Shown: positions 1 to 64,000 of the stretch, piece by piece
Layout of the letters: each line of letters begins with the position of its first letter
How positions within the stretch are numbered: position 1 is the stretch's first letter
Assembly (NCBI RefSeq): GCF_024748615.1
Contig: NZ_CP087168.1
Location: 2,356,001-2,420,000 of the forward strand
Direction: 5' to 3'
DNA: 64,000 nt
Source of the DNA: Pseudomonas sp. B21-048
Lineage (GTDB): Bacteria; Pseudomonadota; Gammaproteobacteria; Pseudomonadales; Pseudomonadaceae
Program-made: the position numbers and the translations under genes
The notes under the pieces: generated by a model
Seen by the model: only the letters and a program-made list of their open reading frames with translations
The model's database searches: none
Told to the model about the DNA's origin: nothing

Positions 1-72
1 TTCGATGGTTTCCAGTTCGTCACGCTGGGCGGCGTGCAGTTCTATTGAGGGCTGGCTTCTGATTGTCGCCAT
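1..72 (-). CDS. Partial hypothetical protein (N-terminus only)
   Basis: Only the first 24 codons of a minus-strand gene are in the window; the rest lies off the left edge. The ATG is preceded by a plausible ribosome-binding site (GAAAGG about 6 bases upstream). The visible peptide begins MATIRSQPSIELHAAQRDE and is hydrophilic, with no signal peptide. This is too short to assign a family. It is transcribed in the same direction as topB and is separated from it by a palindromic repeat. Confidence 0.5.
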   Translation of the reverse strand, partial: MATIRSQPSIELHAAQRDELETIE

Positions 73-111
73 GGTCGTACCTTTCAGAAAGCAGGGCTGA
101 TGTCGATCAGT

Positions 112-200
112 GTAGGAGCTGCCGAAGGCTGCGATCTTTTGATCTTGATCTTCCAGCGCCTTCAAGGACGCCAAAAAATCGCAGCCTTCGGCAGCTCCTT
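112..200. repeat. Palindromic intergenic repeat (GTAGGAGC family)
   Basis: The sequence GTAGGAGCTGCCGAAGGCTG recurs in inverted orientation at the right end, giving a long hairpin between topB and the next gene. Related elements lie at 4642-4738 and 7415-7495. Such REP-like doublets are scattered in fluorescens-group Pseudomonas genomes and may also act as transcription stops. Confidence 0.8.
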
Positions 201-227
201 GTCCTTTTCACGCCTTGAGGCTTTGCG

Positions 228-2168
228 TCAACCCGGTTTCGCCGCGCGTTTGGTACCGGTCGAAGGCTTGCGTTTGGCCGGTTTGCGTTTGTTTTTCCAC
301 GGTGTGGCGCCACGCCCGGCCGGGCTTGCCGGCCCGCTGATGGTCAGGTTCAGGCCGGCGCAACGTGCCACCTGCTTGCTCATCCACGCAGCCTGTTTGG
401 TGACGAATTCTTCCAGGCTCATTTCACCGCTCTGCACCATGTCCAGGGCCTGTTCCCAGATCGCCGTGGTGCCGGGATCGGCAATCGCGCGCGGCACGGC
501 GTCGATCAGGCTGAACGCTGCCGGCGTCGCGGCCAGGGCCTTGCCATTCTTGATCAGGTAGCCGCGGTCCAGCAGGCCCTGGATGATCGAGGCGCGGGTG
601 GCTTCGGTGCCGATGCCGGTGGTGTCCTTGAGCTTCTGCTTGAGCAGTGGATCTTCCACCAGTTTGGCGACGCTCTTCATCGCCTTGATCAGATCGCCTT
701 CGGTAAACGGCTTGGGCGGCTGGGTCCAGAGGTCCTTGAGCTTCACGTCGGCCACCGCGCAGTCACGCCCTTCGGCCAATGCCGGGAGTGTTTGCGGCGC
801 CGGTGCTTCGCGGCCCTTGGCTGGCGCGAGAGCCTCGGGCAAGGCGCGTTTCCAGCCGGGCTCGACAATCTGCTTGCCCACGGCACGCAAGGCTTCACCG
901 CCACAGTCGAAGTCGGCCTGGGTCCGGTCGTACTCATGGTTGGGCAGGAACTGCGCCAGGTAGCGCGCACGAATCAGGGTGTAGACCGCCCGTTGTTTGC
1001 CTACCAGTCGGTCGAGGTTTTTCGCCGCAGCAGTGGGAATGATGCCGTGGTGAGCGCTGACCTTGGTATCGTTCCAGGCCCGTGAGCGGCGCTGGGGCTC
1101 CAGGTGATCGTGCAAGGCGTTCAATGCCGGATCGGCCTGCTTCAGCGCAGCAAGAATACTTGGGGCTTCGCTGTGCTGACTCAGCGGCAGATAACCGCAA
1201 TCGCTGCGCGGGTAGGTGATGACTTTGTGGGTTTCGTACAGCGCCTGGGCGATATCGAGGGTTTCCTGAGCCCCGAGCCCGAGTTTCTTCGAACAGACTT
1301 CCTGCAACGTGCCCAGATCGAACGGCAAAGGCGCGACTTCGCGCATGCGCTCGGTGCGCAGTTTGATCACCCGCGCGCTCGCCGCACCGCTAATGGCCGC
1401 GGCGGCTTTCTGAGCCAGCGCCTGATTCAGACAGCGGTCCTGATCGTCGCAAGCGTCGGAGGCCGCACGCCACTGGGCGGTGAATGCGGTGCTGTCGTGC
1501 AGCAGTTGCACATCGATCGCCCAGTAGGCGACCGGGACGAAATCGGCAATGCTGCGGTCGCGATCCACCACCAGGCGCAAGGTCGGCGTCTGCACCCGAC
1601 CGACCGGCAATACACCCTGATAGCCGGACTGACGCCCCAGCAGGGTGAACAGCCGACTCATGTTCATCCCGATCAACCAGTCGGCCCGGGAGCGCCCCAA
1701 CGCCGAATGATACAGGCTGAACGTCTCGGCCCCGGGCTTGAGCGCCGCCAGCGCCTTGCGGATCGATGCATCGTCCAGCGCCGACAGCCACAATCGCCGG
1801 ATCGGCCCGCGATAACGGCAATGCTCCACCAGTTCCCGGGCGATCATCTCGCCCTCGCGGTCGGCGTCGGTGGCAATCACCAGTTCACTGGCCTCGCCGA
1901 GCAAGCGTTTGACCGCCTTGTACTGGCTGGCCGTGCGCGGTTTGACGGTCATCTTCCATTTTTCGGGAATGATCGGCAGATCCGCCAGCACCCAGCGCTT
2001 GTAACGCGCGTCATAGGCATCCGGCGGTGCGGTTTCCAGCAGATGGCCGATGCACCATGTCACCGTGACGCCCGTTCCCAGCCAGCAGCCGTCGCCCCGA
2101 CGCTTGGCGCCGAGCACGGCTGCGATGTCTTTGGCCTGGGAAGGTTTTTCACAGAGGTACAGCTGCAT
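228..2168 (-). CDS. topB: DNA topoisomerase III
   Basis: Type IA topoisomerase that passes single strands and decatenates DNA through a covalent 5'-phosphotyrosine intermediate. The protein of about 646 residues opens with a Toprim domain (MQLYLCEKPSQAKDIAAVLG, then DADREGEMIARELVEH with the acidic metal ligands) and carries the active-site region around VGRVQTPTLRLVVDRD and ITYPRSDCGYLP. The C-terminus is a basic tail rich in K, R and P, in place of the zinc fingers of some relatives. An in-frame start three codons upstream (MVVMQL) is possible, but family members start directly at the M-x-L-aliphatic-x-E-K-P-S motif, so 2168 is chosen. Confidence 0.95.
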   Translation of the reverse strand: MQLYLCEKPSQAKDIAAVLGAKRRGDGCWLGTGVTVTWCIGHLLETAPPDAYDARYKRWVLADLPIIPEKWKMTVKPRTASQYKAVKRLLGEASELVIATDADREGEMIARELVEHCRYRGPIRRLWLSALDDASIRKALAALKPGAETFSLYHSALGRSRADWLIGMNMSRLFTLLGRQSGYQGVLPVGRVQTPTLRLVVDRDRSIADFVPVAYWAIDVQLLHDSTAFTAQWRAASDACDDQDRCLNQALAQKAAAAISGAASARVIKLRTERMREVAPLPFDLGTLQEVCSKKLGLGAQETLDIAQALYETHKVITYPRSDCGYLPLSQHSEAPSILAALKQADPALNALHDHLEPQRRSRAWNDTKVSAHHGIIPTAAAKNLDRLVGKQRAVYTLIRARYLAQFLPNHEYDRTQADFDCGGEALRAVGKQIVEPGWKRALPEALAPAKGREAPAPQTLPALAEGRDCAVADVKLKDLWTQPPKPFTEGDLIKAMKSVAKLVEDPLLKQKLKDTTGIGTEATRASIIQGLLDRGYLIKNGKALAATPAAFSLIDAVPRAIADPGTTAIWEQALDMVQSGEMSLEEFVTKQAAWMSKQVARCAGLNLTISGPASPAGRGATPWKNKRKPAKRKPSTGTKRAAKPG

Positions 2169-2420
2169 AACCACCATCGTCGATCAATATGCGTGAGGTG
2201 CACAGAATGGCGGCTGATGAGCGATGGAGCAATCTTTATCTGTATGGATGTACAGCTTAAGCTGTTGCGGTTGATGACAGCAGGTTGGGGCATGCTGTTT
2301 TGGGGGCTTCACTGTAGCCCAAGCAGCTCCGTTCGGCTGTGAAGCAGTCGCGATGCCGAAACATGCGGTATACCTGTCGGAGCGCGGATACAGCACAGCA
2401 GCGACAGAGGATCCTACTCC

Positions 2421-2783
2421 ATGAAAGCCCCCGGACCCGGTAATCCCATCGCCATCAGCCCTCAACCCGGCTGCGTGGTGGTGAAGTTCCATGGCATTCA
2501 AGTGGCGTCATCCACTCGGACGCTGGTCATGCATGAGGCCAATTATCCTCCGGTGTACTACATCCCGCGAGAGGACATCGCCGAACAATATTTCGCCCGC
2601 ACCGACCACACCAGCTATTGCCCCTACAAGGGTGATGCCAGCTATTTCAGCCTGCAAATCCCCGGGCATGAAGGCGCCAATGCGGTGTGGAGTTATGAGC
2701 ACCCTAAGGTCTCAGTCGCGCAGATTCACGGGTATGTAGCGTTTTACCCCGAAGAAGTGACGTTTGAGATACTTGATACCTGA
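2421..2783 (+). CDS. DUF427 family protein
   Basis: A 120-residue soluble protein of the DUF427 beta-tent family, whose biochemical role is not established. Diagnostic stretches are YIPREDIAEQYFARTDHTSY, CPYKGDASYF and WSYEHPKVSVAQIHGYVAFY. No signal peptide or membrane segment is visible. It stands alone between topB and an MHS transporter gene that faces it, and starts after an AGAGGA ribosome-binding site. Family membership is clear; function is unknown. Confidence 0.9.
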   Translation: MKAPGPGNPIAISPQPGCVVVKFHGIQVASSTRTLVMHEANYPPVYYIPREDIAEQYFARTDHTSYCPYKGDASYFSLQIPGHEGANAVWSYEHPKVSVAQIHGYVAFYPEEVTFEILDT

Positions 2784-2797
2784 GGTGCAGAAAGCAT

Positions 2798-2871
2798 GTG
2801 GTGAGGGGGCTTGGCCTAATGTCAGCTTGCGGCGGCTTCGCAGCCGAGCGGGAGCAAGCTCCCTCGCCACA
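2798..2871. repeat. Palindromic intergenic repeat (GTGGCGAGGGGGC family)
   Basis: The left arm GTGGTGAGGGGGCTTG and right arm CAAGCTCCCTCGCCAC form an imperfect inverted pair between two convergent genes. Similar elements occur at 40799-40983, 44512-44626 and 56741-56858. The left arm is degenerate. Confidence 0.7.
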
Positions 2872-2916
2872 GGAAGCGCGCTCCCACAGGTAAGCCTCCG
2901 CTAGAGATGCATGTCG

Positions 2917-4539
2917 TCAGTTCTTGTTCAGATCCACATTCTTTGTCTCCCGCAAACACATCATTCCCACCACCATGCTCACCCCGGTAATCACTACCGG
3001 GTACCACAGCCCGTAAAAAATATCCCCGGTGTACACCACCAAGGCAAACGACACCGTCGGCAGGAAACCACCGAACCAGCCGTTGCCGATGTGGTAGGGC
3101 AGGGACATGGATGTGTAGCGAATGCGGGTCGGGAACAGTTCGACCATCAGCGCCGCCAGCGGGCCGTAGCACATGGCGGAGATGATGATCAGCGCGACGA
3201 TCAGCGCCACGATCATCGGTTTGTTGATCAGTTGGGTGTCGGCTTGTGACGGATACCCGGCCAGGGTCACTGCACCGCGCAGGGCCGCTTCGTCGTAACC
3301 ATCGATTTTCACCTCGCCGATGCTGACCTGCACGGCGCTGCCGGCCGGAGCCGCTTCGCTGTTGTAGGGCAGGCCTTGTTTGACCAGGAAGGTTTTGACC
3401 TTGTCGCATGGGCTATCAAATTTAGCCTTGCCCACCGGGTCGAACTGGAAGGTGCAGGTGGCCGGGTCGGCCAGCACGGTGATCGGTGCCTGGCGGCTGG
3501 CCTGGTCGATGGCCGGGTTAGCGTAGTGGGCCAGGGTCTTGAAGATCGGGAAGTACAGCGCGGTGGCCAGCAACAGGCCAATCATCAGCACCGGTTTGCG
3601 CCCGACCTTGTCCGACAGCCAGCCAAAAAAGATGAAGAACGGTGCGCCAATGATCACGCTGACGATCAGCAGGCTGTTGGCCAGGGCCGGGTCCATTTTC
3701 AGGAATTGGGTGAGGAAGAACAGCACGTAGAACTGCGCCGCGTAGAAGGTCACCGCTTGCCCGGCGTTGATGCTGAACAGCGCAATCAGCACCACTTTGA
3801 GGTTGTCCCATTTGCCGAAGGAATCGCGCAGCGGCGACTTGCAGAGTTTGCCTTCTTCTTTCATTTTCACGAACGCAGGCGACTCATGCAGGCTCAAGCG
3901 AATCCAGGTCGAGATGCCCAGCAGCACGATCGAAAACAGAAACGGAATGCGCCAGCCCCAGACTTCGAACTGGTCACCGGTGAAGTAGCGGCAGCCGAGC
4001 ACCACCAGCAGCGACAGCAGCAAGCCGAGGGTGGCGGTAGATTGAATCCAGCTGGTGTGGAAACCGCGTTTGCCCATCGGCGCGTGTTCGGCAACGTAAG
4101 TGGCAGCGCCGCCATACTCACCACCCAGCGCCAGACCCTGAAGCATGCGCAGCACCACGAGGATGATCGGCGCGGCAATGCCGATGCTCGCGTAAGTCGG
4201 CAGTAAGCCGACGCAGAACGTCGCCAGGCCCATGAGGACGATGGTCGCGAGGAACGTGTATTTGCGCCCGATCATGTCCCCCAAGCGCCCGAACACCAGC
4301 GCACCGAACGGTCGCACGATGAAGCCGGCGGCGAAGGCCATGAGCGCGAAGATGAACGCCGTGGTGTCGTTGACCCCGGCGAAGAACTGTTTGCTGATGA
4401 CTGCCGCGAGGGCGCCATAGAGGAAAAAATCGTACCACTCGAACACCGTCCCGAGGGACGAGGCGAAGATGACTTTCTGGGTTTCCTGACTGGTGCCGAC
4501 GCTGCGGACGGCTTCCAGGGGCTGAACATGTTCTGACAT
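2917..4539 (-). CDS. MFS transporter, metabolite:H+ symporter (MHS) family
   Basis: A 540-residue inner-membrane proton symporter of the MHS branch (relatives carry organic acids, shikimate or betaines; the substrate here is unknown). Visible are FEWYDFFLYGALAA at the start of TM1, the loop motif GRLGDMIGRKYTF, and the second-half equivalent WLSDKVGRKPVLMIG. It is longer than the usual 430 residues because of an insert of roughly 95 residues (about 340-436) between helices of the C-terminal half, hydrophilic and with a cysteine pair (ATCTFQF, SPCDKV). The start follows a GAGGG ribosome-binding site. It is co-directional with the GMC oxidoreductase upstream, so the two may handle the same compound. 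Confidence 0.88.
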   Translation of the reverse strand: MSEHVQPLEAVRSVGTSQETQKVIFASSLGTVFEWYDFFLYGALAAVISKQFFAGVNDTTAFIFALMAFAAGFIVRPFGALVFGRLGDMIGRKYTFLATIVLMGLATFCVGLLPTYASIGIAAPIILVVLRMLQGLALGGEYGGAATYVAEHAPMGKRGFHTSWIQSTATLGLLLSLLVVLGCRYFTGDQFEVWGWRIPFLFSIVLLGISTWIRLSLHESPAFVKMKEEGKLCKSPLRDSFGKWDNLKVVLIALFSINAGQAVTFYAAQFYVLFFLTQFLKMDPALANSLLIVSVIIGAPFFIFFGWLSDKVGRKPVLMIGLLLATALYFPIFKTLAHYANPAIDQASRQAPITVLADPATCTFQFDPVGKAKFDSPCDKVKTFLVKQGLPYNSEAAPAGSAVQVSIGEVKIDGYDEAALRGAVTLAGYPSQADTQLINKPMIVALIVALIIISAMCYGPLAALMVELFPTRIRYTSMSLPYHIGNGWFGGFLPTVSFALVVYTGDIFYGLWYPVVITGVSMVVGMMCLRETKNVDLNKN

Positions 4540-4641
4540 ATCGGTATCCCTCACAGTGATTGTTTTTGTTGTTCCACTGTCGACGCCAGCCTTGTGGGCC
4601 GACGCCGCGTTTATCCATAAAGCGGGGTGTACGTCGATCTT

Positions 4642-4738
4642 TGTAGGAGCGAAGCTTGCTCGCGAAGGCGTCAGACCTGACACACAGCGTCATCGTTCTT
4701 CGCGGGCAAGTCGGATCGCCGCACCGCTCGCTCCTACA
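4642..4738. repeat. Palindromic intergenic repeat (GTAGGAGC family)
   Basis: TTGTAGGAGCGAAGCTTGC at the left and GCTCGCTCCTACAG at the right form a hairpin, with CGCGAAGG/CTTCGCGGGC as an inner pair. It lies between the GMC oxidoreductase and MFS genes and overlaps the last codons of the former. Confidence 0.8.
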
Positions 4739-6383
4739 GTTGGTTGCTCAACAGTTCCTTCTGCGGGTTGAGGCTCCTTGCGCTGGGGCTGAGCATCAAT
4801 TGCGCAGCTTTCTCAGCGATCATCAGCGTCGGCGAGCAGGTGTTGCCCGAGGTGATGCGCGGCATGATCGAGGCATCGGCAATCCGCAGGCTGGGAATGC
4901 CATGGACGCGCAACTCGGCGTCGACCACCGCGCCCGCATCGTTGCCCATCCGGCAGGTGCCCACCGGGTGGAAAATCGTGGTGCCGATCCGGGCGGCGGC
5001 TTCGTGCAATTGTTCTTCGCTCTGCAAGCTGTCGCCGGGCAGGTACTCGACCGGTTTGAACGCTTGCAACGCGGGCGCGGAGACGATGCGACGAGTCAGG
5101 CGGATGGCGTCGGCTGCCACTCGCAAGTCTTCGGGATGGCTCAGGTAATTGGGCTGAATCAGCGGCGCTTCCCGCGGATCGGCGGAGCGAATGTCTATTC
5201 GGCCACGGCTTTGCGGGCGCAGATCGCAGACCGACGCGGTGAAGGCGGGGAAGGCGTGCAGCGGCTCGCCGAAACGCTCCAGCGACAACGGTTGCACGTG
5301 GTATTCGAGGTTCGCCGAGGTCTGTTCCGGCCTCGAACGGGCGAAGGCTCCAAGTTGGCTCGGTGCCATGGACAAAGGGCCGCTGCGGTCATACAGATAA
5401 CGCAGGCCCATGCCCATCTTGCCCCACAGCGTGCCGGCGATCTGGTTCAGAGTGCGGGCGTTTTCCAGTTTGTAGATCAGCCTCAGTTGCAGGTGATCCT
5501 GCAGATTGCCACCCACGCCGGGCAGTTCATGGGCAACGCCGATGCCCAGTTTTTGCAGCAGCGGGCGAGGGCCGATACCCGAGCGCTGAAGGATGCCCGG
5601 TGAACCGACGGAGCCGGCACACAAAATGATTTCCTTGCGCGCCTTGAAGGTTTTCGCCTGGCCTTGCCAACGTGCGCTGACCGCTGAGGCGCGGCCGTTT
5701 TCCAGGAGCACGCGGTCCACTTCGACGTCGGTCAGCACCGTCAGATTGGCGCGCTGGCGGATCGGTTTGAGAAACGCCTTGGCCGCATTCCAACGGATCC
5801 CGGCTTTCTGGTTGACCTGGAAATAGCCGCAGCCTTCGTTGTCACCCTGATTGAAGTCATCGATGCTGGCGATGCCGCTTTGCTCAGCCGCCGTGCGGAA
5901 AGCGTCGAGGATCGGCCACGACAGCCGCTGCCGTTCGATCCGCCATTCGCCGGCAGCGCCATGAAACTCCGAGTCGCCGGCAAAATGGTTTTCGCTTTGT
6001 TTGAACAGTGGCAGCACGTCTTGCCAGCTCCAGCCGACATTGCCCTCGGCCGCCCAACCGTCGTAATCGCCAGCCTGGCCGCGCATGTAGATCATGCCGT
6101 TGATCGAAGAACAGCCACCGAGCACCTTGCCGCGTGGGTAGCTCAGGGCGCGGCCTTGCAGGCCGGGTTGCGTTTCGGTCTTGAAGCACCAGTCGGTGCG
6201 TGGGTTGCCGATGCAGAACAGGTAGCCGACGGGGATGTGAATCCACGGGTAGTTATCGCGCCCGCCCGCTTCAAGCAGCAACACCCGATGCTGCGGGTTG
6301 GCTGACAGTCGATTGGCCAGCAAACAACCGGCCGGCCCGGCGCCGACCACGATGTAGTCGTATTCATCAAGGGAAATCTGCAT
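4734..6383 (-). CDS. GMC-family FAD oxidoreductase (choline dehydrogenase-like)
   Basis: A 549-residue glucose-methanol-choline oxidoreductase that oxidises an alcohol group using FAD. The N-terminal dinucleotide-binding motif is YDYIVVGAGPAGCLLANRL with the acidic LLLEAGG strand end. The GMC signature PRGKVLGGCSSINGMIYMRG follows, and the C-terminal active-site region contains FHPVGTCRMG (catalytic His) and SGNTCSPTLMIAEKAA. Length is normal for the family, with no signal peptide. It is divergent from a LysR gene across 136 bp that should contain both promoters, and upstream of an MHS transporter. The actual substrate cannot be read from sequence. Confidence 0.92.
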   Translation of the reverse strand: MQISLDEYDYIVVGAGPAGCLLANRLSANPQHRVLLLEAGGRDNYPWIHIPVGYLFCIGNPRTDWCFKTETQPGLQGRALSYPRGKVLGGCSSINGMIYMRGQAGDYDGWAAEGNVGWSWQDVLPLFKQSENHFAGDSEFHGAAGEWRIERQRLSWPILDAFRTAAEQSGIASIDDFNQGDNEGCGYFQVNQKAGIRWNAAKAFLKPIRQRANLTVLTDVEVDRVLLENGRASAVSARWQGQAKTFKARKEIILCAGSVGSPGILQRSGIGPRPLLQKLGIGVAHELPGVGGNLQDHLQLRLIYKLENARTLNQIAGTLWGKMGMGLRYLYDRSGPLSMAPSQLGAFARSRPEQTSANLEYHVQPLSLERFGEPLHAFPAFTASVCDLRPQSRGRIDIRSADPREAPLIQPNYLSHPEDLRVAADAIRLTRRIVSAPALQAFKPVEYLPGDSLQSEEQLHEAAARIGTTIFHPVGTCRMGNDAGAVVDAELRVHGIPSLRIADASIMPRITSGNTCSPTLMIAEKAAQLMLSPSARSLNPQKELLSNQL

Positions 6384-6519
6384 CCCTGACCCTCGTATTG
6401 TTGTTCTTGTTGTCGGTCATCCTAGTTGTTAGCTTTCGTTAAAAGAATGTTAGTTTCTGCGCAGCTGCTGTGCGTTTTTAGACAGAGTCATTCACGCGAC
6501 ATAACGACAAGGAGGGCTC

Positions 6520-7419
6520 ATGTTCGACTGGAATGACCTGCGGTTTTTTCTCGAATTGCAGCGCAGTGGCCGCTTGCTCACCGCTGCTCGCCGCTTGAAC
6601 ACGACCCACGCCACCGTAGCCCGGCACATCGAAGCCATCGAAAAAAGCCTCGGCACCGCGCTGTTCGTCCAGCATGCCCAAGGCTACGAATTGACCCCGG
6701 CCGGCGAAGCGCTGCTCAAACACGCCGAGGCTATGGAAAACGTCGCGCTGCTGGCTCAGGAAGAAATCACCCAATCCTCCGCGCCGCTGGGCAAGATCCG
6801 CGTCGGGGTGACGGAAGGGCTGGGCATCATGTTCCTAGCCAGCCGCATGAACGGGTTGTTCGAACGCTATCCAGGACTGGAAGTGGAGCTGGTGGCGGTG
6901 CCGCGCTTCGTCAGCATCCTCAACCGTGAAGCCGAGATCAGCATCCACCTGGAACGCCCGGCCGCCGACATGCTGGTCACCCGCAAACTCACCGATTACC
7001 GACTGGCGCTCTACGCCAGCCAGGCCTATCTGGATCACGCGCCGCCATTGCGCAGCCGCGAAGACCTTGGCCGCCATGCGTGGATCGGCTACGTCGACGA
7101 CTTGCTGTTCAGCCAGGAACTGATGTTCCTCAACAGCTTCTGCCGCAACCCTCAGGTGGTCTTCCACAGCACCAGCGTCATCGCCCAGCAACAGGCGGCG
7201 CGCTCGGGCCTGGGAATCGCCGTGCTGCCGTGCTACATGGCCAGCGCCGATCCGGACTTGGTGCCGTTGCTGCCCGATGAAAGCATCCAGCGCAGTTATT
7301 GGATCAGTACGCGGCGCGAGCTGCACAAGTCCGTGAGGTTGCGGGTGTTGTGGGATTACGTGGTGGAGTTGTGTGAGCGTGAGCAACATCTGCTGCAAGG
7401 AACCATTCCCGTCTTGTAG
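6520..7419 (+). CDS. LysR family transcriptional regulator
   Basis: A 299-residue LysR regulator. The N-terminal winged helix-turn-helix is MFDWNDLRFFLELQRSGRLL, followed by AARRLNTTHATVARHIEAIE; the remainder is a periplasmic-binding-protein-like effector domain. The start has a strong AAGGAGGG ribosome-binding site. Divergent placement next to the GMC oxidoreductase gene suggests that it controls that gene and perhaps the MHS transporter; this is inference from gene order. Its last codons overlap a palindromic repeat. Confidence 0.93.
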   Translation: MFDWNDLRFFLELQRSGRLLTAARRLNTTHATVARHIEAIEKSLGTALFVQHAQGYELTPAGEALLKHAEAMENVALLAQEEITQSSAPLGKIRVGVTEGLGIMFLASRMNGLFERYPGLEVELVAVPRFVSILNREAEISIHLERPAADMLVTRKLTDYRLALYASQAYLDHAPPLRSREDLGRHAWIGYVDDLLFSQELMFLNSFCRNPQVVFHSTSVIAQQQAARSGLGIAVLPCYMASADPDLVPLLPDESIQRSYWISTRRELHKSVRLRVLWDYVVELCEREQHLLQGTIPVL

Positions 7420-7495
7420 GAGCGAGGCTTGCCCGCGAAGGCGTCAAGTCTGACACACCGCGTTATCGTTCTTCGCGGGCAAGCCTCGCTCCTAC
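7415..7495. repeat. Palindromic intergenic repeat (GTAGGAGC family)
   Basis: TTGTAGGAGCGAGGCTTGCC pairs with GGCAAGCCTCGCTCCTAC, with the inner pair CCGCGAAG/CTTCGCGG. It sits between the converging LysR and histidine-kinase genes. Confidence 0.85.
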
Positions 7496-7521
7496 GGGGA
7501 TTGTGTTCCGCGCGCAGTCGC

Positions 7522-8940
7522 TCAGCCATTGGGCGGCAGCTCGCGGGTGGTCCGTTGCACAGAGTTGTGGTGCTGGCCATCGGGAATCGACAGGGTCGCC
7601 CGCAGCCCGCCTTCGGGTGGATTGACCAGGGTAATCCGCCCACCCAGCCGTGTCGCGATGGTGCTGACGATGGTCAGTCCCAACCCAGCGCCCCCAGCAT
7701 TTCCACGGCTGTAAAAGCGTTCGAACAACCTCGCGCGATCCGCTTCGTCGATGCCCGGCCCCTGGTCCTGGACGCTCAAGTGGTAGAACCCGTCGTCCCG
7801 GCTCAATTGCACGGTGATAACGCCATGCTCCGGTGAAAAATTCGCGGCGTTGGTGACCAGATTGTTCAGGGCGATGTCGATGTCGGCGGCGTCGGCGAGG
7901 ACTTCAAAAGGCTGGTCATCGACGTCGAAGGCCAGTTCCAGGTTCCTGCTCAATAACCAGGGCGTGAGTTGGGCCAGACTGGCGCGCACGGTTTCGCTCA
8001 GATCAATACTGTGCAACACCGGCGCCACAGCCTTGGGTTCGAGACGGGCCATGGTCAGCAACTGATTGACCAGGCGGCTGGTGCGGTCGACCCCGGCAAT
8101 CAGAAACGCCAGGGACTCACGACGTTCCTGTTCCGTGCCGGCTTCCTGCAGGTTTTGCGCATGCACCCGCAGCACTGCCAGCGGCGTGCGCAGTTCGTGG
8201 GCGGCGTCGGCAATGAAGCGCCGCTCGCGGCCAAGCACTTCTTGAATTTGCGCGAGCATGCGGTTGAGCGCTGCCTGCATCGGTTCCAGTTCGCTGGGCA
8301 ACGGAGTCAGTTGCAACGGCTCCAGAGAACCGCTGTGCCGTGCCCGCAACGTTTCCGCCATATTGGCCAGGGGTTTGAGCCCCCAGCCAATGGCCAGCCA
8401 GACCATGGCCGCCAATATCAGGCTGCCCAGCACATTGGGCCACAGGGTATGGCGCACGATCCGGTCTACCAGGTCCGCACGCACGTCGTCCCGTTCACCG
8501 ACCCAGATGCGCAGATCATTCTGTTTGTCTTCGAGCATGAACACCCGCCAATGACGGTTGTGCAGATCCACCACATCGCTGAAACCGGGTTTTGTCGGCG
8601 GGGTCGTGAAGGAGGGCGCACTGGCGGTGTGCACCAGCACTTCGCCCTTGCGATTCCACACCTGAAAGGCAATTTTGCTTTCATAGGGGTGACCATCGAC
8701 TCTCGGCACCGCTTCACTCAAGGCATTGTTGAACGCTTGATACAGTTCGGCGTGTTCATTGCTGGCCAGCGGCATGCGCATCACACCCTGCAGCAGCCGG
8801 GCGTTCTGGGCCAGTTGAGCGTCGTAGACTTCGGCAATTTCGTGATTGCTGTCGTGCAGGTTGAGCACGCTGATGATCGCCAGGCCAGTCAGCAACAGGC
8901 CAATGATCAGCGTCAGGGTGCGACGCCGGATCGAAGTCAT
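7522..8940 (-). CDS. Two-component sensor histidine kinase
   Basis: A 472-residue membrane histidine kinase of the OmpR-partner class. TM1 lies near residues 9-28 (LTLIIGLLLTGLAIISVLNL), then comes a periplasmic domain of about 140 residues and TM2 near residues 165-190. The HisKA box is FIADAAHELRTPLAVLR (phospho-His), and the ATPase domain shows the N-box LNNLVTNAANFSPEHG and VQDQGPGIDEADRARLFERF. It overlaps the response regulator gene by 4 bp and is the last gene of the seven-gene operon, so its stimulus is probably linked to the product of the upstream enzymes (inference). Confidence 0.93.
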   Translation of the reverse strand: MTSIRRRTLTLIIGLLLTGLAIISVLNLHDSNHEIAEVYDAQLAQNARLLQGVMRMPLASNEHAELYQAFNNALSEAVPRVDGHPYESKIAFQVWNRKGEVLVHTASAPSFTTPPTKPGFSDVVDLHNRHWRVFMLEDKQNDLRIWVGERDDVRADLVDRIVRHTLWPNVLGSLILAAMVWLAIGWGLKPLANMAETLRARHSGSLEPLQLTPLPSELEPMQAALNRMLAQIQEVLGRERRFIADAAHELRTPLAVLRVHAQNLQEAGTEQERRESLAFLIAGVDRTSRLVNQLLTMARLEPKAVAPVLHSIDLSETVRASLAQLTPWLLSRNLELAFDVDDQPFEVLADAADIDIALNNLVTNAANFSPEHGVITVQLSRDDGFYHLSVQDQGPGIDEADRARLFERFYSRGNAGGAGLGLTIVSTIATRLGGRITLVNPPEGGLRATLSIPDGQHHNSVQRTTRELPPNG

Positions 8941-9599
8941 CGACGCTCCTCCACCAGGTACCCGACACCGCGAATGGTGCGGATCAGGTCGGTGGAGAAC
9001 TTCTTGCGCAAGTGATGGATATGCACTTCCAGGGTGTTGCTTTCGGCTTCTTCGTTCCAGCCGTAAAGCAATTGCATCAGGTGATCGCGAGTCATGACCC
9101 GGCCCGGAGGCGAGAGCAATTCGTGGAGCAGTTGATATTCCTTGGGTGTCAGCGCCACCGGCTCGCCTTGATAGCTGACTTGCTGGGTGCCGGGGTTCAG
9201 GCTGATGCCGGCGTGTTCGATCAGCACTTGGGCGCGACCGGCGCTGCGTCGCAACAAGGCCCGCAGGCGAGCCTTGAGTTCGTCCAGGTCGAAGGGTTTG
9301 ATCAGGTAATCGTCGGCCCCGGCATCCAGCCCGGCGATGCGGTCTTCGGTGGCATCGCGGGCGGTGAGGATCAGTACCGGCAAGTTGGAGCCGCTTTCAC
9401 GCAGGCGGCGCAACACTTGCAGACCGTCCATGCGCGGCAGGCCGAGGTCGAGCACGGCCAGGTCAAACGTCTCGCTGAGCAGCGAATGCAAGGCACTGTT
9501 GCCATCCTGCAGCCAGTCGACGGTGTAACCCTCACGGCCCAAGGCCTGATGAATGCCCTCGCCAAGGGCCACGTCATCCTCGATCAGTAATAAGCGCAC
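8937..9599 (-). CDS. OmpR-family response regulator (QseB/PmrA-like)
   Basis: A 220-residue regulator: the receiver domain (MRLLLIEDDVALGEGIHQAL; phosphoacceptor Asp in VLDLGLPRMDGLQVL; DDYLIKPFD with the conserved Lys) is joined to a winged-helix domain (LTPKEYQLLHELLSPPG, LEVHIHHLRKKF, IRTIRGVGYLVEE). It overlaps the kinase gene by 4 bp and follows the helical-repeat gene by 11 bp. A hexamer-N5-hexamer repeat resembling PmrA/QseB boxes lies in the operon promoter (13940-13956), so autoregulation of the whole operon is plausible. Confidence 0.94.
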   Translation of the reverse strand: MRLLLIEDDVALGEGIHQALGREGYTVDWLQDGNSALHSLLSETFDLAVLDLGLPRMDGLQVLRRLRESGSNLPVLILTARDATEDRIAGLDAGADDYLIKPFDLDELKARLRALLRRSAGRAQVLIEHAGISLNPGTQQVSYQGEPVALTPKEYQLLHELLSPPGRVMTRDHLMQLLYGWNEEAESNTLEVHIHHLRKKFSTDLIRTIRGVGYLVEERR

Positions 9600-9610
9600 G
9601 CGGACTCCTG

Positions 9611-10255
9611 TCAGTTGAGTTTTTTGTTCACGTCCACCAGTAGCGCCTGGATCTCTTTGCGTCGCCCGGCGTCGGCGCTTTCCCGGCCTGGGCGGGGTGC
9701 CGCTTGCAAGGCTTTTTGCAGTGCTTCCCTGGCTTCACCATAGCGCTTTTGACGGTAAAGGTGATCGCCCCAGAAGTACAGACTGTCGATGCCAGCGGGG
9801 TTCAGCTGCAAGGCCTGCTTTAACAATTGTTCAGCCTTGTCGGCATCGCCGAAACCGAGGGGCCAGCCGGGCACGCGATCATACAGCGCCGCGAGGCTGG
9901 TGTAGGCCGAGCCTTGCAGGGCCTTGGGATCAATGGTGAGGGCTTTTTCCAGGTCGACTTTGGCGGCCTTGACCTTGCTCAGGGCACCGAGGCCACCCTG
10001 GGCTCCGGCCCAACTGCTGGTGACAATGCCGGACCAGATCCATGCTTCGGCCAGGGATTGGCGTTCCTGGGTGAACGCCGAGGCCTGGGTCGCGAGTTTT
10101 TCGAAGGCCGCGGTGCGTTGTTCGGCGGGCAATTCGTATTGAATGTGCGCCCAGCTTTGCTGAATGCCATTGAGGCGCTGCTGATCGGCGGCGTCCAGCG
10201 CCCAGACGCTTTGGCTCAACACCCCGAACAGCAGGCAAGTGATGATTTTTTTCAT
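9611..10255 (-). CDS. Periplasmic TPR-like helical protein
   Basis: A 214-residue protein with a cleavable signal peptide (MKKIITCLLFGVLSQSVWA) and an alpha-helical body with TPR-like spacing, for example VDLEKALTIDPKALQGSAYT, then LLKQALQLNPAGIDSLYFWG, then REALQKALQAAP. TPR proteins act as protein-interaction scaffolds; the partner here is unknown. Its start overlaps the SDR stop codon by 4 bp (ATGA), so it is translated as part of the operon. A secreted repeat protein between enzymes and a sensor kinase could connect the product to the periplasmic sensor domain, which is speculation. Confidence 0.8.
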   Translation of the reverse strand: MKKIITCLLFGVLSQSVWALDAADQQRLNGIQQSWAHIQYELPAEQRTAAFEKLATQASAFTQERQSLAEAWIWSGIVTSSWAGAQGGLGALSKVKAAKVDLEKALTIDPKALQGSAYTSLAALYDRVPGWPLGFGDADKAEQLLKQALQLNPAGIDSLYFWGDHLYRQKRYGEAREALQKALQAAPRPGRESADAGRRKEIQALLVDVNKKLN

Positions 10256-11061
10256 GGTTTGAGGCTCTCGTTATCGGGCTTCTGACTGAGGCGACGGATC
10301 AGCGGCAACTGCTTGCGCAAGCCACGGTCCACCAGATGCGGCAACAGACTGTTCAGCCGGACGAAAAAGCGTTCCGGCCAGCCCAGGTACAAATCGCGCC
10401 GGTCACCGGCAATCGCGTGGATGACCGCCGAGGCGACGGTTTGCGGATCGTCGACATTGGCTTTGAGCGCATCGTTCAGCGCCTGGGCCGCCGGGCTGTT
10501 CATGCTGGTGTGGGTCGCCCGAGGGGCAACGTAAAGCACGCTGATCCGGGTGTCGGCCAGCTCCCGGCGCAGGGCTTCGGAGAAACCGCGCAGGGCAAAC
10601 TTGGTGGCGCAATAGCTGGCGTAACCGGGGTAGCCGATGGAGCCGTAGGTCGAGCCGACGTTCACCACCATGGCGCTCTCGGCTTGCTTGAGCAGCGGCA
10701 GCAAAAGCTTGGTCAGGCAGATCGGCGCGCTGATGTTCAGCGCCAGCATCGCATTGATCTCGCTGTCATCGAGCTGTTCGAGCATGGCGAAGTGATTGAC
10801 CCCGGCAGCGTTGACCAGCAGGTTGATGCCGCCGATGGCTTTGGCCGCGGCCAGCACTTTGTGTCGGTCGCCGGGGACGGTCAGGTCAGCGCCGACCCAA
10901 CACAGGTGCAGCGGGTAGCGTTCGAGCAAGGGTTCCAGCGCCTCCCGGTGCCGGGACACGGCCAACACCCGCGCGCCACTGGCACACAGGGCGCTGGCGA
11001 TGGCCAGGCCGATACCGCCGCTGGCTCCGGTCAAAACCACACGGGCTTCATGCAGCTGCAT
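10252..11061 (-). CDS. Short-chain dehydrogenase/reductase
   Basis: A classical SDR of 269 residues. The cofactor motif is VVLTGASGGIGLAIASAL, followed by the NAAGVNHF strand-4 motif, and the active site is YASYCATKFALRGFSEALRR (Tyr-x3-Lys). NADP(H) preference is likely from the R in SRHRE. The start at 11061 was chosen because family members begin a few residues before the cofactor strand; an upstream in-frame Met would add 24 unrelated residues. It overlaps the diiron oxidase-like gene by 14 bp and probably reduces or oxidises an acyl-derived intermediate of that pathway. Confidence 0.9.
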   Translation of the reverse strand: MQLHEARVVLTGASGGIGLAIASALCASGARVLAVSRHREALEPLLERYPLHLCWVGADLTVPGDRHKVLAAAKAIGGINLLVNAAGVNHFAMLEQLDDSEINAMLALNISAPICLTKLLLPLLKQAESAMVVNVGSTYGSIGYPGYASYCATKFALRGFSEALRRELADTRISVLYVAPRATHTSMNSPAAQALNDALKANVDDPQTVASAVIHAIAGDRRDLYLGWPERFFVRLNSLLPHLVDRGLRKQLPLIRRLSQKPDNESLKP

Positions 11062-11722
11062 GCAGGTTCTCCCCATCGCGGGGCAGGCCGCGGAACATGT
11101 CGGTATAGAGCTTGTAGACGACCTTCGAGGCATGAATCACCGCGGCTTGATCGGCCGGGTCTTCGAGTGTGTTCATCAGCCGGCGGTAGGTCTGCATGTG
11201 TTCGATATCCAGCGAACCATGGGAACTCAGGTAGCTGAAGGCGGTTTCCGGCAGCGCCAAACGCTCGCGGATGCTGCCGGCCGCGTGGGTGGCCAGGGCA
11301 ATGCTGGTGCCTTCCAGCACGTTGACCATGCCGAACAGGCCGACCGGGTTGTCCCGTGCAATCAGGTCGTAGAGGAAGCTGACCATCAACTCGATTGGCA
11401 GCGAGGGGCGACCGTCACGTACCGCCTCTCTGTCGCCGCCACAGGCCGCGATGTCGTCGAGTACCCATTGTTCGTGGCCGTATTCCTCCTCGATGTATTC
11501 GCACACCGCTTTACGCAACCATTCCAGCCGCTGCGGCAGACGTGCGCCGCACGCCATCATCAACGGCACGGTATGGCGCACGTGGTAGTAGGCTTGAGCG
11601 AGGAAGGCGCGGTAGCTGTCCAGGCTAACCTTGCCGTCGAGGGCATCGCGGATGATCGGCAGGTTGAACAACTCGTGGCGTTCTTGCAGGGTGGCTTCTT
11701 GCAGGGTGTCGAAAAAACTCAT
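11048..11722 (-). CDS. Haem-oxygenase-like diiron oxidase (HDO)/TenA-PqqC-fold protein
   Basis: A 224-residue all-helical protein of the TenA/PqqC-like superfamily, often annotated as iron-containing redox enzyme. The ligand pattern of diiron HDO enzymes can be read directly: ExxH (Glu80, His83 in EEEYGHEQW), Glu137 (VLEGTS) and HxxxDxxH (His168, Asp172, His175 in SHGSLDIEHM). Characterised HDOs such as UndA, BesC and SznF carry out O2-dependent cleavage or N-oxygenation; this protein is clearly not UndA by sequence. It sits between an AMP-ligase-like gene (4-bp overlap) and an SDR (14-bp overlap), so the substrate may be a fatty or amino acid derivative. Confidence 0.85.
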   Translation of the reverse strand: MSFFDTLQEATLQERHELFNLPIIRDALDGKVSLDSYRAFLAQAYYHVRHTVPLMMACGARLPQRLEWLRKAVCEYIEEEYGHEQWVLDDIAACGGDREAVRDGRPSLPIELMVSFLYDLIARDNPVGLFGMVNVLEGTSIALATHAAGSIRERLALPETAFSYLSSHGSLDIEHMQTYRRLMNTLEDPADQAAVIHASKVVYKLYTDMFRGLPRDGENLHAAA

Positions 11723-13200
11723 GATGCGGATTCCTCGGAAAAAACGGATTCAGTGAGCTGCGCCCGGTAACGTTCGACGATGGCGTCGCGGCGCGGTCGG
11801 CCATTGGCGGTCAGCAAGCCGTTGGCGGCGGTGAACGGTTGATCGAGACGGGTCCAGTGATGAACCTGGGCGTAATCGGGCAAGGCCTCGTTGGCCTGGG
11901 CCACGGCGGCGGCCAGTTCTTCATCGGTGCAGTCCGGCCGATGGGGCCAGAGCAGGGCGTGATTGGCCGGCATCGCTTCGCCATAGACGAACGCCTGAGC
12001 GATATGGCGACGCTGAGTGAGTTCGGCCTCGACCCATTCCGGATTGACGTTGCGGCCGAAACTGGTGACGAACTGATGCTTCTTGCGCCCGTTGAGGTAG
12101 AGAAAACCTTCCGGGTCGAACTCGCCGAGATCGCCGGTCGGCCACCATTCATCGCTGAAGGGGGCTTGCCCCAGATAGCCGAGCAGGGTTGAGCCCTTGA
12201 CTAGTACTTCACCATCATCGGCCAGGCGAATCTCGACATGGGGCAGGGGCCGGCCGACGCTGCCGGGGCGGCGGGCGCCCGGGCGATTGAGGCACACCAC
12301 CGATGAGCATTCCGACAACCCGTAACCCTCATAGACCGGAATGCCGATGCGCTGAGCGCGATGCAGCAATTCTTCGCTAACCCGTGCACCACCGACCGCA
12401 GCAAAACGCAACGATTGGGGGTTGAACGCTTTTTGCTCGGCGGCGCTGACCAGCATCAGCAGCAACTGCGGCACCAGGATCAGACTTTCCGGTTTTCGGG
12501 TGGCCAGACAACCCAACAGCCGCGGCACATCGACACCGCTGGCGCCCTGAATGCCCAGGGTTTTCTGGCTCGGTACGCTCAAGGTCGCGCCGGCATACAG
12601 CGAGGCATAACAGCCGAGGTTTTCCAGCAGAATCGCCAGGGGTAGCAGCGCCAGGTGATGCCGTGGATCGGTGGGTTTGCTTGCCTGATCCAGCTCACGG
12701 GCCACTCGCAGAAGGCTCTCGGCGCTCAGGCACACGCCTTTGGGCGTGCCGGTGGTGCCTGAGGTGAAGGTCAGCTTGGCGGTACCTTCGGGTATCCGGT
12801 TCGGACCGCTGAAGGTGCGACGCCAGAATTCGCCGGTCTTCTCGTAGCCGGCCGCCTGCAGTTCGGCTTCCAGTTCCGGTTCGGCAATCACCCGTTCGGC
12901 CTGGCTCTGTTCCAGGCAATGACTGCGTTGTGCCGGGCTGAAGAAGGGCGGCAGCGTCAGGCAGGTCAGGCCTTCGAACAGTACGGCCAGGTCCCAGAGC
13001 ATCGCCTCGGTGCCGTTGTCCAGGGCCAGCGCGACCACGTTGACGTGCTCATCGCGCAGGCGCTGTTGGCGATACATGACCTCGGCGTACAGCGTGGCGT
13101 AGTCCAGTTTCAACTGATCGCCCCACAAGGCGATGGCGTTGGTCTTGCGCTCGGCGTGACTGCGCAGGGTCTGTTTGAACCGTTCCATTTCAGGCGACAT
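11719..13200 (-). CDS. AMP-binding (acyl-adenylate/acyl-CoA ligase-like) protein
   Basis: A 493-residue member of the ANL adenylating superfamily. The phosphate-binding loop is LTFTSGTTGTPKGVCLS, the adenine region is VYEGYGLSECSSVVCLNRPG, and the hinge is YLNGRKKHQFVTSFGRNVNP. The usual catalytic C-terminal lysine motif (GKxxR-like) appears as LLTANGRPRRDAI with no Lys at that point, so the adenylation half-reaction may be altered. Start 13200 gives an 11-bp overlap with the upstream gene; a longer frame is open, but its N-terminus reads out of frame through the neighbouring gene. A role in activating a carboxylic acid for the operon's pathway is inferred. Confidence 0.88.
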   Translation of the reverse strand: MSPEMERFKQTLRSHAERKTNAIALWGDQLKLDYATLYAEVMYRQQRLRDEHVNVVALALDNGTEAMLWDLAVLFEGLTCLTLPPFFSPAQRSHCLEQSQAERVIAEPELEAELQAAGYEKTGEFWRRTFSGPNRIPEGTAKLTFTSGTTGTPKGVCLSAESLLRVARELDQASKPTDPRHHLALLPLAILLENLGCYASLYAGATLSVPSQKTLGIQGASGVDVPRLLGCLATRKPESLILVPQLLLMLVSAAEQKAFNPQSLRFAAVGGARVSEELLHRAQRIGIPVYEGYGLSECSSVVCLNRPGARRPGSVGRPLPHVEIRLADDGEVLVKGSTLLGYLGQAPFSDEWWPTGDLGEFDPEGFLYLNGRKKHQFVTSFGRNVNPEWVEAELTQRRHIAQAFVYGEAMPANHALLWPHRPDCTDEELAAAVAQANEALPDYAQVHHWTRLDQPFTAANGLLTANGRPRRDAIVERYRAQLTESVFSEESAS

Positions 13201-13867
13201 GGCTGGACTCCTCAAGGGAGGTCGGCAACCCCAGACGATTGAACAGACCGATGTTGCGCAAATGGATGAAACCGGCGCGGATGTTGCCGACATGCACCCA
13301 TGGCTGACTCTCGTAATAACTGCCCCAGAGGTGACGGTCGTCGCCCAGCCGCGCAGGATCGGCGGCGCAGAGCGTCACCGGCTTCAAGCCCAGGCGATGA
13401 AAACTGTTCACCAGCCCGATGTTGCCGGTGAACGCCACCCATTCCAGCCCGCCCATGGCCAACAGGTAGGTGATGGCGATGATGCTCAGGCGCGCGCTAC
13501 CGGTATCGCTGGCGGCAAGGTTCCCGACCTCGACAATACCGGCCCGGTCCACGGGTTGACCGGCAGCGTCGCTGATCAGCGGATCAATCGCCTCGTCCAG
13601 GTAACGCTCCAGAAACAGCGGTTCGGCGCTGGCCAGTCGTACGCCGGCCACCGCAGACAGCGCGCCTGACGCATCGCTCATGCCGAACAGCTGCGGCATG
13701 AATTGGCGAATGTCGGCGCCGTGGGCCTTTCGAAAACGTTGCTGGATAAAGGCTTCGAGAACCGGACGCTGGGGATCGTCCGGCAAGGCTCTTGCCAGAC
13801 TCATCTGCGGGGTTTCGGCTTGGCCGAAGTGCAGGGGCAGAGGGATGTTCCAGTCGAAATCGGGCAT
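13190..13867 (-). CDS. Thermostable hemolysin family protein (acyltransferase-like fold)
   Basis: A 225-residue protein of the thermostable hemolysin family named after Vibrio delta-VPH. Recognisable segments are VLEAFIQQRFRKAHGADI, AGVRLASAEPLFLERYLDE, DRAGIVEVGNLAAS and VAFTGNIGLVNSFHRLGL. The arrangement (arginine-rich N-terminal helix, acidic strand EVGNLA, later TGN) recalls acyl-homoserine-lactone synthases and GNAT acyltransferases, so an enzymatic role is more likely than lysis; this is inference. The start is set by a GGGAGG ribosome-binding site. It is the first gene of the seven-gene operon. Confidence 0.85.
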   Translation of the reverse strand: MPDFDWNIPLPLHFGQAETPQMSLARALPDDPQRPVLEAFIQQRFRKAHGADIRQFMPQLFGMSDASGALSAVAGVRLASAEPLFLERYLDEAIDPLISDAAGQPVDRAGIVEVGNLAASDTGSARLSIIAITYLLAMGGLEWVAFTGNIGLVNSFHRLGLKPVTLCAADPARLGDDRHLWGSYYESQPWVHVGNIRAGFIHLRNIGLFNRLGLPTSLEESSHVA

Positions 13868-13927
13868 GGGCAAGAACGCCTCCCTGAGTAAGTTTGGGAG
13901 GAGTATCAAAGGCAATTCTTAACGGAG

Positions 13928-13958
13928 TCTGAAGGTGACCTTCAGATTGTCTTAAGAC
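13928..13958 (-). promoter_or_regulatory. Candidate operator of the hemolysin-family operon
   Basis: Two adjacent perfect palindromes occur: TCTGAAGGTGACCTTCAGA (13928-13946) and GTCTTAAGAC (13949-13958). Together they contain CTTCAG-N5-CTTAAG, the layout of PmrA/QseB-type response-regulator boxes. They lie about 60-90 bp upstream of the first gene of the operon that encodes such a regulator. Confidence 0.5.
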
Positions 13959-14052
13959 GGGACGGGCAGGGTGGCGCCGGTCGGTTCGACGAAACCGGAT
14001 CCAGGCTGTGCGAATGAGTCGGCAGCCGCCACTGAGCTTCACGAGGCCCCGT

Positions 14053-14625
14053 ATGACCCGAGATTCAGCAGTACACCGGTATGGAAAACTCTCGATCACC
14101 TTGCACTGGCTGATGCTGGCGTTGTTCGTCGGTGTCTATGGCTGCATCGAGATCAAAGGACTGCTGCCCCGTGGGCATGCCTTGAGGGGCCTGTTTCTGG
14201 GGCTGCACGGCGTATTCGGGTTGAGCATTTTTGTGCTGGTCTGGGTTCGCTTGCTCGGGCGCTTCTCGCCCCGGCCACCGATTACCCCGGCCCCGCCCAC
14301 CTGGCAGACGGGCGTCTCGCACCTCATGCACCTGGCGCTGTATGGGCTGATGATTGCTACGCCGCTATTGGCCTGGTTGATGCTGGCCGCCGGGGGCAAG
14401 CCGATGCCGTATTTCGGCTTTTTCTTGCCGGCGCCGGTTGCGGTTGATCCCGATCTGGCCAAGCAACTCAAGCATTGGCATGAATTGCTCGGCAGCACCG
14501 GTTATTGGTTGATTGGTTTGCACGCAGCGGCGGGGTTGTTCCATCACTATTGGGTTCGCGATAACACGCTCACGCGCATGCTTCCGGGGCGCTCTGGTGT
14601 GGGCGTCAAAGAGCGTCAGCGATAA
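14053..14625 (+). CDS. Cytochrome b561 family protein
   Basis: A 190-residue inner-membrane di-haem cytochrome b of the bacterial b561 (CybB-like) family. It has four hydrophobic segments, with haem-ligand histidines in YGKLSITLHWLMLALFVG, GLFLGLHGVFG, VSHLMHLALYGLMIATPLL and TGYWLIGLHAAAGLFHHYW. These proteins transfer electrons between quinone and periplasmic partners or superoxide. The start at 14053 follows a GAGG box; the upstream in-frame Met lacks one. Its 3' end overlaps the convergent alkC-like gene by 20 bp. Confidence 0.9.
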   Translation: MTRDSAVHRYGKLSITLHWLMLALFVGVYGCIEIKGLLPRGHALRGLFLGLHGVFGLSIFVLVWVRLLGRFSPRPPITPAPPTWQTGVSHLMHLALYGLMIATPLLAWLMLAAGGKPMPYFGFFLPAPVAVDPDLAKQLKHWHELLGSTGYWLIGLHAAAGLFHHYWVRDNTLTRMLPGRSGVGVKERQR

Positions 14626-15712
14626 TCCGGAATTGGGTGCTGGCCAAGCGTTCGCCATTTACCAGAATGTGCACCGCGTGCTGGCCGGCATAGTGCCTGC
14701 GGGTGGTCAGTTCCTTGATGTGCTGACTGCGGCTGATGGCTTCGCTGGCATTGTCGGACAGCGTGAGGGCCTTAAGTTTGAACACCTTTGCCGAGGTGCT
14801 GCCGTTGGCTTTGACATAATCGATAGCGTAATCGATCACCAATCGCTGACGGTCCGGGACCGTGGACTTCACTCTGAAAGACAGGGTGATTTTCTCTCCC
14901 AGGCGAATCACCGCCGGTTCGACTTTCACGTCAATGATTTCAACCTCGGGCGTGCCGCCCGCGCCAATGATTGCCAGCGCCCGCTTGTTACCCTGTTTGA
15001 TCAAACTGCGCAGAGCGTGTCTGGCGATCCACGCCGTATGCTTGTTGTCCAGCGCCCAACCCTCGATCAGCGCCAGCACCCACTCGGGATGATCCTTGGT
15101 GATGTCGTTGAGGTGGTTGGCCACGGATTTGCGCACGTAGAGGCTGTCGTCGGCCTTGAGGTTGTCGAGGATCGCAGCCGCCAGTGTCGGGTTGGCCTGG
15201 ACCTGTTCCAGGCGGAACGACCAGGGCAGGCGTGGTCGGCTGCCTTCGCTGGCCAGGCGCCGGACGTGTTCGTTTTCATCCCGCGACCAGTCGTGCATCA
15301 GCGCCAACGAGCGCTCGATATCGCTGCGCAAAAAATGCCGGATGGCGAACTCCGATGAGCCGAAGGCTGTGAAATATTTGAGCGCATTCATCGACAGATC
15401 GAACGTATGAGCGCCGTAGGTCGCGACGTAATGCGGCAAAAACATGCTGACGAAGGCGCTGTTCAGGCGCGGGGCGAGGGCGCGCAGAACGTCCAGGGAC
15501 TCTTCATAACCGAGTGGCAATACCGCGTGCAGGCATTCGCTGACGCGGGCCATGCGTTGCATGACTGACAACTCCGCCAGGCCGGTTTTGGCCAATTTCA
15601 GGAAGGCCTTGGCATCGAACCCGGGATAGACCGCAGTCATCTCGGTGGCGATGTGTGCGAGGCGTTCGGCGTTGAAGATTTCCTTCAGGGCGGGGGAGGT
15701 TTGGTCTGCCAT
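14606..15712 (-). CDS. DNA alkylation repair protein, AlkC-like
   Basis: A 368-residue HEAT-repeat DNA glycosylase-like protein. The helical repeats cover about residues 1-245 (for example MARVSECLHAVLPLGYEESL, DDSLYVRKSVANHLNDITKD, TAWIARHALRSLIKQGNKRA), followed by an Ig-like beta domain (about 250-368, VEIIDVKVEPAVIRLGEKIT). That architecture matches Pseudomonas AlkC, which excises alkylated bases such as 3-methyladenine. It stands alone, is convergent with cytochrome b561, and has a palindromic repeat upstream. Confidence 0.88.
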   Translation of the reverse strand: MADQTSPALKEIFNAERLAHIATEMTAVYPGFDAKAFLKLAKTGLAELSVMQRMARVSECLHAVLPLGYEESLDVLRALAPRLNSAFVSMFLPHYVATYGAHTFDLSMNALKYFTAFGSSEFAIRHFLRSDIERSLALMHDWSRDENEHVRRLASEGSRPRLPWSFRLEQVQANPTLAAAILDNLKADDSLYVRKSVANHLNDITKDHPEWVLALIEGWALDNKHTAWIARHALRSLIKQGNKRALAIIGAGGTPEVEIIDVKVEPAVIRLGEKITLSFRVKSTVPDRQRLVIDYAIDYVKANGSTSAKVFKLKALTLSDNASEAISRSQHIKELTTRRHYAGQHAVHILVNGERLASTQFRIIADAL

Positions 15713-15731
15713 TATGGGTTCCTTGCCAAGT

Positions 15732-15843
15732 GATCGTTCCCACGCTCTGCGTGGGAATGCATCCCGTGACGCTCTGCGTCACATTTCAGGAGTGGACGCA
15801 GGGCGTCCATGGTGGCGTTCCCACGCAGAGCGTGGGAACGATC
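15732..15843. repeat. Palindromic repeat (GATCGTTCCCACGC family)
   Basis: GATCGTTCCCACGCTCTGCG at the left pairs with CGCAGAGCGTGGGAACGATC at the right; inner short palindromes GACGCTCTGCGTC and GGACGCAGGGCGTCC also occur. Full copies are at 48488-48603, 50008-50114 and 62106-62217, with a partial copy near 30261. Confidence 0.9.
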
Positions 15844-15847
15844 CGGT

Positions 15848-17656
15848 TCAAACCTTACCCGCTTCCTCCTCCAACTGATCCGACTCAAACAGTTTTGCCA
15901 ATTCCGCCCGCGCTTCCTGAGCGGTCTGCATCACCTTGGCCGCATCGTCATACACCGCATGCTGGGCTTCCAGCACCTGTTCATCGTGATGGGTAAAACG
16001 CTTGATCCGCGCATCCGCCTGGGCCTGGGTCAACCCTAGTCCAACCAGGGTGCGTCGGGTCATTTCCAGGCTGGAGTAATAGGTTTCCCGCACCGCCTGA
16101 GCCCCGACATCCACCAACCGGTGCACATGCTGACGGTTACGGGCGCGGGCGATGATTTTGATGTGCGGATAGAGCTTGTGCACCACCTCGGCCGTCTTGA
16201 TGTTGGTCTCGGGATCATCGGTGGCAATTACAAAGAACTCCGCTTGCTCGACCTTGGCGGCGCTGAGGATTTCCGGGCGCATCGGGTCGCCGTAGAACAC
16301 TGGCACACCGCCGAAGCTGCGGGACAGTTCGATGGTTTCCACCGATGTGTCGAGGGCGACGAACTTGATATTTTGCGCCCGCAGAATCCGCGCCACGATC
16401 TGCCCCATTCGGCCCATGCCGGCGATCACCACGCGTGGTGCATCGGTGTCGATTTCGCGGAATTTATCCGGCACTTCCACCGGTTGAACTTTCGGCTTGA
16501 CCAGTCGTGCGCACGCCAGCAGCAACAGCGGTGTCAGCGCCATTGACAGGGTGATGGTCAGCACCAGCAAGTCGTACAGGCGCGGCTCGAACAAGCCCTG
16601 ATCCCGGCCGATCTTGAACACCACAAAGGCAAACTCACCACCGGCCGCCAACACGATACCCAAACGAATCGCATTGACCTTGCCCAAACCTCCCGCCAAT
16701 CGACCGACCACAAACAGCAGCGGCAACTTGATCGCGATCAGCAGCACGGTCAGCCCCAGCACCGCGACTGGCGCGCTCAACAGCAAACTCAAATTGGCGC
16801 CCATGCCGACACTGATGAAAAACAGCCCCAGCAGCAGCCCCTTGAACGGCTCGATCTGCGCTTCCAGTTCGTGGCGGTATTCGGAATCCGCCAGCAGCAA
16901 ACCGGCGAGAAACGCGCCGAGTGCCATGGACACGCCGACCAGGTTCATCAGCCACGCTGTACCAATCACCACCAGCAACGCGGTGGCGGTGGACACCTCC
17001 GGCAGGCCGGTCTTGGCCACCACGCGAAAAACCGGTCGCAGCAAATACCGCCCGCCAATCACCACCACCGCGATACTGCCCAATACCCGCAAACCATGGT
17101 TCAAATCTTCGGCGGCACTGCTGGTGTGATCGCCGCCGGAAAGCAGTGGCACCATCGCGATCAGCGGGATCGCGGCGATGTCCTGGAACAGCAAAATCGC
17201 GAACGCCAACCGCCCATGAGGGCTGGTCAGCTCCTTGCGCTCGGCCAGGCTTTGCAAACCAAATGCGGTTGACGACAACGCCAGGCCCAGGCCCAACACG
17301 ATGGCGCTGTTCAGGGATTGGCCGAACACGAACAACGCCAACACACCGATCACCGAACCGGTCAGCAACACCTGCGCCAGGCCCACGCCGAACACCGATT
17401 TGCGCATCACCCACAAACGTCGCGGCGACAACTCAAGGCCGATGATAAACAGCAGCAACACCACCCCGAGTTCGGAAATGTGGCTGACGCTTTGCGGGTT
17501 GCCGATCAAGCCCAGCACCGACGGCCCGATGATCACCCCGGCAAACAGATAGCCGAGCACCGCCCCCAATTGCAGGCGCTTGGCCAAGGGCACGGTGAGC
17601 ACTGCCGCGAATAAAAAGACGACAGCGGCTTGCAACAGGTTGCCTTCGTGGGGCAT
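15848..17656 (-). CDS. KefC/KefB-type monovalent cation:proton antiporter
   Basis: A 602-residue CPA2-family transporter, probably a K+ efflux system coupled to proton uptake. About 12 membrane helices cover residues 1-380, with the family motif GLALSSTAFGLQSLAERKEL and the QDIAAIPLIAMVPLL segment. A cytoplasmic TrkA-N/RCK domain follows (RVVIAGMGRMGQIVARILRA), which binds nucleotide or glutathione in Kef proteins. The C-terminal tail is acidic and helical. The start at 17656 has AGGAG 8 bases upstream. No separate kefF-like ancillary gene is adjacent. Confidence 0.9.
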   Translation of the reverse strand: MPHEGNLLQAAVVFLFAAVLTVPLAKRLQLGAVLGYLFAGVIIGPSVLGLIGNPQSVSHISELGVVLLLFIIGLELSPRRLWVMRKSVFGVGLAQVLLTGSVIGVLALFVFGQSLNSAIVLGLGLALSSTAFGLQSLAERKELTSPHGRLAFAILLFQDIAAIPLIAMVPLLSGGDHTSSAAEDLNHGLRVLGSIAVVVIGGRYLLRPVFRVVAKTGLPEVSTATALLVVIGTAWLMNLVGVSMALGAFLAGLLLADSEYRHELEAQIEPFKGLLLGLFFISVGMGANLSLLLSAPVAVLGLTVLLIAIKLPLLFVVGRLAGGLGKVNAIRLGIVLAAGGEFAFVVFKIGRDQGLFEPRLYDLLVLTITLSMALTPLLLLACARLVKPKVQPVEVPDKFREIDTDAPRVVIAGMGRMGQIVARILRAQNIKFVALDTSVETIELSRSFGGVPVFYGDPMRPEILSAAKVEQAEFFVIATDDPETNIKTAEVVHKLYPHIKIIARARNRQHVHRLVDVGAQAVRETYYSSLEMTRRTLVGLGLTQAQADARIKRFTHHDEQVLEAQHAVYDDAAKVMQTAQEARAELAKLFESDQLEEEAGKV

Positions 17657-17878
17657 GGGGAAACTCCTGGGACTCGGTACGGCGGGGCGATGAGGATAAA
17701 GGCTGCGACAAGACGCGTCAGCCATGAACGTACAATGTTGTTGGCTGACATACCGTTATCACGCCGGTGCCATTTCAAGCCGCTTGAAACAATTGGCCAC
17801 GGCGAGCTGATTGATATTGGCCACCGTTCGAGTAAAACGCACAGGGTGTTTGATTGACTGGATGTCAGGAGCTACTCG

Positions 17879-18343
17879 TTGGAAAAGAAACCCCTCTACC
17901 GCAAGATCAACACTCGTACCAGGGGTGTTCGGCTGAATGATTACTCGGGTGAGTACCGGCATCAGCGCCATACCAAAGCCGAAATCCACAATGAGTCGTC
18001 ACGCGGTTCGATGCACGGAACCCGCCGCCACGGCCTGGATTACACACCGTTGTTCCGATTCCTGCTGTCCCGTGTTGGAGGACAGTGGGATGAGGTTTTC
18101 AGCGAAGCGGTGGCTCGCCTCGATCGAACCGAACCGGTGTTCTGGATGGTTGCGCTTCATGAAAGCGAAAGGCAGGAGCAGGTGCGACTGGGGGAGTCGA
18201 GCTATTTCAGTGGCTTGTATGTCGATGATCAGGGGAGTCTGCGGGTCGTCAATCCTGAGCTGACGGCTGAGCAAATGACGCCTTACTGCCATTGCTGCAC
18301 TCATACCTTCAACGGCATTCCTTTCGGTCAAAGCAAAGACTGA
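17879..18343 (+). CDS. Conserved-looking hypothetical protein with CxCC motif
   Basis: A 154-residue soluble protein that starts at TTG with a good AGGAG box 9 bases upstream. Basic N-terminus MEKKPLYRKINTRTRGV, a tryptophan-rich middle (FLLSRVGGQWDEVFSEAVAR, EPVFWMVAL), and a C-terminal cluster of cysteines and histidines, YCHCCTHTFNGIPFGQ, that could bind metal. I do not recognise a characterised family. It is divergent from the antiporter gene and sits upstream of the FKBP gene. Confidence 0.75.
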   Translation: MEKKPLYRKINTRTRGVRLNDYSGEYRHQRHTKAEIHNESSRGSMHGTRRHGLDYTPLFRFLLSRVGGQWDEVFSEAVARLDRTEPVFWMVALHESERQEQVRLGESSYFSGLYVDDQGSLRVVNPELTAEQMTPYCHCCTHTFNGIPFGQSKD

Positions 18344-18345
18344 GC

Positions 18346-18481
18346 GTGTCATTCGACCTGGCTGTGACTCAACGTCTGCTCGCCCAACTGCCGGAGACAG
18401 ATCGAAACGGTTGCCAACAACCTGTATTTCTGGGAAAACGGCGCCCATGAAGCCTGTTCGGGCAAGCGCACACTAGAGTGA
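18346..18481 (+). pseudogene. Possible frameshifted remnant of a small cysteine protein
   Basis: No intact gene fits here, but two frames read like parts of one protein. A GTG-started frame gives VSFDLAVTQRLLAQLPETD and then junk. The next frame continues as CSPNCRRQIETVANNLYFWE, then NGAHEACSGKRTLE and a stop just before the FKBP start. A single-base change around 18390-18410 would join them into a protein of about 44 residues. It could equally be chance coding potential. Confidence 0.3.
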
Positions 18482-18486
18482 ATGTA

Positions 18487-18825
18487 ATGAATGATGAATT
18501 GCAGGTAATCGACCTTGAAGTGGGCGACGGCAAAACCGCTGTCAAAGGCGCGCTGATCACCACTCAATATCGGGGGTGGCTGGAAGACGGCACTGAATTC
18601 GATTCTTCCTACAGCCGGGGTAAACCTTTTCAGTGCGTGATTGGCACGGGGCGGGTGATCAAGGGCTGGGATCAGGGAATCATGGGCATGCAGGTTGGCG
18701 GTAAACGCAAGCTGCTGGTGCCGGCGCATCTGGCTTATGGCGAGCGGACGATGGGCGCGATTACACCGAACTCGAACCTGATTTTCGAGATTGAATTGCT
18801 GGAAGTGCTGACGCGGGATGATTGA
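18487..18825 (+). CDS. FKBP-type peptidyl-prolyl cis-trans isomerase
   Basis: A 112-residue single-domain FKBP that catalyses prolyl isomerisation during folding. The domain is complete: FDSSYSRGKPFQCVIGTGRV, IKGWDQGIMGMQVGGKRKL, VPAHLAYGERTMGAITPNSN, LIFEIELLEV. No signal peptide, so it is cytoplasmic. A GTG three codons upstream is an alternative start; ATG 18487 is preferred because the domain begins soon after. A clear terminator follows. Confidence 0.93.
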   Translation: MNDELQVIDLEVGDGKTAVKGALITTQYRGWLEDGTEFDSSYSRGKPFQCVIGTGRVIKGWDQGIMGMQVGGKRKLLVPAHLAYGERTMGAITPNSNLIFEIELLEVLTRDD

Positions 18826-18851
18826 TTTGTTGGGTGTGGGCTGAAATGGCG

Positions 18852-18890
18852 AACCCCACCATCTCTGTTAGAAGAAATGGTGGGGTTTTT
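18852..18890 (+). terminator. Rho-independent terminator of the FKBP gene
   Basis: The 11-bp perfect stem AACCCCACCAT/ATGGTGGGGTT with a 14-base loop is followed by a T run. It lies 27 bp after the FKBP stop. Confidence 0.9.
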
Positions 18891-18929
18891 ATGTGTTGGG
18901 AGGGTGATTTCTGGTTTTGATTTAGCGAG

Positions 18930-19265
18930 TCAGGTGAACATTTCAATATCGTCGAGCGTGTCAGCAACTGTGGCTTCAAGTGCAGGGAATTTTCCTTTTA
19001 CGGAATCAAGGGCGGGCATCACGGCTTGCATTTCAAGCTCACCGAATCTGCGGGCTACATGGCCGAGTGCGGTGATTGCTGCCGCAGCCACAGACTGAGT
19101 ACCATTCTCGAGATGTTTCAGGCAAATGGTCTGAGCCCAGGCACTGTCTTGCTCATTTAATCCGATGGAAATCAGCGCGGTGACAATGTTCCTTTCTAAG
19201 CCGCTATCAAAGAGACTGATTGCTTCGTCATGGCTAATCGACGGATCGTGGTAGATAAGACTCAC
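18930..19265 (-). CDS. Putative bacteriocin immunity protein (helical)
   Basis: A 111-residue acidic, helical protein. The segments AISLFDSGLERNIVTALISI and SVAAAAITALGHVARRFGEL look like HEAT-type helix pairs. It overlaps the end of the pyocin-type toxin remnant by 4 bp, the arrangement expected for an immunity gene that protects against the toxin's C-terminal domain. The gene is intact although the toxin is broken, which would suit an orphan immunity role. Assignment is by context; the sequence family itself is not recognised. Confidence 0.65.
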   Translation of the reverse strand: MSLIYHDPSISHDEAISLFDSGLERNIVTALISIGLNEQDSAWAQTICLKHLENGTQSVAAAAITALGHVARRFGELEMQAVMPALDSVKGKFPALEATVADTLDDIEMFT

Positions 19266-20183
19266 TGTTTAGCTCCCAGGATGTTTCCCTTGTTGTCGGC
19301 TTTTTTTGCCTTGATCAATACATTTTTCATATCTTGATGGAGTTTATTCCATGCTCTGACATGTCCGTGGTAGTCGTCCCCTCCCGTGTGATCAAAGACG
19401 ACAAACTCGTTGGTTTTGGGATCAATACCAATCCTGCGTTCCGATGTAGGTTTTACCTGTACCGAATTATCCAAAGCTTCCTGGCCATTCACGGGACCCT
19501 TACTTTTAACTGGTGTATCCGTCTTTACCATGGTACCTGGCAGCATCGAATCGCAGGGAAAAGACAATGTAAAGAGGCTTGATGCCGGAGTCAGCCGGAA
19601 AAACAAGGATGAAGTCCTTGTATTTAGGCGGGTAGATCGGGTTAACAATGATGCTGTCAGCCGCTGGTGTAGGCGGATAAATCCAGATTTGCGGAGCTTG
19701 TGGAGCTCCTTCTAGCGGCGGGATTCCCGAAGTGCTCGACGGATCTACGGCTGGTGTCCATATCAGCGTTACCCCGTTACCAAAGTCAGCCACTTGCTGA
19801 GAGCCTTGAGCTACGAACTGCACGACAGGAATCATTTCCCAGTCGCTGCGCTTTTGAGTGTTGTATCCGTATGCCTTCAAGGTGCCATTGGCCTGTTGTT
19901 CAATATGCAGGCGAACTCGGGTGCGACCTTCTTTGAGTGATTTGAGCTGTTCTTCCGAATACAGGGAACTGTCCCCGAGCGTCGATGGCCAGAGCAACGC
20001 AACGATTCCCGCCAAAGCGCCAGCAACAACACCAGTCGTCACTACCCCCGCACCGCTTGCAGCCGCCCCGGAGCCAACAGCTCCTACGCCACCTAAAATC
20101 AGTGTTCCGAATGAGCGAGGTAATGCGCTACCACTGATTTTTTTGAGAGGTATGTTTCCTGCTTCATCCCTTTCACGGCCACC
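19262..20183 (-). pseudogene. S-type pyocin/colicin-like toxin remnant, 5'-truncated and frameshifted
   Basis: Reading leftward from 20183, the open frame gives GNIPLKKISGSALPRSFGTL, a Gly/Ala-rich hydrophobic stretch, then an S-type pyocin domain (LYSEEQLKSLKEGRTRVRLH, WEMIPVVQFVAQGSQQ, IKPLYIVFS). At about 19545-19556 the frame must shift by one base to continue as DSMLPGTMVKTDTPVKSKG and the C-terminal toxic domain (RRIGIDPKTNEFVVFDHTG, YHGHVRAWNKLHQDMKNVLI). There is no receptor-binding N-terminus: coding similarity ends abruptly against dmeF. The C-terminal domain resembles nuclease-type polymorphic toxin tips, but I cannot name its class securely. Non-functional as a released bacteriocin as it stands. 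Confidence 0.75.
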
Positions 20184-20185
20184 TA

Positions 20186-20740
20186 ATAGCGGCTTTCACC
20201 GAAGCGACGGTGATTGCGGTGGTGGGGCTGGCGGTGAATATCGTCAGTGCGTTTCTGCTGGCGGGCAAACAACGGCATCACGGCCATGATCATCATGATC
20301 ACGGCCATGGCCACACTCATCATCACGACAACAACCTGCGTTCAGCGTATCTCCATGTGCTGGCCGATGCGTTGACCTCGGTGCTGGCTATCGTGGCATT
20401 GTTGGCCGGGCGCTACCTGGGCTGGGTCTGGCTGGACCCGGTGATGGGGATCGTCGGTGCCATCGTGATCGCGAGATGGGCTTATGGCTTGATGCGCGAC
20501 AGCGCCGCGGTGTTGCTGGATACCACCGATGAACACGTCGCCGCCGAAATTCGTGAGCTGCTCGAATCAACGGACGATATTCGCATCAGTGACCTTCACG
20601 TCTGGCAGGTTGGCCCTCAGGCGCGGGCGGCGATTGTCAGCGTCGTGGCCGTGGCGGGTATTAGTGCCGATGCCATTCGCGAACGTCTGGCGCCGGTTCA
20701 TGAGTTGTCTCACCTGACGGTCGAATATCGCAACGCTTGA
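20186..20740 (+). pseudogene. dmeF: 5'-truncated cation diffusion facilitator (DmeF-like)
   Basis: The frame encodes the C-terminal part of a DmeF/CzcD-type divalent cation exporter: IAAFTEATVIAVVGLAVNIV, a histidine-rich metal loop (KQRHHGHDHHDHGHGHTHHH), VLADALTSVLAIVALLAGRY with the second HxxxD-type site, and the cytoplasmic domain IRISDLHVWQVG. About the first 130 residues, including the initial membrane helices and first metal site, are missing. The sequence changes at 20183-20186 into the pyocin remnant on the other strand. A GTG at 20210 could start a 176-residue fragment, but it is unlikely to transport metal. Confidence 0.85.
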
Positions 20741-20785
20741 GGTGTGTGCACGAGGATTTCGTACAGAACCTGGTTTGCAGCGTTT

Positions 20786-20813
20786 AAAAACGAGGGGGCG
20801 TGAAGCCCCCTCG
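20786..20813 (-). terminator. Rho-independent terminator
   Basis: Stem CGAGGGGGC/GCCCCCTCG (20791-20813) with a 5-base loop; on the minus strand it is followed by TTTTT. It ends the minus-strand operon of the two unknown paralogues and may also stop the dmeF remnant. Confidence 0.85.
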
Positions 20814-20821
20814 GCTATTGC

Positions 20822-21022
20822 TCATCGATACTCGACTGCGCCGATTGAGAATTTTGACAAGTTTGATTGGTAGCTCTTGACTCGGGGCCGCCAGTTGGGT
20901 CCTAGCCATGTAGCGATTACCGTCTGTAGCGCGGCATTGTGGACGTGTTTATTTTGTTGCCAGTAAACGATCTGAGTTGCCCCAGTGACGGTTTCTTCAA
21001 ACTTTTCCTGACAGTACGCCAT
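20822..21022 (-). CDS. Small hypothetical protein
   Basis: A 66-residue protein starting MAYCQEKFEETVTGATQIVY, rich in aromatic residues and Gln/Asn, with a basic C-terminal half (WLGPNWRPRVKSYQSNLSKF). There is no signal peptide or membrane segment. An AGGG box lies 9 bases before the ATG. It is the last gene before a strong terminator and follows the two unknown paralogous genes, so it probably belongs to their operon. No family recognised. Confidence 0.55.
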   Translation of the reverse strand: MAYCQEKFEETVTGATQIVYWQQNKHVHNAALQTVIATWLGPNWRPRVKSYQSNLSKFSIGAVEYR

Positions 21023-21101
21023 GATCTTGACCCTCGTTCATTCCATAGAAAGTATTGCTTTGGTCTTGCTCGCTTCGTTCACAATCGGGTGTTTTGTTCA
21101 T
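20997..21101 (-). CDS. Possible 34-residue leader-like ORF
   Basis: A short frame (MNKTPDCERSEQDQSNTFYG, then MNEGQDHGVLSGKV) has an excellent AAGGAGG ribosome-binding site 6-7 bases before its ATG and overlaps the start of the 66-residue gene by 26 bp. This could couple translation of the latter. Its coding value is uncertain; the strong Shine-Dalgarno is the only direct support. Confidence 0.35.
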   Translation of the reverse strand: MNKTPDCERSEQDQSNTFYGMNEGQDHGVLSGKV

Positions 21102-21138
21102 CGCAGTCCTCCTTGGTCGGCTGTTGAAAAACTCCGTT

Positions 21139-22347
21139 TTAGTGCAATACCTGGCGGCTGATTACGCCGAGTAATACCGGCAGGTTTGAATCCTGTGCAT
21201 CAAAATGAATATCGACTTCACCCGAGCTGCCGCCGGCATCTGCGGGAAGTGGAACGGTGGCCGTCGCCTGAAGGTGGAACGGCCCGATGCGTGTCACCGA
21301 ATTGGCCAGGTCTTGTACCTTGGCCAGGTTACTGACCCTCAATGTCAGGTGCGGACGAAAGCCAATCACGGCATGGCTGGGCAGCAGGCCAATGGCTCCG
21401 TTTTCACTGAAAAAATCGGCGGTATTGGGCGGTGCGATGTAACGGCTACCGTCAAAAAAATCGGCGTCAAACCAGGCCGCAGGGCTGAGAGCGAAGCTAC
21501 CGAATTGTTCAAGGGACAGGCTCATAGTGACTGAGGTGTTGCTGAGGTTTGCAAGACTGCTCATTGCCGTGTGCATGGGATTGGCTTGGCTTAAACCGAT
21601 AAAGGACGGTAAGTCGGCGGTGGTCAGTAGCTGAGCTTCCGAGGTGCTGTTCGGTGCTGAGGGCAGGACGATGTCCACGGCGTTGAGCAATGCGGTGGGA
21701 GCGCTGCTGCGCAGGGCCGACAACCCGCTGCCGCGCCAGCTGGGCAAGGTCTGGGCCCACTGTTCAAGGGTGAATCCGGGGCAACGGGAAGCGGTCGCGT
21801 TGGCAGTGCTGACCACCATGTTGAGTGCCGTGGATTCCTGAAGTGAGGCCTGCCAACACTGATTGAGCGCCTTGATAATCTGCGGTGCCCGGTTGATGAA
21901 GGTACTTGTCATGGATTGATGGACCGCTGCCAGGTCGGCGGTACTCGGTGTGTTGCTGGCAGGGCACAAGCCGTTCTGCGCAATAGCCGTCTGAGGGTTC
22001 AGCGTGGCCAGCAGCAGTTGCCGGTAGTGTTCGAAGTTGACCTCCGGGTGCGGCGCGCTGACGTTCGCCTGCAAAAGCACCGGGACGGGCGCAACGTCTT
22101 GCAGGAGGTAACTGAGGTAAATCCAGTAAGACGAAAACAGGCCACTGTGGGGGGCATAGCTGCCGGTGGGCGAGGGAATGCCATTGCCCAGTTGATAAAT
22201 ACTCCAGTTACAGAGCCCGGTATCCGAGCTGCCAAGGTCACTGAATGTATCTATGGCCGCGACCGACAATACGTCGCTGCCTGTCACGTGCGCCCAGTTG
22301 GAAAGAGCCTGCCTGTACAACTGCCATATCGATGAATCGCTCTGCAC
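21139..22347 (-). CDS. Unknown protein, paralogue of the upstream gene product
   Basis: A 402-residue protein starting at GTG with AAGGAG 8 bases upstream. No signal peptide or long hydrophobic helix. An N-terminal helical part (SGLFSSYWIYLSYLLQDV) is followed by a Ser/Thr/Asn-rich, probably beta-rich C-terminal half. It shares blocks with the neighbouring 452-residue protein: W-[FW]-D, V-[IV]-G-F-x-P-x-[LV]-T-L, IGPF-x-L and the C-terminal LPVLLGVIS. A tandem duplication is therefore likely. The composition suggests an exported or surface protein, but the export route is not visible. No characterised family recognised. Confidence 0.75.
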   Translation of the reverse strand: MQSDSSIWQLYRQALSNWAHVTGSDVLSVAAIDTFSDLGSSDTGLCNWSIYQLGNGIPSPTGSYAPHSGLFSSYWIYLSYLLQDVAPVPVLLQANVSAPHPEVNFEHYRQLLLATLNPQTAIAQNGLCPASNTPSTADLAAVHQSMTSTFINRAPQIIKALNQCWQASLQESTALNMVVSTANATASRCPGFTLEQWAQTLPSWRGSGLSALRSSAPTALLNAVDIVLPSAPNSTSEAQLLTTADLPSFIGLSQANPMHTAMSSLANLSNTSVTMSLSLEQFGSFALSPAAWFDADFFDGSRYIAPPNTADFFSENGAIGLLPSHAVIGFRPHLTLRVSNLAKVQDLANSVTRIGPFHLQATATVPLPADAGGSSGEVDIHFDAQDSNLPVLLGVISRQVLH

Positions 22348-22426
22348 GATATGTTCTCCTTGTTTTGGCTGCGATCCAGGAGCTGGTGCCCTTCGCGTGT
22401 TCAGGCAAAGGGCAACCAGCGAGGGG

Positions 22427-23785
22427 CTAGACGCCGAGTTTTTGGCTAATCACCCCCAGTAGTACTGGCAGCGTGCTGCTAATCGGGCCGATGGTCACGG
22501 ACGCAGTGGCATCGTCGTACTTGATGTCTTGCTTGGTACCGTTGGCCGAACCTTTGAGGGAGCCGAGGCGGAACGGGCCGATACCGATCGAGGTGGTGGC
22601 ACTCGCCTGCCAGCTGCTTTTGACGTTGCTGTAATCGCTGGCGCTCATTTTTAGCGTTACCGTTGGTTCAAAACCCACCACCACCTGGGTGGCGATGGCT
22701 GACAACGCACCACCTTCACCGAAGAACGCAGGGGCTCCAGGTTTAAGTTTTTTGCTGTTTATCGCTACCAGGGCACTGTCCCACCACGGCCCGGGACTGA
22801 CCAGAAAGCTGCCGAAGCCGGTGAAATCGACTTGTAAGGAGAAGTCGCTGCTGGTGGTGTCGATGCTGGTTTTCTGGCCGCTGGCTGAGCCGCCCAGGGA
22901 AAAGTTGAAGAAGTCACCGAACAGGCTGGCGTTGGCCGAAGTGCTCCAGCCGGACTTATCCAGGCTGTAGCTGGCGGTGCTGGAGGTAATGGCGATCGTG
23001 GCGCCGGCGTTGGTCTTGCCTGCAACACTGGCCGCTTGCCATTCGGCATATTTGGTGCCGAATGCCTGGAGGGTATAGGAAGGTGCCAGGGTAGACACCA
23101 AGGCGGTCGTTGGCGGTGGCGTGGTGCCTCCAATCACGACTGGCTGACTCCCGGGCGGAGAGACCGTGCCAGAGGTTACCGCCATGTTGAAGGCGTTGGG
23201 TCCCATCAGGCTCTGGGCACCGTTGATGCCGACTTTCGTCCGAGCCGACTGAAGGACGCTGTAGCCCGGTCCATACATCTGAATCATCAATTCTTCGTAG
23301 GTGTTGGCGGCACCGATCAGGGCGTTATTCGCAGCTGGATAGGACTGGTAGCCTTGCCCTACCCAATCCTGGAATGCAGGGATGTTAGGGAAAATGTTTT
23401 TGGCGTTGGTGTAGGCGGTAAAGGCTTGTGCCTGCACGTTGTTGAAAGTTGTCTGAGCGGTATTGAGGTTGGTGGTCGCGACAGAGACCTGGCTGGCCAG
23501 ATTCGGATTGAGCGCAGCACCCGGATCAATCCAGTCCAGAAAGGTCGCATAAGCGGACAGCAAGCCGCTGCCAGCCGAGTAGGATGGACTGTCGGCCGGC
23601 ACCACATCACCCAGGCCATGGATGTAGTAGTTCTGGATGTTCGGGTCGCTATTACCCAGATCAATGTTAAGGGTGGTAGAACCTGCACTGAACTGTTGCT
23701 TATCACTAATGCCGCCCGGCAGTGCTACTGCCTGAACTGCTCCCATCCATTTTTGCCACAGATCCAAAGTATCAATATTAGCCAT
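22427..23785 (-). CDS. Unknown protein, first of a paralogous pair
   Basis: A 452-residue protein that starts MANIDTLDLWQKWMGAVQAV after a GGAG box (an upstream in-frame start lacks one). Residues about 1-190 are helical, with a coiled-coil-like segment LASQVSVATTNLNTAQTTFN. A Pro/Thr linker (VVIGGTTPPPTTALVS) follows, then a beta-rich half with repeated Ser/Thr and Gly. It shares the blocks SGLLSAY, VVVGFEP, IGPFRLG and LPVLLGVIS with the downstream gene product. The operon lies beside a kinase/regulator pair. Function unknown; a two-domain toxin, adhesin or stress protein are all possible. Confidence 0.78.
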   Translation of the reverse strand: MANIDTLDLWQKWMGAVQAVALPGGISDKQQFSAGSTTLNIDLGNSDPNIQNYYIHGLGDVVPADSPSYSAGSGLLSAYATFLDWIDPGAALNPNLASQVSVATTNLNTAQTTFNNVQAQAFTAYTNAKNIFPNIPAFQDWVGQGYQSYPAANNALIGAANTYEELMIQMYGPGYSVLQSARTKVGINGAQSLMGPNAFNMAVTSGTVSPPGSQPVVIGGTTPPPTTALVSTLAPSYTLQAFGTKYAEWQAASVAGKTNAGATIAITSSTASYSLDKSGWSTSANASLFGDFFNFSLGGSASGQKTSIDTTSSDFSLQVDFTGFGSFLVSPGPWWDSALVAINSKKLKPGAPAFFGEGGALSAIATQVVVGFEPTVTLKMSASDYSNVKSSWQASATTSIGIGPFRLGSLKGSANGTKQDIKYDDATASVTIGPISSTLPVLLGVISQKLGV

Positions 23786-23905
23786 TTCGTATTGCTCCAA
23801 ATCGGTTGGAAAACCGAGCATCGCGGTCAGTACCGCGACCTCCTGAGACGATCAGTGCAGTGATGTGTGCATCGCTCGTCTGAAACAGAGACTATCTTTC
23901 GTTCG

Positions 23906-23919
23906 CAGGTGTGAACCTG
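23906..23919 (-). promoter_or_regulatory. Lux-box-like palindrome upstream of the unknown paralogue operon
   Basis: CAGGT-GTGA-ACCTG is a perfect 5-bp dyad about 120 bp upstream of the 452-residue gene. LuxR/NarL-type regulators bind such dyads, and four genes with this type of HTH lie just upstream. Only a candidate. Confidence 0.3.
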
Positions 23920-23988
23920 TACGTAATGCTGATTCGAAGCCTCAAAAACACTGATTCTCTATAGGCATTAATACCGACCCCATCAGCT

Positions 23989-24639
23989 CTAAAGCCATCC
24001 TTCGCGCAGGGCATAGCGGGTCAGTTGTGCGATGCCCTTGAGGTTGAGCTTGCTCATGATGTGTTCGCGGTGGGTGCTCACGGTTTTACAGCTGATGTGT
24101 ATGGCGTCGGCAATCGCCCGGGTGGTGAGCCCCTCCACCAACAGTTGCAAAATCTGCCGTTCCCGTGGACTGAGCCGTGCACCCGCGGGGGTGGAGTGTT
24201 GTGCGTTGCTCAGGCGCTGGCTCAGCACCATTGCCGTGGCGATCTCCGGTGAGAGGTAGCTGCGTCCCTGAGCTACCGTACGCACGGCTTTAACCAACTC
24301 ATCTACGGCACAATCCTTGAGCAGATAACCTGAGGCGCCTGCGTCCAGGGCCGCGCTGATCCTGCGTTGTTCGCCGTGGGCCGACACGCATAGAAATTGC
24401 AGTGCTGGTGCCCTTTGGCGAGCGCGAGCGATGGTGTCGATGCCGTTCAACAGCGGCATTTCCAGATCGATAATCACCAGGTCCGGAGGTTGCGGGGCTA
24501 TTAAGGCCAAGGCCTCCAGGCCGTTGGCCGCCTGACCGATAATGTGTAGGTCATGTTCCCTGACCAGTAATGCGGCGAGGCCTTGGCGAAACAGAATATG
24601 GTCGTCAACCAGCAAAATCTTCAGCGGTCCTGTGCTCAT
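23989..24639 (-). CDS. NarL/FixJ-family response regulator
   Basis: A 216-residue regulator with a receiver domain (KILLVDDHILFRQGLAALLV; phospho-Asp in LVIIDLEMPLLNGIDTI; GYLLKDCAVDELVKAV with the conserved Lys) and a C-terminal LuxR-type HTH (LSPRERQILQLLVEGLTTRA, ISCKTVSTHREHIMSKLNLK). It overlaps the kinase gene by 4 bp. Given the adjacent co-directional paralogue operon and a palindrome in its promoter, that operon is the likely target. Confidence 0.93.
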   Translation of the reverse strand: MSTGPLKILLVDDHILFRQGLAALLVREHDLHIIGQAANGLEALALIAPQPPDLVIIDLEMPLLNGIDTIARARQRAPALQFLCVSAHGEQRRISAALDAGASGYLLKDCAVDELVKAVRTVAQGRSYLSPEIATAMVLSQRLSNAQHSTPAGARLSPRERQILQLLVEGLTTRAIADAIHISCKTVSTHREHIMSKLNLKGIAQLTRYALREGWL

Positions 24640-25310
24640 GAGCGACCCCGCGTCGCGCTATCGAGGTGATGACTGGGAACCAGCAGCCGAACGCAGGTGC
24701 CATTGCCTGGCTCGGAGACCAGTATCAGCCGTCCTTCCAACGGCTTGAGCTGTAGCGCAATACTGCGCAAACCGAAGCCGTTCGACTGGCCCTCCGAATG
24801 GGGGATGAAGCCATGGCCGTTGTCTTCTACGCACAACGTGAGGTAGTTGCCCAGGCAGGAGGATTTGAGTTTTGCCTGCGTCGCACCGCTGTGTTTGCGT
24901 ACATTGGCCAGTAGTTCATTGACTAACCGCAGCAGGGTGGCCGTGGTGGCATCTGCAAGCGGTGCTTGCGGGCCATGCAGGTTCAGAACGATGGTCGGGG
25001 CATCGGGAAAGTCGGTCTGAACGTCGCGAACCAACCCTCGAAGTGCTTCGTCCAGGGATTGGCGTGGTATCGGTCCTTTCCCCAGGTTGTGCACCACCGA
25101 GCGTAGGCTCGTGCTGGCCTCATGGATCAAGGTCTGCAACTCCTGAATCAACTGCTTTAGCGCAGCAGCAGATGTTTGTTGTTGCAGCTCGGCCAGGCGC
25201 AATTGGGCAAGCGCCAAGTGTTGTCCGGCATGGTCATGCAGATCAGAGGCTATACGCAGGCGTTCGCATTCGATGGCCCAGAGGCAGGCACATTTGTTCT
25301 GGCGTGACAT
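24636..25310 (-). CDS. Soluble sensor histidine kinase (HisKA_3 type)
   Basis: A 224-residue kinase of the NarX/DegS class without membrane segments or an obvious sensor domain. The dimerisation box ERLRIASDLHDHAGQHLALA carries the phospho-His, and the ATPase domain has LRLVNELLANVRKHSGATQA and VEDNGHGFIPHSEGQSNGFG. The start at 25310 is chosen for its GGAG/AAGGA box; 26 further residues could be added upstream. With no input domain it probably senses a cytoplasmic partner, or it is a remnant of a larger kinase. Confidence 0.85.
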   Translation of the reverse strand: MSRQNKCACLWAIECERLRIASDLHDHAGQHLALAQLRLAELQQQTSAAALKQLIQELQTLIHEASTSLRSVVHNLGKGPIPRQSLDEALRGLVRDVQTDFPDAPTIVLNLHGPQAPLADATTATLLRLVNELLANVRKHSGATQAKLKSSCLGNYLTLCVEDNGHGFIPHSEGQSNGFGLRSIALQLKPLEGRLILVSEPGNGTCVRLLVPSHHLDSATRGRS

Positions 25311-25440
25311 TCCTTGTCTCCATTTACGAGGTTCACGTTCGGGCAGGCTGCTCGAGCGCTTTTCAGTTGTGGCATTTTGCCGGTACATGATTGGAGGCAG
25401 ATCGCAAGGCCGGCAATACCACCGATGGCGTAGTTGGCTA

Positions 25441-25719
25441 TCAGGATGTTGAAGGTCTGACCAGGTGTTGCTCCAGGCAATAGCGCACCAGTTGCGCGAT
25501 GCTGCCGATGCCCAGTTTTCGATACAGGTTCTCCCGGTGTTTACGCACGGTCAGATCACTGAGACTCAGCCGTTGGGCAATTTCTTTACTGGTGCGTCCG
25601 CATGCGATATGCCACGCGATTTCGCGTTCACGCCGGGACAGCGGGGAAGGGAGATGGGGTTGGTCAGTCCGGGAACCATCAGTGATTGGAGTGATGGCTC
25701 GGTCGACGAAAATAATATT
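25441..25719 (-). CDS. LuxR-type HTH fragment without a clear start
   Basis: The open frame of 92 codons encodes a full GerE-type HTH near its end: PLSRREREIAWHIACGRTSK, EIAQRLSLSDLTVRKHRENL, YRKLGIGSIAQLVRYCLEQH. Upstream of the HTH there is no ATG, GTG or TTG in frame, only two ATT codons, before the in-frame stop. It overlaps the 3' end of the next HTH-only gene. It may be a decayed regulator, or it may start at a rare codon. Confidence 0.5.
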   Translation of the reverse strand, partial: NIIFVDRAITPITDGSRTDQPHLPSPLSRREREIAWHIACGRTSKEIAQRLSLSDLTVRKHRENLYRKLGIGSIAQLVRYCLEQHLVRPSTS

Positions 25720-25912
25720 CTACGGCGAGGACGCAGAGTTGCGCCGAATGGGTCAGGCCCTTTTTGGCCATGATGTGGCTGCGATGTTTACGAACTGTCC
25801 AAGGGCTGATATGCAGCCGCAGGGAAATGGCCCGGCAATCCAGGCCGTGACTGATTAGTTGCATCACTTCTCGCTCTCGTGGCGTCAGTGGTTCGAAGTT
25901 AGCCGGACTCAA
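25679..25912 (-). CDS. HTH-only LuxR-family regulator
   Basis: A 77-residue protein consisting almost entirely of a GerE-type DNA-binding domain (FEPLTPREREVMQLISHGLD, CRAISLRLHISPWTVRKHRS, HIMAKKGLTHSAQLCVLAVE). It has no receiver or ligand-binding domain. It lies in tandem with another HTH fragment and upstream of a kinase/regulator pair on the same strand. Such mini-regulators can act constitutively or compete for sites; here it may also be a remnant of a larger gene. Confidence 0.65.
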   Translation of the reverse strand: MSPANFEPLTPREREVMQLISHGLDCRAISLRLHISPWTVRKHRSHIMAKKGLTHSAQLCVLAVEYYFRRPSHHSNH

Positions 25913-26048
25913 TCCGAAGTCATGTTCTTACCCGCCGCCCTGAATCCACGTCCATCATCGCTCTCCCTGCAGCAGTGACTTGAGGTGACTGATCCTTTGT
26001 AGCCACACAGGATAGTTCAAAACTCTTCGGGTCTTCGATTGGGCGAAC

Positions 26049-26720
26049 TCAGGCAAAGAGCGGAATTCGCCCGTTCAGGGACGGGCGATAGTGCCAGGTC
26101 AACCGCTCCAGCGCGGGTTTCATGGCAAGAATTTTCGTCAGCGTGGAGCTGGCGATATGCAGGGCCAGAACCTGTCCCGGACATTGATGACGCCCCGCAC
26201 CGAAAGTGAAGCTGCGACGGTTCGGGCGATCGAGCAAAAACGCATCGGGATCATCATTAAGCTGCGGATCGCGATTGGCCGAGGCCAGCAGTACCAGGAT
26301 GACGTCGCCGTGGTTCAGGCTCACACCGTCGATTTCACACGGTGCGGCGACGAAACGGCGGGTGTTTTGCACCGACGGGTCGAAGCGCTGGACTTCGGCG
26401 ATCAAGTCATCAACTTGAGCCGAATCCAATTGTGTGTTTCGAATTAACGAGGTTGCCGCGAAACGCTGCCGTTCACCCTCGTTCATCCGCATCAACTGAC
26501 CAAACACTTTTCCGGCTATGCTTTGAGCAATCAATCGGGGCACCGGCTCATGAGACGGCCGGACATGGCAGTCCGGATGCGCCAGCACGGCGGCAACGGC
26601 TCGGGCGCTGCTGGCCATCCACAGTTTCAGTCTCTGATGAAAAACCAATCCACCCTCGGCACGCAGTTGCGCGTAGTAAGGGTAGGGATCGGCATGAGTC
26701 GCAGCAATGATCGGGTCCAT
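26049..26720 (-). pseudogene. Cytochrome P450 with large in-frame internal deletion
   Basis: The frame from MDPIIAATHADPYPYYAQLR is 223 residues, against about 400 for a bacterial P450. The N-terminus (to GKVFGQLMRMNEGERQRFAA) and the C-terminus (K-helix ExxR in LIAEVQRFDPSVQNTRRF; haem loop FTFGAGRHQCPGQ with the Cys ligand) are normal, but the central portion with the I-helix oxygen-binding motif is gone. The frame is kept across the join. Catalysis is very unlikely. It is divergent from an ArsR fragment, probably its former regulator. Confidence 0.85.
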
Positions 26721-26801
26721 GGGGCGCAGCCTTATTGGTGGTTGGAAAGTGTTGCCACTATCTCCAGCCCGAAAGGGCCTTGATTCGTCCGGGAGCGAAA
26801 T

Positions 26802-26954
26802 ATGAACGCAGGACAACACGACGTCGGCGTCTCTCAAGTGGCGGCAGCGATTGCCGAGCCGGCCCGGACGAAAATCCTCTGTTCGCTGATGGACGGCCAC
26901 GCGCGTACTAGCACCGAATTGGCGGCGGTTGCCGAAGTCAGCGCCTCGACTTGA
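26802..26954 (+). pseudogene. Truncated ArsR-family regulator
   Basis: A 50-codon frame starts MNAGQHDVGVSQVAAAIAEP, continues ARTKILCSLMDGHARTSTEL and AAVAEVSAST, and stops inside the recognition helix of what should be a winged HTH of about 100-200 residues. The following bases show no continuation in another frame that I can recognise. It lies head to head with the P450 remnant, so both members of a former regulator/target pair are damaged. Confidence 0.7.
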
Positions 26955-27012
26955 CGCCAGCACAACCCGCATCCACCGAGAACCGGCGCCGTGCAATCGC
27001 AAGCCCCGTGGC

Positions 27013-27621
27013 TTAGCGACTGGCCGAGGCCATGAGTACGCCAAAACCGGTGAAGGTCACACCCGAGATTTTTGCCGCCAGCCAGGACCCCTTCGGGCTC
27101 GACAACCAGCCTTTGGCGGCATTGGCGAGCAACGCATAGCTGCCATGCACCAGGATCACCAGTGCGGCGTAGGTGGCGACCAGTTTGAAGAACTGGGCGT
27201 AGAAGTGCGCCGAGGTGTCGATGAATTGCGGGAACACCGCCAGAAAGAAAAACACCGCCTTGGGGTTCAGAAACTGGATCGAAGCGGCTTCAAGGAAGCG
27301 ATAGCCAGGGCTTGAAGGGCGCGTTTCAAGCAGCGTACTGAAACGATCCGAGCGCCAGCTTTTGTAGCCCAGGTACAACAGATAGGCGGCCCCTGCGTAT
27401 TTCAACGCGGTAAAGGCATTCGCCGAGGTGCTGAGTATCAGGCCAACACTGGTGGCGCTGATGGCGGCGACGACAAACGCCCCCGATGCGATCCCCAAAA
27501 TGCCCGGCACGGCTCCCGTCCAACCGTGGCGTATCGCATTGGATAGGGTCAAGACCACACCAGGCCCCGGGCTCAAAATGGTCAAGGTGGCGAAAAGTAC
27601 AAAGAGTCCGTAGCTGTTCAT
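27013..27621 (-). CDS. LysE/RhtB-family amino-acid exporter
   Basis: A 202-residue inner-membrane exporter with six hydrophobic segments, starting MNSYGLFVLFATLTILSPGP (the SPGP motif is typical of RhtB proteins) and continuing GWTGAVPGILGIASGAFVVA and AGAAYLLYLGYKSWRS. These carriers export amino acids or analogues by proton antiport. The start at 27621 fits the family; 22 upstream in-frame residues are very basic and atypical. The divergent LysR gene across a 105-bp gap is its probable regulator. Confidence 0.92.
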   Translation of the reverse strand: MNSYGLFVLFATLTILSPGPGVVLTLSNAIRHGWTGAVPGILGIASGAFVVAAISATSVGLILSTSANAFTALKYAGAAYLLYLGYKSWRSDRFSTLLETRPSSPGYRFLEAASIQFLNPKAVFFFLAVFPQFIDTSAHFYAQFFKLVATYAALVILVHGSYALLANAAKGWLSSPKGSWLAAKISGVTFTGFGVLMASASR

Positions 27622-27726
27622 GTCGTGCTCCGTCAGGTGGCGCTGGCTGCGTGCTGGCAGAGTGGCGTGACGACGAGAGCGTGACAAACGCTTTAATTAA
27701 AGCGCATAGGTGACTAAATTAGACGC

Positions 27727-28653
27727 ATGATAAATCAACTACCGCCGCTTAATGCTGTTCGCGCCTTCGCCGTTGCTGCTCGTCATCAGAGCTTCAGCCT
27801 GGCGGCCGAAGAGCTGCATGTCAGCCACAGTGCCATCAGCCGGCACATCAAATTGCTTGAGGAATACCTGGGTGTGCTGCTGTTCGAGCGGCGCATCCGT
27901 CAATCGGTGCTGACGCCGGCCGGCCAGCGCTTTTATGAGCAGGTCAGCGCCGGACTGGCGCAGATCGCCAACGCCGCCGCTGCGCTCAAGCAACATGCCT
28001 CGCTGCCCACCGTGAAGATCAATGTCCGTCCGTCCTTTGCCGTGCTTTGGCTGACGCCCAGGCTGGCGGATTTCATTGCGCAGCACCCGGACATCAAGCC
28101 GCAGGTGATCACGCAAACCCAGGCTCCCGATCAGGCACGCGACGGGTTCGACATCGTCATTCGCCGTGGTCGTGACGATTGGGCTCCGGCGATTGAGGCG
28201 CGAGCACTGTTCGAAGACGAACTAGTGCTGGTCGCGGCGCCATCGCTGATCGAACGCTTGCCCCTTGAAAGCCTCACGTCGCTGAGCAGCCACACGTTAC
28301 TGACCGCCAAGGCACGTCGTGAAGACTGGCACCATTGGGCCATGCACTTTGGTCAAAGTCTGTCAGCCACTCAGGTCACCCGGCAGTTTGATCACATGCA
28401 CCTGGTGCTTCAGGCTGCCGTGGAGGGGCAGGGCATTGCCTTGTGTCCGACCTCTTTGCTGGGCACCCATCTTTTGAGCGGACACTTGACCTGCCCATTG
28501 CCCGAGTTGCGTATGCCCTTGCCACGTTATTACTACGGTGTTGCGCCGGACGTGACGGCGCACACTCGGGTGTTTGTGGAGTGGCTGTTTGCCCGGATTG
28601 CACAGGATGAGCGGCGTTGGCAAACACCTCGTACTGTGACCACTACGCCCTGA
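27727..28653 (+). CDS. LysR family regulator (GcvA-like)
   Basis: A 308-residue LysR protein. The HTH region is MINQLPPLNAVRAFAVAARH, QSFSLAAEELHVSHSAISRH and IKLLEEYLGVLLFERRIRQS, resembling GcvA/AmpR types, followed by the two-lobed effector domain. It faces away from the LysE exporter gene and probably controls it in response to the exported compound. Its 3' end overlaps the convergent membrane-protein gene by 11 bp. Confidence 0.93.
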   Translation: MINQLPPLNAVRAFAVAARHQSFSLAAEELHVSHSAISRHIKLLEEYLGVLLFERRIRQSVLTPAGQRFYEQVSAGLAQIANAAAALKQHASLPTVKINVRPSFAVLWLTPRLADFIAQHPDIKPQVITQTQAPDQARDGFDIVIRRGRDDWAPAIEARALFEDELVLVAAPSLIERLPLESLTSLSSHTLLTAKARREDWHHWAMHFGQSLSATQVTRQFDHMHLVLQAAVEGQGIALCPTSLLGTHLLSGHLTCPLPELRMPLPRYYYGVAPDVTAHTRVFVEWLFARIAQDERRWQTPRTVTTTP

Positions 28654-28984
28654 AATCCCAGACTATTTCCACCACTCGCACGGCCAAAATCAGGTAAATC
28701 AGAAACAAAATAATCTGAAACGCCGTGTGATACGGCAACTTGGACAGCCGGCGCAAGCCGTCGCTGACATTCAGCAACATCAGCAACGCCGCTATCAGGA
28801 TCAACCCCCAACCCGCCAGATTCGAAGCGAGTAACCCCATGAACAGGTGATGCTCGCCATGCAGTGCGTTGGTGCCCGCAGCGAACATCAACGCACACAC
28901 CAGCAGGTTCTTGATGTTGTCGAACACTCGCGTGGTGAAATCGGTGTCCAGCAAGGCCAGATACTTTCGCCAGAGTTTGCTCAT
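28643..28984 (-). CDS. Small integral membrane protein
   Basis: A 113-residue protein, MSKLWRKYLALLDTDFTTRV at the N-terminus, then three hydrophobic segments (VCALMFAAGTNAL, GLILIAALLMLLNV, AFQIILFLIYLILAVRVVEI). A GTG 11 codons upstream is an alternative start. I do not recognise a functional family. It is convergent with the LysR gene and lies upstream of a strong terminator shared with the aminotransferase gene region. Confidence 0.7.
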   Translation of the reverse strand: MSKLWRKYLALLDTDFTTRVFDNIKNLLVCALMFAAGTNALHGEHHLFMGLLASNLAGWGLILIAALLMLLNVSDGLRRLSKLPYHTAFQIILFLIYLILAVRVVEIVWDFRA

Positions 28985-29056
28985 GGTTGAGGCGGCACCT
29001 GTTAATGGCTGTTGCACGTGGCAAGTCTAGTGACGTTTCCACGAAACGCGGACGAA

Positions 29057-29092
29057 AAAAAGCCCGGCCTTCAAGGTGATGGCCGGGCTTTT
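29057..29092 (-). terminator. Rho-independent terminator of the aminotransferase gene
   Basis: Perfect 12-bp stem AAAAGCCCGGCC/GGCCGGGCTTTT, with a run of seven or more T on the minus strand, 26 bp after the aminotransferase stop. Confidence 0.92.
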
Positions 29093-29118
29093 GTGTTCAA
29101 ACGGTCAGTCGAGTCAAA

Positions 29119-30138
29119 TCAAACCTTGACGATCCAGCCCGCTGGCGCTTCGACGTCGCCGGTCTGTACACCGGTGAGCTCTTTGTAGAGCTTCTGGGTG
29201 ACCGGGCCGACTTCGGTTTCGCTGTGGAACACGTGCAGCTTGTCGTTGTAGCTGATGCCGCCGATCGGGGTGATCACTGCAGCGGTACCGCAAGCACCGG
29301 CTTCCTTGAAGTCGGACAGCTTGTCGATGAACACGTCACCTTCAACCACTTCCAGGCCCAGACGGGTTTTGGCCAGCTCGATCAACGACAGACGAGTGAT
29401 GCCCGGCAACACCGAAGGGGAATTCGGCGTGACGAACTTGTTGTCGTGGGTGATCCCGAAGAAGTTGGCCGAGCCGACTTCTTCGATTTTGGTGTGGGTC
29501 AGCGGATCCAGGTAGATGCAGTCGGCGAAATGCGCCTTCTTGGCCTGGGAGCCCGGCATCAGGCTGGCGGCGTAGTTGCCACCGACCTTGGCCGCGCCGG
29601 TGCCTTGTGGGGCGGCGCGGTCGTAGCTGGAGATCAGGAAGTTGTGCGGGGTCAGGCCGCCCTTGAAGTAGGCGCCGACCGGGATGCAGAAGATCGAGAA
29701 GATGAACTCGGGCGCGGTACGCACGCCGATGTTGTCACCCACGCCGATCACGAACGGGCGCAGGTACAGCGCGCCGCCAGTGCCGTAAGGCGGGATGAAA
29801 CGCTCGTTAGCGCGCACCACGTCCTTGCACGCTTCGATGAACTGTTCGGTGGACACGTGTGGCATCAACAGGCGCGCGCAGCTGCGTTGCATGCGTGCGG
29901 CGTTCTGGTCCGGGCGGAACAGGTTGATCGAACCGTCCTTGCAGCGGTAGGCCTTCAGGCCTTCGAAGCACTGCTGGCCATAGTGAAGGGCCGTGGAGCC
30001 TTCGCTGATGTGCAGCACGTTGTCAGAGGTTAAGGTGCCTTTGTCCCACTCGCCATTACGCCAGTGCGACAGATAGCGCTTGTCTGTCTTGATGTAGTCA
30101 AAACCCAGCTTGTCCCAATTGATGCTTTCGTTACCCAT
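29119..30138 (-). CDS. ilvE: Branched-chain amino-acid aminotransferase
   Basis: A 339-residue class IV PLP-dependent aminotransferase that interconverts Leu/Ile/Val and their 2-keto acids with glutamate/2-oxoglutarate. Family features: LHYGQQCFEGLKAYR, LRPFVIGVGDNIGVRTAPEF, GAAKVGGNYAASLMPGSQAK (PLP lysine region), IEEVGSANFFGI and EAGACGTAAVITPI. The start MGNESINWDKLGFDYIKTD is preferred over a Met five codons upstream. It sits next to the branched-chain keto-acid dehydrogenase operon on the same strand, so its keto acids could feed directly into that complex. Confidence 0.94.
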   Translation of the reverse strand: MGNESINWDKLGFDYIKTDKRYLSHWRNGEWDKGTLTSDNVLHISEGSTALHYGQQCFEGLKAYRCKDGSINLFRPDQNAARMQRSCARLLMPHVSTEQFIEACKDVVRANERFIPPYGTGGALYLRPFVIGVGDNIGVRTAPEFIFSIFCIPVGAYFKGGLTPHNFLISSYDRAAPQGTGAAKVGGNYAASLMPGSQAKKAHFADCIYLDPLTHTKIEEVGSANFFGITHDNKFVTPNSPSVLPGITRLSLIELAKTRLGLEVVEGDVFIDKLSDFKEAGACGTAAVITPIGGISYNDKLHVFHSETEVGPVTQKLYKELTGVQTGDVEAPAGWIVKV

Positions 30139-30215
30139 GACACCCTCTATCACTTAACAACCGCCGAAACGGTTCAAGGCTTCTGACATTTTTCTGGATG
30201 GGGACAACAATACTT

Positions 30216-30245
30216 CATTCCGGGCCCATTTCGCAGCCCGGAATG
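30216..30245. terminator. Hairpin between lpdV and the aminotransferase gene
   Basis: Perfect 10-bp stem CATTCCGGGC/GCCCGGAATG with a 10-base loop. There is no T-run, so termination of the bkd transcript here is only possible; a processing or attenuation role is an alternative. Confidence 0.45.
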
Positions 30246-30260
30246 CGATCTCTCTCGCAC

Positions 30261-30291
30261 TGATCGTTCCCACGCAGAGGTCGGAACGATC
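30261..30291. repeat. Partial copy of the GATCGTTCCCACGC repeat
   Basis: GATCGTTCCCACGCAGAGG is followed at once by TCGGAACGATC. This is a shortened palindrome of the family seen whole at 15732, 48488, 50008 and 62106. Confidence 0.7.
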
Positions 30292-30304
30292 AGTCAGGTC
30301 CGGG

Positions 30305-31687
30305 TTACAGATGCAGCGCGTGACCAAGGGCACGCAACGCCGCTTCTTGCACCGCCTCACCCAGCGTCGGATGCGCATGGATGGTGCCGGCGATGTCTTC
30401 CAGCCGAGCGCCCATTTCCAGGCTTTGACCGAACGCCGTCGACAACTCCGAAACGCCTACACCCACCGCCTGCCAGCCAACAATCACATGGTTGTCACGG
30501 CGCGCCACGACCCGCACGAAGCCGCTTTTCGATTCCAGCGTCATCGCCCGGCCATTGGCGGCGAAAGGGAAGCTGGACACGATGCAGTCCAGCCCTGCAG
30601 CCTTGGCCTCGTCCGGGGTCTTGCCGACCACCACCAGTTCCGGGTCGGTAAAGCACACGGCGGCGATGGCGGTCGGGTTGAATTCGCGGTGTTTACCGCT
30701 GATCAGCTCGGCAACCATTTCACCCTGAGCCATGGCCCGGTGGGCGAGCATCGGTTCGCCGCTCAAGTCGCCGATGGCGTAGACGTTACGCATGCTGGTC
30801 TGGCAACGGTTGTCGATCTTGATCGCCGAACCGTTCATCTCCAGCTTCAAGGCTTCGAGGTTCCAGCCTTGAGTGTTGGGTTTGCGACCGACGGCTACCA
30901 GTACCTGATCGGTTTCCAGGTTCAAGGTGTCGCCGTTCGGATCACGAACTTGTAGCGTATTACTTTGTGAATCAAAGCCTTCAACGCTGTGCTTCAAGTA
31001 AAGTTTCACGTCCAGTTGCTTGAGCGCTTCGTACACCGGATGGGTCAGTTCGGCGTCATAGGCCGGCAGGATGCGATCCTGCGCCTCGACCACACTGACC
31101 TCGGCGCCGAGTTTGCGATAGGCAATCCCCAGTTCCAGACCGATGTAACCGCCACCGACCACGACCAACCGTTTAGGCACGCTTTTCGGTGCCAGCGCTT
31201 CGGTGGAAGAGATGATCGGCCCGCCAATCGGCAGCATCGGCAGGTTCACGCTTTTCGAACCGGTGGCCAGCACCAGGTGCTCGCACTGAATGCGCGTGTC
31301 GCCGACCTCCACGGTTTTGCCGTCGATGACTTTGGCCCAGCCTTGAATGATCTGGACCTTGTGCTTCTTCAACAGTGCCGAGACGCCGGTGGTCAGGCGA
31401 TCAACGATACCGTCCTTCCACTCGACGCTCTTGCTGATGTCCAGGGTCGGCGCCGACACGCTGATACCCAGCGCCGAGTGTTGGCTGTGGTGCTGCGTCT
31501 GGTGGAACTGTTCGGCGACGTGGATCAACGCCTTGGACGGAATGCAGCCGATGTTCAGGCAAGTGCCGCCCAACGATTCGCCTTCCACCAGAATGGTCGA
31601 AATGCCCAACTGACCGGCACGGATCGCCGTCACATAGCCGCCAGGGCCGCCGCCGATGATCAGCAACGTGGTGTTCAAATTCTGCAT
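30305..31687 (-). CDS. lpdV: Dihydrolipoyl dehydrogenase of the branched-chain keto-acid complex
   Basis: A 460-residue E3 flavoprotein that reoxidises dihydrolipoamide with NAD+. FAD motif [20 protein letters not shown], redox disulfide [19 protein letters not shown] motif [20 protein letters not shown], and the C-terminal His-Glu of the dimer interface, [19 protein letters not shown]. It follows bkdB by 3 bp as the last gene of the operon; by position it is the dedicated valine-type Lpd. Confidence 0.96.
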
Positions 31688-31690
31688 GTT

Positions 31691-32962
31691 TTACTCCACA
31701 AACAAGGTTGCGGGTTGTTCGAGCAGACCACGAACGGCCTGGATGAATTGCGCCGCGTCCATGCCGTCGACCACGCGGTGATCGAAGGAACTGGAGAGGT
31801 TCATCATCTTGCGGATCACGATCTGGCCTTTGACGACCATCGGTCGTTCGACGATTTTGTTCACGCCGACGATCGCCACTTCCGGCAGGTTCAACACCGG
31901 CGTGCTGACGATGCCGCCCAACGCGCCGAGGCTGGTCAGGGTGATGGTCGAGCCGGACAGCTCATCGCGGCTGGCCTTGCCAGTGCGCGCGGCGGTGGCC
32001 AAACGGGAGATTTCCGTGGCGCTGTCCCACAGGCTGCGGGTTTCGGCATGACGCACCACCGGCACCATCAAACCGATGTCGGCTTGGGTGGCGACGCCCA
32101 CATGCACCGCGCCGAGGCGGGTGATGACTTGCGCTTCGTCGTCGTAACGGGCGTTGATCTGCGGGAAGTCGCGCAGCGCCACGACCAACGCGCGGACCAG
32201 GAACGGCAGCAAGGTCAGCTTGCCGCGGGTCGCGCCGTGTTTTTCGTTCAGGTGTGCGCGCAGTTCTTCCACGGCAGTGACGTCGATTTCTTCGACGTAG
32301 CTGAAGTGGGCGGCGCGCTGGGTGGCGTCCTGCATGCGCTGGGCAATCTTGCGGCGCATGCCGATTACCGGGATTTGCTGCTCATCATTACGCTGGGCGT
32401 AAGCGGCAGAGGCCGGTGCCGAGGCGTTTGACTGACCCTGCGCCAGATAGGCTTCGAGGTCTTCATGCAGCACCCGACCGGCAGGGCCGCTGCCACGCAC
32501 CAGACGCAATTGAATGCCGAGGTCCAGCGCATGCTTGCGCACAGCCGGGGAGGCCAGCGGACGCTCATCGGCTTCACGGGCTACCATCGGATCTTGGCAC
32601 GCGGCGGCCGGACGAGGTGCCGCAACCGGTTTGCTTTCAACAACGGCTTCAACGTTAGGCGCTGCAACAGGTGCTTCTTTAACCGCTACTGGCTGAGCCG
32701 ACTCTTTAACGTTGCCCGCGCCTTCAACTTCAATGCTGATCAATATGCTGCCAACCGCCATGACTTCGCCAGGCTGGCCGCCCAGCGCAATCACCTTGCC
32801 ATGCACCGGCGACGGAATATCGACCATTGCCTTGTCGGTCATCACATCGGCCAGCACCTGATCTTCGACGACCATGTCGCCGACCTTGACGTGCCACTGC
32901 GACAATTCAACTTCTGCAATGCCTTCGCCAATGTCCGGCATTTTAATAACGTGCGTGCCCAT
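31691..32962 (-). CDS. bkdB: Lipoamide acyltransferase (E2) of branched-chain keto-acid dehydrogenase
   Basis: A 423-residue E2 core. The N-terminal lipoyl domain has the lipoyl-lysine in ADVMTDKAMVDIPSPVHGK. An Ala/Pro/Val linker follows, then the E1/E3-binding domain (PAVRKHALDLGIQLRLVRGS) and the catalytic domain ending with the active-site FDHRVVDGMDAAQFIQAVRG. It transfers the branched acyl group from lipoate to CoA. It begins directly after the bkdA2 stop, with no intergenic space. Confidence 0.96.
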   Translation of the reverse strand: MGTHVIKMPDIGEGIAEVELSQWHVKVGDMVVEDQVLADVMTDKAMVDIPSPVHGKVIALGGQPGEVMAVGSILISIEVEGAGNVKESAQPVAVKEAPVAAPNVEAVVESKPVAAPRPAAACQDPMVAREADERPLASPAVRKHALDLGIQLRLVRGSGPAGRVLHEDLEAYLAQGQSNASAPASAAYAQRNDEQQIPVIGMRRKIAQRMQDATQRAAHFSYVEEIDVTAVEELRAHLNEKHGATRGKLTLLPFLVRALVVALRDFPQINARYDDEAQVITRLGAVHVGVATQADIGLMVPVVRHAETRSLWDSATEISRLATAARTGKASRDELSGSTITLTSLGALGGIVSTPVLNLPEVAIVGVNKIVERPMVVKGQIVIRKMMNLSSSFDHRVVDGMDAAQFIQAVRGLLEQPATLFVE

Positions 32963-34021
32963 TCAGACCTCCATAACCCGATGCAAAGCCGCGCCCACTC
33001 GGGACGGACCAGGGAAATACGCCCACTCTTGCGCATGCGGGTAGGGAGTGTCCCAACCGGTGACGCGCTCGATCGGCGCTTCCAGGTAGTGGAAGCAATG
33101 CTCTTGCACCAGCGACACCAGCTCAGCACCGAAACCGCAGGTGCGGGTGGCTTCGTGAACCACCACGCAGCGTCCGGTTTTCTTCACTGACTTGACGATG
33201 GTGTCCAGGTCCAGTGGCCACAGGCTGCGCAGGTCGATGACTTCAGCATCGATGCCGGTTTCTTCAGCCGCCACTTGCGATACATAAACGGTGGTGCCGT
33301 AGGTCAGGATGGTCACGTCCTTGCCTGGACGAGCGATGGCGGCAACGTCCAGCGGCACGGTGTAGTAACCGTTCGGCACTTGCGCGGCGGGGTGTTTCGA
33401 CCACGGGGTTACCGGACGATCGTGGTGACCATCGAACGGGCCGTTGTACAGGCGTTTTGGCTCGAGGAAGATCACCGGGTCATCGTTTTCGATGGAGGCG
33501 ATCAGCAGGCCTTTGGCGTCGTAAGGGTTGGACGGCATGACCGTACGCAAACCGCAGACTTGGGTGAACATCGCCTCGATGCTCTGGCTGTGGGTCTGGC
33601 CACCGTAGATGCCGCCGCCGCATGGCATGCGCAGGGTCATCGGTGCGGTGAACTCGCCGGCCGAGCGATAACGCAGGCGTGCGGCTTCGGAAATGATCTG
33701 GTCCGACGCCGGGTAAACGTAATCGGCGAACTGGATCTCGGCCACCGGCCGCAAACCGTAAGCGCCCATGCCCACGGCGACGCCAACGATGCCGCTTTCG
33801 GAGATCGGTGCGTCGAATACGCGGGAGGTGCCGTACTTGTTCTGCAGGCCTTCGGTGCAACGGAACACGCCGCCGAAGTAGCCCACGTCCTGGCCGAACA
33901 CCACGACATTGTCGTCACGCTCAAGCATCACATCCATGGCCGAGCGCAGGGCCTGGATCATGGTCATGGTGGTCGTGGTCATGGCGGTTTCCAACTCGAT
34001 TTTATTGTTGTGATCGTTCAT
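32963..34021 (-). CDS. bkdA2: Branched-chain 2-keto-acid dehydrogenase E1 beta subunit
   Basis: A 352-residue transketolase-like subunit. Recognisable: VVVFGQDVGYFGGVFRCTEG, PISESGIVGVAVGMGAYGLR, IQFADYVYPASDQIISEAAR, and the C-terminal domain DLRSLWPLDLDTIVKSVKKT with CVVVHEATRTCGFGAEL. With BkdA1 it decarboxylates the branched keto acids and acylates lipoate. The first 13 residues (MNDHNNKIELETA) precede an alternative MTTTTM start, which may be the true one. Confidence 0.95.
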   Translation of the reverse strand: MNDHNNKIELETAMTTTTMTMIQALRSAMDVMLERDDNVVVFGQDVGYFGGVFRCTEGLQNKYGTSRVFDAPISESGIVGVAVGMGAYGLRPVAEIQFADYVYPASDQIISEAARLRYRSAGEFTAPMTLRMPCGGGIYGGQTHSQSIEAMFTQVCGLRTVMPSNPYDAKGLLIASIENDDPVIFLEPKRLYNGPFDGHHDRPVTPWSKHPAAQVPNGYYTVPLDVAAIARPGKDVTILTYGTTVYVSQVAAEETGIDAEVIDLRSLWPLDLDTIVKSVKKTGRCVVVHEATRTCGFGAELVSLVQEHCFHYLEAPIERVTGWDTPYPHAQEWAYFPGPSRVGAALHRVMEV

Positions 34022-34022
34022 G

Positions 34023-35303
<1,281 letters not shown>

Positions 35304-35317
35304 TCATTCTTCGGTAA

Positions 35318-35376
35318 AAGAATTCTTGTCCTACAACAATGATAGGTCGGGCCAAGAAGAATATTTCTCTCTGTTT
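35318..35376. promoter_or_regulatory. Candidate BkdR-binding region of the bkd promoter
   Basis: The 185-bp gap between bkdA1 and bkdR holds AT-rich dyads: the perfect palindrome AAGAATTCTT (35318-35327) and AGAAGAATATTTCTCT near 35356-35372. Lrp-type proteins such as BkdR bind multiple degenerate AT-rich palindromes, and BkdR activates bkd in P. putida. Exact sites cannot be fixed by eye. Confidence 0.4.
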
Positions 35377-35443
35377 CGTTGCGCTTGAGGTCATTTGAGG
35401 ATAAAAAATCTGCATAAACATAAAAAACAGGTGGTTTTGTCTC

Positions 35444-35932
35444 ATGCGCAAACTGGACCGTACCGATATCGGCATTCTCAACAGCCTTCAGGAGAACGCG
35501 CGCATCACCAACGCCGACCTCGCGCGCTCGGTGAACCTGTCGCCGACGCCGTGCTTCAACCGGGTCAAGGCGATGGAAGAATTAGGGCTGATTCGTGAGC
35601 AAGTGACCCTGCTGGATGCCGACCTGCTGGGGCTGCATGTGAATGTGTTCATTCACGTCAGCCTGGAGAAACAGGTGGAGGAGGCGTTGCAGCATTTCGA
35701 AGAGGCGATCTCGGATCGCCCGGAAGTGATGGAGTGCTATTTGATGGCCGGTGACCCGGACTATCTGATCCGCGTGCTGGTGCCGACCATTCAGTCGCTG
35801 GAACGCTTCATGATGGACTTTTTGACCAAGGTGCCGGGGGTGGCGAACATTCGTTCGAGCTTTGCGCTCAAGCAGGTGAGGTATAAGACGGCGCTGCCGT
35901 TGCCGGCGAATGGGTTGACTCTTGGGACTTAA
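35444..35932 (+). CDS. bkdR: Lrp-family activator of the bkd operon
   Basis: A 162-residue Lrp/AsnC regulator: [43 protein letters not shown], then the RAM ligand-binding domain ([19 protein letters not shown]). In P. putida BkdR senses branched-chain amino acids and activates bkd transcription; the divergent layout here is the same. A GC-rich hairpin follows the stop codon. Confidence 0.94.
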
Positions 35933-35944
35933 TATATTGAATGT

Positions 35945-35965
35945 GGGGCGGGGAGTTTCCGCCCC
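35945..35965. terminator. Hairpin between bkdR and the AT-rich island
   Basis: The 7-bp stem GGGGCGG/CCGCCCC lies between the convergent bkdR and RloC-like genes. It lacks a clear T-run. It marks the edge where base composition drops sharply. Confidence 0.45.
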
Positions 35966-35977
35966 TAGATAAGTTGA

Positions 35978-38335
35978 TCAAGTAATGCTCTCAATTAATG
36001 AGTTGTATTGATCTGGGTCCTTTTGTTTTATTGTGTTGAGCACATAATTGGCAAGTTTTGGTATTTCCGGGATCTCAGAGGGTTTGATGCTTCTGTCAAA
36101 AATTTCTTCTAGGTGGGATTGTTCATTGTAAAGTCTATTTGAGAGCTCAGTGGCTAACTGGTCGCCACCAAAAAATTTTCCAAGTTTTTCTTCCGTGCTC
36201 GAGTGCGAAGGGTATTTGTAGAAAAGGTACGCTTCTAGAAATTTTCTCAAGTTGTTGCCAAAATTATAGAAGGCTTCGTGGTCCGAATCGCCTATTATTG
36301 GTTGGGTGCATTTGTATATCTGGCTGAATAAGTAGTTGAATTCGGTTATATAATTTTTTAGGTAGCTAGGCATTAGCTTAATGGCGGAGTTTCTTTCGGT
36401 GCGTTCCAAGATAAAGTATTCGGAGTCGTTCTTTGGTTTCGAGATTCTTTTTAGGTATTTGAGGAAGTCTAGGCTGTGGGTCGAAATAAATAACTGACTA
36501 TATCTGTATGTATTCGTTTGGTTGACGGCCTTTATCGGTTTGGCTAGCATTGCTTCGATCAGGCTGTAGACGAAAAATATATGGTTGCTATCAAGGCTTG
36601 AAATTGGGTCGTCAATCCAAATTATTAATTCCTTGTCTTTGGTTTCGATATCTTCTAGTTTTGCCATGAAGTAACAGAAGGCTACGAGGCTGCACTCGCC
36701 TTCGCTGAGATTGTGAGCTATATCATTTGATCTACTGATTCTAAAATGAACACCTTTTGTAGTATCTTCGTCTATGGCGGATAGCTGTAGTCCGGAGTGT
36801 CCGAAATGATGTTGTAGATAGTGATTGACCTTTTCAGCACCTTTTCGCTCATCCTTAAGTTGGTTCTTAAGAATGCTTATATCTTTTTCTGCTTTTGTGA
36901 TTTTATTTGATATTTCATTTTGTTGTTTGTTTAAGGTTGTTTGGAATGTGGTAAGTGTTTCGATGTTTTTTGTTGTCGTCGAATACTCAATGTCCTTTAT
37001 GAAGGTCGCGATTTCGTCATATTTTAAGCTTTTTCGAGCAATCTCCTGGTCCTTTGCTATTGTTCCAGTTTTTGCGTTGTGCTCATTTACTATCTCCTCG
37101 ATAGACTTAAGGGTTTTTTCAATATCTTGAGGGTTGCTCAATAAAGTAGGTTTTGGCTGAGGAGAAAATATATTATTTTCTCTGGCGTGTAATGATGATA
37201 TTAACAATAAGAGGTCGTTTTTATATAACTCTTTTCCGTTTTCCAGCTTTTCATTCAGCTTAACGAATTTTGATTCAAGTGCTGAGTAAAAGGATGAGGC
37301 TTTTAAGTTGATTGAGATGTCCGAGGATCTTGTTTCTGTATCAAGTTTGTTTTTTAGGGTGGTAATTAAAGTGCGGAGATTTTCAGATTCTTTGCTAAAA
37401 TGTGCATCTATTTTTTTCCAAAGATCGGATGGCAATGGATTGCCACAGAAGTTGCAATGTGTCTCTTTCCCCTTGTGGAGCATTGCACCCGTACGTACCC
37501 ACTCCTGTAAAATAGCGTTATTCAGTAGTTTTTGTATTGTGTCTGTGGGTTTTATTTCCTGTTCTAAAAGCTTGTTGGCTTCTGTTTGAAAGCTATGTAG
37601 CTTATTGGTGAAGTCGCTTTTAAAGCTCAGTGTTTCTTTATTTTCCTCTGTAAGGATCTTTCGTAACTTGAGCTGTTCTTCTATTGGTAGGGGGTTGGGG
37701 GTCGCTAATAATATGGCCGTTATGTCGTTTTTTATTTTTTGTATATTGTATGTTATCTCCCTGTATATAGGGTTGGTTTTTATGCTTGTGTTGGCCTTGG
37801 TTTTTAATTTTTCATCTAGGGTGTTTGATACTTTTGTGAGTGTGGCTGTGTTTTTTTGGTTTTCTTCGATTTTTGTTTTTAGTTCGTGTCGGAGACCTTT
37901 TTTATCCGATTCTGAGCCAAGTAGAGCCTCTTTCTCTTCGATCTCTTTTTCCAGCGCTATATTAGGTTCTCCTAGCACGGCAAAGGGTTTAATTGTTCCG
38001 TCTGAGTCTGAAAGCCATTTTAGATTTTCTTCAACGAAATCTTTATTGTAAACCCGTACATGGTATGGGCAGTTGGTTAATGTTGTGCTGTCGAGCTTTT
38101 GGGCTCCGCTGTGAGTGAATTCATAACTGGAGAGCTTGTATTTTTCATGAGGTGTTTTAGTTTCCAATGTTCTCACTATTCTGGATAGGCTTGTTTTTCC
38201 TGAGTAATTGCGACCATATAGAATGTTTAGTTTTTTAAACTTGGCTATATTGTTGCCGGTGTCTCTGGTGGAAGAGTCCCAGTCGAAGTCTTGATATATG
38301 GCAAAGTTTTTTATTTTTCTGATTTTTGTGAGCAT
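35978..38335 (-). CDS. RloC/PrrC-like ATPase, candidate anticodon nuclease
   Basis: A 785-residue ABC/SMC-type ATPase. Walker A GRNYSGKT (41-48); PrrC/RloC-type motif VYNKDFVEENL (95-105); long coiled-coil region about 125-510 with a CxxC (Cys294, Cys297 in HCNFCGNP), reminiscent of the RloC zinc hook; signature LSEGE (543-547); Walker B IIWIDDP (571-577); H-loop STH (618-620). The C-terminal domain has Arg697-x3-Glu701 (LRKFLEAYL) and His741 (NEQSHLEE), the order of the Arg-Glu-His triad of PrrC/RloC anticodon nucleases. The expected role is abortive tRNA cleavage on phage infection. Codon use and base composition are strikingly AT-rich compared with all neighbours, so the gene is probably acquired. 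AAAGG ribosome-binding site. Confidence 0.82.
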   Translation of the reverse strand: MLTKIRKIKNFAIYQDFDWDSSTRDTGNNIAKFKKLNILYGRNYSGKTSLSRIVRTLETKTPHEKYKLSSYEFTHSGAQKLDSTTLTNCPYHVRVYNKDFVEENLKWLSDSDGTIKPFAVLGEPNIALEKEIEEKEALLGSESDKKGLRHELKTKIEENQKNTATLTKVSNTLDEKLKTKANTSIKTNPIYREITYNIQKIKNDITAILLATPNPLPIEEQLKLRKILTEENKETLSFKSDFTNKLHSFQTEANKLLEQEIKPTDTIQKLLNNAILQEWVRTGAMLHKGKETHCNFCGNPLPSDLWKKIDAHFSKESENLRTLITTLKNKLDTETRSSDISINLKASSFYSALESKFVKLNEKLENGKELYKNDLLLLISSLHARENNIFSPQPKPTLLSNPQDIEKTLKSIEEIVNEHNAKTGTIAKDQEIARKSLKYDEIATFIKDIEYSTTTKNIETLTTFQTTLNKQQNEISNKITKAEKDISILKNQLKDERKGAEKVNHYLQHHFGHSGLQLSAIDEDTTKGVHFRISRSNDIAHNLSEGECSLVAFCYFMAKLEDIETKDKELIIWIDDPISSLDSNHIFFVYSLIEAMLAKPIKAVNQTNTYRYSQLFISTHSLDFLKYLKRISKPKNDSEYFILERTERNSAIKLMPSYLKNYITEFNYLFSQIYKCTQPIIGDSDHEAFYNFGNNLRKFLEAYLFYKYPSHSSTEEKLGKFFGGDQLATELSNRLYNEQSHLEEIFDRSIKPSEIPEIPKLANYVLNTIKQKDPDQYNSLIESIT

Positions 38336-38388
38336 GATAAACCTTTCTTGTGGTTTTTACATGTGGCTACTAACCCATGTTTGCTCTG

Positions 38389-39222
38389 CTAAGATAAGCA
38401 TGGTGTAGGTTTGAGCTGTATTGGGTTTTGGTTGTGTTTCAGTTGTAATTCTATGTACTGCAATGCTTTCCATAGGCGTAAGCGCCCTAGAGCCCAGATT
38501 AACAACCCGATTCGTTCATCGCACAGATTGTTATCTATTATTTTCTTTGCATCAGTTGTAGTGAGTTTTTTGTTGAGCTTGGCAAGGACGTAACAAAATG
38601 ATATTTCGTCGAGGTCTCTGAGTTCCTCGAGCAACTGAGGATGCTCTTTACCTATTTTTAAATATAGCCTTGAATACTGCCATCCTTCAGAGAAAGTATT
38701 TACAATATTCTTCCTGATAGGGACCAGCGCGTCTGTAGGGAAAGTGTTGGTTATGGTCCATGCGCATTCAGCGTCGTTGAATGTATTCCATGCTTCAAGA
38801 AGTATATCTTGAGAGTCGTTCTTGTTTCTTGTAATGCTCTTGTATCCCCTCTTGCGAATCCCGATATACTTAGATTCCAGGAAAAGTGTTTGGATCCGCT
38901 TTCTGGTGTCGGCTGGGGCGCAGTCAGAGATGTTTGTCAAATAATAGCCAATACTTTGTCTGTGTTTTGAAGTGACAGAAGTGAGCTCTTTCTCTAATAC
39001 GCCTAAAAGGTTTTCGTGACACGGAAGCATTTCGGATTCTATGTCGGAGCATATTTTCTTCAGGGCTTTATCGAGGAGGCGTTTGTTTTTCCTGGGGATG
39101 GACTTGAAAAGCTCACATGTTTGTTCTGGAGTTAAACAGAAGCAGTAGGCATGTATTAAGTTGCTTGAGTGGAAAACAATATCAGTAGGGTCGTAATTTA
39201 TTAGCTCATTAATTCTGTCCAT
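38389..39222 (-). CDS. Unknown helical protein, partner of the RloC-like ATPase
   Basis: A 277-residue, cytoplasmic, Lys/Leu-rich all-helical protein (for example ELFKSIPRKNKRLLDKALKK, HRQSIGYYLTNISDCAPADT, KRGYKSITRNKNDSQDILLE, LLIWALGRLRLWKALQYIEL). The helix pairs resemble HEAT/ARM repeats, but I recognise no domain. It is AT-rich like the ATPase gene 53 bp downstream and on the same strand, so the two probably form one transferred operon. It could regulate the nuclease, act as antitoxin or sense infection; nothing in the sequence decides this. Confidence 0.75.
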   Translation of the reverse strand: MDRINELINYDPTDIVFHSSNLIHAYCFCLTPEQTCELFKSIPRKNKRLLDKALKKICSDIESEMLPCHENLLGVLEKELTSVTSKHRQSIGYYLTNISDCAPADTRKRIQTLFLESKYIGIRKRGYKSITRNKNDSQDILLEAWNTFNDAECAWTITNTFPTDALVPIRKNIVNTFSEGWQYSRLYLKIGKEHPQLLEELRDLDEISFCYVLAKLNKKLTTTDAKKIIDNNLCDERIGLLIWALGRLRLWKALQYIELQLKHNQNPIQLKPTPCLS

Positions 39223-39482
39223 TTTCCACCCGGAAATTTCGTCCTTGGTAAATTAGGGTAGCAGAGTCTAGGAACGCCGTAGTAATGCTTTAGTCTATCT
39301 GTGGTGTTCAGTTCACTATCCATACCTCCTACGAGCTTTGTACTGCGGAAGAGGGGTTGTTTTAAGGGTTTTTCTGTCTGTTTATCTTTTAAAACATATG
39401 GTTACGTGGGTTTTATACGTTGCAATGTGAGCCTCCATCCCGTCCGCACCTTGTATTTAGTAACGATGTCGTGCGATCGGGC
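39223..39482. other. AT-rich non-coding end of the island
   Basis: This 260-bp stretch separates the island operon from the persulfide dioxygenase-like gene. It should hold the island promoter. T-rich runs (TTTTAAGGGTTTTTCTG) and TATCTTTTAAAACATATGG stand out. A 70-codon plus-strand frame exists, but it has no good ribosome-binding site and looks non-coding. GC content returns to normal by about 39480. No direct repeats or tRNA end are visible. Confidence 0.5.
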
Positions 39483-40346
39483 TTACATACGGTTGATCGG
39501 GATTTTCAGGTAGGTCACGCCGTTATCTTCGGCCGGCGGCAAATTCCCCGCCCGCACATTCACCTGAATCGCCGGCAGCAACAGCGTCGGCATGCACAAA
39601 CCGGCATCACGCTGGATGCGCATCGCGACGAAGGAGGCCTCATCAATGCCGTCGTGAATATGAATGTTGCTTTTGCGCTGCTCGCCAACCGTGCTCTGGC
39701 ATTGCGGGGCGCGGCCCGTGGGCGGGTAATCGTGGCAGACGTAAAGCCGCACGCTGGCGGGGAAGGCCAACAGTTTGTGGATTGAGGCAAACATCTGGTT
39801 GGCATTACCGCCAGGGAAATCGCAACGCGCAGTGCCAACGTCCGGCATGAACAACGTATCGCCCACCAGAATCACATCGCCGTCGATCAAATAAGCCATG
39901 TCCGCCGGGGTATGCCCGGGCACATGCAGGGCCGTGGCCTTCAGGTTGCCAATGCGGAATGATTCGTCCGGCGCGAACAGGTGATCGAACTGTGAACCAT
40001 CGGCGCTAAATCCCGGTTCGAGGTTGAACAGTGCCTTGAACACGTCCTGAACCTTGCTGATCGATTCACCAATCGCAATCTTGCCGCCCAGTTCCCGACG
40101 CAAATAAGGCGCGGCCGACAGGTGATCGGCATGGGCGTGGGTTTCCAGTAGCCATTGCACCTGTAACTGGTGTTCGCGCACGAAGGCGATGATTTTGTCG
40201 GCCTGGACGGTCGCGGTGCGCCCGGCGGCGGGGTCGAAATCCAGTACCGGGTCGACAATCGCGCAGTGCCCGCCATCGTGTTCGTAGATCACGTAGCTGT
40301 AAGTCGACGAGGCGGGGTCAAGAAAGGCTTCAATCAACGCAGACAT
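39483..40346 (-). CDS. MBL-fold persulfide dioxygenase/hydrolase (Blh/ETHE1-like)
   Basis: A 287-residue metallo-beta-lactamase-fold enzyme. Metal ligands: LLETHAHADHLSAAPYL, HVPGHTPADMAYLI, VILVGDTLFMPDVGTARCDF and LYVCHDYPPTGR. This matches the Blh/ETHE1-like proteins that oxidise glutathione or other persulfides formed by sulfide:quinone oxidoreductase. It is divergent from the BigR-like repressor, with a perfect palindrome between them, and close to the sulfide:quinone oxidoreductase and TauE/SafE genes. Confidence 0.9.
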   Translation of the reverse strand: MSALIEAFLDPASSTYSYVIYEHDGGHCAIVDPVLDFDPAAGRTATVQADKIIAFVREHQLQVQWLLETHAHADHLSAAPYLRRELGGKIAIGESISKVQDVFKALFNLEPGFSADGSQFDHLFAPDESFRIGNLKATALHVPGHTPADMAYLIDGDVILVGDTLFMPDVGTARCDFPGGNANQMFASIHKLLAFPASVRLYVCHDYPPTGRAPQCQSTVGEQRKSNIHIHDGIDEASFVAMRIQRDAGLCMPTLLLPAIQVNVRAGNLPPAEDNGVTYLKIPINRM

Positions 40347-40397
40347 GGGTACGAACCTGTGGAAAGGGGCGGGAGGACAATAACCGGTTGCAACACT

Positions 40398-40413
40398 TTA
40401 TGTTTAAACATAA
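40398..40413. promoter_or_regulatory. Perfect operator palindrome of the sulfide locus
   Basis: TTATGTTTAAACATAA is an uninterrupted 16-bp perfect palindrome, 51 bp from the dioxygenase-like start and 37 bp before the repressor start. It is the obvious site for the BigR/SqrR-type ArsR repressor, which would control both directions. Confidence 0.75.
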
Positions 40414-40450
40414 TGTCCGCAGCTTAAGTGACGTCGAAGGCATCCTGCAA

Positions 40451-40786
40451 ATGCAATCCAGTCTGACCGAATGTGAAGTCGCCCAGCTCCGGGCCTCGGC
40501 CTCCAAAGCTTGCGCGCTGCTCAAGGCCTTGGCCAACGAGGACCGCTTGCTGATTCTCTGCCAATTGACCCAGGGCGAGCGCAACGTCGGCGAACTGGAA
40601 AAAATGACCGGCGTGCGCCAACCCACACTGTCCCAACAGCTGGGCATCCTGCGCGACGAAGGATTGGTAGTCACCCGTCGTGAAGGCAAGTACATATTCT
40701 ATGGTTTAGCCAGTCACGAAGTGATTCAGGTGATGAAGACACTGTCCGGCCTGTACTGCGGAGCGGTGCTGAAAAGCTGGGGCTGA
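40451..40786 (+). CDS. bigR: BigR/SqrR-like ArsR-family repressor
   Basis: A 111-residue winged-helix repressor: KACALLKALANEDRLLILCQ, GELEKMTGVRQPTLSQQLGI, LVVTRREGKYIFYGLASHEV, ending LSGLYCGAVLKSWG. A conserved Cys in the first helix region and one near the C-terminus fit the persulfide/thiol switch of BigR/SqrR. An upstream frame could start at TTG 40388 or ATG 40400, but those codons lie in or before the operator; ATG 40451 with an AAGG box gives a normal-length protein. Confidence 0.85.
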   Translation: MQSSLTECEVAQLRASASKACALLKALANEDRLLILCQLTQGERNVGELEKMTGVRQPTLSQQLGILRDEGLVVTRREGKYIFYGLASHEVIQVMKTLSGLYCGAVLKSWG

Positions 40787-40798
40787 GCCTGATGGCCG

Positions 40799-40983
40799 GT
40801 CAGTTAAGCGCAATCCCATGTGCGGGCTGTGGCGAGGGGGCTTGCCCCCGTTGGGTTGCGAAGCGACCCCGGCATTTCAAAGTCAAACCGCATTTAATGG
40901 GTTTACGACTGCTTCGCAGCCGAACGGGGGCAAGCCCCCTCGCCACAAAAGCCCGCTTGTACATGGGATTGCGCTTAACTGAC
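40799..40983. repeat. Long inverted repeat, MITE-like, around a GTGGCGAGGGGGC palindrome
   Basis: The outer arms GTCAGTTAAGCGCAATCCCA (left) and the reverse complement at the right end are identical, and the inner arms TGTGGCGAGGGGGCTTGCCC are also inverted, giving about 60 bp of near-continuous pairing around an 85-bp centre. It lies between bigR and the sulfide:quinone oxidoreductase gene. The other copies in this window lack the outer arms. Confidence 0.85.
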
Positions 40984-41034
40984 TGGCATCAGGACTGAAC
41001 CCGGCGCCATGCGTGCAATAACAAGGAATGAATG

Positions 41035-42279
41035 ATGAACGATCAACACTGGGGCCCATCCATCAGTGCCGACATCGTGGTAATAGGCGGCGGGACCGCC
41101 GGCATTGGCCTGGTTGCCAGCCTGCTGAAACGCGATCCGGGTTTAAAAATTACCGTTATCGAACCCGACAGCCAGCATTACTACCAACCGGCGTGGACGC
41201 TGGTGGGCGGTGGTGCTTACGCGGTGAAAAACACCGCGCGCCCGATGTCTTCGGTGATGCCGCGTCAGGCCACCTGGTTGCAGGCGTCCGTGACTGACAT
41301 CACCCCGGACAGCAAACAGCTGACCCTCGACGATGGCCGCACCGTCAGTTACCAGAACCTCGTCGTCTGCCCCGGTTTGCGCCTGGCCTGGGAGAAAGTC
41401 GAAGGCTTGCAGGACACCCTCGGCCAGAACGGCGTGACCTCCAATTACAGCTATCGGCACGCGGCCTACACCTGGGAACTGGTCCAGGGATTGCGCGGCG
41501 GCAAAGCGATCTTCACCCAGCCAGCGATGCCGATCAAATGCGCTGGTGCGCCGCAGAAAGCCTTGTACTTGTCCTGCGATCACTGGCGCAAAACCGGCGT
41601 TCTGAACAAATTCGACGTCGAGTTCAATCTGGCCGGCGCTGCGTTGTTTGGCGTGGCGACATTCGTGCCGCCGCTCATGAAGTACATCGAAAAGTACAAC
41701 GCTCGGTTGGCCTTCAATTCCAATCTGGTCAAGGTTGACGGGCGATCGAAAACCGCGTGGTTTGAGGTCAAGGACGCTGCAGGTGTCGTGAACGTAGAAG
41801 AAAAAACCTTCGACCTGCTGCACGTCGTTCCGCCTCAGGTCTCGCCGGATTTCATCCGCCAAAGCCCGTTGGCCGACGCCGCTGGCTGGTGCGAAGTGAA
41901 CCCGCACAGTCTGCAACACGTACGCTATACAGACGTCTTTGCCTTGGGCGATGTCTGCTCCACCAGCAACGCGAAAACTGCCGCCGCCGCGCGCAAGCAG
42001 ATTGTGGTGGTGGCGCAAAACCTGCTGGCCCTGCGCAAGCAACAGCCGTTGCCACTCAAGTACGACGGCTACGGTTCCTGCCCGCTGACGGTGGAGAAGG
42101 GCAAGGTGATCCTCGCCGAGTTCGGTTACGCCGGTAAATTGCTGCCGACCTTTCCCCTCGACCCGACGGTGCCGCGTCGTTCAGCCTGGTTTCTCAAGGC
42201 GACCCTGCTGCCATGGTTCTACTGGAATGGCCTGCTCAAGGGCCGCGAATGGCTGACCCGTCTGTCCAGAATTGACTGA
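41035..42279 (+). CDS. sqr: Sulfide:quinone oxidoreductase (FAD)
   Basis: A 414-residue type II-like SQR that oxidises H2S to persulfide and passes electrons to quinone at the membrane. FAD motif DIVVIGGGTAGIGLVASLLK, PDSQHYYQPAWTLVGGG, catalytic cysteine regions PIKCAGAPQK and FALGDVCSTSNAKT, and an amphipathic C-terminus (PWFYWNGLLKGREW) for membrane association. Three ATGs cluster at 41028-41035; 41035 has the best spacing to AAGGA. The TauE/SafE gene follows after 9 bp. Confidence 0.92.
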   Translation: MNDQHWGPSISADIVVIGGGTAGIGLVASLLKRDPGLKITVIEPDSQHYYQPAWTLVGGGAYAVKNTARPMSSVMPRQATWLQASVTDITPDSKQLTLDDGRTVSYQNLVVCPGLRLAWEKVEGLQDTLGQNGVTSNYSYRHAAYTWELVQGLRGGKAIFTQPAMPIKCAGAPQKALYLSCDHWRKTGVLNKFDVEFNLAGAALFGVATFVPPLMKYIEKYNARLAFNSNLVKVDGRSKTAWFEVKDAAGVVNVEEKTFDLLHVVPPQVSPDFIRQSPLADAAGWCEVNPHSLQHVRYTDVFALGDVCSTSNAKTAAAARKQIVVVAQNLLALRKQQPLPLKYDGYGSCPLTVEKGKVILAEFGYAGKLLPTFPLDPTVPRRSAWFLKATLLPWFYWNGLLKGREWLTRLSRID

Positions 42280-42288
42280 GAGAACTCT

Positions 42289-43095
42289 ATGTTGCTGGCC
42301 AGTTTTTTCGGTGTGGTCATGGGCCTGGTGCTGGGCTTGACCGGTGCCGGTGGCGGCATTCTTGCCGTGCCGGCCCTGGTGCTGGGGCTGGGTTTGACCA
42401 TGACCCAAGCGGCGCCCGTCGCCTTGTTTGCGGTGGGCAGTGCGGCGGCGATCGGTGCGATTGACGGTTTGCGTCATGGCCTGGTGCGCTATCGCGCGGC
42501 GTTGTTGATTGCGCTGCTCGGCGCGGTGTTTTCGCCGGTGGGCATCTACTTCGCCCATCAGTTGCCGGAAAAGATCCTGATGGTCCTGTTCAGTCTGCTG
42601 ATGGTCATGGTGGCCTGGCGGATGCTGCGCCGGGAAAAGCACGACGATGGCCCGAGCGATCACGGCCATGCCAACTGGGGCCAGAAGAACTGCATGCTCG
42701 ATCAGCAGACCGGGCGTTTTTCCTGGACTGCCAAATGCACCGCGACCCTGGCGGCACTCGGCGCGGTGACCGGTGTGGTCTCGGGGCTGCTCGGGGTGGG
42801 TGGCGGCTTTCTGATTGTGCCGGCGTTCAAGCAACTGACCGATGTGCAGATGCGCGGCATCGTCGCCACGTCATTGATGGTGATCAGCCTGATCTCGGTG
42901 ATCGGCGTGGTCGGCGCGTTTCATGCAGGGGTGCGGATCGATGGTTTGGGCGTGTCGTTCATTGTCGCCAGCATCGTCGGGATGATCCTCGGTCGAAAAC
43001 TCTGCGCGCGGGTGCCGGCCCGAGGGCTGCAGATCGGCTTCGCCAGCGTCTGCGGGGTGATCGCCGTTTACATGCTGTTTAGAGCGCTTGCCTAG
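42289..43095 (+). CDS. TauE/SafE-family sulfite/sulfur anion exporter
   Basis: A 268-residue inner-membrane protein with about eight helices in two homologous halves: GVVMGLVLGLTGAGGGILAV and GVVSGLLGVGGGFLIVPAFK are the paired glycine-rich repeats. A cytoplasmic loop rich in His/Asp (REKHDDGPSDHGHANWG) separates them. The position 9 bp after the SQR gene suggests export of sulfite or thiosulfate made during sulfide oxidation; relatives have varied substrates. Confidence 0.88.
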   Translation: MLLASFFGVVMGLVLGLTGAGGGILAVPALVLGLGLTMTQAAPVALFAVGSAAAIGAIDGLRHGLVRYRAALLIALLGAVFSPVGIYFAHQLPEKILMVLFSLLMVMVAWRMLRREKHDDGPSDHGHANWGQKNCMLDQQTGRFSWTAKCTATLAALGAVTGVVSGLLGVGGGFLIVPAFKQLTDVQMRGIVATSLMVISLISVIGVVGAFHAGVRIDGLGVSFIVASIVGMILGRKLCARVPARGLQIGFASVCGVIAVYMLFRALA

Positions 43096-43305
43096 CGGAC
43101 ACCAGTTCCTGTGGACAGCAGTCGGGTCCACAGGCTTACACCCTAAGTTCCGGGCCTGTCCGGCGGGCGGTCTTACGCCGAATTTGCCGCGCGCCACCCC
43201 GCCAATCCAAAGCAGCGGACAACCGCCCCCAAGGCAGCGTATGACGCCGCCGGTCAGCTTTCGATAATCGCCTCCGACATCAAGTCCCCCGTTGCGGAGC
43301 GCGTC

Positions 43306-44490
43306 ATGCACAACAATAAGAACTTCAAGCATCGTTTCTTGCCGGCCCTCATCGCCAGCCTGTCGTCCCTTGGCCTGAGCTCAATGGCCGAGGCCGAGAT
43401 CATGCTGTACGACAAGGACCAGACCACGTTCTCCACGGATGGCTACATCAACGCCTTCTATGTGAACAGCGACGTGGACCGGGCCGGCGAGCAGTACGAC
43501 CGGCGTCAGGCGCGGGTGAAGATGGGGTTTCTGCCCAACTACCTGGGTTTCAACATGGGCAAGCAGGTCGATGACCTTAAGCTCGGCGCCCGCGCCTCGT
43601 TCTGGGTGACCATCAACGACAGCGAAACCAACGGCACCGACACCGCCATCGACGTACGGCAGTTCTACGGCACGGTGGCCAATCCTGAGTGGGGCGAGGT
43701 GCTGATCGGCAAGGACTTCGGCCTGTTTGCCCGCTCCAACATCCTGCTCGACGAATTGCTCGCCGGTTATGGTCAGGTCAGCGATACGTTGGGCCTGGTG
43801 GACGGCGGCGGGGTGTCGTTCGGCAACATCGGCAGCGGTTATCCATACCCGTTCCCGACGGCGCAGATTACCTATCGCACCCCGGTGATGGACGGTTTGC
43901 GGGTGGCGGTGGGGATCATGGACCCGGTCGATACCAACGACAGCAGCGCGACGGGCAAGGCGTATCAGGGGAACCCCCGCACCGAGAGCGAGATCACCTA
44001 TCAGTTCGACGTCGGCGGGGCGAAGATTTACAGCTGGCTCAACGGCAGCTACCAGACTTCGGACAACACCGACTCCAGCGTCGAGTCCGTCACCTCCAAA
44101 GGCGTCGGCTACGGTGTGCAGGCGAAGATGGGCGGGCTGTCGCTGACCGGCTCCGGTTTCCAGGCCAAGGGCATCAACCCGTTCTTCACCAACAACGCCG
44201 GCGAACCGACCCTGCGCAATGTCGACAGCGACGGTTACCTGTTGCAGGGGTCCTACAAACTGGGCAAGAACCGCCTGGCACTGTCTTACGGCAAGACCGA
44301 GGACGATGGCAACGGCGTGGTCGGCAGCGGCGCCGATTACGAGACCCGCGGCATTGCGCTGTTCCATGACGTCAACGACAACCTCAAACTGGTGGCCGAG
44401 TACAACCAGTTCGAAATCAATGGCCACGACACCAGCGACCAGAATGAAGACACCGATACGTTTGCGATGGGGGCGGTGTTGACCTGGTAA
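43306..44490 (+). CDS. Outer-membrane porin (DcaP-like)
   Basis: A 394-residue outer-membrane beta-barrel. The signal peptide ends at SSLGLSSMAEA. The mature part has alternating strands, turn Asn/Asp/Gly clusters (NDSETNGTD, NNAGEPTLRNVDSDG) and the C-terminal phenylalanine-type ending replaced by TFAMGAVLTW with a terminal aromatic. DcaP-type porins take up organic acids. A porin gene at this point beside the ped cluster may be linked to alcohol uptake (inference). Confidence 0.88.
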   Translation: MHNNKNFKHRFLPALIASLSSLGLSSMAEAEIMLYDKDQTTFSTDGYINAFYVNSDVDRAGEQYDRRQARVKMGFLPNYLGFNMGKQVDDLKLGARASFWVTINDSETNGTDTAIDVRQFYGTVANPEWGEVLIGKDFGLFARSNILLDELLAGYGQVSDTLGLVDGGGVSFGNIGSGYPYPFPTAQITYRTPVMDGLRVAVGIMDPVDTNDSSATGKAYQGNPRTESEITYQFDVGGAKIYSWLNGSYQTSDNTDSSVESVTSKGVGYGVQAKMGGLSLTGSGFQAKGINPFFTNNAGEPTLRNVDSDGYLLQGSYKLGKNRLALSYGKTEDDGNGVVGSGADYETRGIALFHDVNDNLKLVAEYNQFEINGHDTSDQNEDTDTFAMGAVLTW

Positions 44491-44511
44491 CTGGTGGCGA
44501 CATAGATCAAC

Positions 44512-44626
44512 TGTGGCGAGGGGGCTTGCCCCCGTTGGGTCGCGAAGCGGCCCCGATTCTGGTCGCGCATCGGCCAATTTTGGGGACTGCTGCGCAGTCC
44601 AACGGGGGCAAGCCCCCTCGCCACAA
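44512..44626. repeat. Palindromic repeat (GTGGCGAGGGGGC family)
   Basis: TGTGGCGAGGGGGCTTGCCC pairs with GGGCAAGCCCCCTCGCCACA, with an inner pair CGTTGG/CCAACG. It lies between the porin and FIST protein genes. Confidence 0.9.
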
Positions 44627-44762
44627 AAGCTCCAGCCACGCAATCGTGCAAATCCCCCTCTCATCCCATCGAACCACCCACCCACTACCCAAGTAGCATT
44701 CGCCGCCGCCCGCAGGCTTCGTACACTCGTGCCTCATACAGGCGCACCGGCGAGGGGCGAGG

Positions 44763-45926
44763 ATGGAGCAGGTTCAGAACGACGGTGTGGTCAGTGCCAT
44801 GTCCCAAGCCACCGATGCCCAACAAGCGGCTCAGGATCTGGCGCGACAACTTTTGCACCCGCATTTGGGCTTCGTGCTGTTCTTCTGTTCCGCCGAGTAC
44901 GACTTGCAGGCGCTGGGGAAGGCGTTGCAACAGAGCTTCGGCGGCATTCGTCTGGTGGGCTGCACCAGCGCCGGGGAAATCACCCCCCAAGGTTATGGCC
45001 GCAGCTGCGTGACGGCGGTGGGCTTCGATCATCGGCACTTTTCCATCGCCACCGAACTGATCGACGAGATGGAGCATTTCAGCCTGATCGATGCCCAGCA
45101 AATGGTCGAGCGACTGGTCAGTGGTTGTCGCAGCAATACCCTGGCGCCGATCAAGGGCAACAGCTTTGCCCTGACCCTGCTCGATGGCTTGTCCAGCCGT
45201 GAAGAAATGGTTCTCGCTGCCCTGAGCGCGGCGTTGGGCGACATTCCGCATTTCGGCGGTTCGGCCGGCGACGACAATTACCTGACCCACACCCACGTGT
45301 ATTTCGGCGGAGAGTTTCACAGCGGCGCGGCGGTGGTGGTGCTGGTCAATACCTGGCTGGACTTCGAAGTCTTCACCACCCACCACATCCTGCCCAGGGC
45401 CGAGAAACTGGTGGTCACCGCGGCGGACAGCGCCTCGCGCCGAGTTTTTGAACTCAACGCCGAACCGGCCGCCGAGGAGTACGCCCGGCACATCGGCGTG
45501 GCGGTGGCCGACCTCGATTATCGAATTTTTGCCGCGCACCCGTTGGCGGTGCGAATCAACGATCAGTATTACGTGCGGGCGATCCAGCAGGTTCATCCAG
45601 ACCTGAGCCTGAGTTTTTACTGTGCGGTGGAAAACGGCATCGTCCTCACTGTCATGACCCCCGGCCCCATGCTGCCGAATCTGCAAAACCTGTTCGACGG
45701 TTTGCAGGCGCGTCTCGGCGACCTGTTGCTGACCATCGGCTGCGACTGCTTTCTCAGGCGTCTGGAGCTGGAAGACGGCGGCAATCTCGAGCAGATAGGC
45801 GCGTTTCTGCGGGACCAGCGGGTGATGGGTTTCAACACCTACGGAGAACAGTTCAATGGCATGCACATCAACCAGACCTTCACCGGGGTTGCCATTGCCC
45901 GAGGCCGCTCCCCTGGACAGCGCTGA
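44763..45926 (+). CDS. nosP: FIST-domain sensor protein (NosP-like)
   Basis: A 387-residue cytoplasmic protein with FIST_N and FIST_C domains (GFVLFFCSAEYDLQALGKAL, VGCTSAGEITPQGYGRSC, HFGGSAGDDNYLTHTHVYFG, FNTYGEQFNGMHINQTFTGV). In P. aeruginosa the equivalent PA1975 (NosP) is a haem NO sensor that inhibits the kinase NahK encoded next door; the order here is the same. The 3' end overlaps the kinase gene by 71 bp. An internal start at 44799 is also possible. Confidence 0.85.
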   Translation: MEQVQNDGVVSAMSQATDAQQAAQDLARQLLHPHLGFVLFFCSAEYDLQALGKALQQSFGGIRLVGCTSAGEITPQGYGRSCVTAVGFDHRHFSIATELIDEMEHFSLIDAQQMVERLVSGCRSNTLAPIKGNSFALTLLDGLSSREEMVLAALSAALGDIPHFGGSAGDDNYLTHTHVYFGGEFHSGAAVVVLVNTWLDFEVFTTHHILPRAEKLVVTAADSASRRVFELNAEPAAEEYARHIGVAVADLDYRIFAAHPLAVRINDQYYVRAIQQVHPDLSLSFYCAVENGIVLTVMTPGPMLPNLQNLFDGLQARLGDLLLTIGCDCFLRRLELEDGGNLEQIGAFLRDQRVMGFNTYGEQFNGMHINQTFTGVAIARGRSPGQR

Positions 45927-48489
45927 CCTTCAGGCGCAGATCGCCAGCCTGCGCCACGAAAACCATAAACTGCAGCGCATCAATGGCGCGCTGATCGAGC
46001 GCATCGAGTCCGGCATCACCCGGGGCAACGACCCGTATGCGGCGTTCCAACATTCGGTGGTGCTGGCCGAGCAGGTGCGTGAGCGCACCGACGCCCTGAA
46101 CCAGGCCATGGCCGAACTCAAGGCTGGCAATCATTTGCTCAGCGAAGCGCGATTGCGGGCCGAAACCGCCCATCAACACTTGATCGACGCCATCGAAAGC
46201 ATTTCCGATGCCTTTGTGCTGTTCGATGCCGAGCAGCGGATCGTACTGTTCAACAGCCGCTTCAAGGCGTTTTGGGGCAACAGCCGGGTGCGGATCACCG
46301 CCGGCATGCGTCTGCGCGAAGTCAAACGGTTGATGACTGCGACCGGACTGTTCAGCGAAGAACCTCGCGGGCATGCCGACGAAAACCTGCTCTATCGCCT
46401 GCACAACGGGCGCTGGCTGCAAGTCAGCGAACGGCCGACTCAGGAAGGTGGGCGGGTGATCCTGTTCACTGATATTACCGACGTCAAACTCAGCGAAACC
46501 CTGCGCCGCGAGCAGGCTGTGGCGCAGAAGTCGCACTTGTTGCAACGGGCGGTCGACAACCTGTCCCAAGGGGTGGCGATGGTCAACGCCGAGGGCATTC
46601 TGGAACTGTGGAACCGGCGTTTCCTGGAACTCAGCGGCTTGGCCCCGGTGGCGGCCCATCGGCCATTCGCCGAAGTAATCGCCGACAGCGAACTGAACCT
46701 GCTGACCCCGGCCAGTCGCGATCCGAACGGGCGGCATGTGCAGGAATGCGAGCAGCGCCTCTACGATGGCCGGGTGCTGGAAATCCGCACCCATCCGTTG
46801 CCCACCGGCGGTTTCGTCAACACCTTCACCGACATCACCGAGCGCTATCAGCACGCCGAAGCGCTTAGCGAAAGCGAGCGCTGGATTCGCCTGATCACCG
46901 ATCATGTGCCGGCGCTGATTGCCTACCTGAATGCCGATCTGGTCTATGAATTCACTAACAAGGTCTACGAAGAATGGTACTGCTGGCCCCGGGGCGTGAT
47001 GCTCGGGCAGAGCCTGCGCGAAGTGCATAGCGAACAGCATTATCAGCGCCTCGAAGCCTACGTGGAGCGGGCCCTGGCCGGCGAGAGCGTGACGTTCGAG
47101 TTTGCCGAAACCAACATCAACAATCAGGAGCGCTACATGCTGCGCTCCTACGTGCCCAATCGCCTGGCCACCGGGGAGGTGGTGGGGATTTTCGTGTTGA
47201 TCCGCGACATCACTGAGCGCCGCCGCACCGCCGAGGCGCTGCATCAGGCCTATCAGAATCTTGAGTTGCGGGTGCGTGAACGCACCACCGAACTGACCAC
47301 CCTCAATGACCAATTGCTGCGCGAAATCGACGAGCGCCGCCGCGTGGAGTCACGCTTGCGCGAGGCCAAGCTTGAAGCCGAGCAGGCCAACCTGTCGAAG
47401 ACCAAATTTCTCGCCGCCGTCAGTCACGACCTGCTGCAACCGTTGAATGCCGCGCGGCTGTTTACCAGCGCCTTGCTGGAGCGCCGGGAGCCGGTGGCTA
47501 ACGAAATTCTGGTGCGCAACGTCAGCAATTCCCTGGAAGACGTGGAAAATCTGCTGGGCACCCTGGTGGACATTTCCAAACTCGATGCCGGGGTGATCAA
47601 GGCCGACATTGCGCCGTTCGCCCTGAGCGAGTTGCTGGAAAATCTTGCCGCCGAATACACCCAAGTGGCCCGCAGCGAAGGGCTTGAACTGCATTTCATC
47701 CCGTGTTCGGCGCTGGTGCGCAGCGACATTCAGTTGCTCGCGCGGATCCTGCGTAATCTGCTGAGCAATGCCATTCGCTACACCTACAGCGGGCGAGTGG
47801 TGCTCGGCTGCCGACGTCATCATCAGCGGTTGACCATCGAAGTCTGGGACAGCGGCATGGGCATTGCGGAAAACCGTCTGGAGGAGATTTTTCAGGAGTT
47901 CAAACGCGGTGACGTGCAGCGCCCGGATCAGGATCGCGGCTTGGGGCTGGGCCTGGCGATCGTCGAGAAAATCGCCCGCATTCTCGGCCATCGGATTCAC
48001 GTGCGTTCATGGCCGGGCAAAGGCTCGATGTTTTCCGTCGAAGTACCCTTGAGTGCCACGGCGCCGAAGGCATTGCCGAGCCTGCTGATGAGTGAGCCGA
48101 TGCTCGAGCGCCTGCGCGGTGCACGGGTGTGGGTGCTGGACAACGACGCGGCCATTTGTGCCGGGATGCGCACCTTGCTCGAAGGGTGGGGCTGCCGTGT
48201 GATCACGGCGCTGTCGGAGGAGGACCTGGCGCGGCAAGTGGACAACTATCACGCCGAAGCCGACCTGCTGATCGCCGACTATCACCTGGATGACGAGAAG
48301 AACGGCGTCGACGCCGTGGCCCGTATCAACGCCCGTCGCGCTTCAGCGATCCCGGCGATGATGATCACTGCCAACTACAGCAACGAACTCAAACAGCAGA
48401 TCCGCGAACTGGGCCACACCCTGATGCACAAACCGGTGCGGCCGATGAAGCTCAAGACGGCGATGAGTCATTTGCTTGGGCGGCCCTGA
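45856..48489 (+). CDS. nahK: Hybrid PAS sensor histidine kinase (NahK/ErcS'/PedS1-like)
   Basis: An 877-residue soluble hybrid kinase. An N-terminal coiled coil (LRHENHKLQRINGALIERIE) leads to three PAS-type modules (AIESISDAFVLFDAEQRIVL; NLSQGVAMVNAEGILELWNR; ITDHVPALIAYLNADLVYEF). These are followed by HisKA (FLAAVSHDLLQPLNAARLFT), HATPase (NLLSNAIRYTYSGRVVLG; DRGLGLGLAIVEKIARIL) and a receiver domain with Asp in LLIADYHLDDEKNGVDAV. Orthologues control biofilm and PQQ-dependent alcohol oxidation. ATG 45856 has a GGAG box inside the FIST gene. Relay to AgmR is inferred from neighbourhood. Confidence 0.9.
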   Translation: MACTSTRPSPGLPLPEAAPLDSADLQAQIASLRHENHKLQRINGALIERIESGITRGNDPYAAFQHSVVLAEQVRERTDALNQAMAELKAGNHLLSEARLRAETAHQHLIDAIESISDAFVLFDAEQRIVLFNSRFKAFWGNSRVRITAGMRLREVKRLMTATGLFSEEPRGHADENLLYRLHNGRWLQVSERPTQEGGRVILFTDITDVKLSETLRREQAVAQKSHLLQRAVDNLSQGVAMVNAEGILELWNRRFLELSGLAPVAAHRPFAEVIADSELNLLTPASRDPNGRHVQECEQRLYDGRVLEIRTHPLPTGGFVNTFTDITERYQHAEALSESERWIRLITDHVPALIAYLNADLVYEFTNKVYEEWYCWPRGVMLGQSLREVHSEQHYQRLEAYVERALAGESVTFEFAETNINNQERYMLRSYVPNRLATGEVVGIFVLIRDITERRRTAEALHQAYQNLELRVRERTTELTTLNDQLLREIDERRRVESRLREAKLEAEQANLSKTKFLAAVSHDLLQPLNAARLFTSALLERREPVANEILVRNVSNSLEDVENLLGTLVDISKLDAGVIKADIAPFALSELLENLAAEYTQVARSEGLELHFIPCSALVRSDIQLLARILRNLLSNAIRYTYSGRVVLGCRRHHQRLTIEVWDSGMGIAENRLEEIFQEFKRGDVQRPDQDRGLGLGLAIVEKIARILGHRIHVRSWPGKGSMFSVEVPLSATAPKALPSLLMSEPMLERLRGARVWVLDNDAAICAGMRTLLEGWGCRVITALSEEDLARQVDNYHAEADLLIADYHLDDEKNGVDAVARINARRASAIPAMMITANYSNELKQQIRELGHTLMHKPVRPMKLKTAMSHLLGRP

Positions 48490-48603
48490 TCGTTCCCACG
48501 CTCTGCGTGGGAATGCCTCAATGGACGCTCTGCGTCCGCTCTTGGGACTCTTGGAACGCGGAGCGTCCCGGGCTGCATTCCCACGCGGAGCGTGGGAACG
48601 ATC
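48488..48603. repeat. Palindromic repeat (GATCGTTCCCACGC family)
   Basis: GATCGTTCCCACGCTCTGCG pairs with CGCGGAGCGTGGGAACGATC; it fills the space between the converging kinase and agmR genes and overlaps the kinase stop codon. Confidence 0.9.
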
Positions 48604-48604
48604 A

Positions 48605-49270
48605 TCAGCGCCGCAAATACGACCCGAAATCAATATCCCCGGCACTCAAAATCGCCTGCACCCGATTGTGCACATTGAGCTTGCGCAAGATCGCCGAGAC
48701 ATGGGCCTTGACCGTGGTTTCGGCGATTTCCAGGGTGTAGGCGATCTGTTTGTTCGATTCGCCTTTGGTCATGCGCTCAAGTACCAGCAACTGCTTGCGT
48801 GTCAGTGCCTGGAGCAACTCCGGCGGGAAGCTCGGGGTGTCATTCATCCGGCGATGAGTGCTGCTTTTTTGCGTGCGGATGATGTCCGGCGGCAGGTACA
48901 CATTGCCATTGAGGATCTGCTGGATGGCCTCGGTCATCTGCACCCGTGGCGACGATTTGGTGATAAACCCCACCGCGCCATAAGTGATGGCTTGCAGCAC
49001 GATTTGCTTGTCCTGCTCGGCCGAGACGATCACCACCGGAATGGTCGGCGCCTCGTTGCGCAGGTTGATCAGGCCATTGAGGCCGTGCATGCCGGGCATG
49101 TTCAGGTCGAGCAGGATCAGGTCAAGGTCGTCGTGTTCCTGGGTCAGGGCCAGGGCACTGTCGAGGTCGGCGGTTTCCATGACCTCACTGCCGGGGAAAC
49201 CGTCGCTGATGACGTTATGAATGGCTTCGCGAAACAGCGGGTGATCGTCGGCAATCAGAATTTTGTACAT
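48605..49270 (-). CDS. agmR: LuxR-type response regulator AgmR/ErbR/PedR1-like
   Basis: A 221-residue NarL-type regulator: [20 protein letters not shown], phospho-Asp in [19 protein letters not shown], and [43 protein letters not shown]. Equivalents (AgmR/ErbR, PedR1) activate quinoprotein alcohol-oxidation genes and pqq genes. It follows the CXXCW gene by 59 bp on the same strand and may be cotranscribed from the promoter with the box at 49968. It is the leading candidate to bind the shared 15-bp element. Confidence 0.93.
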
Positions 49271-49329
49271 GGCCTTTCACCTCATTATTTTTTTGATCAG
49301 GGTGTGGCAACAACTCGCAAGCGTTCACG

Positions 49330-49887
49330 TCAGGGAAAGGGCTCGGGCCGGGCCGGCGTCACGGGCAGATTTGCCGCTTGCCACGCATCCAGTCCGTCGC
49401 GGTACCAATACAGTGTTTTATAGCCCATGGAAGCGGCGCGTTTTACCGCGTTCCAGCTCAACCAGCAATCGGAGCGGCAGTAAAAGACCAACGGTCGAGT
49501 CAGATCGCCCGCCGTCAATTGCTGCAGGTGGCGCGCGAAATATTGCTGCCACGGGGGCGTCAGGTCGCCGTCACCGGTATTGGCCAGCCAATGGCTGCCG
49601 GGCAGGTTTTCGTGGGGCTGGTCTTCGATGAAACGGCTTTGCAGCCATTGCTGGCGATAGACATCGATCAGCAGTGGCTGCGGCGTGTGCTTGAGCAGGT
49701 TTTGCAGGGCCGGCGTATCGATGATACTCGCGCCCTGAAGCTGAGTCGGGGTCGGGCTGCGGTATAAACCGATGCGATAACCCTCGGCGGAGAACAGCGC
49801 AGTTTCAGCCTGCGCAACGCCCAGCAACAGGCTCAGCGACAGCGCGGCGAGAGAAGGGCACAGCAGAACACATCGTGCACGCGGCAT
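49330..49887 (-). CDS. PQQ-dependent catabolism-associated CXXCW-motif protein
   Basis: A 185-residue periplasmic protein with signal peptide (LLCPSLAALSLSLLLGVAQA) and a rhodanese-like fold: VFYCRSDCWLSWNAVKRA contains the name-giving CxxxCW, followed by MGYKTLYWYRDGLDAWQAAN. The family is found only with PQQ-dependent alcohol oxidation genes; its role is not established, possibly thiol or cofactor handling. Its promoter carries the cluster's 15-bp element. Confidence 0.9.
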   Translation of the reverse strand: MPRARCVLLCPSLAALSLSLLLGVAQAETALFSAEGYRIGLYRSPTPTQLQGASIIDTPALQNLLKHTPQPLLIDVYRQQWLQSRFIEDQPHENLPGSHWLANTGDGDLTPPWQQYFARHLQQLTAGDLTRPLVFYCRSDCWLSWNAVKRAASMGYKTLYWYRDGLDAWQAANLPVTPARPEPFP

Positions 49888-49967
49888 GGGGGTTCAGTCC
49901 TTATAGTTATGAACCCATTACATGCCAGTAGCGGTGCGTTGTGAATGCGACGATAGACAGGTGAACC

Positions 49968-49982
49968 AGTACTAAAGTAGTA
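49968..49982 (-). promoter_or_regulatory. Shared ped-cluster element, copy A
   Basis: AGTACTAAAGTAGTA lies 81 bp upstream of the CXXCW gene and is followed on the plus strand by ATTTTCCC. It matches the elements at 53912, 58932 and 62244, and 28 of the 33 bases around it match the region at 53907-53939. Confidence 0.65.
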
Positions 49983-50007
49983 ATTTTCCCTGGATTGCCG
50001 GGTGCTT

Positions 50008-50114
50008 GATCGTTCCCACGCTCCGCGTGGGAATGCCTCACCGGACGCTCCGCGTCCGCTCTTGGGACGCAGAGCGTCCCTGGCTGCGTTCCCACGCAGA
50101 GCGTGGGAACGATC
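50008..50114. repeat. Palindromic repeat (GATCGTTCCCACGC family)
   Basis: GATCGTTCCCACGCTCCGCG pairs with CGCAGAGCGTGGGAACGATC. It lies directly downstream of the ABC permease gene and upstream of copy A of the ped element. Confidence 0.9.
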
Positions 50115-50122
50115 CGGAGTAG

Positions 50123-50914
50123 TCAGCCGGTTTTGCGCAAAGCGGCATGCTGCGGGTTGAAGGTGAGTACTGCCAGCAGGGTAAACACCAGCATCAGCCC
50201 CACACACACCGCCAGCGCGACCGGGTTGAAGCGTTCATACAGCGCAAAGCGCACCAGTTCCACCGCATGGGTGAACGGGCTCAAGGCGCACAGCCAATAC
50301 AACCACTCGCTGGACTCGCGCATTTTCCACAGCGGATACAGTGCCGACGACAGGAAAAACAGCGGGAAGATCACGAAGTTCATCACCCCGGCAAAGTTCT
50401 CCAGCTGGCGGATGGCGTTGGACAGCAACAGGCCCAGCGCACTGAGCATCAACGCCACCAGCAGCAACGCCGGCAAGGCCAGCAACAGGCCGATGGCCGG
50501 CGGTTGCACGCCGTACAGCCAGGCAATCGCCAGAAAGGCATACACCTGCAACAGCGAAATCAGCGAGGTTGCCAGCAATTTGCTGCACAGCAGGAAAGTC
50601 CGGGGCAGGGGGCTGGTCAGCAACACGCGCATGCTGCCCATCTCCCGGTCGTAGACCATCGACAGTGAACCTTGCATTCCGTTGAACAGCAGGATCATGC
50701 AGGCCAGGCCCGGGATGATGTAAACCTCATAGGGAATGTAGGTGTCGTAGGGCTCGATGATGGCGATACCGAGTGCCGCGCGAAAACCGGCGGCGAACAC
50801 CAGCAGCCACAGCAATGGCCGCACCAGTGCGCTGAGAAATCGCGTGCGCTGCAACACAAAGCGTAGCCATTCGCGCAGTACGATACCGCTGAAACATTGC
50901 CAGTAAGCGTTCAT
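50123..50914 (-). CDS. ABC-2 type permease of the PQQ alcohol-oxidation locus
   Basis: A 263-residue inner-membrane permease with six hydrophobic segments and the ABC-2 motif region (FVLQRTRFLSALVRPLLWLL; GLACMILLFNGMQGSLSMVY; DREMGSMRVLLTSPLPRTFL). Its start overlaps the ATPase stop by 4 bp (ATGA). In P. putida the equivalent genes (pedC region) belong to an ABC system needed for growth on alcohols; the transported compound is unknown. Confidence 0.92.
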   Translation of the reverse strand: MNAYWQCFSGIVLREWLRFVLQRTRFLSALVRPLLWLLVFAAGFRAALGIAIIEPYDTYIPYEVYIIPGLACMILLFNGMQGSLSMVYDREMGSMRVLLTSPLPRTFLLCSKLLATSLISLLQVYAFLAIAWLYGVQPPAIGLLLALPALLLVALMLSALGLLLSNAIRQLENFAGVMNFVIFPLFFLSSALYPLWKMRESSEWLYWLCALSPFTHAVELVRFALYERFNPVALAVCVGLMLVFTLLAVLTFNPQHAALRKTG

Positions 50915-51654
50915 TGGACGACTGCCCCTGAAGAGACCGAGGTGGTCAGGCGAGCGAAGGCCGAACCGAGGTCACCGCCATGTTCTAGGCTCAACGCGTC
51001 TGCCTGTCCGCTGGCCACCAAACGGCCTTGATGCAGGATCAGCAAGTCGTCGCTGGGCTGTACTTCATCCAGCAAATGAGTGGTCCAGAGCACGCTGATG
51101 GTGTGCTCGCGGCACAGGCTGCGGATGTGTTGGTTGAGCGCCAGGCGACTGGCCGGATCGAGGCCGACGCTCGCCTCGTCGAGCAGCAACAGGCTTGGCT
51201 CGTGCAGCAACGCGCGGGCGATTTCCACCCGGCGGCGATGGCCGCCATTGAGTTCGCGCACCCGTTCGCGACGGCGTTCGGTCAGGGCCTGACGTGCCAG
51301 TTCGGCGTCGACCCGAAGTCCGGTCTGGCGTCGGGACAGGCCATGCAGCGCGGCGTGATAACGCAGGTTTTGCTCGACGCTGAGGTCCAGATCCAGGGTG
51401 CTCTGCTGGAACACCACACCCAATTGCTTCAACGCCGGGCGTGCCGCGTTGCGCAACGAACAGCCACCGACCCGAATATCACCGCGCTGCACATCGTAAA
51501 GGCGAGTGAGCAGGGCGATCAGGGTCGACTTGCCCGCGCCGTTCGGTCCCAGCAGCGCGGCAAAACGCCCGGGTACCAGGCTGAAACTCACCTGACGCAA
51601 GGCCTCGCGCTGGCCGTAAGCGAAACTCAGGTCACTGACTTCAAGGGCGTTCAT
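50911..51654 (-). CDS. ABC transporter ATP-binding protein
   Basis: A 247-residue ABC ATPase: Walker A LLGPNGAGKSTLIALLT, signature LNGGHRRRVEIARALLHEPS (an unusual NGGH in place of SGGQ), Walker B LLLLDEASVGLDP, and switch His in VLWTTHLLDE. The start MNALEVSDLSFAYGQ overlaps the beta-propeller gene's stop by 4 bp. It energises the adjacent ABC-2 permease. Confidence 0.94.
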   Translation of the reverse strand: MNALEVSDLSFAYGQREALRQVSFSLVPGRFAALLGPNGAGKSTLIALLTRLYDVQRGDIRVGGCSLRNAARPALKQLGVVFQQSTLDLDLSVEQNLRYHAALHGLSRRQTGLRVDAELARQALTERRRERVRELNGGHRRRVEIARALLHEPSLLLLDEASVGLDPASRLALNQHIRSLCREHTISVLWTTHLLDEVQPSDDLLILHQGRLVASGQADALSLEHGGDLGSAFARLTTSVSSGAVVQ

Positions 51655-52610
51655 GGCGTCACCACCACGCCCCACGGATAGCGCCCGACCTTCACCGATT
51701 TGCTGACCTTGAGGCTGTCGACATCGATCACCGACACATCGCCACTGACGCCATTGGTAGCCAGTAATTGCCGTTGGTCCGGGGTAAACGACATCTGCCA
51801 GACCCGTCGGCCCACCAGCAGGTAATCGAGGATTTCGAAGGTCTTGGCGTCGATCACCGCCACATGGTTGGCCGGGCCGAGGGCGACGAAACCGTACTTG
51901 CCGTCGGCGCTGAGTTTGATCCCCACCGGCTGGACTTTGTCCGGGTGCACGCCTTTGATCTGGAAGGTCAGGGTCTTGAGGGTCTTGCGGCTGGCGACGT
52001 CGAGAATCGTCACCGTGCCGCCGATTTCCGCCGAGGCCCAGAGTTGCGAGCCATCGGGATTGAATTCGACGAAACGCGGCCGCTGATCGACCAGGGTGTT
52101 GTCGGCCAGGGTCTGGGTACTGGTGTCGATCCAGTGCAGCATGTTGGTGGTTTCACTGGTGTTCACCGCCCACTTGCCGTCGGGGCTGACGGCCATGCCT
52201 TCAGGCTCGACGCCAACGCTGATCTGCCCGAGCACCTTGGAGGTTTCGGTGTCGATCACCGTCACCAGCGCATCGTCCTCGTTGGAGACGTACAACCAGC
52301 GATTGTTGGGATGCAGGGCGAATTGCTCAGGGTCCTTGCCCGAGGGCAGTTCCTTGATGATCTTGCGGGTGGCGACGTCCATCACCTGGACCCGGTCCGA
52401 ATCGCTGGCGCAGATGTACAGCAGCTTATTGTCGTGGGACAGCAACAGGCCACGCGGTCGCTGGCCGACGGGCAGGGTATCGGTGACTTGCAGGGTCTGC
52501 ATGTCGATCAGGCTCAGGCTGTTGTCCTTTTCGTTGGAAACCCAGGCGGTGCTGGCCGCCGCATGCCCGGCGGCGAGCAGTAGAGCGCATGAAAGCAGGG
52601 TGCGGCGCAT
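51651..52610 (-). CDS. Periplasmic YVTN beta-propeller protein
   Basis: A 319-residue secreted protein: signal peptide (LLSCALLLAAGHAAA), then about seven propeller blades with repeats such as NEKDNSLSLIDMQTLQVTDT, PNNRWLYVSNEDDALVTVID and PDGKWAVNTSETTNMLHWID. This is the PQQ-dependent catabolism-associated propeller family. It probably binds a partner dehydrogenase, carrier or substrate. It lies between the substrate-binding-like protein and the ABC genes, in one operon. Confidence 0.92.
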   Translation of the reverse strand: MRRTLLSCALLLAAGHAAASTAWVSNEKDNSLSLIDMQTLQVTDTLPVGQRPRGLLLSHDNKLLYICASDSDRVQVMDVATRKIIKELPSGKDPEQFALHPNNRWLYVSNEDDALVTVIDTETSKVLGQISVGVEPEGMAVSPDGKWAVNTSETTNMLHWIDTSTQTLADNTLVDQRPRFVEFNPDGSQLWASAEIGGTVTILDVASRKTLKTLTFQIKGVHPDKVQPVGIKLSADGKYGFVALGPANHVAVIDAKTFEILDYLLVGRRVWQMSFTPDQRQLLATNGVSGDVSVIDVDSLKVSKSVKVGRYPWGVVVTP

Positions 52611-52643
52611 GGCAGATTCCTTCTTGTTGTGGTTGTAGGACTT

Positions 52644-53834
52644 TCAGAGAAAGCGGCAGCTGACCTCGGCTTTGTCGTAACCCAGGCTGTCCATTTCGTT
52701 GACGGGGTGCAGGAAACCGTCTTGCGGCGAAGTGCTGACCAGTGCCCGGGGTTGCACGATGGGGATCGGCTGGCGCAACTGACCGTTCCACGGCCGATAA
52801 CTGAGCTTGCGACCCTTGAAGCCGTCCAGTGGCAATTGATCGCTGATTTCCAACTGACGAATCGCCATGGCATCGGCCTGACGCAGTTTGCCCACCGCAC
52901 TGGCGATGCTGCGTACGGCCATCCAGGCGGCGAAATCCCGGTCGTTCATCCAGCGTCCGGTCAGGGCTTCAAAGCGTTTCTGCAACTGCGCGGCGCCGTA
53001 GGTTTCCACGGTCTTGTGCCAGCCCACGGGCGTCAGGCCCTGAGTGCCGGCAACCGGCCGTGGATACCAGGTCTGGTAGGGCACGTACTCGCCGAAGTCG
53101 CCGCGTTCATCGGCCACCAGCACCACGTCGTACTCGGCGGTCTGGGTGAACAGCGGCATGTCGGCCTGGGCGCTGCGGCGCTGGTCGTTATCGAAACTCC
53201 AGGCTTTTTCTGCCACCAGTTGCAAGCCGAAGCGTTTGGCCGCCCGACGCAGGGCGGCGGCATAGGCTTGATCGTCCGCGGTCGGGCCGACGATCAGCAG
53301 CGCCCGTTGCCATTTGCGCAGCACCAGAAATTGCGCGAGCGCATCGGCCAGCATCGCGCGGCTTGGCAGGCTGTGCAGCACGTTCGGCAGGCAATCGGTA
53401 GTGCGTAAGCTGTCATCGGGGCTGCCGGCATTGAACAGCAGGCTGTCGGGCAACGCCGCGCTGAGTTGGCGCAGATTGTTGGCTGGCACATTCACTACAA
53501 ACAGTCGCAGGCCTTGTTGGTGCTGGATTTTGGCCGCCTCAAGCAAGGCTTCGGGACTGTTGACATTTTCGCTGACCAGGTCGTAGCGGTGGTTAAGAAA
53601 ACGCCCGGTACTGTTGCTGTCAGTAATCGCCAGTTCGGCGCCACGCAGGCCGGCATCGGTTGGTTCGGGAATGACATGGACATTCGACAGCAACGGACCG
53701 GGGGCGGGGCGATAGCCCAGGTAGCCGATCTGCACCTGCAGCGGCGCATCCGCCGCCTGAGTCTGGGTCGCCACCCCGGCGGCGCAGGCAATTGCCAGCA
53801 AGTAGATCAAGGCATAAGGGGCGAGCTGGCGCAT
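52644..53834 (-). CDS. Periplasmic ABC-type substrate-binding-like protein
   Basis: A 396-residue protein with signal peptide (MRQLAPYALIYLLAIACAAG) and a type I periplasmic binding fold (LQVQIGYLGYRPAPGPLLSN, RLFVVNVPANNLRQLSAALP, WQRALLIVGPTADDQAYAAA, YDVVLVADERGDFGEYVPYQ). The family accompanies PQQ alcohol dehydrogenases. First gene of the four-gene minus-strand operon with propeller, ATPase and permease. The start at 53834 is supported by a GGAG box; two earlier in-frame Mets exist. The promoter has copy B of the 15-bp element. Confidence 0.88.
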   Translation of the reverse strand: MRQLAPYALIYLLAIACAAGVATQTQAADAPLQVQIGYLGYRPAPGPLLSNVHVIPEPTDAGLRGAELAITDSNSTGRFLNHRYDLVSENVNSPEALLEAAKIQHQQGLRLFVVNVPANNLRQLSAALPDSLLFNAGSPDDSLRTTDCLPNVLHSLPSRAMLADALAQFLVLRKWQRALLIVGPTADDQAYAAALRRAAKRFGLQLVAEKAWSFDNDQRRSAQADMPLFTQTAEYDVVLVADERGDFGEYVPYQTWYPRPVAGTQGLTPVGWHKTVETYGAAQLQKRFEALTGRWMNDRDFAAWMAVRSIASAVGKLRQADAMAIRQLEISDQLPLDGFKGRKLSYRPWNGQLRQPIPIVQPRALVSTSPQDGFLHPVNEMDSLGYDKAEVSCRFL

Positions 53835-53911
53835 AAGGCACTCCATCACAGGTAGCGTCAGCATAGGAACCCTGAACGGAAGGGGAAATATGCAGAAAGT
53901 ACCAGTGAGCC

Positions 53912-53926
53912 AGTACCAAGGTAGTA
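53912..53926 (-). promoter_or_regulatory. Shared ped-cluster element, copy B
   Basis: AGTACCAAGGTAGTA lies 78 bp upstream of the substrate-binding-like gene start, almost the same distance and orientation as copy A to its gene. The flanks GTGAGCC and the trailing CTTGG also match copy A. Confidence 0.7.
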
Positions 53927-53991
53927 ACTCGCCTTGGGCGGCGCGGTTTTAGCATGGGCAACAACGGCCATCACTCAGGGGGAGATCGACC

Positions 53992-54114
53992 ATGCGTATT
54001 CTCAAAGCACTGCTCCTGCCGTTGTTGCTGATTTTGAGCCTGATCGGCGTCGATAAACTCCACAGCTCGCGACTCGCCGTTGTGCCGGTCTTGTCCGCGA
54101 CACCGGGGCGCTAG
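53992..54114 (+). CDS. Small membrane peptide upstream of the PedS2-like kinase
   Basis: A 40-residue peptide starting MRILKALLLPLLLILSLIGV, a single hydrophobic helix followed by a short tail (DKLHSSRLAVVPVLSATPGR). It has a GGGGAG ribosome-binding site and ends 2 bp before the kinase start, so it is probably translated and coupled to it. It could be a single-span accessory of the sensor or an uncleaved signal-like peptide. No family recognised. Confidence 0.6.
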   Translation: MRILKALLLPLLLILSLIGVDKLHSSRLAVVPVLSATPGR

Positions 54115-54116
54115 GC

Positions 54117-55379
54117 ATGTCGGCCCTGTGGCGGATCAACCTTTGGGTCTGCGGCTTTTTCGCATTGGTCACGGTCGCGTGCATGGGGTTGCTGCTGCAT
54201 CAGGCGTTGGCGGATGTGGGGCGCGAACTGCAATCGGCCGAAGCGGTGGTCGAATACTTGGGCGAAACCGCCGAACGTGACCCGGTTAGCCTGCAACCTC
54301 GACTGACCCGCAGCTTGCGTCATGTGCGGGTGCGCTGGCTGGAGCCGGGCGAAGCGGCGCAACTGCCGGTGCAGGAGGGGCTGGATGCCTGGCTCGGTCG
54401 ACTAATGTTCGCCGAGGCCCGACACAATGCGCAGGTGCTGGAGTTGCAGGATGGTCGGCGGGTACAGATTGCCGTCGATCCGCGAGATGAGATCGATGAA
54501 GTCTGGGATTCCCTGCAACAGCTACTGGGTCTCTGTGGCTTGGCGCTGGTGTTGAGCCTGTTGACCATTCGTTGGGCGGTGCACCGGGGCATGGGCCTGC
54601 TGGATGAACTGTTGTGGGCGTTGCAGCAGGTATCTGGCGGCCAGCTCAAAGTGCGCCTGCGCGCCGAAGGACTGCCGGAAGCACGGCAACTGGCGGCGCA
54701 TTTCAACCGCATGACCGCGACCCTGGAACAGACCCGCGCCGACAACACCCGACTGACCCAGACACTGCTGGCGGTGCAGGAGCAGGAGCGCACGCACCTG
54801 GCCCAGACACTGCACGATGATCTCGGTCAGTACCTGGCCGGGATTCGCGCTCAGGCCTGTCTGCTGCGACTGGCGATGGATCAACCGGAAACCGTCGAGC
54901 GCACGGCACGGCTGCTGGAGCAAAACTGTGAACACCTGCAACAAGGCTTTCGGGCACTGGTGCACGACCTCTATCCCGTGGTGCTGCAGCATTTGCCATT
55001 GTCCGAAGCCTTCGGCCTGTTGCTGGAACAATGGCAGAGCCGGCAAGGCATCGCGTGCCAATTAACGGTTGGCGAGCCATTGCCGGCGTTGTCTGCGCCG
55101 AACAAAACCCATCTCTATCGTCTGTTGCAGGAAGCCCTGACCAACATCGCGCGGCATGCCGAGGCCAGTCAGGTGCGAGTTCGCCTGCAACACCATGGCG
55201 GGCATTTACGCTTGCTGATCCGTGATAACGGTCGCGGCGCGCAACAGCCGCAGCGGCCGGGCGTCGGTTTGTACTCGATGTTCGAGCGTGCCCGCAGCCT
55301 GGGCGGCGAACTGCGCATCATCAGCCACCCCGGCGCCGGTTGGGCGTTGGCTTTGAGCATGCCTTTGGAGGCGTCATGA
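54117..55379 (+). CDS. Membrane sensor histidine kinase, PedS2/ExaD-like
   Basis: A 420-residue HisKA_3 kinase: TM1 about 9-28, a periplasmic domain about 30-135 rich in acidic residues (IAVDPRDEIDEVWDS near its end), TM2 about 140-158 (LCGLALVLSLLTIRWAV), HAMP, then ERTHLAQTLHDDLGQYLAGI with the phospho-His and an ATPase domain (LLQEALTNIARHAEASQVRV; GVGLYSMFERARSLGGELRI). In P. putida PedS2 drives the lanthanide switch between PedE and PedH; the same gene order here supports that role. Overlaps the regulator gene by 4 bp. Confidence 0.88.
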   Translation: MSALWRINLWVCGFFALVTVACMGLLLHQALADVGRELQSAEAVVEYLGETAERDPVSLQPRLTRSLRHVRVRWLEPGEAAQLPVQEGLDAWLGRLMFAEARHNAQVLELQDGRRVQIAVDPRDEIDEVWDSLQQLLGLCGLALVLSLLTIRWAVHRGMGLLDELLWALQQVSGGQLKVRLRAEGLPEARQLAAHFNRMTATLEQTRADNTRLTQTLLAVQEQERTHLAQTLHDDLGQYLAGIRAQACLLRLAMDQPETVERTARLLEQNCEHLQQGFRALVHDLYPVVLQHLPLSEAFGLLLEQWQSRQGIACQLTVGEPLPALSAPNKTHLYRLLQEALTNIARHAEASQVRVRLQHHGGHLRLLIRDNGRGAQQPQRPGVGLYSMFERARSLGGELRIISHPGAGWALALSMPLEAS

Positions 55380-56014
55380 ATATTCTGCTGGTCGATGACC
55401 ACGCGGTGGTCCGTCAGGGCTATGCCAGTCTGTTGCGGGCGCTGTTGCCGGCGATTGAAGTGCGTGAAGCAGCCACCGGCGAAGAGGCACTGATTCGGGT
55501 GCAGGAAGCCGTGCCGCAACTGGTGATCATGGATTTCGGCCTGCCGGGCATCAGCGGCCTGGAAACCACCCGGCGTCTGCGTCAACGTTTGCCGCAACTG
55601 CGGGTGCTGTTTTTCAGCATGCACGATGAATTGCCTCTGGTGCGTCAGGCACTGGACGCCGGAGCCTCGGGCTACCTGACCAAAAACTCGGCGCCGCAGG
55701 TGTTGATCGAGGCCGTGCGACGGACCCTCGCCGGCCATGCCTACATCGAACAACCGCTGGCCACACAACTGGCCTGCCACCCGCAACAGGACGCCAGCGA
55801 CCCGCGCTTGCAGAGCATGACCCGGCGCGAACTGGAGATTTTCGTGATGCTAGCCAAAGGCACCCCGGCCCGGCTGATCGCTGAACAACTGAGCATCAGC
55901 AGCAAAACCGTTTCCAATCACCTGACCTTGCTTAAAAGCAAACTACAGGTCAGCTCCCATGCCGAACTGGTGCATTTGGGGATTGATATGGGGGTGGTGC
56001 GGGTGGCCTGCTAA
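55376..56014 (+). CDS. LuxR-type response regulator, PedR2/ExaE-like
   Basis: A 212-residue NarL-type regulator: MNILLVDDHAVVRQGYASLL, phospho-Asp in LVIMDFGLPGISGLETTRRL, GYLTKNSAPQVLIEAVRRTL, HTH MTRRELEIFVMLAKGTPARL and SISSKTVSNHLTLLKSKLQV. The start MNILLVDD overlaps the kinase stop. In P. putida PedR2 activates pedE and represses pedH without lanthanides. Palindromes GGGAAnnnTTCCC in front of both dehydrogenase genes are candidate sites. Confidence 0.9.
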   Translation: MNILLVDDHAVVRQGYASLLRALLPAIEVREAATGEEALIRVQEAVPQLVIMDFGLPGISGLETTRRLRQRLPQLRVLFFSMHDELPLVRQALDAGASGYLTKNSAPQVLIEAVRRTLAGHAYIEQPLATQLACHPQQDASDPRLQSMTRRELEIFVMLAKGTPARLIAEQLSISSKTVSNHLTLLKSKLQVSSHAELVHLGIDMGVVRVAC

Positions 56015-56052
56015 TTCAAACACTGCATTACCATTGTGTGCTTGGATTCAGT

Positions 56053-56694
56053 TCATTTGTCCCACGTCGTCGGACACCCCATGCAACCCTCCATATTTGC
56101 ATCCTGAAAATTCCCATAATGCTGACGCGTACCGCTGAGGTTGGCCTGCTCCAGATTGCTTTCACCAAACTTGGCTTCTTGCAGATTGGCGTCGCTGAGG
56201 TTGGCACCCTTGAGATCGGCCTTGTTCAGCCAGGTCATTTCCAGGTCGGCCGCTTGCAGGTTGGCGTTGTGCAATTTGGCGCCGGAGAGGCGGGCAAATT
56301 GCAGGTAGGCGGCGCTGAGGTTGGCGTCCTGAAACTGCGCCCCTTGGGCGAACATCCCCCAGCCCTGGATTGCGATCAACGTGGCACCGGTGAAGTCGGC
56401 CAGGCGCAGGTTGCTTTGTTGCAGGCTGGCACGGGTCAGGTTGGCGCCTTGCAGGTTGGCTTTCTCCAGATTGGCCAGGTCTAGCCGGGCGTGACGCAGA
56501 TTGGCACCGCGCAAGTCGGCGCCGCTGAGGTTCATGCTGCGCAGGTCCTGATTACTCAGGTTCGCATTTCTGAGATCTATGCCCGGGCATTGGCTGTGTT
56601 CGGCGAGGGTGCAGTTGTTGATGATCAGTGGTGTGTCGTCGGCAGCGCAAACCATAGGTAGCGCCAGCAAAAGCAGAAGAGACGGGTAGTTCAT
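56053..56694 (-). CDS. Secreted pentapeptide-repeat protein
   Basis: A 213-residue protein with signal peptide (MNYPSLLLLLALPMVCA) and about 25 tandem A(D/N)Lxx pentapeptides (LRNANLSNQDLRSMNLSGAD, LRGANLRHARLDLANLEKAN and so on) that form a right-handed quadrilateral beta-helix. Cysteines occur near both ends (NNCTLAEHSQCPG, GCMGCPTTWDK). An equivalent gene lies between the regulator and pedE in P. putida. Function unknown; periplasmic scaffold or binding role possible. Confidence 0.9.
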   Translation of the reverse strand: MNYPSLLLLLALPMVCAADDTPLIINNCTLAEHSQCPGIDLRNANLSNQDLRSMNLSGADLRGANLRHARLDLANLEKANLQGANLTRASLQQSNLRLADFTGATLIAIQGWGMFAQGAQFQDANLSAAYLQFARLSGAKLHNANLQAADLEMTWLNKADLKGANLSDANLQEAKFGESNLEQANLSGTRQHYGNFQDANMEGCMGCPTTWDK

Positions 56695-56740
56695 GGCGAA
56701 ATCTCGTTATGTAGAGCGGCTGGATAATCACCCATCCAGT

Positions 56741-56858
56741 GTGGCGAGGGAGCTTGCTCCCGCTCGGCTGCGCAGCAGTCGTAAACCCGGGCAACCCGCC
56801 GCCGCCGGAAATGAAGGGGGCCGCTTCACGGCCCAGTGGGAGCAAGCTCCCTCGCCAC
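56741..56858. repeat. Palindromic repeat (GTGGCGAGGGGGC family)
   Basis: GTGGCGAGGGAGCTTGCTCC pairs with GGAGCAAGCTCCCTCGCCAC between the pentapeptide gene and the end of pedE. Confidence 0.9.
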
Positions 56859-56889
56859 GGGCAAGCCCCTTCATCACAGAGGAACGGAG

Positions 56890-58797
56890 TTACTTCTTCG
56901 CCACCTTGCTGTCCCAGCTCGGGATTTTGAACACCCAGAACGACCCGCCCTGAGCCACCGGTTTGGTCAGCTCAGCCATGTCGCCGCCCCACAACGGCAC
57001 CGCGCCGCCGTAGCCGACGGTCACGCCGATGTATTGCTCGCCATCCTGTTCCCAGGTGATCGGCGGCGAGACGATGCCGCTGCCGGTCTGGAACTTCCAC
57101 AGCTCTACGCCGGTTTTCGCATCGAAGGCCTTGAAGAAACCGTCGCCGGTGCCAGTGAACACCAGATTGCCCTTGGTCGCCAGCACGCCGGCCCACAGCG
57201 GCAGGGGTTCCTTGTGTTCCCAGACCACCTTGCCGGTGGTGGGGTTCATCGCACGCAGGCTGCCGACGTGATCGTCGTACATGCGCTTGATGCGAAAACC
57301 CATGCCCAGATAGGCCGAGCCCTTCTTGTAGTTGACCTCTTCGGTCCAGTACTCCTCCTTCCATTGATTGCCGGGAATGTAGAACAGCCCGGTGTCCTGG
57401 CTGTACGCCATGGGGTTCCAGTTTTTGCCACCGAGGAACGGCGGCGAGACTTCCACCGGTTTACCTTTGGTTTCTCCCGGTAGCGGTTTGGCCGGACGCT
57501 GACCCTCGTTTTCCACCGGGCGACCGGTCTTCAAGTCGATGTGACTGGCCCAAGTGATGTTGTCGACGAAGGGGAACGCATTCTGCAATTTGCCGTTGTT
57601 GCGATCGACCACATAGAAGAAGCCGTTGCGGTCCGCGTGGCCGGTGGCCTTGACCGTTTTGCCGTCCTTGTCCTTGTAATCGAACAGCACCAGCTCGTTG
57701 TTGCCGGAGAAATCCCAGGCATCGTTGGGGGTGTGCTGGTAGAACCATTTCACCTCACCGGTGCTCGGGTCGACGCCGACCTGGCCCGAGGTGTAAAGGC
57801 TGTCGTAGTCGTGGGGGGTGCCGTCCCTGGAGGTGCGAGCCCAGGTATTCCAGGGGCCGGGGTTACCCGCGCCGACGATGATGGTGTTGGTCTGCGGATC
57901 GAAACTGGCGCTCTGCCAAGGGGCGCCGCCACCGTGGCTCCAGGCCTCGACCTTGCCGGTTTCAGTGGTCGGATCATTCGGCCAGGACGGCGCCTTGACG
58001 TCGCCGGTCGGAGTACTGTCCTGGCCGTTCAAGCGCCCCATGTGACCTTCGACGAAGGGCCGCATCCAGACTTCGTCGCCGGTATCGGGGTCTCGGGCAA
58101 ACAGCTGGCCGACCACGCCGAACTCATCGCCGGAGCTGCCGTGAATCAGCAGCACCTTGCCGCTGGTTTTGTCTTTGATCAGCACTGGTGCGCCGGTCAT
58201 GGTGTAACCGGCGGCGTGATCACCGAACTTCTTGTTCCAGACCACTTTGCCGGTGTTCTTGTCGAGGGCGATCAGCCGCGCATCGAGGGTGCCGAAATAG
58301 ATTTTGTCGCCGTAAATCGCCGCACCGCGATTGACCACGTCGCAGCACGGACGAATGTTGTCCGGCAGGCGATGATTGTAGGTCCACAGGCGCTTGCCGG
58401 TTTTGGCGTCCAGGGCGAACACCCGTGAGTAGGAACCGGTGACGTACACCACACCGTCGCTGACGATGGCCTGGGATTCCTGGCCGCGCTGCTTCTCGTC
58501 GCCGAACGAGTACGACCAGGCCGGGGTCAGCTTGAACACGTTCTTGTCGTTGACCTGGGCCAGCGGACTCCAGCGTTGGGCGTTGGTGCCCATTCCGTAT
58601 TGCAGCACGTCCTGGGTAGTCAGGTGATCGTTGGCGATGTCTTCCCAGCTGACGGTGCGAGTGGGGGTGGCCGGTGCAGTCGCGGCGTAGCTTGCAGTGC
58701 TCAGGGACAGGCTGCCCACCAACAGAAAAGCCTGCACGGCAAGGCTCAGAGGGGAAAGTCTCAGCGGCGAAAGGGCGGGTAGCGATCTTATTGTCAT
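56890..58797 (-). CDS. pedE: PQQ-dependent ethanol dehydrogenase, calcium type
   Basis: A 635-residue periplasmic quinoprotein (ExaA/PedE) that oxidises alcohols to aldehydes and passes electrons to cytochrome c. Signal peptide about residues 1-38 ([19 protein letters not shown]). Eight W-motif propeller blades, the vicinal disulfide [11 protein letters not shown], and the catalytic Asp in [17 protein letters not shown]. The residue two after the catalytic Asp is Ser, the Ca2+-type signature. The longer upstream frame runs through the promoter region and is rejected. Divergent from pedF; the promoter carries copy C of the 15-bp element. Confidence 0.95.
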
Positions 58798-58882
58798 GGT
58801 TGCAGTTCCCAGTGGAGGTTTTGGCCTGCACAGGGTGCTGCGCCCGAGAGAGGGCGGATACGGAAAAAGTCCCGCTGTTGCC

Positions 58883-58946
58883 GGGAAAACTTCCCGTACA
58901 GCACCTGATTTGGGCGTGCCCCACAAGCCCTACTACCAAGGGAGTA
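58883..58946 (-). promoter_or_regulatory. pedE promoter: shared element copy C plus GGGAAAACTTCCC dyad
   Basis: ACTACCAAGGGAGTA at 58932-58946 matches the ped-cluster element at 13 of 15 positions of copy B. The dyad GGGAAAACTTCCC (58883-58895) lies between it and the pedE start, the same order as before pedH. Both may serve the divergent pedF operon as well. Confidence 0.6.
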
Positions 58947-59048
58947 GGCCGCGGCCACCAAAGCAGCATACGGCTGGCGCGACGGGGTTCCTAAGATGGG
59001 GCCTAGCCTCTGCCAAGAGGTTTTGCGTGCAATCTTGAGGGCATAACA

Positions 59049-59510
59049 ATGACAACAAAACGCAACGCCTTGCTCGTTGCCGGACTGCTGGCCGGTTTCA
59101 TCAACGCAGGTTCCGTCTGGGCCCACGGCAACGTGGTACCCCAAGCCGTCGAAACCCAGGGGCTGACCCCGATCAAGGATGCCGGCGTGCAGGTCGATGC
59201 CGATGGTTGGGCGGCGGCGAACCCTTACCGTTCCTCCCCGGAACGCGATAAAGCCGTGCAAATCGGCTCTTCGGCCTACAACCAGAACTGCGCGGCCTGT
59301 CATGGCCTGGAAGCCAAGTCCGGCGGCATCGCCCCTGACTTGCGCATGCTCGACGTCGGCGAGGCCGGTGATGAATGGTTCGTCGAACGCGTGCGCCATG
59401 GTGCCGTGCGTGACGGCCGGGTGTACATGCCGAAAATGGCCGACTACCTGAGTCAGGAAGCCTTGTGGGCGGTGCGCACCTACCTGGACAGCGTGCACGT
59501 CGAGGAGTGA
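59049..59510 (+). CDS. pedF: Cytochrome c-550, electron acceptor of the quinoprotein dehydrogenase
   Basis: A 153-residue periplasmic mono-haem cytochrome: signal peptide (LVAGLLAGFINAGSVWA), haem motif NQNCAACHGLEAKSGG (CxxCH) and the axial Met in VYMPKMADYLS. ExaB/PedF accepts electrons from PQQ alcohol dehydrogenase and is essential for alcohol oxidation. It is divergent from pedE and starts a plus-strand operon with the next genes (3-bp gap). Confidence 0.95.
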   Translation: MTTKRNALLVAGLLAGFINAGSVWAHGNVVPQAVETQGLTPIKDAGVQVDADGWAAANPYRSSPERDKAVQIGSSAYNQNCAACHGLEAKSGGIAPDLRMLDVGEAGDEWFVERVRHGAVRDGRVYMPKMADYLSQEALWAVRTYLDSVHVEE

Positions 59511-59513
59511 CCC

Positions 59514-60392
59514 ATGCGTGTGCTCGCGGTGTTGATCGGCGCTGTGTGGCTGTGTTGCCAGACAGCGCAGGCGCAGGTCCGTACCTATGACGAAATGATC
59601 GCCGCCGCCGAGCTGAAAGTCGCGGTGTACAAGGACTTCGCGCCCTACAGCTTTGAAGACGCTGGCGAGGCTCGCGGGGTCGATGTCGAACTCGCCCAGG
59701 CCCTGGCCAAGGCCATGGGAGTACGCCTGAAACTGATTTGGGCACCCGCCGGGGAAAAGCTCGACGACGACCTGCGCGATTACATCTGGCGGGCCAGTCA
59801 GTTGCACAATCAGCAGTTGGCCGACCTGATGATGCGCGTGCCGTACGATCGCGATTACTCACAGAAACGCAATGAACTGGGTGAGCTGGAAAACGGCCAT
59901 GTGGTGATGTTCGGGCCGTACCAGAGCGAACAATGGCAAGTGGCTTATGACCGTCGTCGACTGGACTCAGTGGCCAGCGTCGCGGTGTTTCAGCAACACC
60001 CGATTGGCGTTGAAGTCGACAGCGTGCCGTCGTTTTACCTGACCTCGGTGTTCAATGGCATGCTGGCCGCCAAGACCCATCATTACCCGAGCGTGCCCCT
60101 GGCGTTTGCTGCCATGAAGGCCGGTGAAGTCGACGCGGTGATGGCCATGCGCGGCGAGATCGACTGGCAAGTCCATCAGGCCGGCGACCCGCAAGTGGCG
60201 CTGGCGGAAAACGCCTATCCGAACATGGGCAAGCAGCTTTGGGAGATCGGCATGGCGGTGCATGAAAGCAACCGACAATTGGCCTACGCCGTGGAAGAGG
60301 CGCTGGAAGCGTTGATTCTCGAGGGCACGGTCAAAAGCATTTATACCCGTTACGGCCTGCGGTATGACGTACCCGAGATGTATCAACAGTGA
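59514..60392 (+). CDS. Quinoprotein dehydrogenase-associated solute-binding protein
   Basis: A 292-residue periplasmic type II binding protein with signal peptide (MRVLAVLIGAVWLCCQTAQA) and SBP_bac_3-like segments: LKVAVYKDFAPYSFEDAGEA, RGVDVELAQALAKAMGVRLK, YTRYGLRYDVPEMYQQ. The XoxJ/MxaJ-like family accompanies methanol and ethanol dehydrogenases and may help assemble or chaperone the enzyme instead of feeding a transporter, since no ABC partners follow. The stop overlaps the next start by 4 bp. Confidence 0.9.
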   Translation: MRVLAVLIGAVWLCCQTAQAQVRTYDEMIAAAELKVAVYKDFAPYSFEDAGEARGVDVELAQALAKAMGVRLKLIWAPAGEKLDDDLRDYIWRASQLHNQQLADLMMRVPYDRDYSQKRNELGELENGHVVMFGPYQSEQWQVAYDRRRLDSVASVAVFQQHPIGVEVDSVPSFYLTSVFNGMLAAKTHHYPSVPLAFAAMKAGEVDAVMAMRGEIDWQVHQAGDPQVALAENAYPNMGKQLWEIGMAVHESNRQLAYAVEEALEALILEGTVKSIYTRYGLRYDVPEMYQQ

Positions 60393-61150
60393 ACTGGCGA
60401 GCGAGTTGTCTGTTGGCCTGCTGGTTACCCTTGGCCGCGCATGCGGTGGATGTCGAGCCGGGTAAAGACCCGGTGCCGTCGGTGATGTGGGCCTTCTATC
60501 ACAAGCAGATGCTGGGTGATGCACCGTTCATGTTTGACGAACGGGTCAAGCTGCTGGCGCCGCCGTTTGCCGAAAACGCGCGGCAAGTGCCGCTGGAAAT
60601 TGACGCCCGGGCGTTCAAGGGTGAGGTGGTGCGAATCCTCGCCTGGGCCGAACTCAATCCGTTGCCGAAAATCGTCGATTTCGAACCCTTGACCGGTGTG
60701 TTGCCATGGCTGTCGATCCGTATCCGCGTTGAACAGGCCACGCCATTACGTGCGGCGGTACTGACCCGCGATGGGCTGTGGCATGTCGGCTCGACCCTGA
60801 TCGATGCGGCGGGCGGCGGTTGCACGGCGCCAAGCGTTGTACGCACCCAACCGGGTTGGGAGGAACACATCGGCGAAGTGTTCGGCGGTCGTTATCCCCG
60901 TGGTGAATTCAGTCGCGTGCGTTTGCAGGTGGCACATCCGATGGACAACGGCATGGTCAGCGGCATCCCGGAATTTTTCATCAATCACGCCGAGCTGCGC
61001 GATCAAAACGATCAATTGCTGGCGCGTCTTGAGTTGTTCCCGGCGGTCAGCGAAAACCCCAATTTGGCCTTCGATATCGAAGGAGCAGGGCAGACGCGCC
61101 TGGTGCTGCGCGACAACAGCGGCAATCAATTCGATGCGGCCATACCCTGA
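60389..61150 (+). CDS. Quinoprotein dehydrogenase-associated SoxYZ-like carrier
   Basis: A 253-residue periplasmic protein that starts at GTG overlapping the previous stop. Signal peptide (SCLLACWLPLAAHA), a SoxY-like half with a cysteine in DAAGGGCTAPSVVRT resembling the SoxY swinging arm, and a SoxZ-like half (VRLQVAHPMDNGMVSGIPEF, LELFPAVSENPNLAFDIEGA). In this family the role in alcohol oxidation is not known; a carrier with a thiol arm is implied. Confidence 0.88.
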   Translation: MNWRASCLLACWLPLAAHAVDVEPGKDPVPSVMWAFYHKQMLGDAPFMFDERVKLLAPPFAENARQVPLEIDARAFKGEVVRILAWAELNPLPKIVDFEPLTGVLPWLSIRIRVEQATPLRAAVLTRDGLWHVGSTLIDAAGGGCTAPSVVRTQPGWEEHIGEVFGGRYPRGEFSRVRLQVAHPMDNGMVSGIPEFFINHAELRDQNDQLLARLELFPAVSENPNLAFDIEGAGQTRLVLRDNSGNQFDAAIP

Positions 61151-61162
61151 CCCAAGGAGCGT

Positions 61163-62104
61163 GTGATGCGCTGGATGCTGCTGTTGTTCATCAGTCTGAG
61201 CCTGCCGGCCCTGGCCGATCCCGATTACGCACTCAAGTCCCGACAGATCGCCGAAGGCACCTGGCTGCTGGAAGGCAGCACCGATAATTTCGCCAAGAGC
61301 AACGGTGGCAACATCGTCAACACCGCGTTCATCGTCACCGAGAAAGGCGTGGTGGTGATCGACACCGGGCCGTCGAAGCGCTATGGCGAAGCGCTGCGCA
61401 AAGCAATTGCGACGACCACCGATAAACCGGTGATCCAGGTGCTGCTGACCCATCACCATCCTGATCATGTGCTGGGCAATCAGGCTTTCACCGACGTGCC
61501 GATCGGAGCCTTGGCCGGTACCACTGAACTGTTGCAGCAACAGGGTGAGGCCATGGCGGAAAACATGTATCGACTGGTGGGTGACTGGATGCGCGGCACC
61601 GAAGTGGTGTTGCCGACGCAGACGCTGACGCCCGGCGTGCAAAGTTTTGGGAACCACGATTTGCGCCTGCTGAGTCTGGGTGGGCACACCGGCGCGGATC
61701 TGGCTATTCTCGACCAGAAAACCGGCGTGCTGTTTGCCGGGGACCTGGTGTTTTATCAACGTGCGCTGACCACGCCCAACAGCCCGGGGTTGTCGGTGTG
61801 GCTGGCGGACATCGCGACCCTGCAAGATTTGCCGTGGACGCTGATCGTCCCCGGCCATGGGCCGGTGGCCACGGACACACAACCGTTCGAGCAAATGCGC
61901 GATTACCTGACCTGGCTGGACCAGCTGATGCGCGATGGCGCCGCTCATGGCAGCGACATGGCCGAGATGATCCGCAGCCCCATCCCTCAACGTTTCGCGG
62001 GGATCAGCTTGAGCCGTTATGAGCTGATTCGCAGTGTCAGTCATTTGTACCCTCGTTACGAACGGGGGCAGATGACCCGTGTTGATTCGGGCATGCGCAA
62101 GTGA
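61163..62104 (+). CDS. Quinoprotein relay system zinc metallohydrolase
   Basis: A 313-residue secreted MBL-fold protein: signal peptide (MRWMLLLFISLSLPALA), metal motif LLTHHHPDHVLGNQAF, LSLGGHTGADLAIL, VLFAGDLVFYQRAL, and LIVPGHGPVATDT. The family (relay system metallohydrolase 1) occurs with the SoxYZ-like carrier and quinoprotein dehydrogenases. It is 12 bp after the carrier gene. Substrate unknown. Confidence 0.9.
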   Translation: MMRWMLLLFISLSLPALADPDYALKSRQIAEGTWLLEGSTDNFAKSNGGNIVNTAFIVTEKGVVVIDTGPSKRYGEALRKAIATTTDKPVIQVLLTHHHPDHVLGNQAFTDVPIGALAGTTELLQQQGEAMAENMYRLVGDWMRGTEVVLPTQTLTPGVQSFGNHDLRLLSLGGHTGADLAILDQKTGVLFAGDLVFYQRALTTPNSPGLSVWLADIATLQDLPWTLIVPGHGPVATDTQPFEQMRDYLTWLDQLMRDGAAHGSDMAEMIRSPIPQRFAGISLSRYELIRSVSHLYPRYERGQMTRVDSGMRK

Positions 62105-62105
62105 T

Positions 62106-62217
62106 GATCGTTCCCACGCTCCCGCGTGGGAATGCAGCCCGGGACGCTCCGCGTCCCATCCAGAGCCGAACGCGGAGCGTCCGTTGAGGCATTCCTTTGC
62201 TGCGCGTGGGAACGATC
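62106..62217. repeat. Palindromic repeat (GATCGTTCCCACGC family)
   Basis: GATCGTTCCCACGCTCCCGC at the left and GCGTGGGAACGATC at the right, with inner GGACGCTCCGCGTCC. It separates the pedF operon from pedH and so may end the operon's transcript. Confidence 0.88.
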
Positions 62218-62243
62218 AATCCGCGACCCATTCCCTCCGACCC

Positions 62244-62336
62244 GGTACTAAGGAACTAGCAATCTCCGCATTGCGGGCAATTGTTGCAAGGGCGGCGGCG
62301 CCCAAGAATCTGCACCAGACCGGGAAAATTTCCCGG
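62244..62336 (+). promoter_or_regulatory. pedH promoter: shared element copy D plus CCGGGAAAATTTCCCGG dyad
   Basis: GGTACTAAGGAACTA at 62244-62258 is the most divergent copy of the ped-cluster element. CCGGGAAAATTTCCCGG at 62320-62336 is a perfect dyad (8-bp arms around one A), 29 bp before the pedH start. pedE has the same two parts in the same order. Confidence 0.6.
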
Positions 62337-62365
62337 GTATAACAAAAACCGCAGAGGCAGCCGTC

Positions 62366-64000
62366 ATGACCCAACCCGCACGTCGCCAACCCTTCGTTTT
62401 GAGCATGCTGCTCAGTGCCATGCTGTTGTCTGGCCAGGCATTGGCCGCAGTCTCCGATCAAGACATCCTCCAGGACCCGAAGAACCCGGAGCAGGTCGTC
62501 ACCAATGGCCTGGGCGTCCAGGGTCAGCGCTACAGCCCGCTGGACACCCTCAATGTCGACAACGTGAAGGATCTGCGCCCGGTCTGGGCCTTTTCGTTCG
62601 GCGGGGAAAAGCAGCGCGGTCAGCAGGCACAGCCGATGATCAAGGACGGCGTGATGTACATGACCGGCTCCTACTCGCGGGTGTTCGCGGTGGATGCGCG
62701 CACCGGCAGAAAGCTCTGGCAATACGATGCGCGCCTGCCCGATGACATCCGCCCGTGCTGCGACGTGATCAACCGGGGCGTTGCGCTGTATGGCGATCTG
62801 GTGATTTTCGGCACCCTCGACGCCAAACTCGTGGCCCTGAACAAAGACACCGGCAAAGTGGTGTGGAGCAAGAAAGTCGCCGACCACAAGGAAGGTTATT
62901 CCATCAGCGCCGCGCCATTGGTGATCAACGGCAAATTGATCACCGGCGTGGCCGGTGGCGAGTTCGGGGTGGTGGGCAAGATCGAAGCCTACGATCCGAA
63001 AAACGGCAGCCTGCTGTGGAGCCGACCAACCGTTGAAGGCCACATGGGCTATGTCTACAAGGACGGCAAAGCGGTAGAAAACGGCATCTCCGGCGGCGAA
63101 GCGGGCAAGACCTGGCCGGGCGATCTGTGGAAAACCGGCGGCGCGGCGCCTTGGCTGGGCGGCTACTACGACCCGGAAACCAATCTGCTGCTGTTCGGCA
63201 CCGGCAACCCGGCTCCCTGGAACTCGCACCTGCGTCCTGGCGACAACCTCTACTCGTCGTCGCGTCTGGCGCTGAACCCGGATGACGGCACGATCAAATG
63301 GCACTTCCAGAGCACCCCTCACGACGGTTGGGACTATGACGGCGTGAACGAACTGGTGTCATTCAATTACAGCGAAGGGGGCAAGGAAATCAAAGCCGCA
63401 GCCACGGCGGACCGTAACGGTTTCTTCTACGTGCTCGATCGCACCAACGGCAAATTCATCCGCGGCTTCCCGTTCGTGGACAAGATCACCTGGGCCAGCG
63501 GCCTGGATAAAAATGGCCGGCCGATCTACAACGAAGCCGGTCGTCCGGGGGCGCCGGGCTCTGACGCCAAAGGCAGTTCAGTCTTCGTCGCGCCAGCGTT
63601 CCTTGGGGCGAAAAACTGGATGCCGATGGCCTACAACAAAGACACCGGCCTGTTCTATGTGCCGTCCAACGAGTGGGGCATGGACATCTGGAACGAAGGC
63701 ATCGCCTACAAGAAAGGCGCGGCGTTCCTCGGTGCCGGCTTCACCATCAAACCGTTGAATGAAGACTACATCGGCGTGCTGCGCGCCATCGACCCGAAAA
63801 CCGGCAAGGAAGTCTGGCGCCACAAGAACTTCGCACCGCTGTGGGGCGGGGTGCTGACCACCAAGGGCAACCTGGTGTTCACCGGTACGCCAGAAGGTTT
63901 TCTGCAAGCGTTCAACGCCAAGACCGGCGAGAAAGTCTGGGAATTCCAGACCGGTTCCGGCGTGCTGGGCTCGCCCATCACCTGGGAAATGGACGGCGAA
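62366..64000 (+). CDS. pedH: PQQ-dependent alcohol dehydrogenase, lanthanide type (3'-truncated by window)
   Basis: The first 545 residues are present; the end lies off the right edge. Signal peptide ([16 protein letters not shown]), propeller W-motifs, vicinal disulfide [12 protein letters not shown], and the active site [17 protein letters not shown]. The Asp two residues after the catalytic Asp is the extra ligand that marks lanthanide-dependent enzymes (XoxF/PedH type). P. putida PedH needs La-Sm ions. AGAGG ribosome-binding site. It has its own promoter, separate from the pedF operon. Confidence 0.95.

Follow-up and report, generated by a model that had tools for sequence, protein, structure and literature searches.

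An AT-rich insert in Pseudomonas sp. B21-048 carries an RloC-type ATPase-nuclease gene beside a gene for a rare, predicted HEAT-repeat protein

When a gene for an RloC-like nuclease has an extra gene directly upstream, do the two proteins work together, or is the neighbor incidental? RloC is a known bacterial tRNA-cutting protein that is thought to block viruses. It is found in many bacteria, and what triggers it when a phage infects is not settled. We examined such an arrangement in a 64,000-nucleotide stretch of the Pseudomonas sp. B21-048 chromosome, hereafter the window, and we refer to the smaller of the two proteins as the helper.

Both genes lie on the same strand and occupy an AT-rich insert (Table 1). 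Its neighbors are two genes that we take to be bkdR-like and persulfide-dioxygenase-like, names that follow an earlier note on this DNA and our own recognition. The earlier note had described a sharp composition change between bkdR and the sulfide locus, and the GC figures agree. Windows of 500 bp over ~36.0-39.5 kb have a GC content of 0.36-0.43 versus ~0.5-0.65 in the flanks, and the ATPase and helper genes stand at 0.379 and 0.412, compared with 0.579 for bkdR, 0.590 for the persulfide-dioxygenase-like gene and 0.59 for the whole window. Third-position GC separates the two groups further (0.413 for the ATPase gene and 0.468 for the helper versus 0.733-0.789 in three flanking genes). No integrase was recognized among the ORFs of the insert, and no direct repeats were found at its ends; the only symmetrical item is a 19-nt inverted pair (I2, 79% complementary) inside the outer ends of both genes. 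There was no Rfam match in 35800-39600, and a search of the window for tRNA genes gave none. A doubtful short ORF at the helper start was unmatched in the loci compared.

Table 1. Positions of the insert and its features, numbered from the first letter of the window
Feature	Position	Strand	Details
Whole insert, bkdR to persulfide-dioxygenase-like gene	35933..39482	.	3550 bp
rloC-like gene	35978..38335	-	785 aa; ABC ATPase head of the Rad50 type, interrupted by a coiled coil; predicted helical C-terminal nuclease domain
All-helical C-terminal domain, residues ~656-785	35981..36370	-	From the model, block pLDDT 46-87; HEPN by family
H741	36113..36115	-	Third reported catalytic residue; 28/29 other loci; model pLDDT <50 there
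R697-x3-E701	36233..36247	-	Two of three reported catalytic residues; 28/29 other loci
Putative zinc-hook motif C294-x2-C297	37445..37456	-	Present in 29/29 other loci
Walker A, residues 41-48 GRNYSGKT	38192..38215	-	Lys47 is Lys in 28/29 other loci, a count on which the late start called for one of them (L059) bears
Helper-rloC gap	38336..38388	-	53 bp; AAGAAAGG ahead of rloC start
Helper gene	38389..39222	-	277 aa; HEAT-type alpha solenoid (predicted); upstream of rloC, same strand
40-codon ORF, doubtful	39201..39323	-	22-base overlap with helper start

The site of the insert appears to have received other genes elsewhere in the genus. Sixteen relatives have a close bkdR, and eight of these have a persulfide-dioxygenase-like gene in the DNA that was read; in the other eight that stretch did not reach such a gene. 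In five relatives the 3′ ends of the two flanking genes lie 44, 93, 140, 177 and 368 bp apart, and we took these junctions as empty. Two more relatives, with distances of 994 and 1010 bp, each carry a tyrosinase-domain gene, and in another the distance of 7340 bp accommodates a caspase-domain gene and two 433-aa ORFs, among others; these two ORFs are identical over the 160 residues compared and are presumably transposases. With the B21-048 insert included, four of the nine genomes compared have a filling. Because the distances and contents differ among relatives, the junction of these convergent genes is variable, and within the genus it appears to serve as a small hot spot for foreign genes.

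The larger protein in the insert is almost certainly an RloC. Pfam AAA_13 matches it at 2e-144, PADLOC PDC-S06 matches residues 1-783 at 2.3e-290, and the PADLOC PrrC profile gives 3e-10 with its best stretch at residues 490-742. The motifs that the earlier note had read from the letters (Walker A, VYNKDFVEENL, a coiled coil, CxxC at 294-297 and Arg697-x3-Glu701...His741) are all present as described. In an alignment of 43 hand-chosen rows, whose reference lacks the first Met so that its numbering is one lower, the columns of the Walker Lys, both Cys, R, E and H are invariant. The profile matches argue that the motif set did not arise by chance, and along with the invariant residues and the Rad50-like head they support the note's call of an RloC/PrrC-like anticodon nuclease.

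The C-terminal domain is the less certain part of this assignment. When the C-terminal 147 residues of the protein were compared alone with the PrrC profile, a check that the earlier note had proposed, they were unmatched; only a longer alignment, which reaches residue 742, matched. The available text of PMC3710099 assigns the C-terminal domain of RloC to HEPN. In the whole-protein fold-match lists, which the ATPase head took up, HEPN did not appear, and neither the nuclease nor the helper had a convincing PDB match by sequence. The modest confidence with which the domain is modeled, and the restriction of the fold matches to the ATPase head, count against our preferred account of the island given below. 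On either side of the CxxC, the structure model places the long helices that would flank a zinc hook. Apolipoprotein profile matches, which are located in the coiled coil, were set aside as artifacts.

The helical protein that the earlier note had placed ahead of the ATPase gene is borne out by both its ORF and its structure model. The model has a mean pLDDT of 90.6, and its tandem antiparallel helix pairs form a predicted solenoid of the HEAT-repeat kind. Homologs (21 by sequence, 40 by profile) and the confident model indicate a real protein family, one that is rare and uncharacterized. The PADLOC models gave no match to the helper, and below-cut-off hits to Pfam Pneumovirus_M2 (0.044) and NCBIfam Gar1 (0.05) were taken as chance. 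Among its relatives, a distant one at locus L005 matches PADLOC LeoBC at 0.03, and homolog P0009 carries a precomputed PF15053 assignment.

Its rarity was evident in the collections searched. Only its own genome matched among 95 relatives, among 369 genomes of the class and among 319 of the phylum. Further afield, 200 genomes from the family of G601 yielded G601 itself, 196 from the order of G603 yielded G603 and G833, and 196 from the order of G604 yielded G604 itself. A search of the genome collection that was limited to two peptide patterns found four loci, and there was no match in viral contigs, nor in plasmids and phages at 1e-3. RloC relatives were found in 9/199 genomes of the genus at 1e-60 and 2/369 of the class at 1e-80 (own genome included in each), and in nine plasmid records at 1e-60, from a collection in which the helper was unmatched. 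No phage record matched RloC at 1e-30. Viral contigs held 73 RloC loci, of which the first 20 (L054-L073) were counted and the other 53, lower-scoring or partial, were left out.

By the refuting condition that the earlier note had set, a helper that is a "new partner" of RloC should keep company with it in other genomes. The two do not do so in the loci examined. Helper profiles matched the DNA of 0/29 other RloC-like loci, 24 of which include ~880 bp or more upstream of RloC. Eighteen of these loci are 34-57% identical to the window RloC, and the other 11 (L022, L023, L065-L073), at only 23-28%, carry less weight. The nearest RloC relative in this context survey is L016, at 56% identity; relatives of 57-75% identity lie outside it, as do most helper relatives, including those in metagenome neighborhoods. 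Conversely, none of the five other helper-bearing genomes (L002, L003, L004, L005 and L028) has an RloC relative at E<=1e-10, in a search for which the B21-048 genome served as the positive control. On the loci and genomes examined, we reject the idea that the helper is a partner conserved with RloC. A single recurrence of the pairing, in a near relative, is very likely: a helper (P0001) and an RloC (P0022) are each 97% identical to the window proteins, and the longest contig for both is 3698 bp. No further equal-sized contigs turned up when the helper contigs were compared with the 120 listed of 1033 RloC relatives. The available portions of the literature on RloC, HEAT repeats and anti-phage defense did not describe any HEAT-repeat protein as a partner of RloC.

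Does RloC need a silencing partner at all? The earlier note had pointed to the absence of the type I restriction system that holds PrrC silent. This is correct for the insert, where no such system was found; elsewhere in the genome, Pfam identifies type I hsdM, hsdS and hsdR near 0.79 Mb, ~1.6 Mb from the window (window start 2.36 Mb). Nor is the local absence an anomaly. As far as the accessible parts of PMC2610378 and PMC3874168 report, RloC is rarely linked to restriction-modification, has an internal switch made of its ATPase and a putative DNA-break sensor, and is still activated in restriction-gene mutants of a natural host. Because of this rare linkage and internal switch, we regard the lack of a nearby restriction system as normal. 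One relative, L053, does follow immediately after a type I specificity gene.

We consider the island to be a defense-type RloC insert in which the helper is most likely an optional accessory or a passenger, and we give this reading a probability of roughly 70%. Since RloC has its own switch, it most likely needs no partner to silence it, and in this locus it quite probably functions without the helper. That the helper has any effect on RloC is doubtful, and that it is a required partner is unlikely.

Within this reading, a possible but tentative version makes the helper a pure passenger, perhaps linked to immunity or defense, that has no bearing on RloC. Its relatives do have quite different neighbors: a 394-aa gene without family assignment at L002; two genes without family assignment at L003, together with one that weakly resembles HNH genes (HNH_5, 0.015, under the cut-off); and a CdiI_3 immunity gene at L005, with a DraG-like gene, below its cut-off, further along. 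Against complete indifference stand the shared orientation, the close spacing and the fact that the 97%-identical twin keeps both genes.

The same layout could instead reflect a two-gene system, in which the HEAT protein would bind RloC and keep it silent, bring it onto DNA or pass on a signal from the phage, and so stand in for the type I restriction enzyme that controls PrrC. The genes share a similar foreign GC content, no terminator-like site was called in the short gap between them, and the 97%-identical pair recurs on what is seemingly one contig. Promoter and terminator scans did no better than shuffles. HEAT solenoids, moreover, commonly act as protein-binding scaffolds. At L004, a helper relative sits upstream of genes for another ATPase, of the SMC type, and for an AbiV-type HEPN protein; however, the helper there is divided between two frames, and 465 bp separate its end from the ATPase gene. 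The separate occurrence of helper and RloC described above and the internal switch attributed to RloC in the available text of PMC3874168 make a two-gene system unlikely, even though the tight same-strand layout and the twin leave room for a functional partner. Weakly supported, too, is the idea of a HEAT subunit that regulates a Rad50-type nuclease. Its boldest form is improbable: a bacterial counterpart of the HEAT subunits of cohesin and condensin, whose solenoid would dock on the Rad50-type ATPase and govern release of the tRNA-cutting domain, with the same family serving other ATPase and HEPN pairs such as that at L004. Finally, the ATPase might process DNA as a Rad50/SMC-like protein akin to Lamassu LmuB and have no tRNase activity, but this is very improbable. 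In its favor, Rad50 and SMC heads make up most of the fold matches, chains of a Lamassu LmuACB complex appear in the Foldseek list and the PADLOC LmuB profile matches at 1.4e-19. Against it, PDC-S06 and AAA_13 span nearly the whole length of the protein, C-terminal domain included, and the R-x3-E...H set in that domain is conserved.

Returning to the defense-type RloC insert, we propose a mechanism by analogy with GkaRloC and AbaRloC. At rest, the ATPase and zinc hook would keep the nuclease shut. DNA ends arising from infection or damage would engage the ATPase head, and ATP hydrolysis would release the nuclease. The C-terminal HEPN-type domain would then cut tRNA at the anticodon, and translation would stop before the phage can finish. 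The upstream helper is probably co-transcribed with rloC. Of the "self-contained anti-phage tRNase" proposed in the earlier note, the identity as RloC holds up and independence from a silencing partner is likely, while tRNA cleavage and the anti-phage role are ones that we infer. Protection of Pseudomonas by RloC is not established, since in the parts available to us a P. syringae strain survey correlates RloC with phage susceptibility and not resistance (PMC12447246), and an S. thermophilus study lists RloC without a test (PMC12322248).

The locus is a natural case of RloC beside an extra protein and thus offers a simple test of outside regulation of RloC. Should the HEAT protein turn out to have no bearing, the locus would confirm RloC as self-contained. 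Should it matter, a HEAT subunit on a Rad50-type nuclease would, to our knowledge, be a first in bacterial defense.

Comparison with known systems places the two proteins differently. PrrC shares the catalytic residue pattern and ABC ATPase of the window protein, but at 341-416 aa without a coiled-coil insert (available text of PMC2610378) it is about half as long as the 785-aa protein with its coiled-coil/CxxC insert, and it sits in a type Ic restriction-modification locus, whereas the insert has none. Judged by sequence, the window protein is nearer RloC than PrrC in length and in this insert. RloC, the wobble nucleotide-excising tRNase of Geobacillus kaustophilus and Acinetobacter baylyi, is alike in length (658-897 aa in the available text of PMC2610378 and PMC3874168), Rad50-like head, coiled coil and CxxC, and likewise usually has no linked restriction system. 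The R-x3-E...H set has near-identical spacing in GkaRloC, for which the accessible part of PMC2610378 gives catalytic residues R692, E696 and H737 and hook residue C291. The PADLOC candidate defense family PDC-S06 matches near full length, with no difference seen. The closest known proteins to the helper are HEAT-repeat scaffolds such as CAND1, karyopherin-beta and the PP2A A subunit, and the upstream HEAT-repeat gene was not seen beside the other RloC-like genes examined. The ATPase-nuclease itself is a typical RloC, a known nuclease with nothing new in kind.

At the junction between bkdR and the persulfide-dioxygenase-like gene, we observed a variable spot. Five of the eight relatives compared have no insert there, a tyrosinase-domain gene fills the position in two, and the remaining one carries a 7.3-kb insert whose contents include two 433-aa ORFs, which resemble each other over the part compared, as well as a gene with a caspase domain. 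Within the window, a 40-codon ORF overlaps the start of the helper gene; its translation is doubtful, because AGGAGG lies just one base 5' of this ORF's own ATG.

Coordinates of the features discussed
Feature	Location	Strand
Variable junction (relatives: L030, L032, L033, L036, L038, L049, L050, L051)	window 35933-39482	
40-codon ORF	window 39201-39323	(-)
hsdM, hsdS, hsdR (type I; same genome as window)	G000:C1:784000-802000 (L128)	
CdiI_3 immunity gene, then distant helper relative (Winogradskyella); DraG-like gene farther on	L005 944-2298 and 6129-7070	
Helper relative, then SMC-type ATPase and AbiV-type HEPN genes	L004 9962-14592	
Type I specificity (Methylase_S) gene, then RloC-like gene	L053 1480-5028	

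Helper relatives also occur in other genomes. The Winogradskyella locus has a DraG-like gene farther on, a match below the NCBIfam cut-offs. In L004, the helper relative is broken across two frames, and the SMC-type ATPase gene has LmuB-like profile matches.

The genome's own type I restriction locus contains an additional restriction-type helicase gene as well as the hsd genes. Elsewhere, the RloC-like gene on a viral contig (L063) has a broken reading frame, and that in L053, immediately downstream of its specificity gene, represents the rarer, restriction-modification-linked arrangement.
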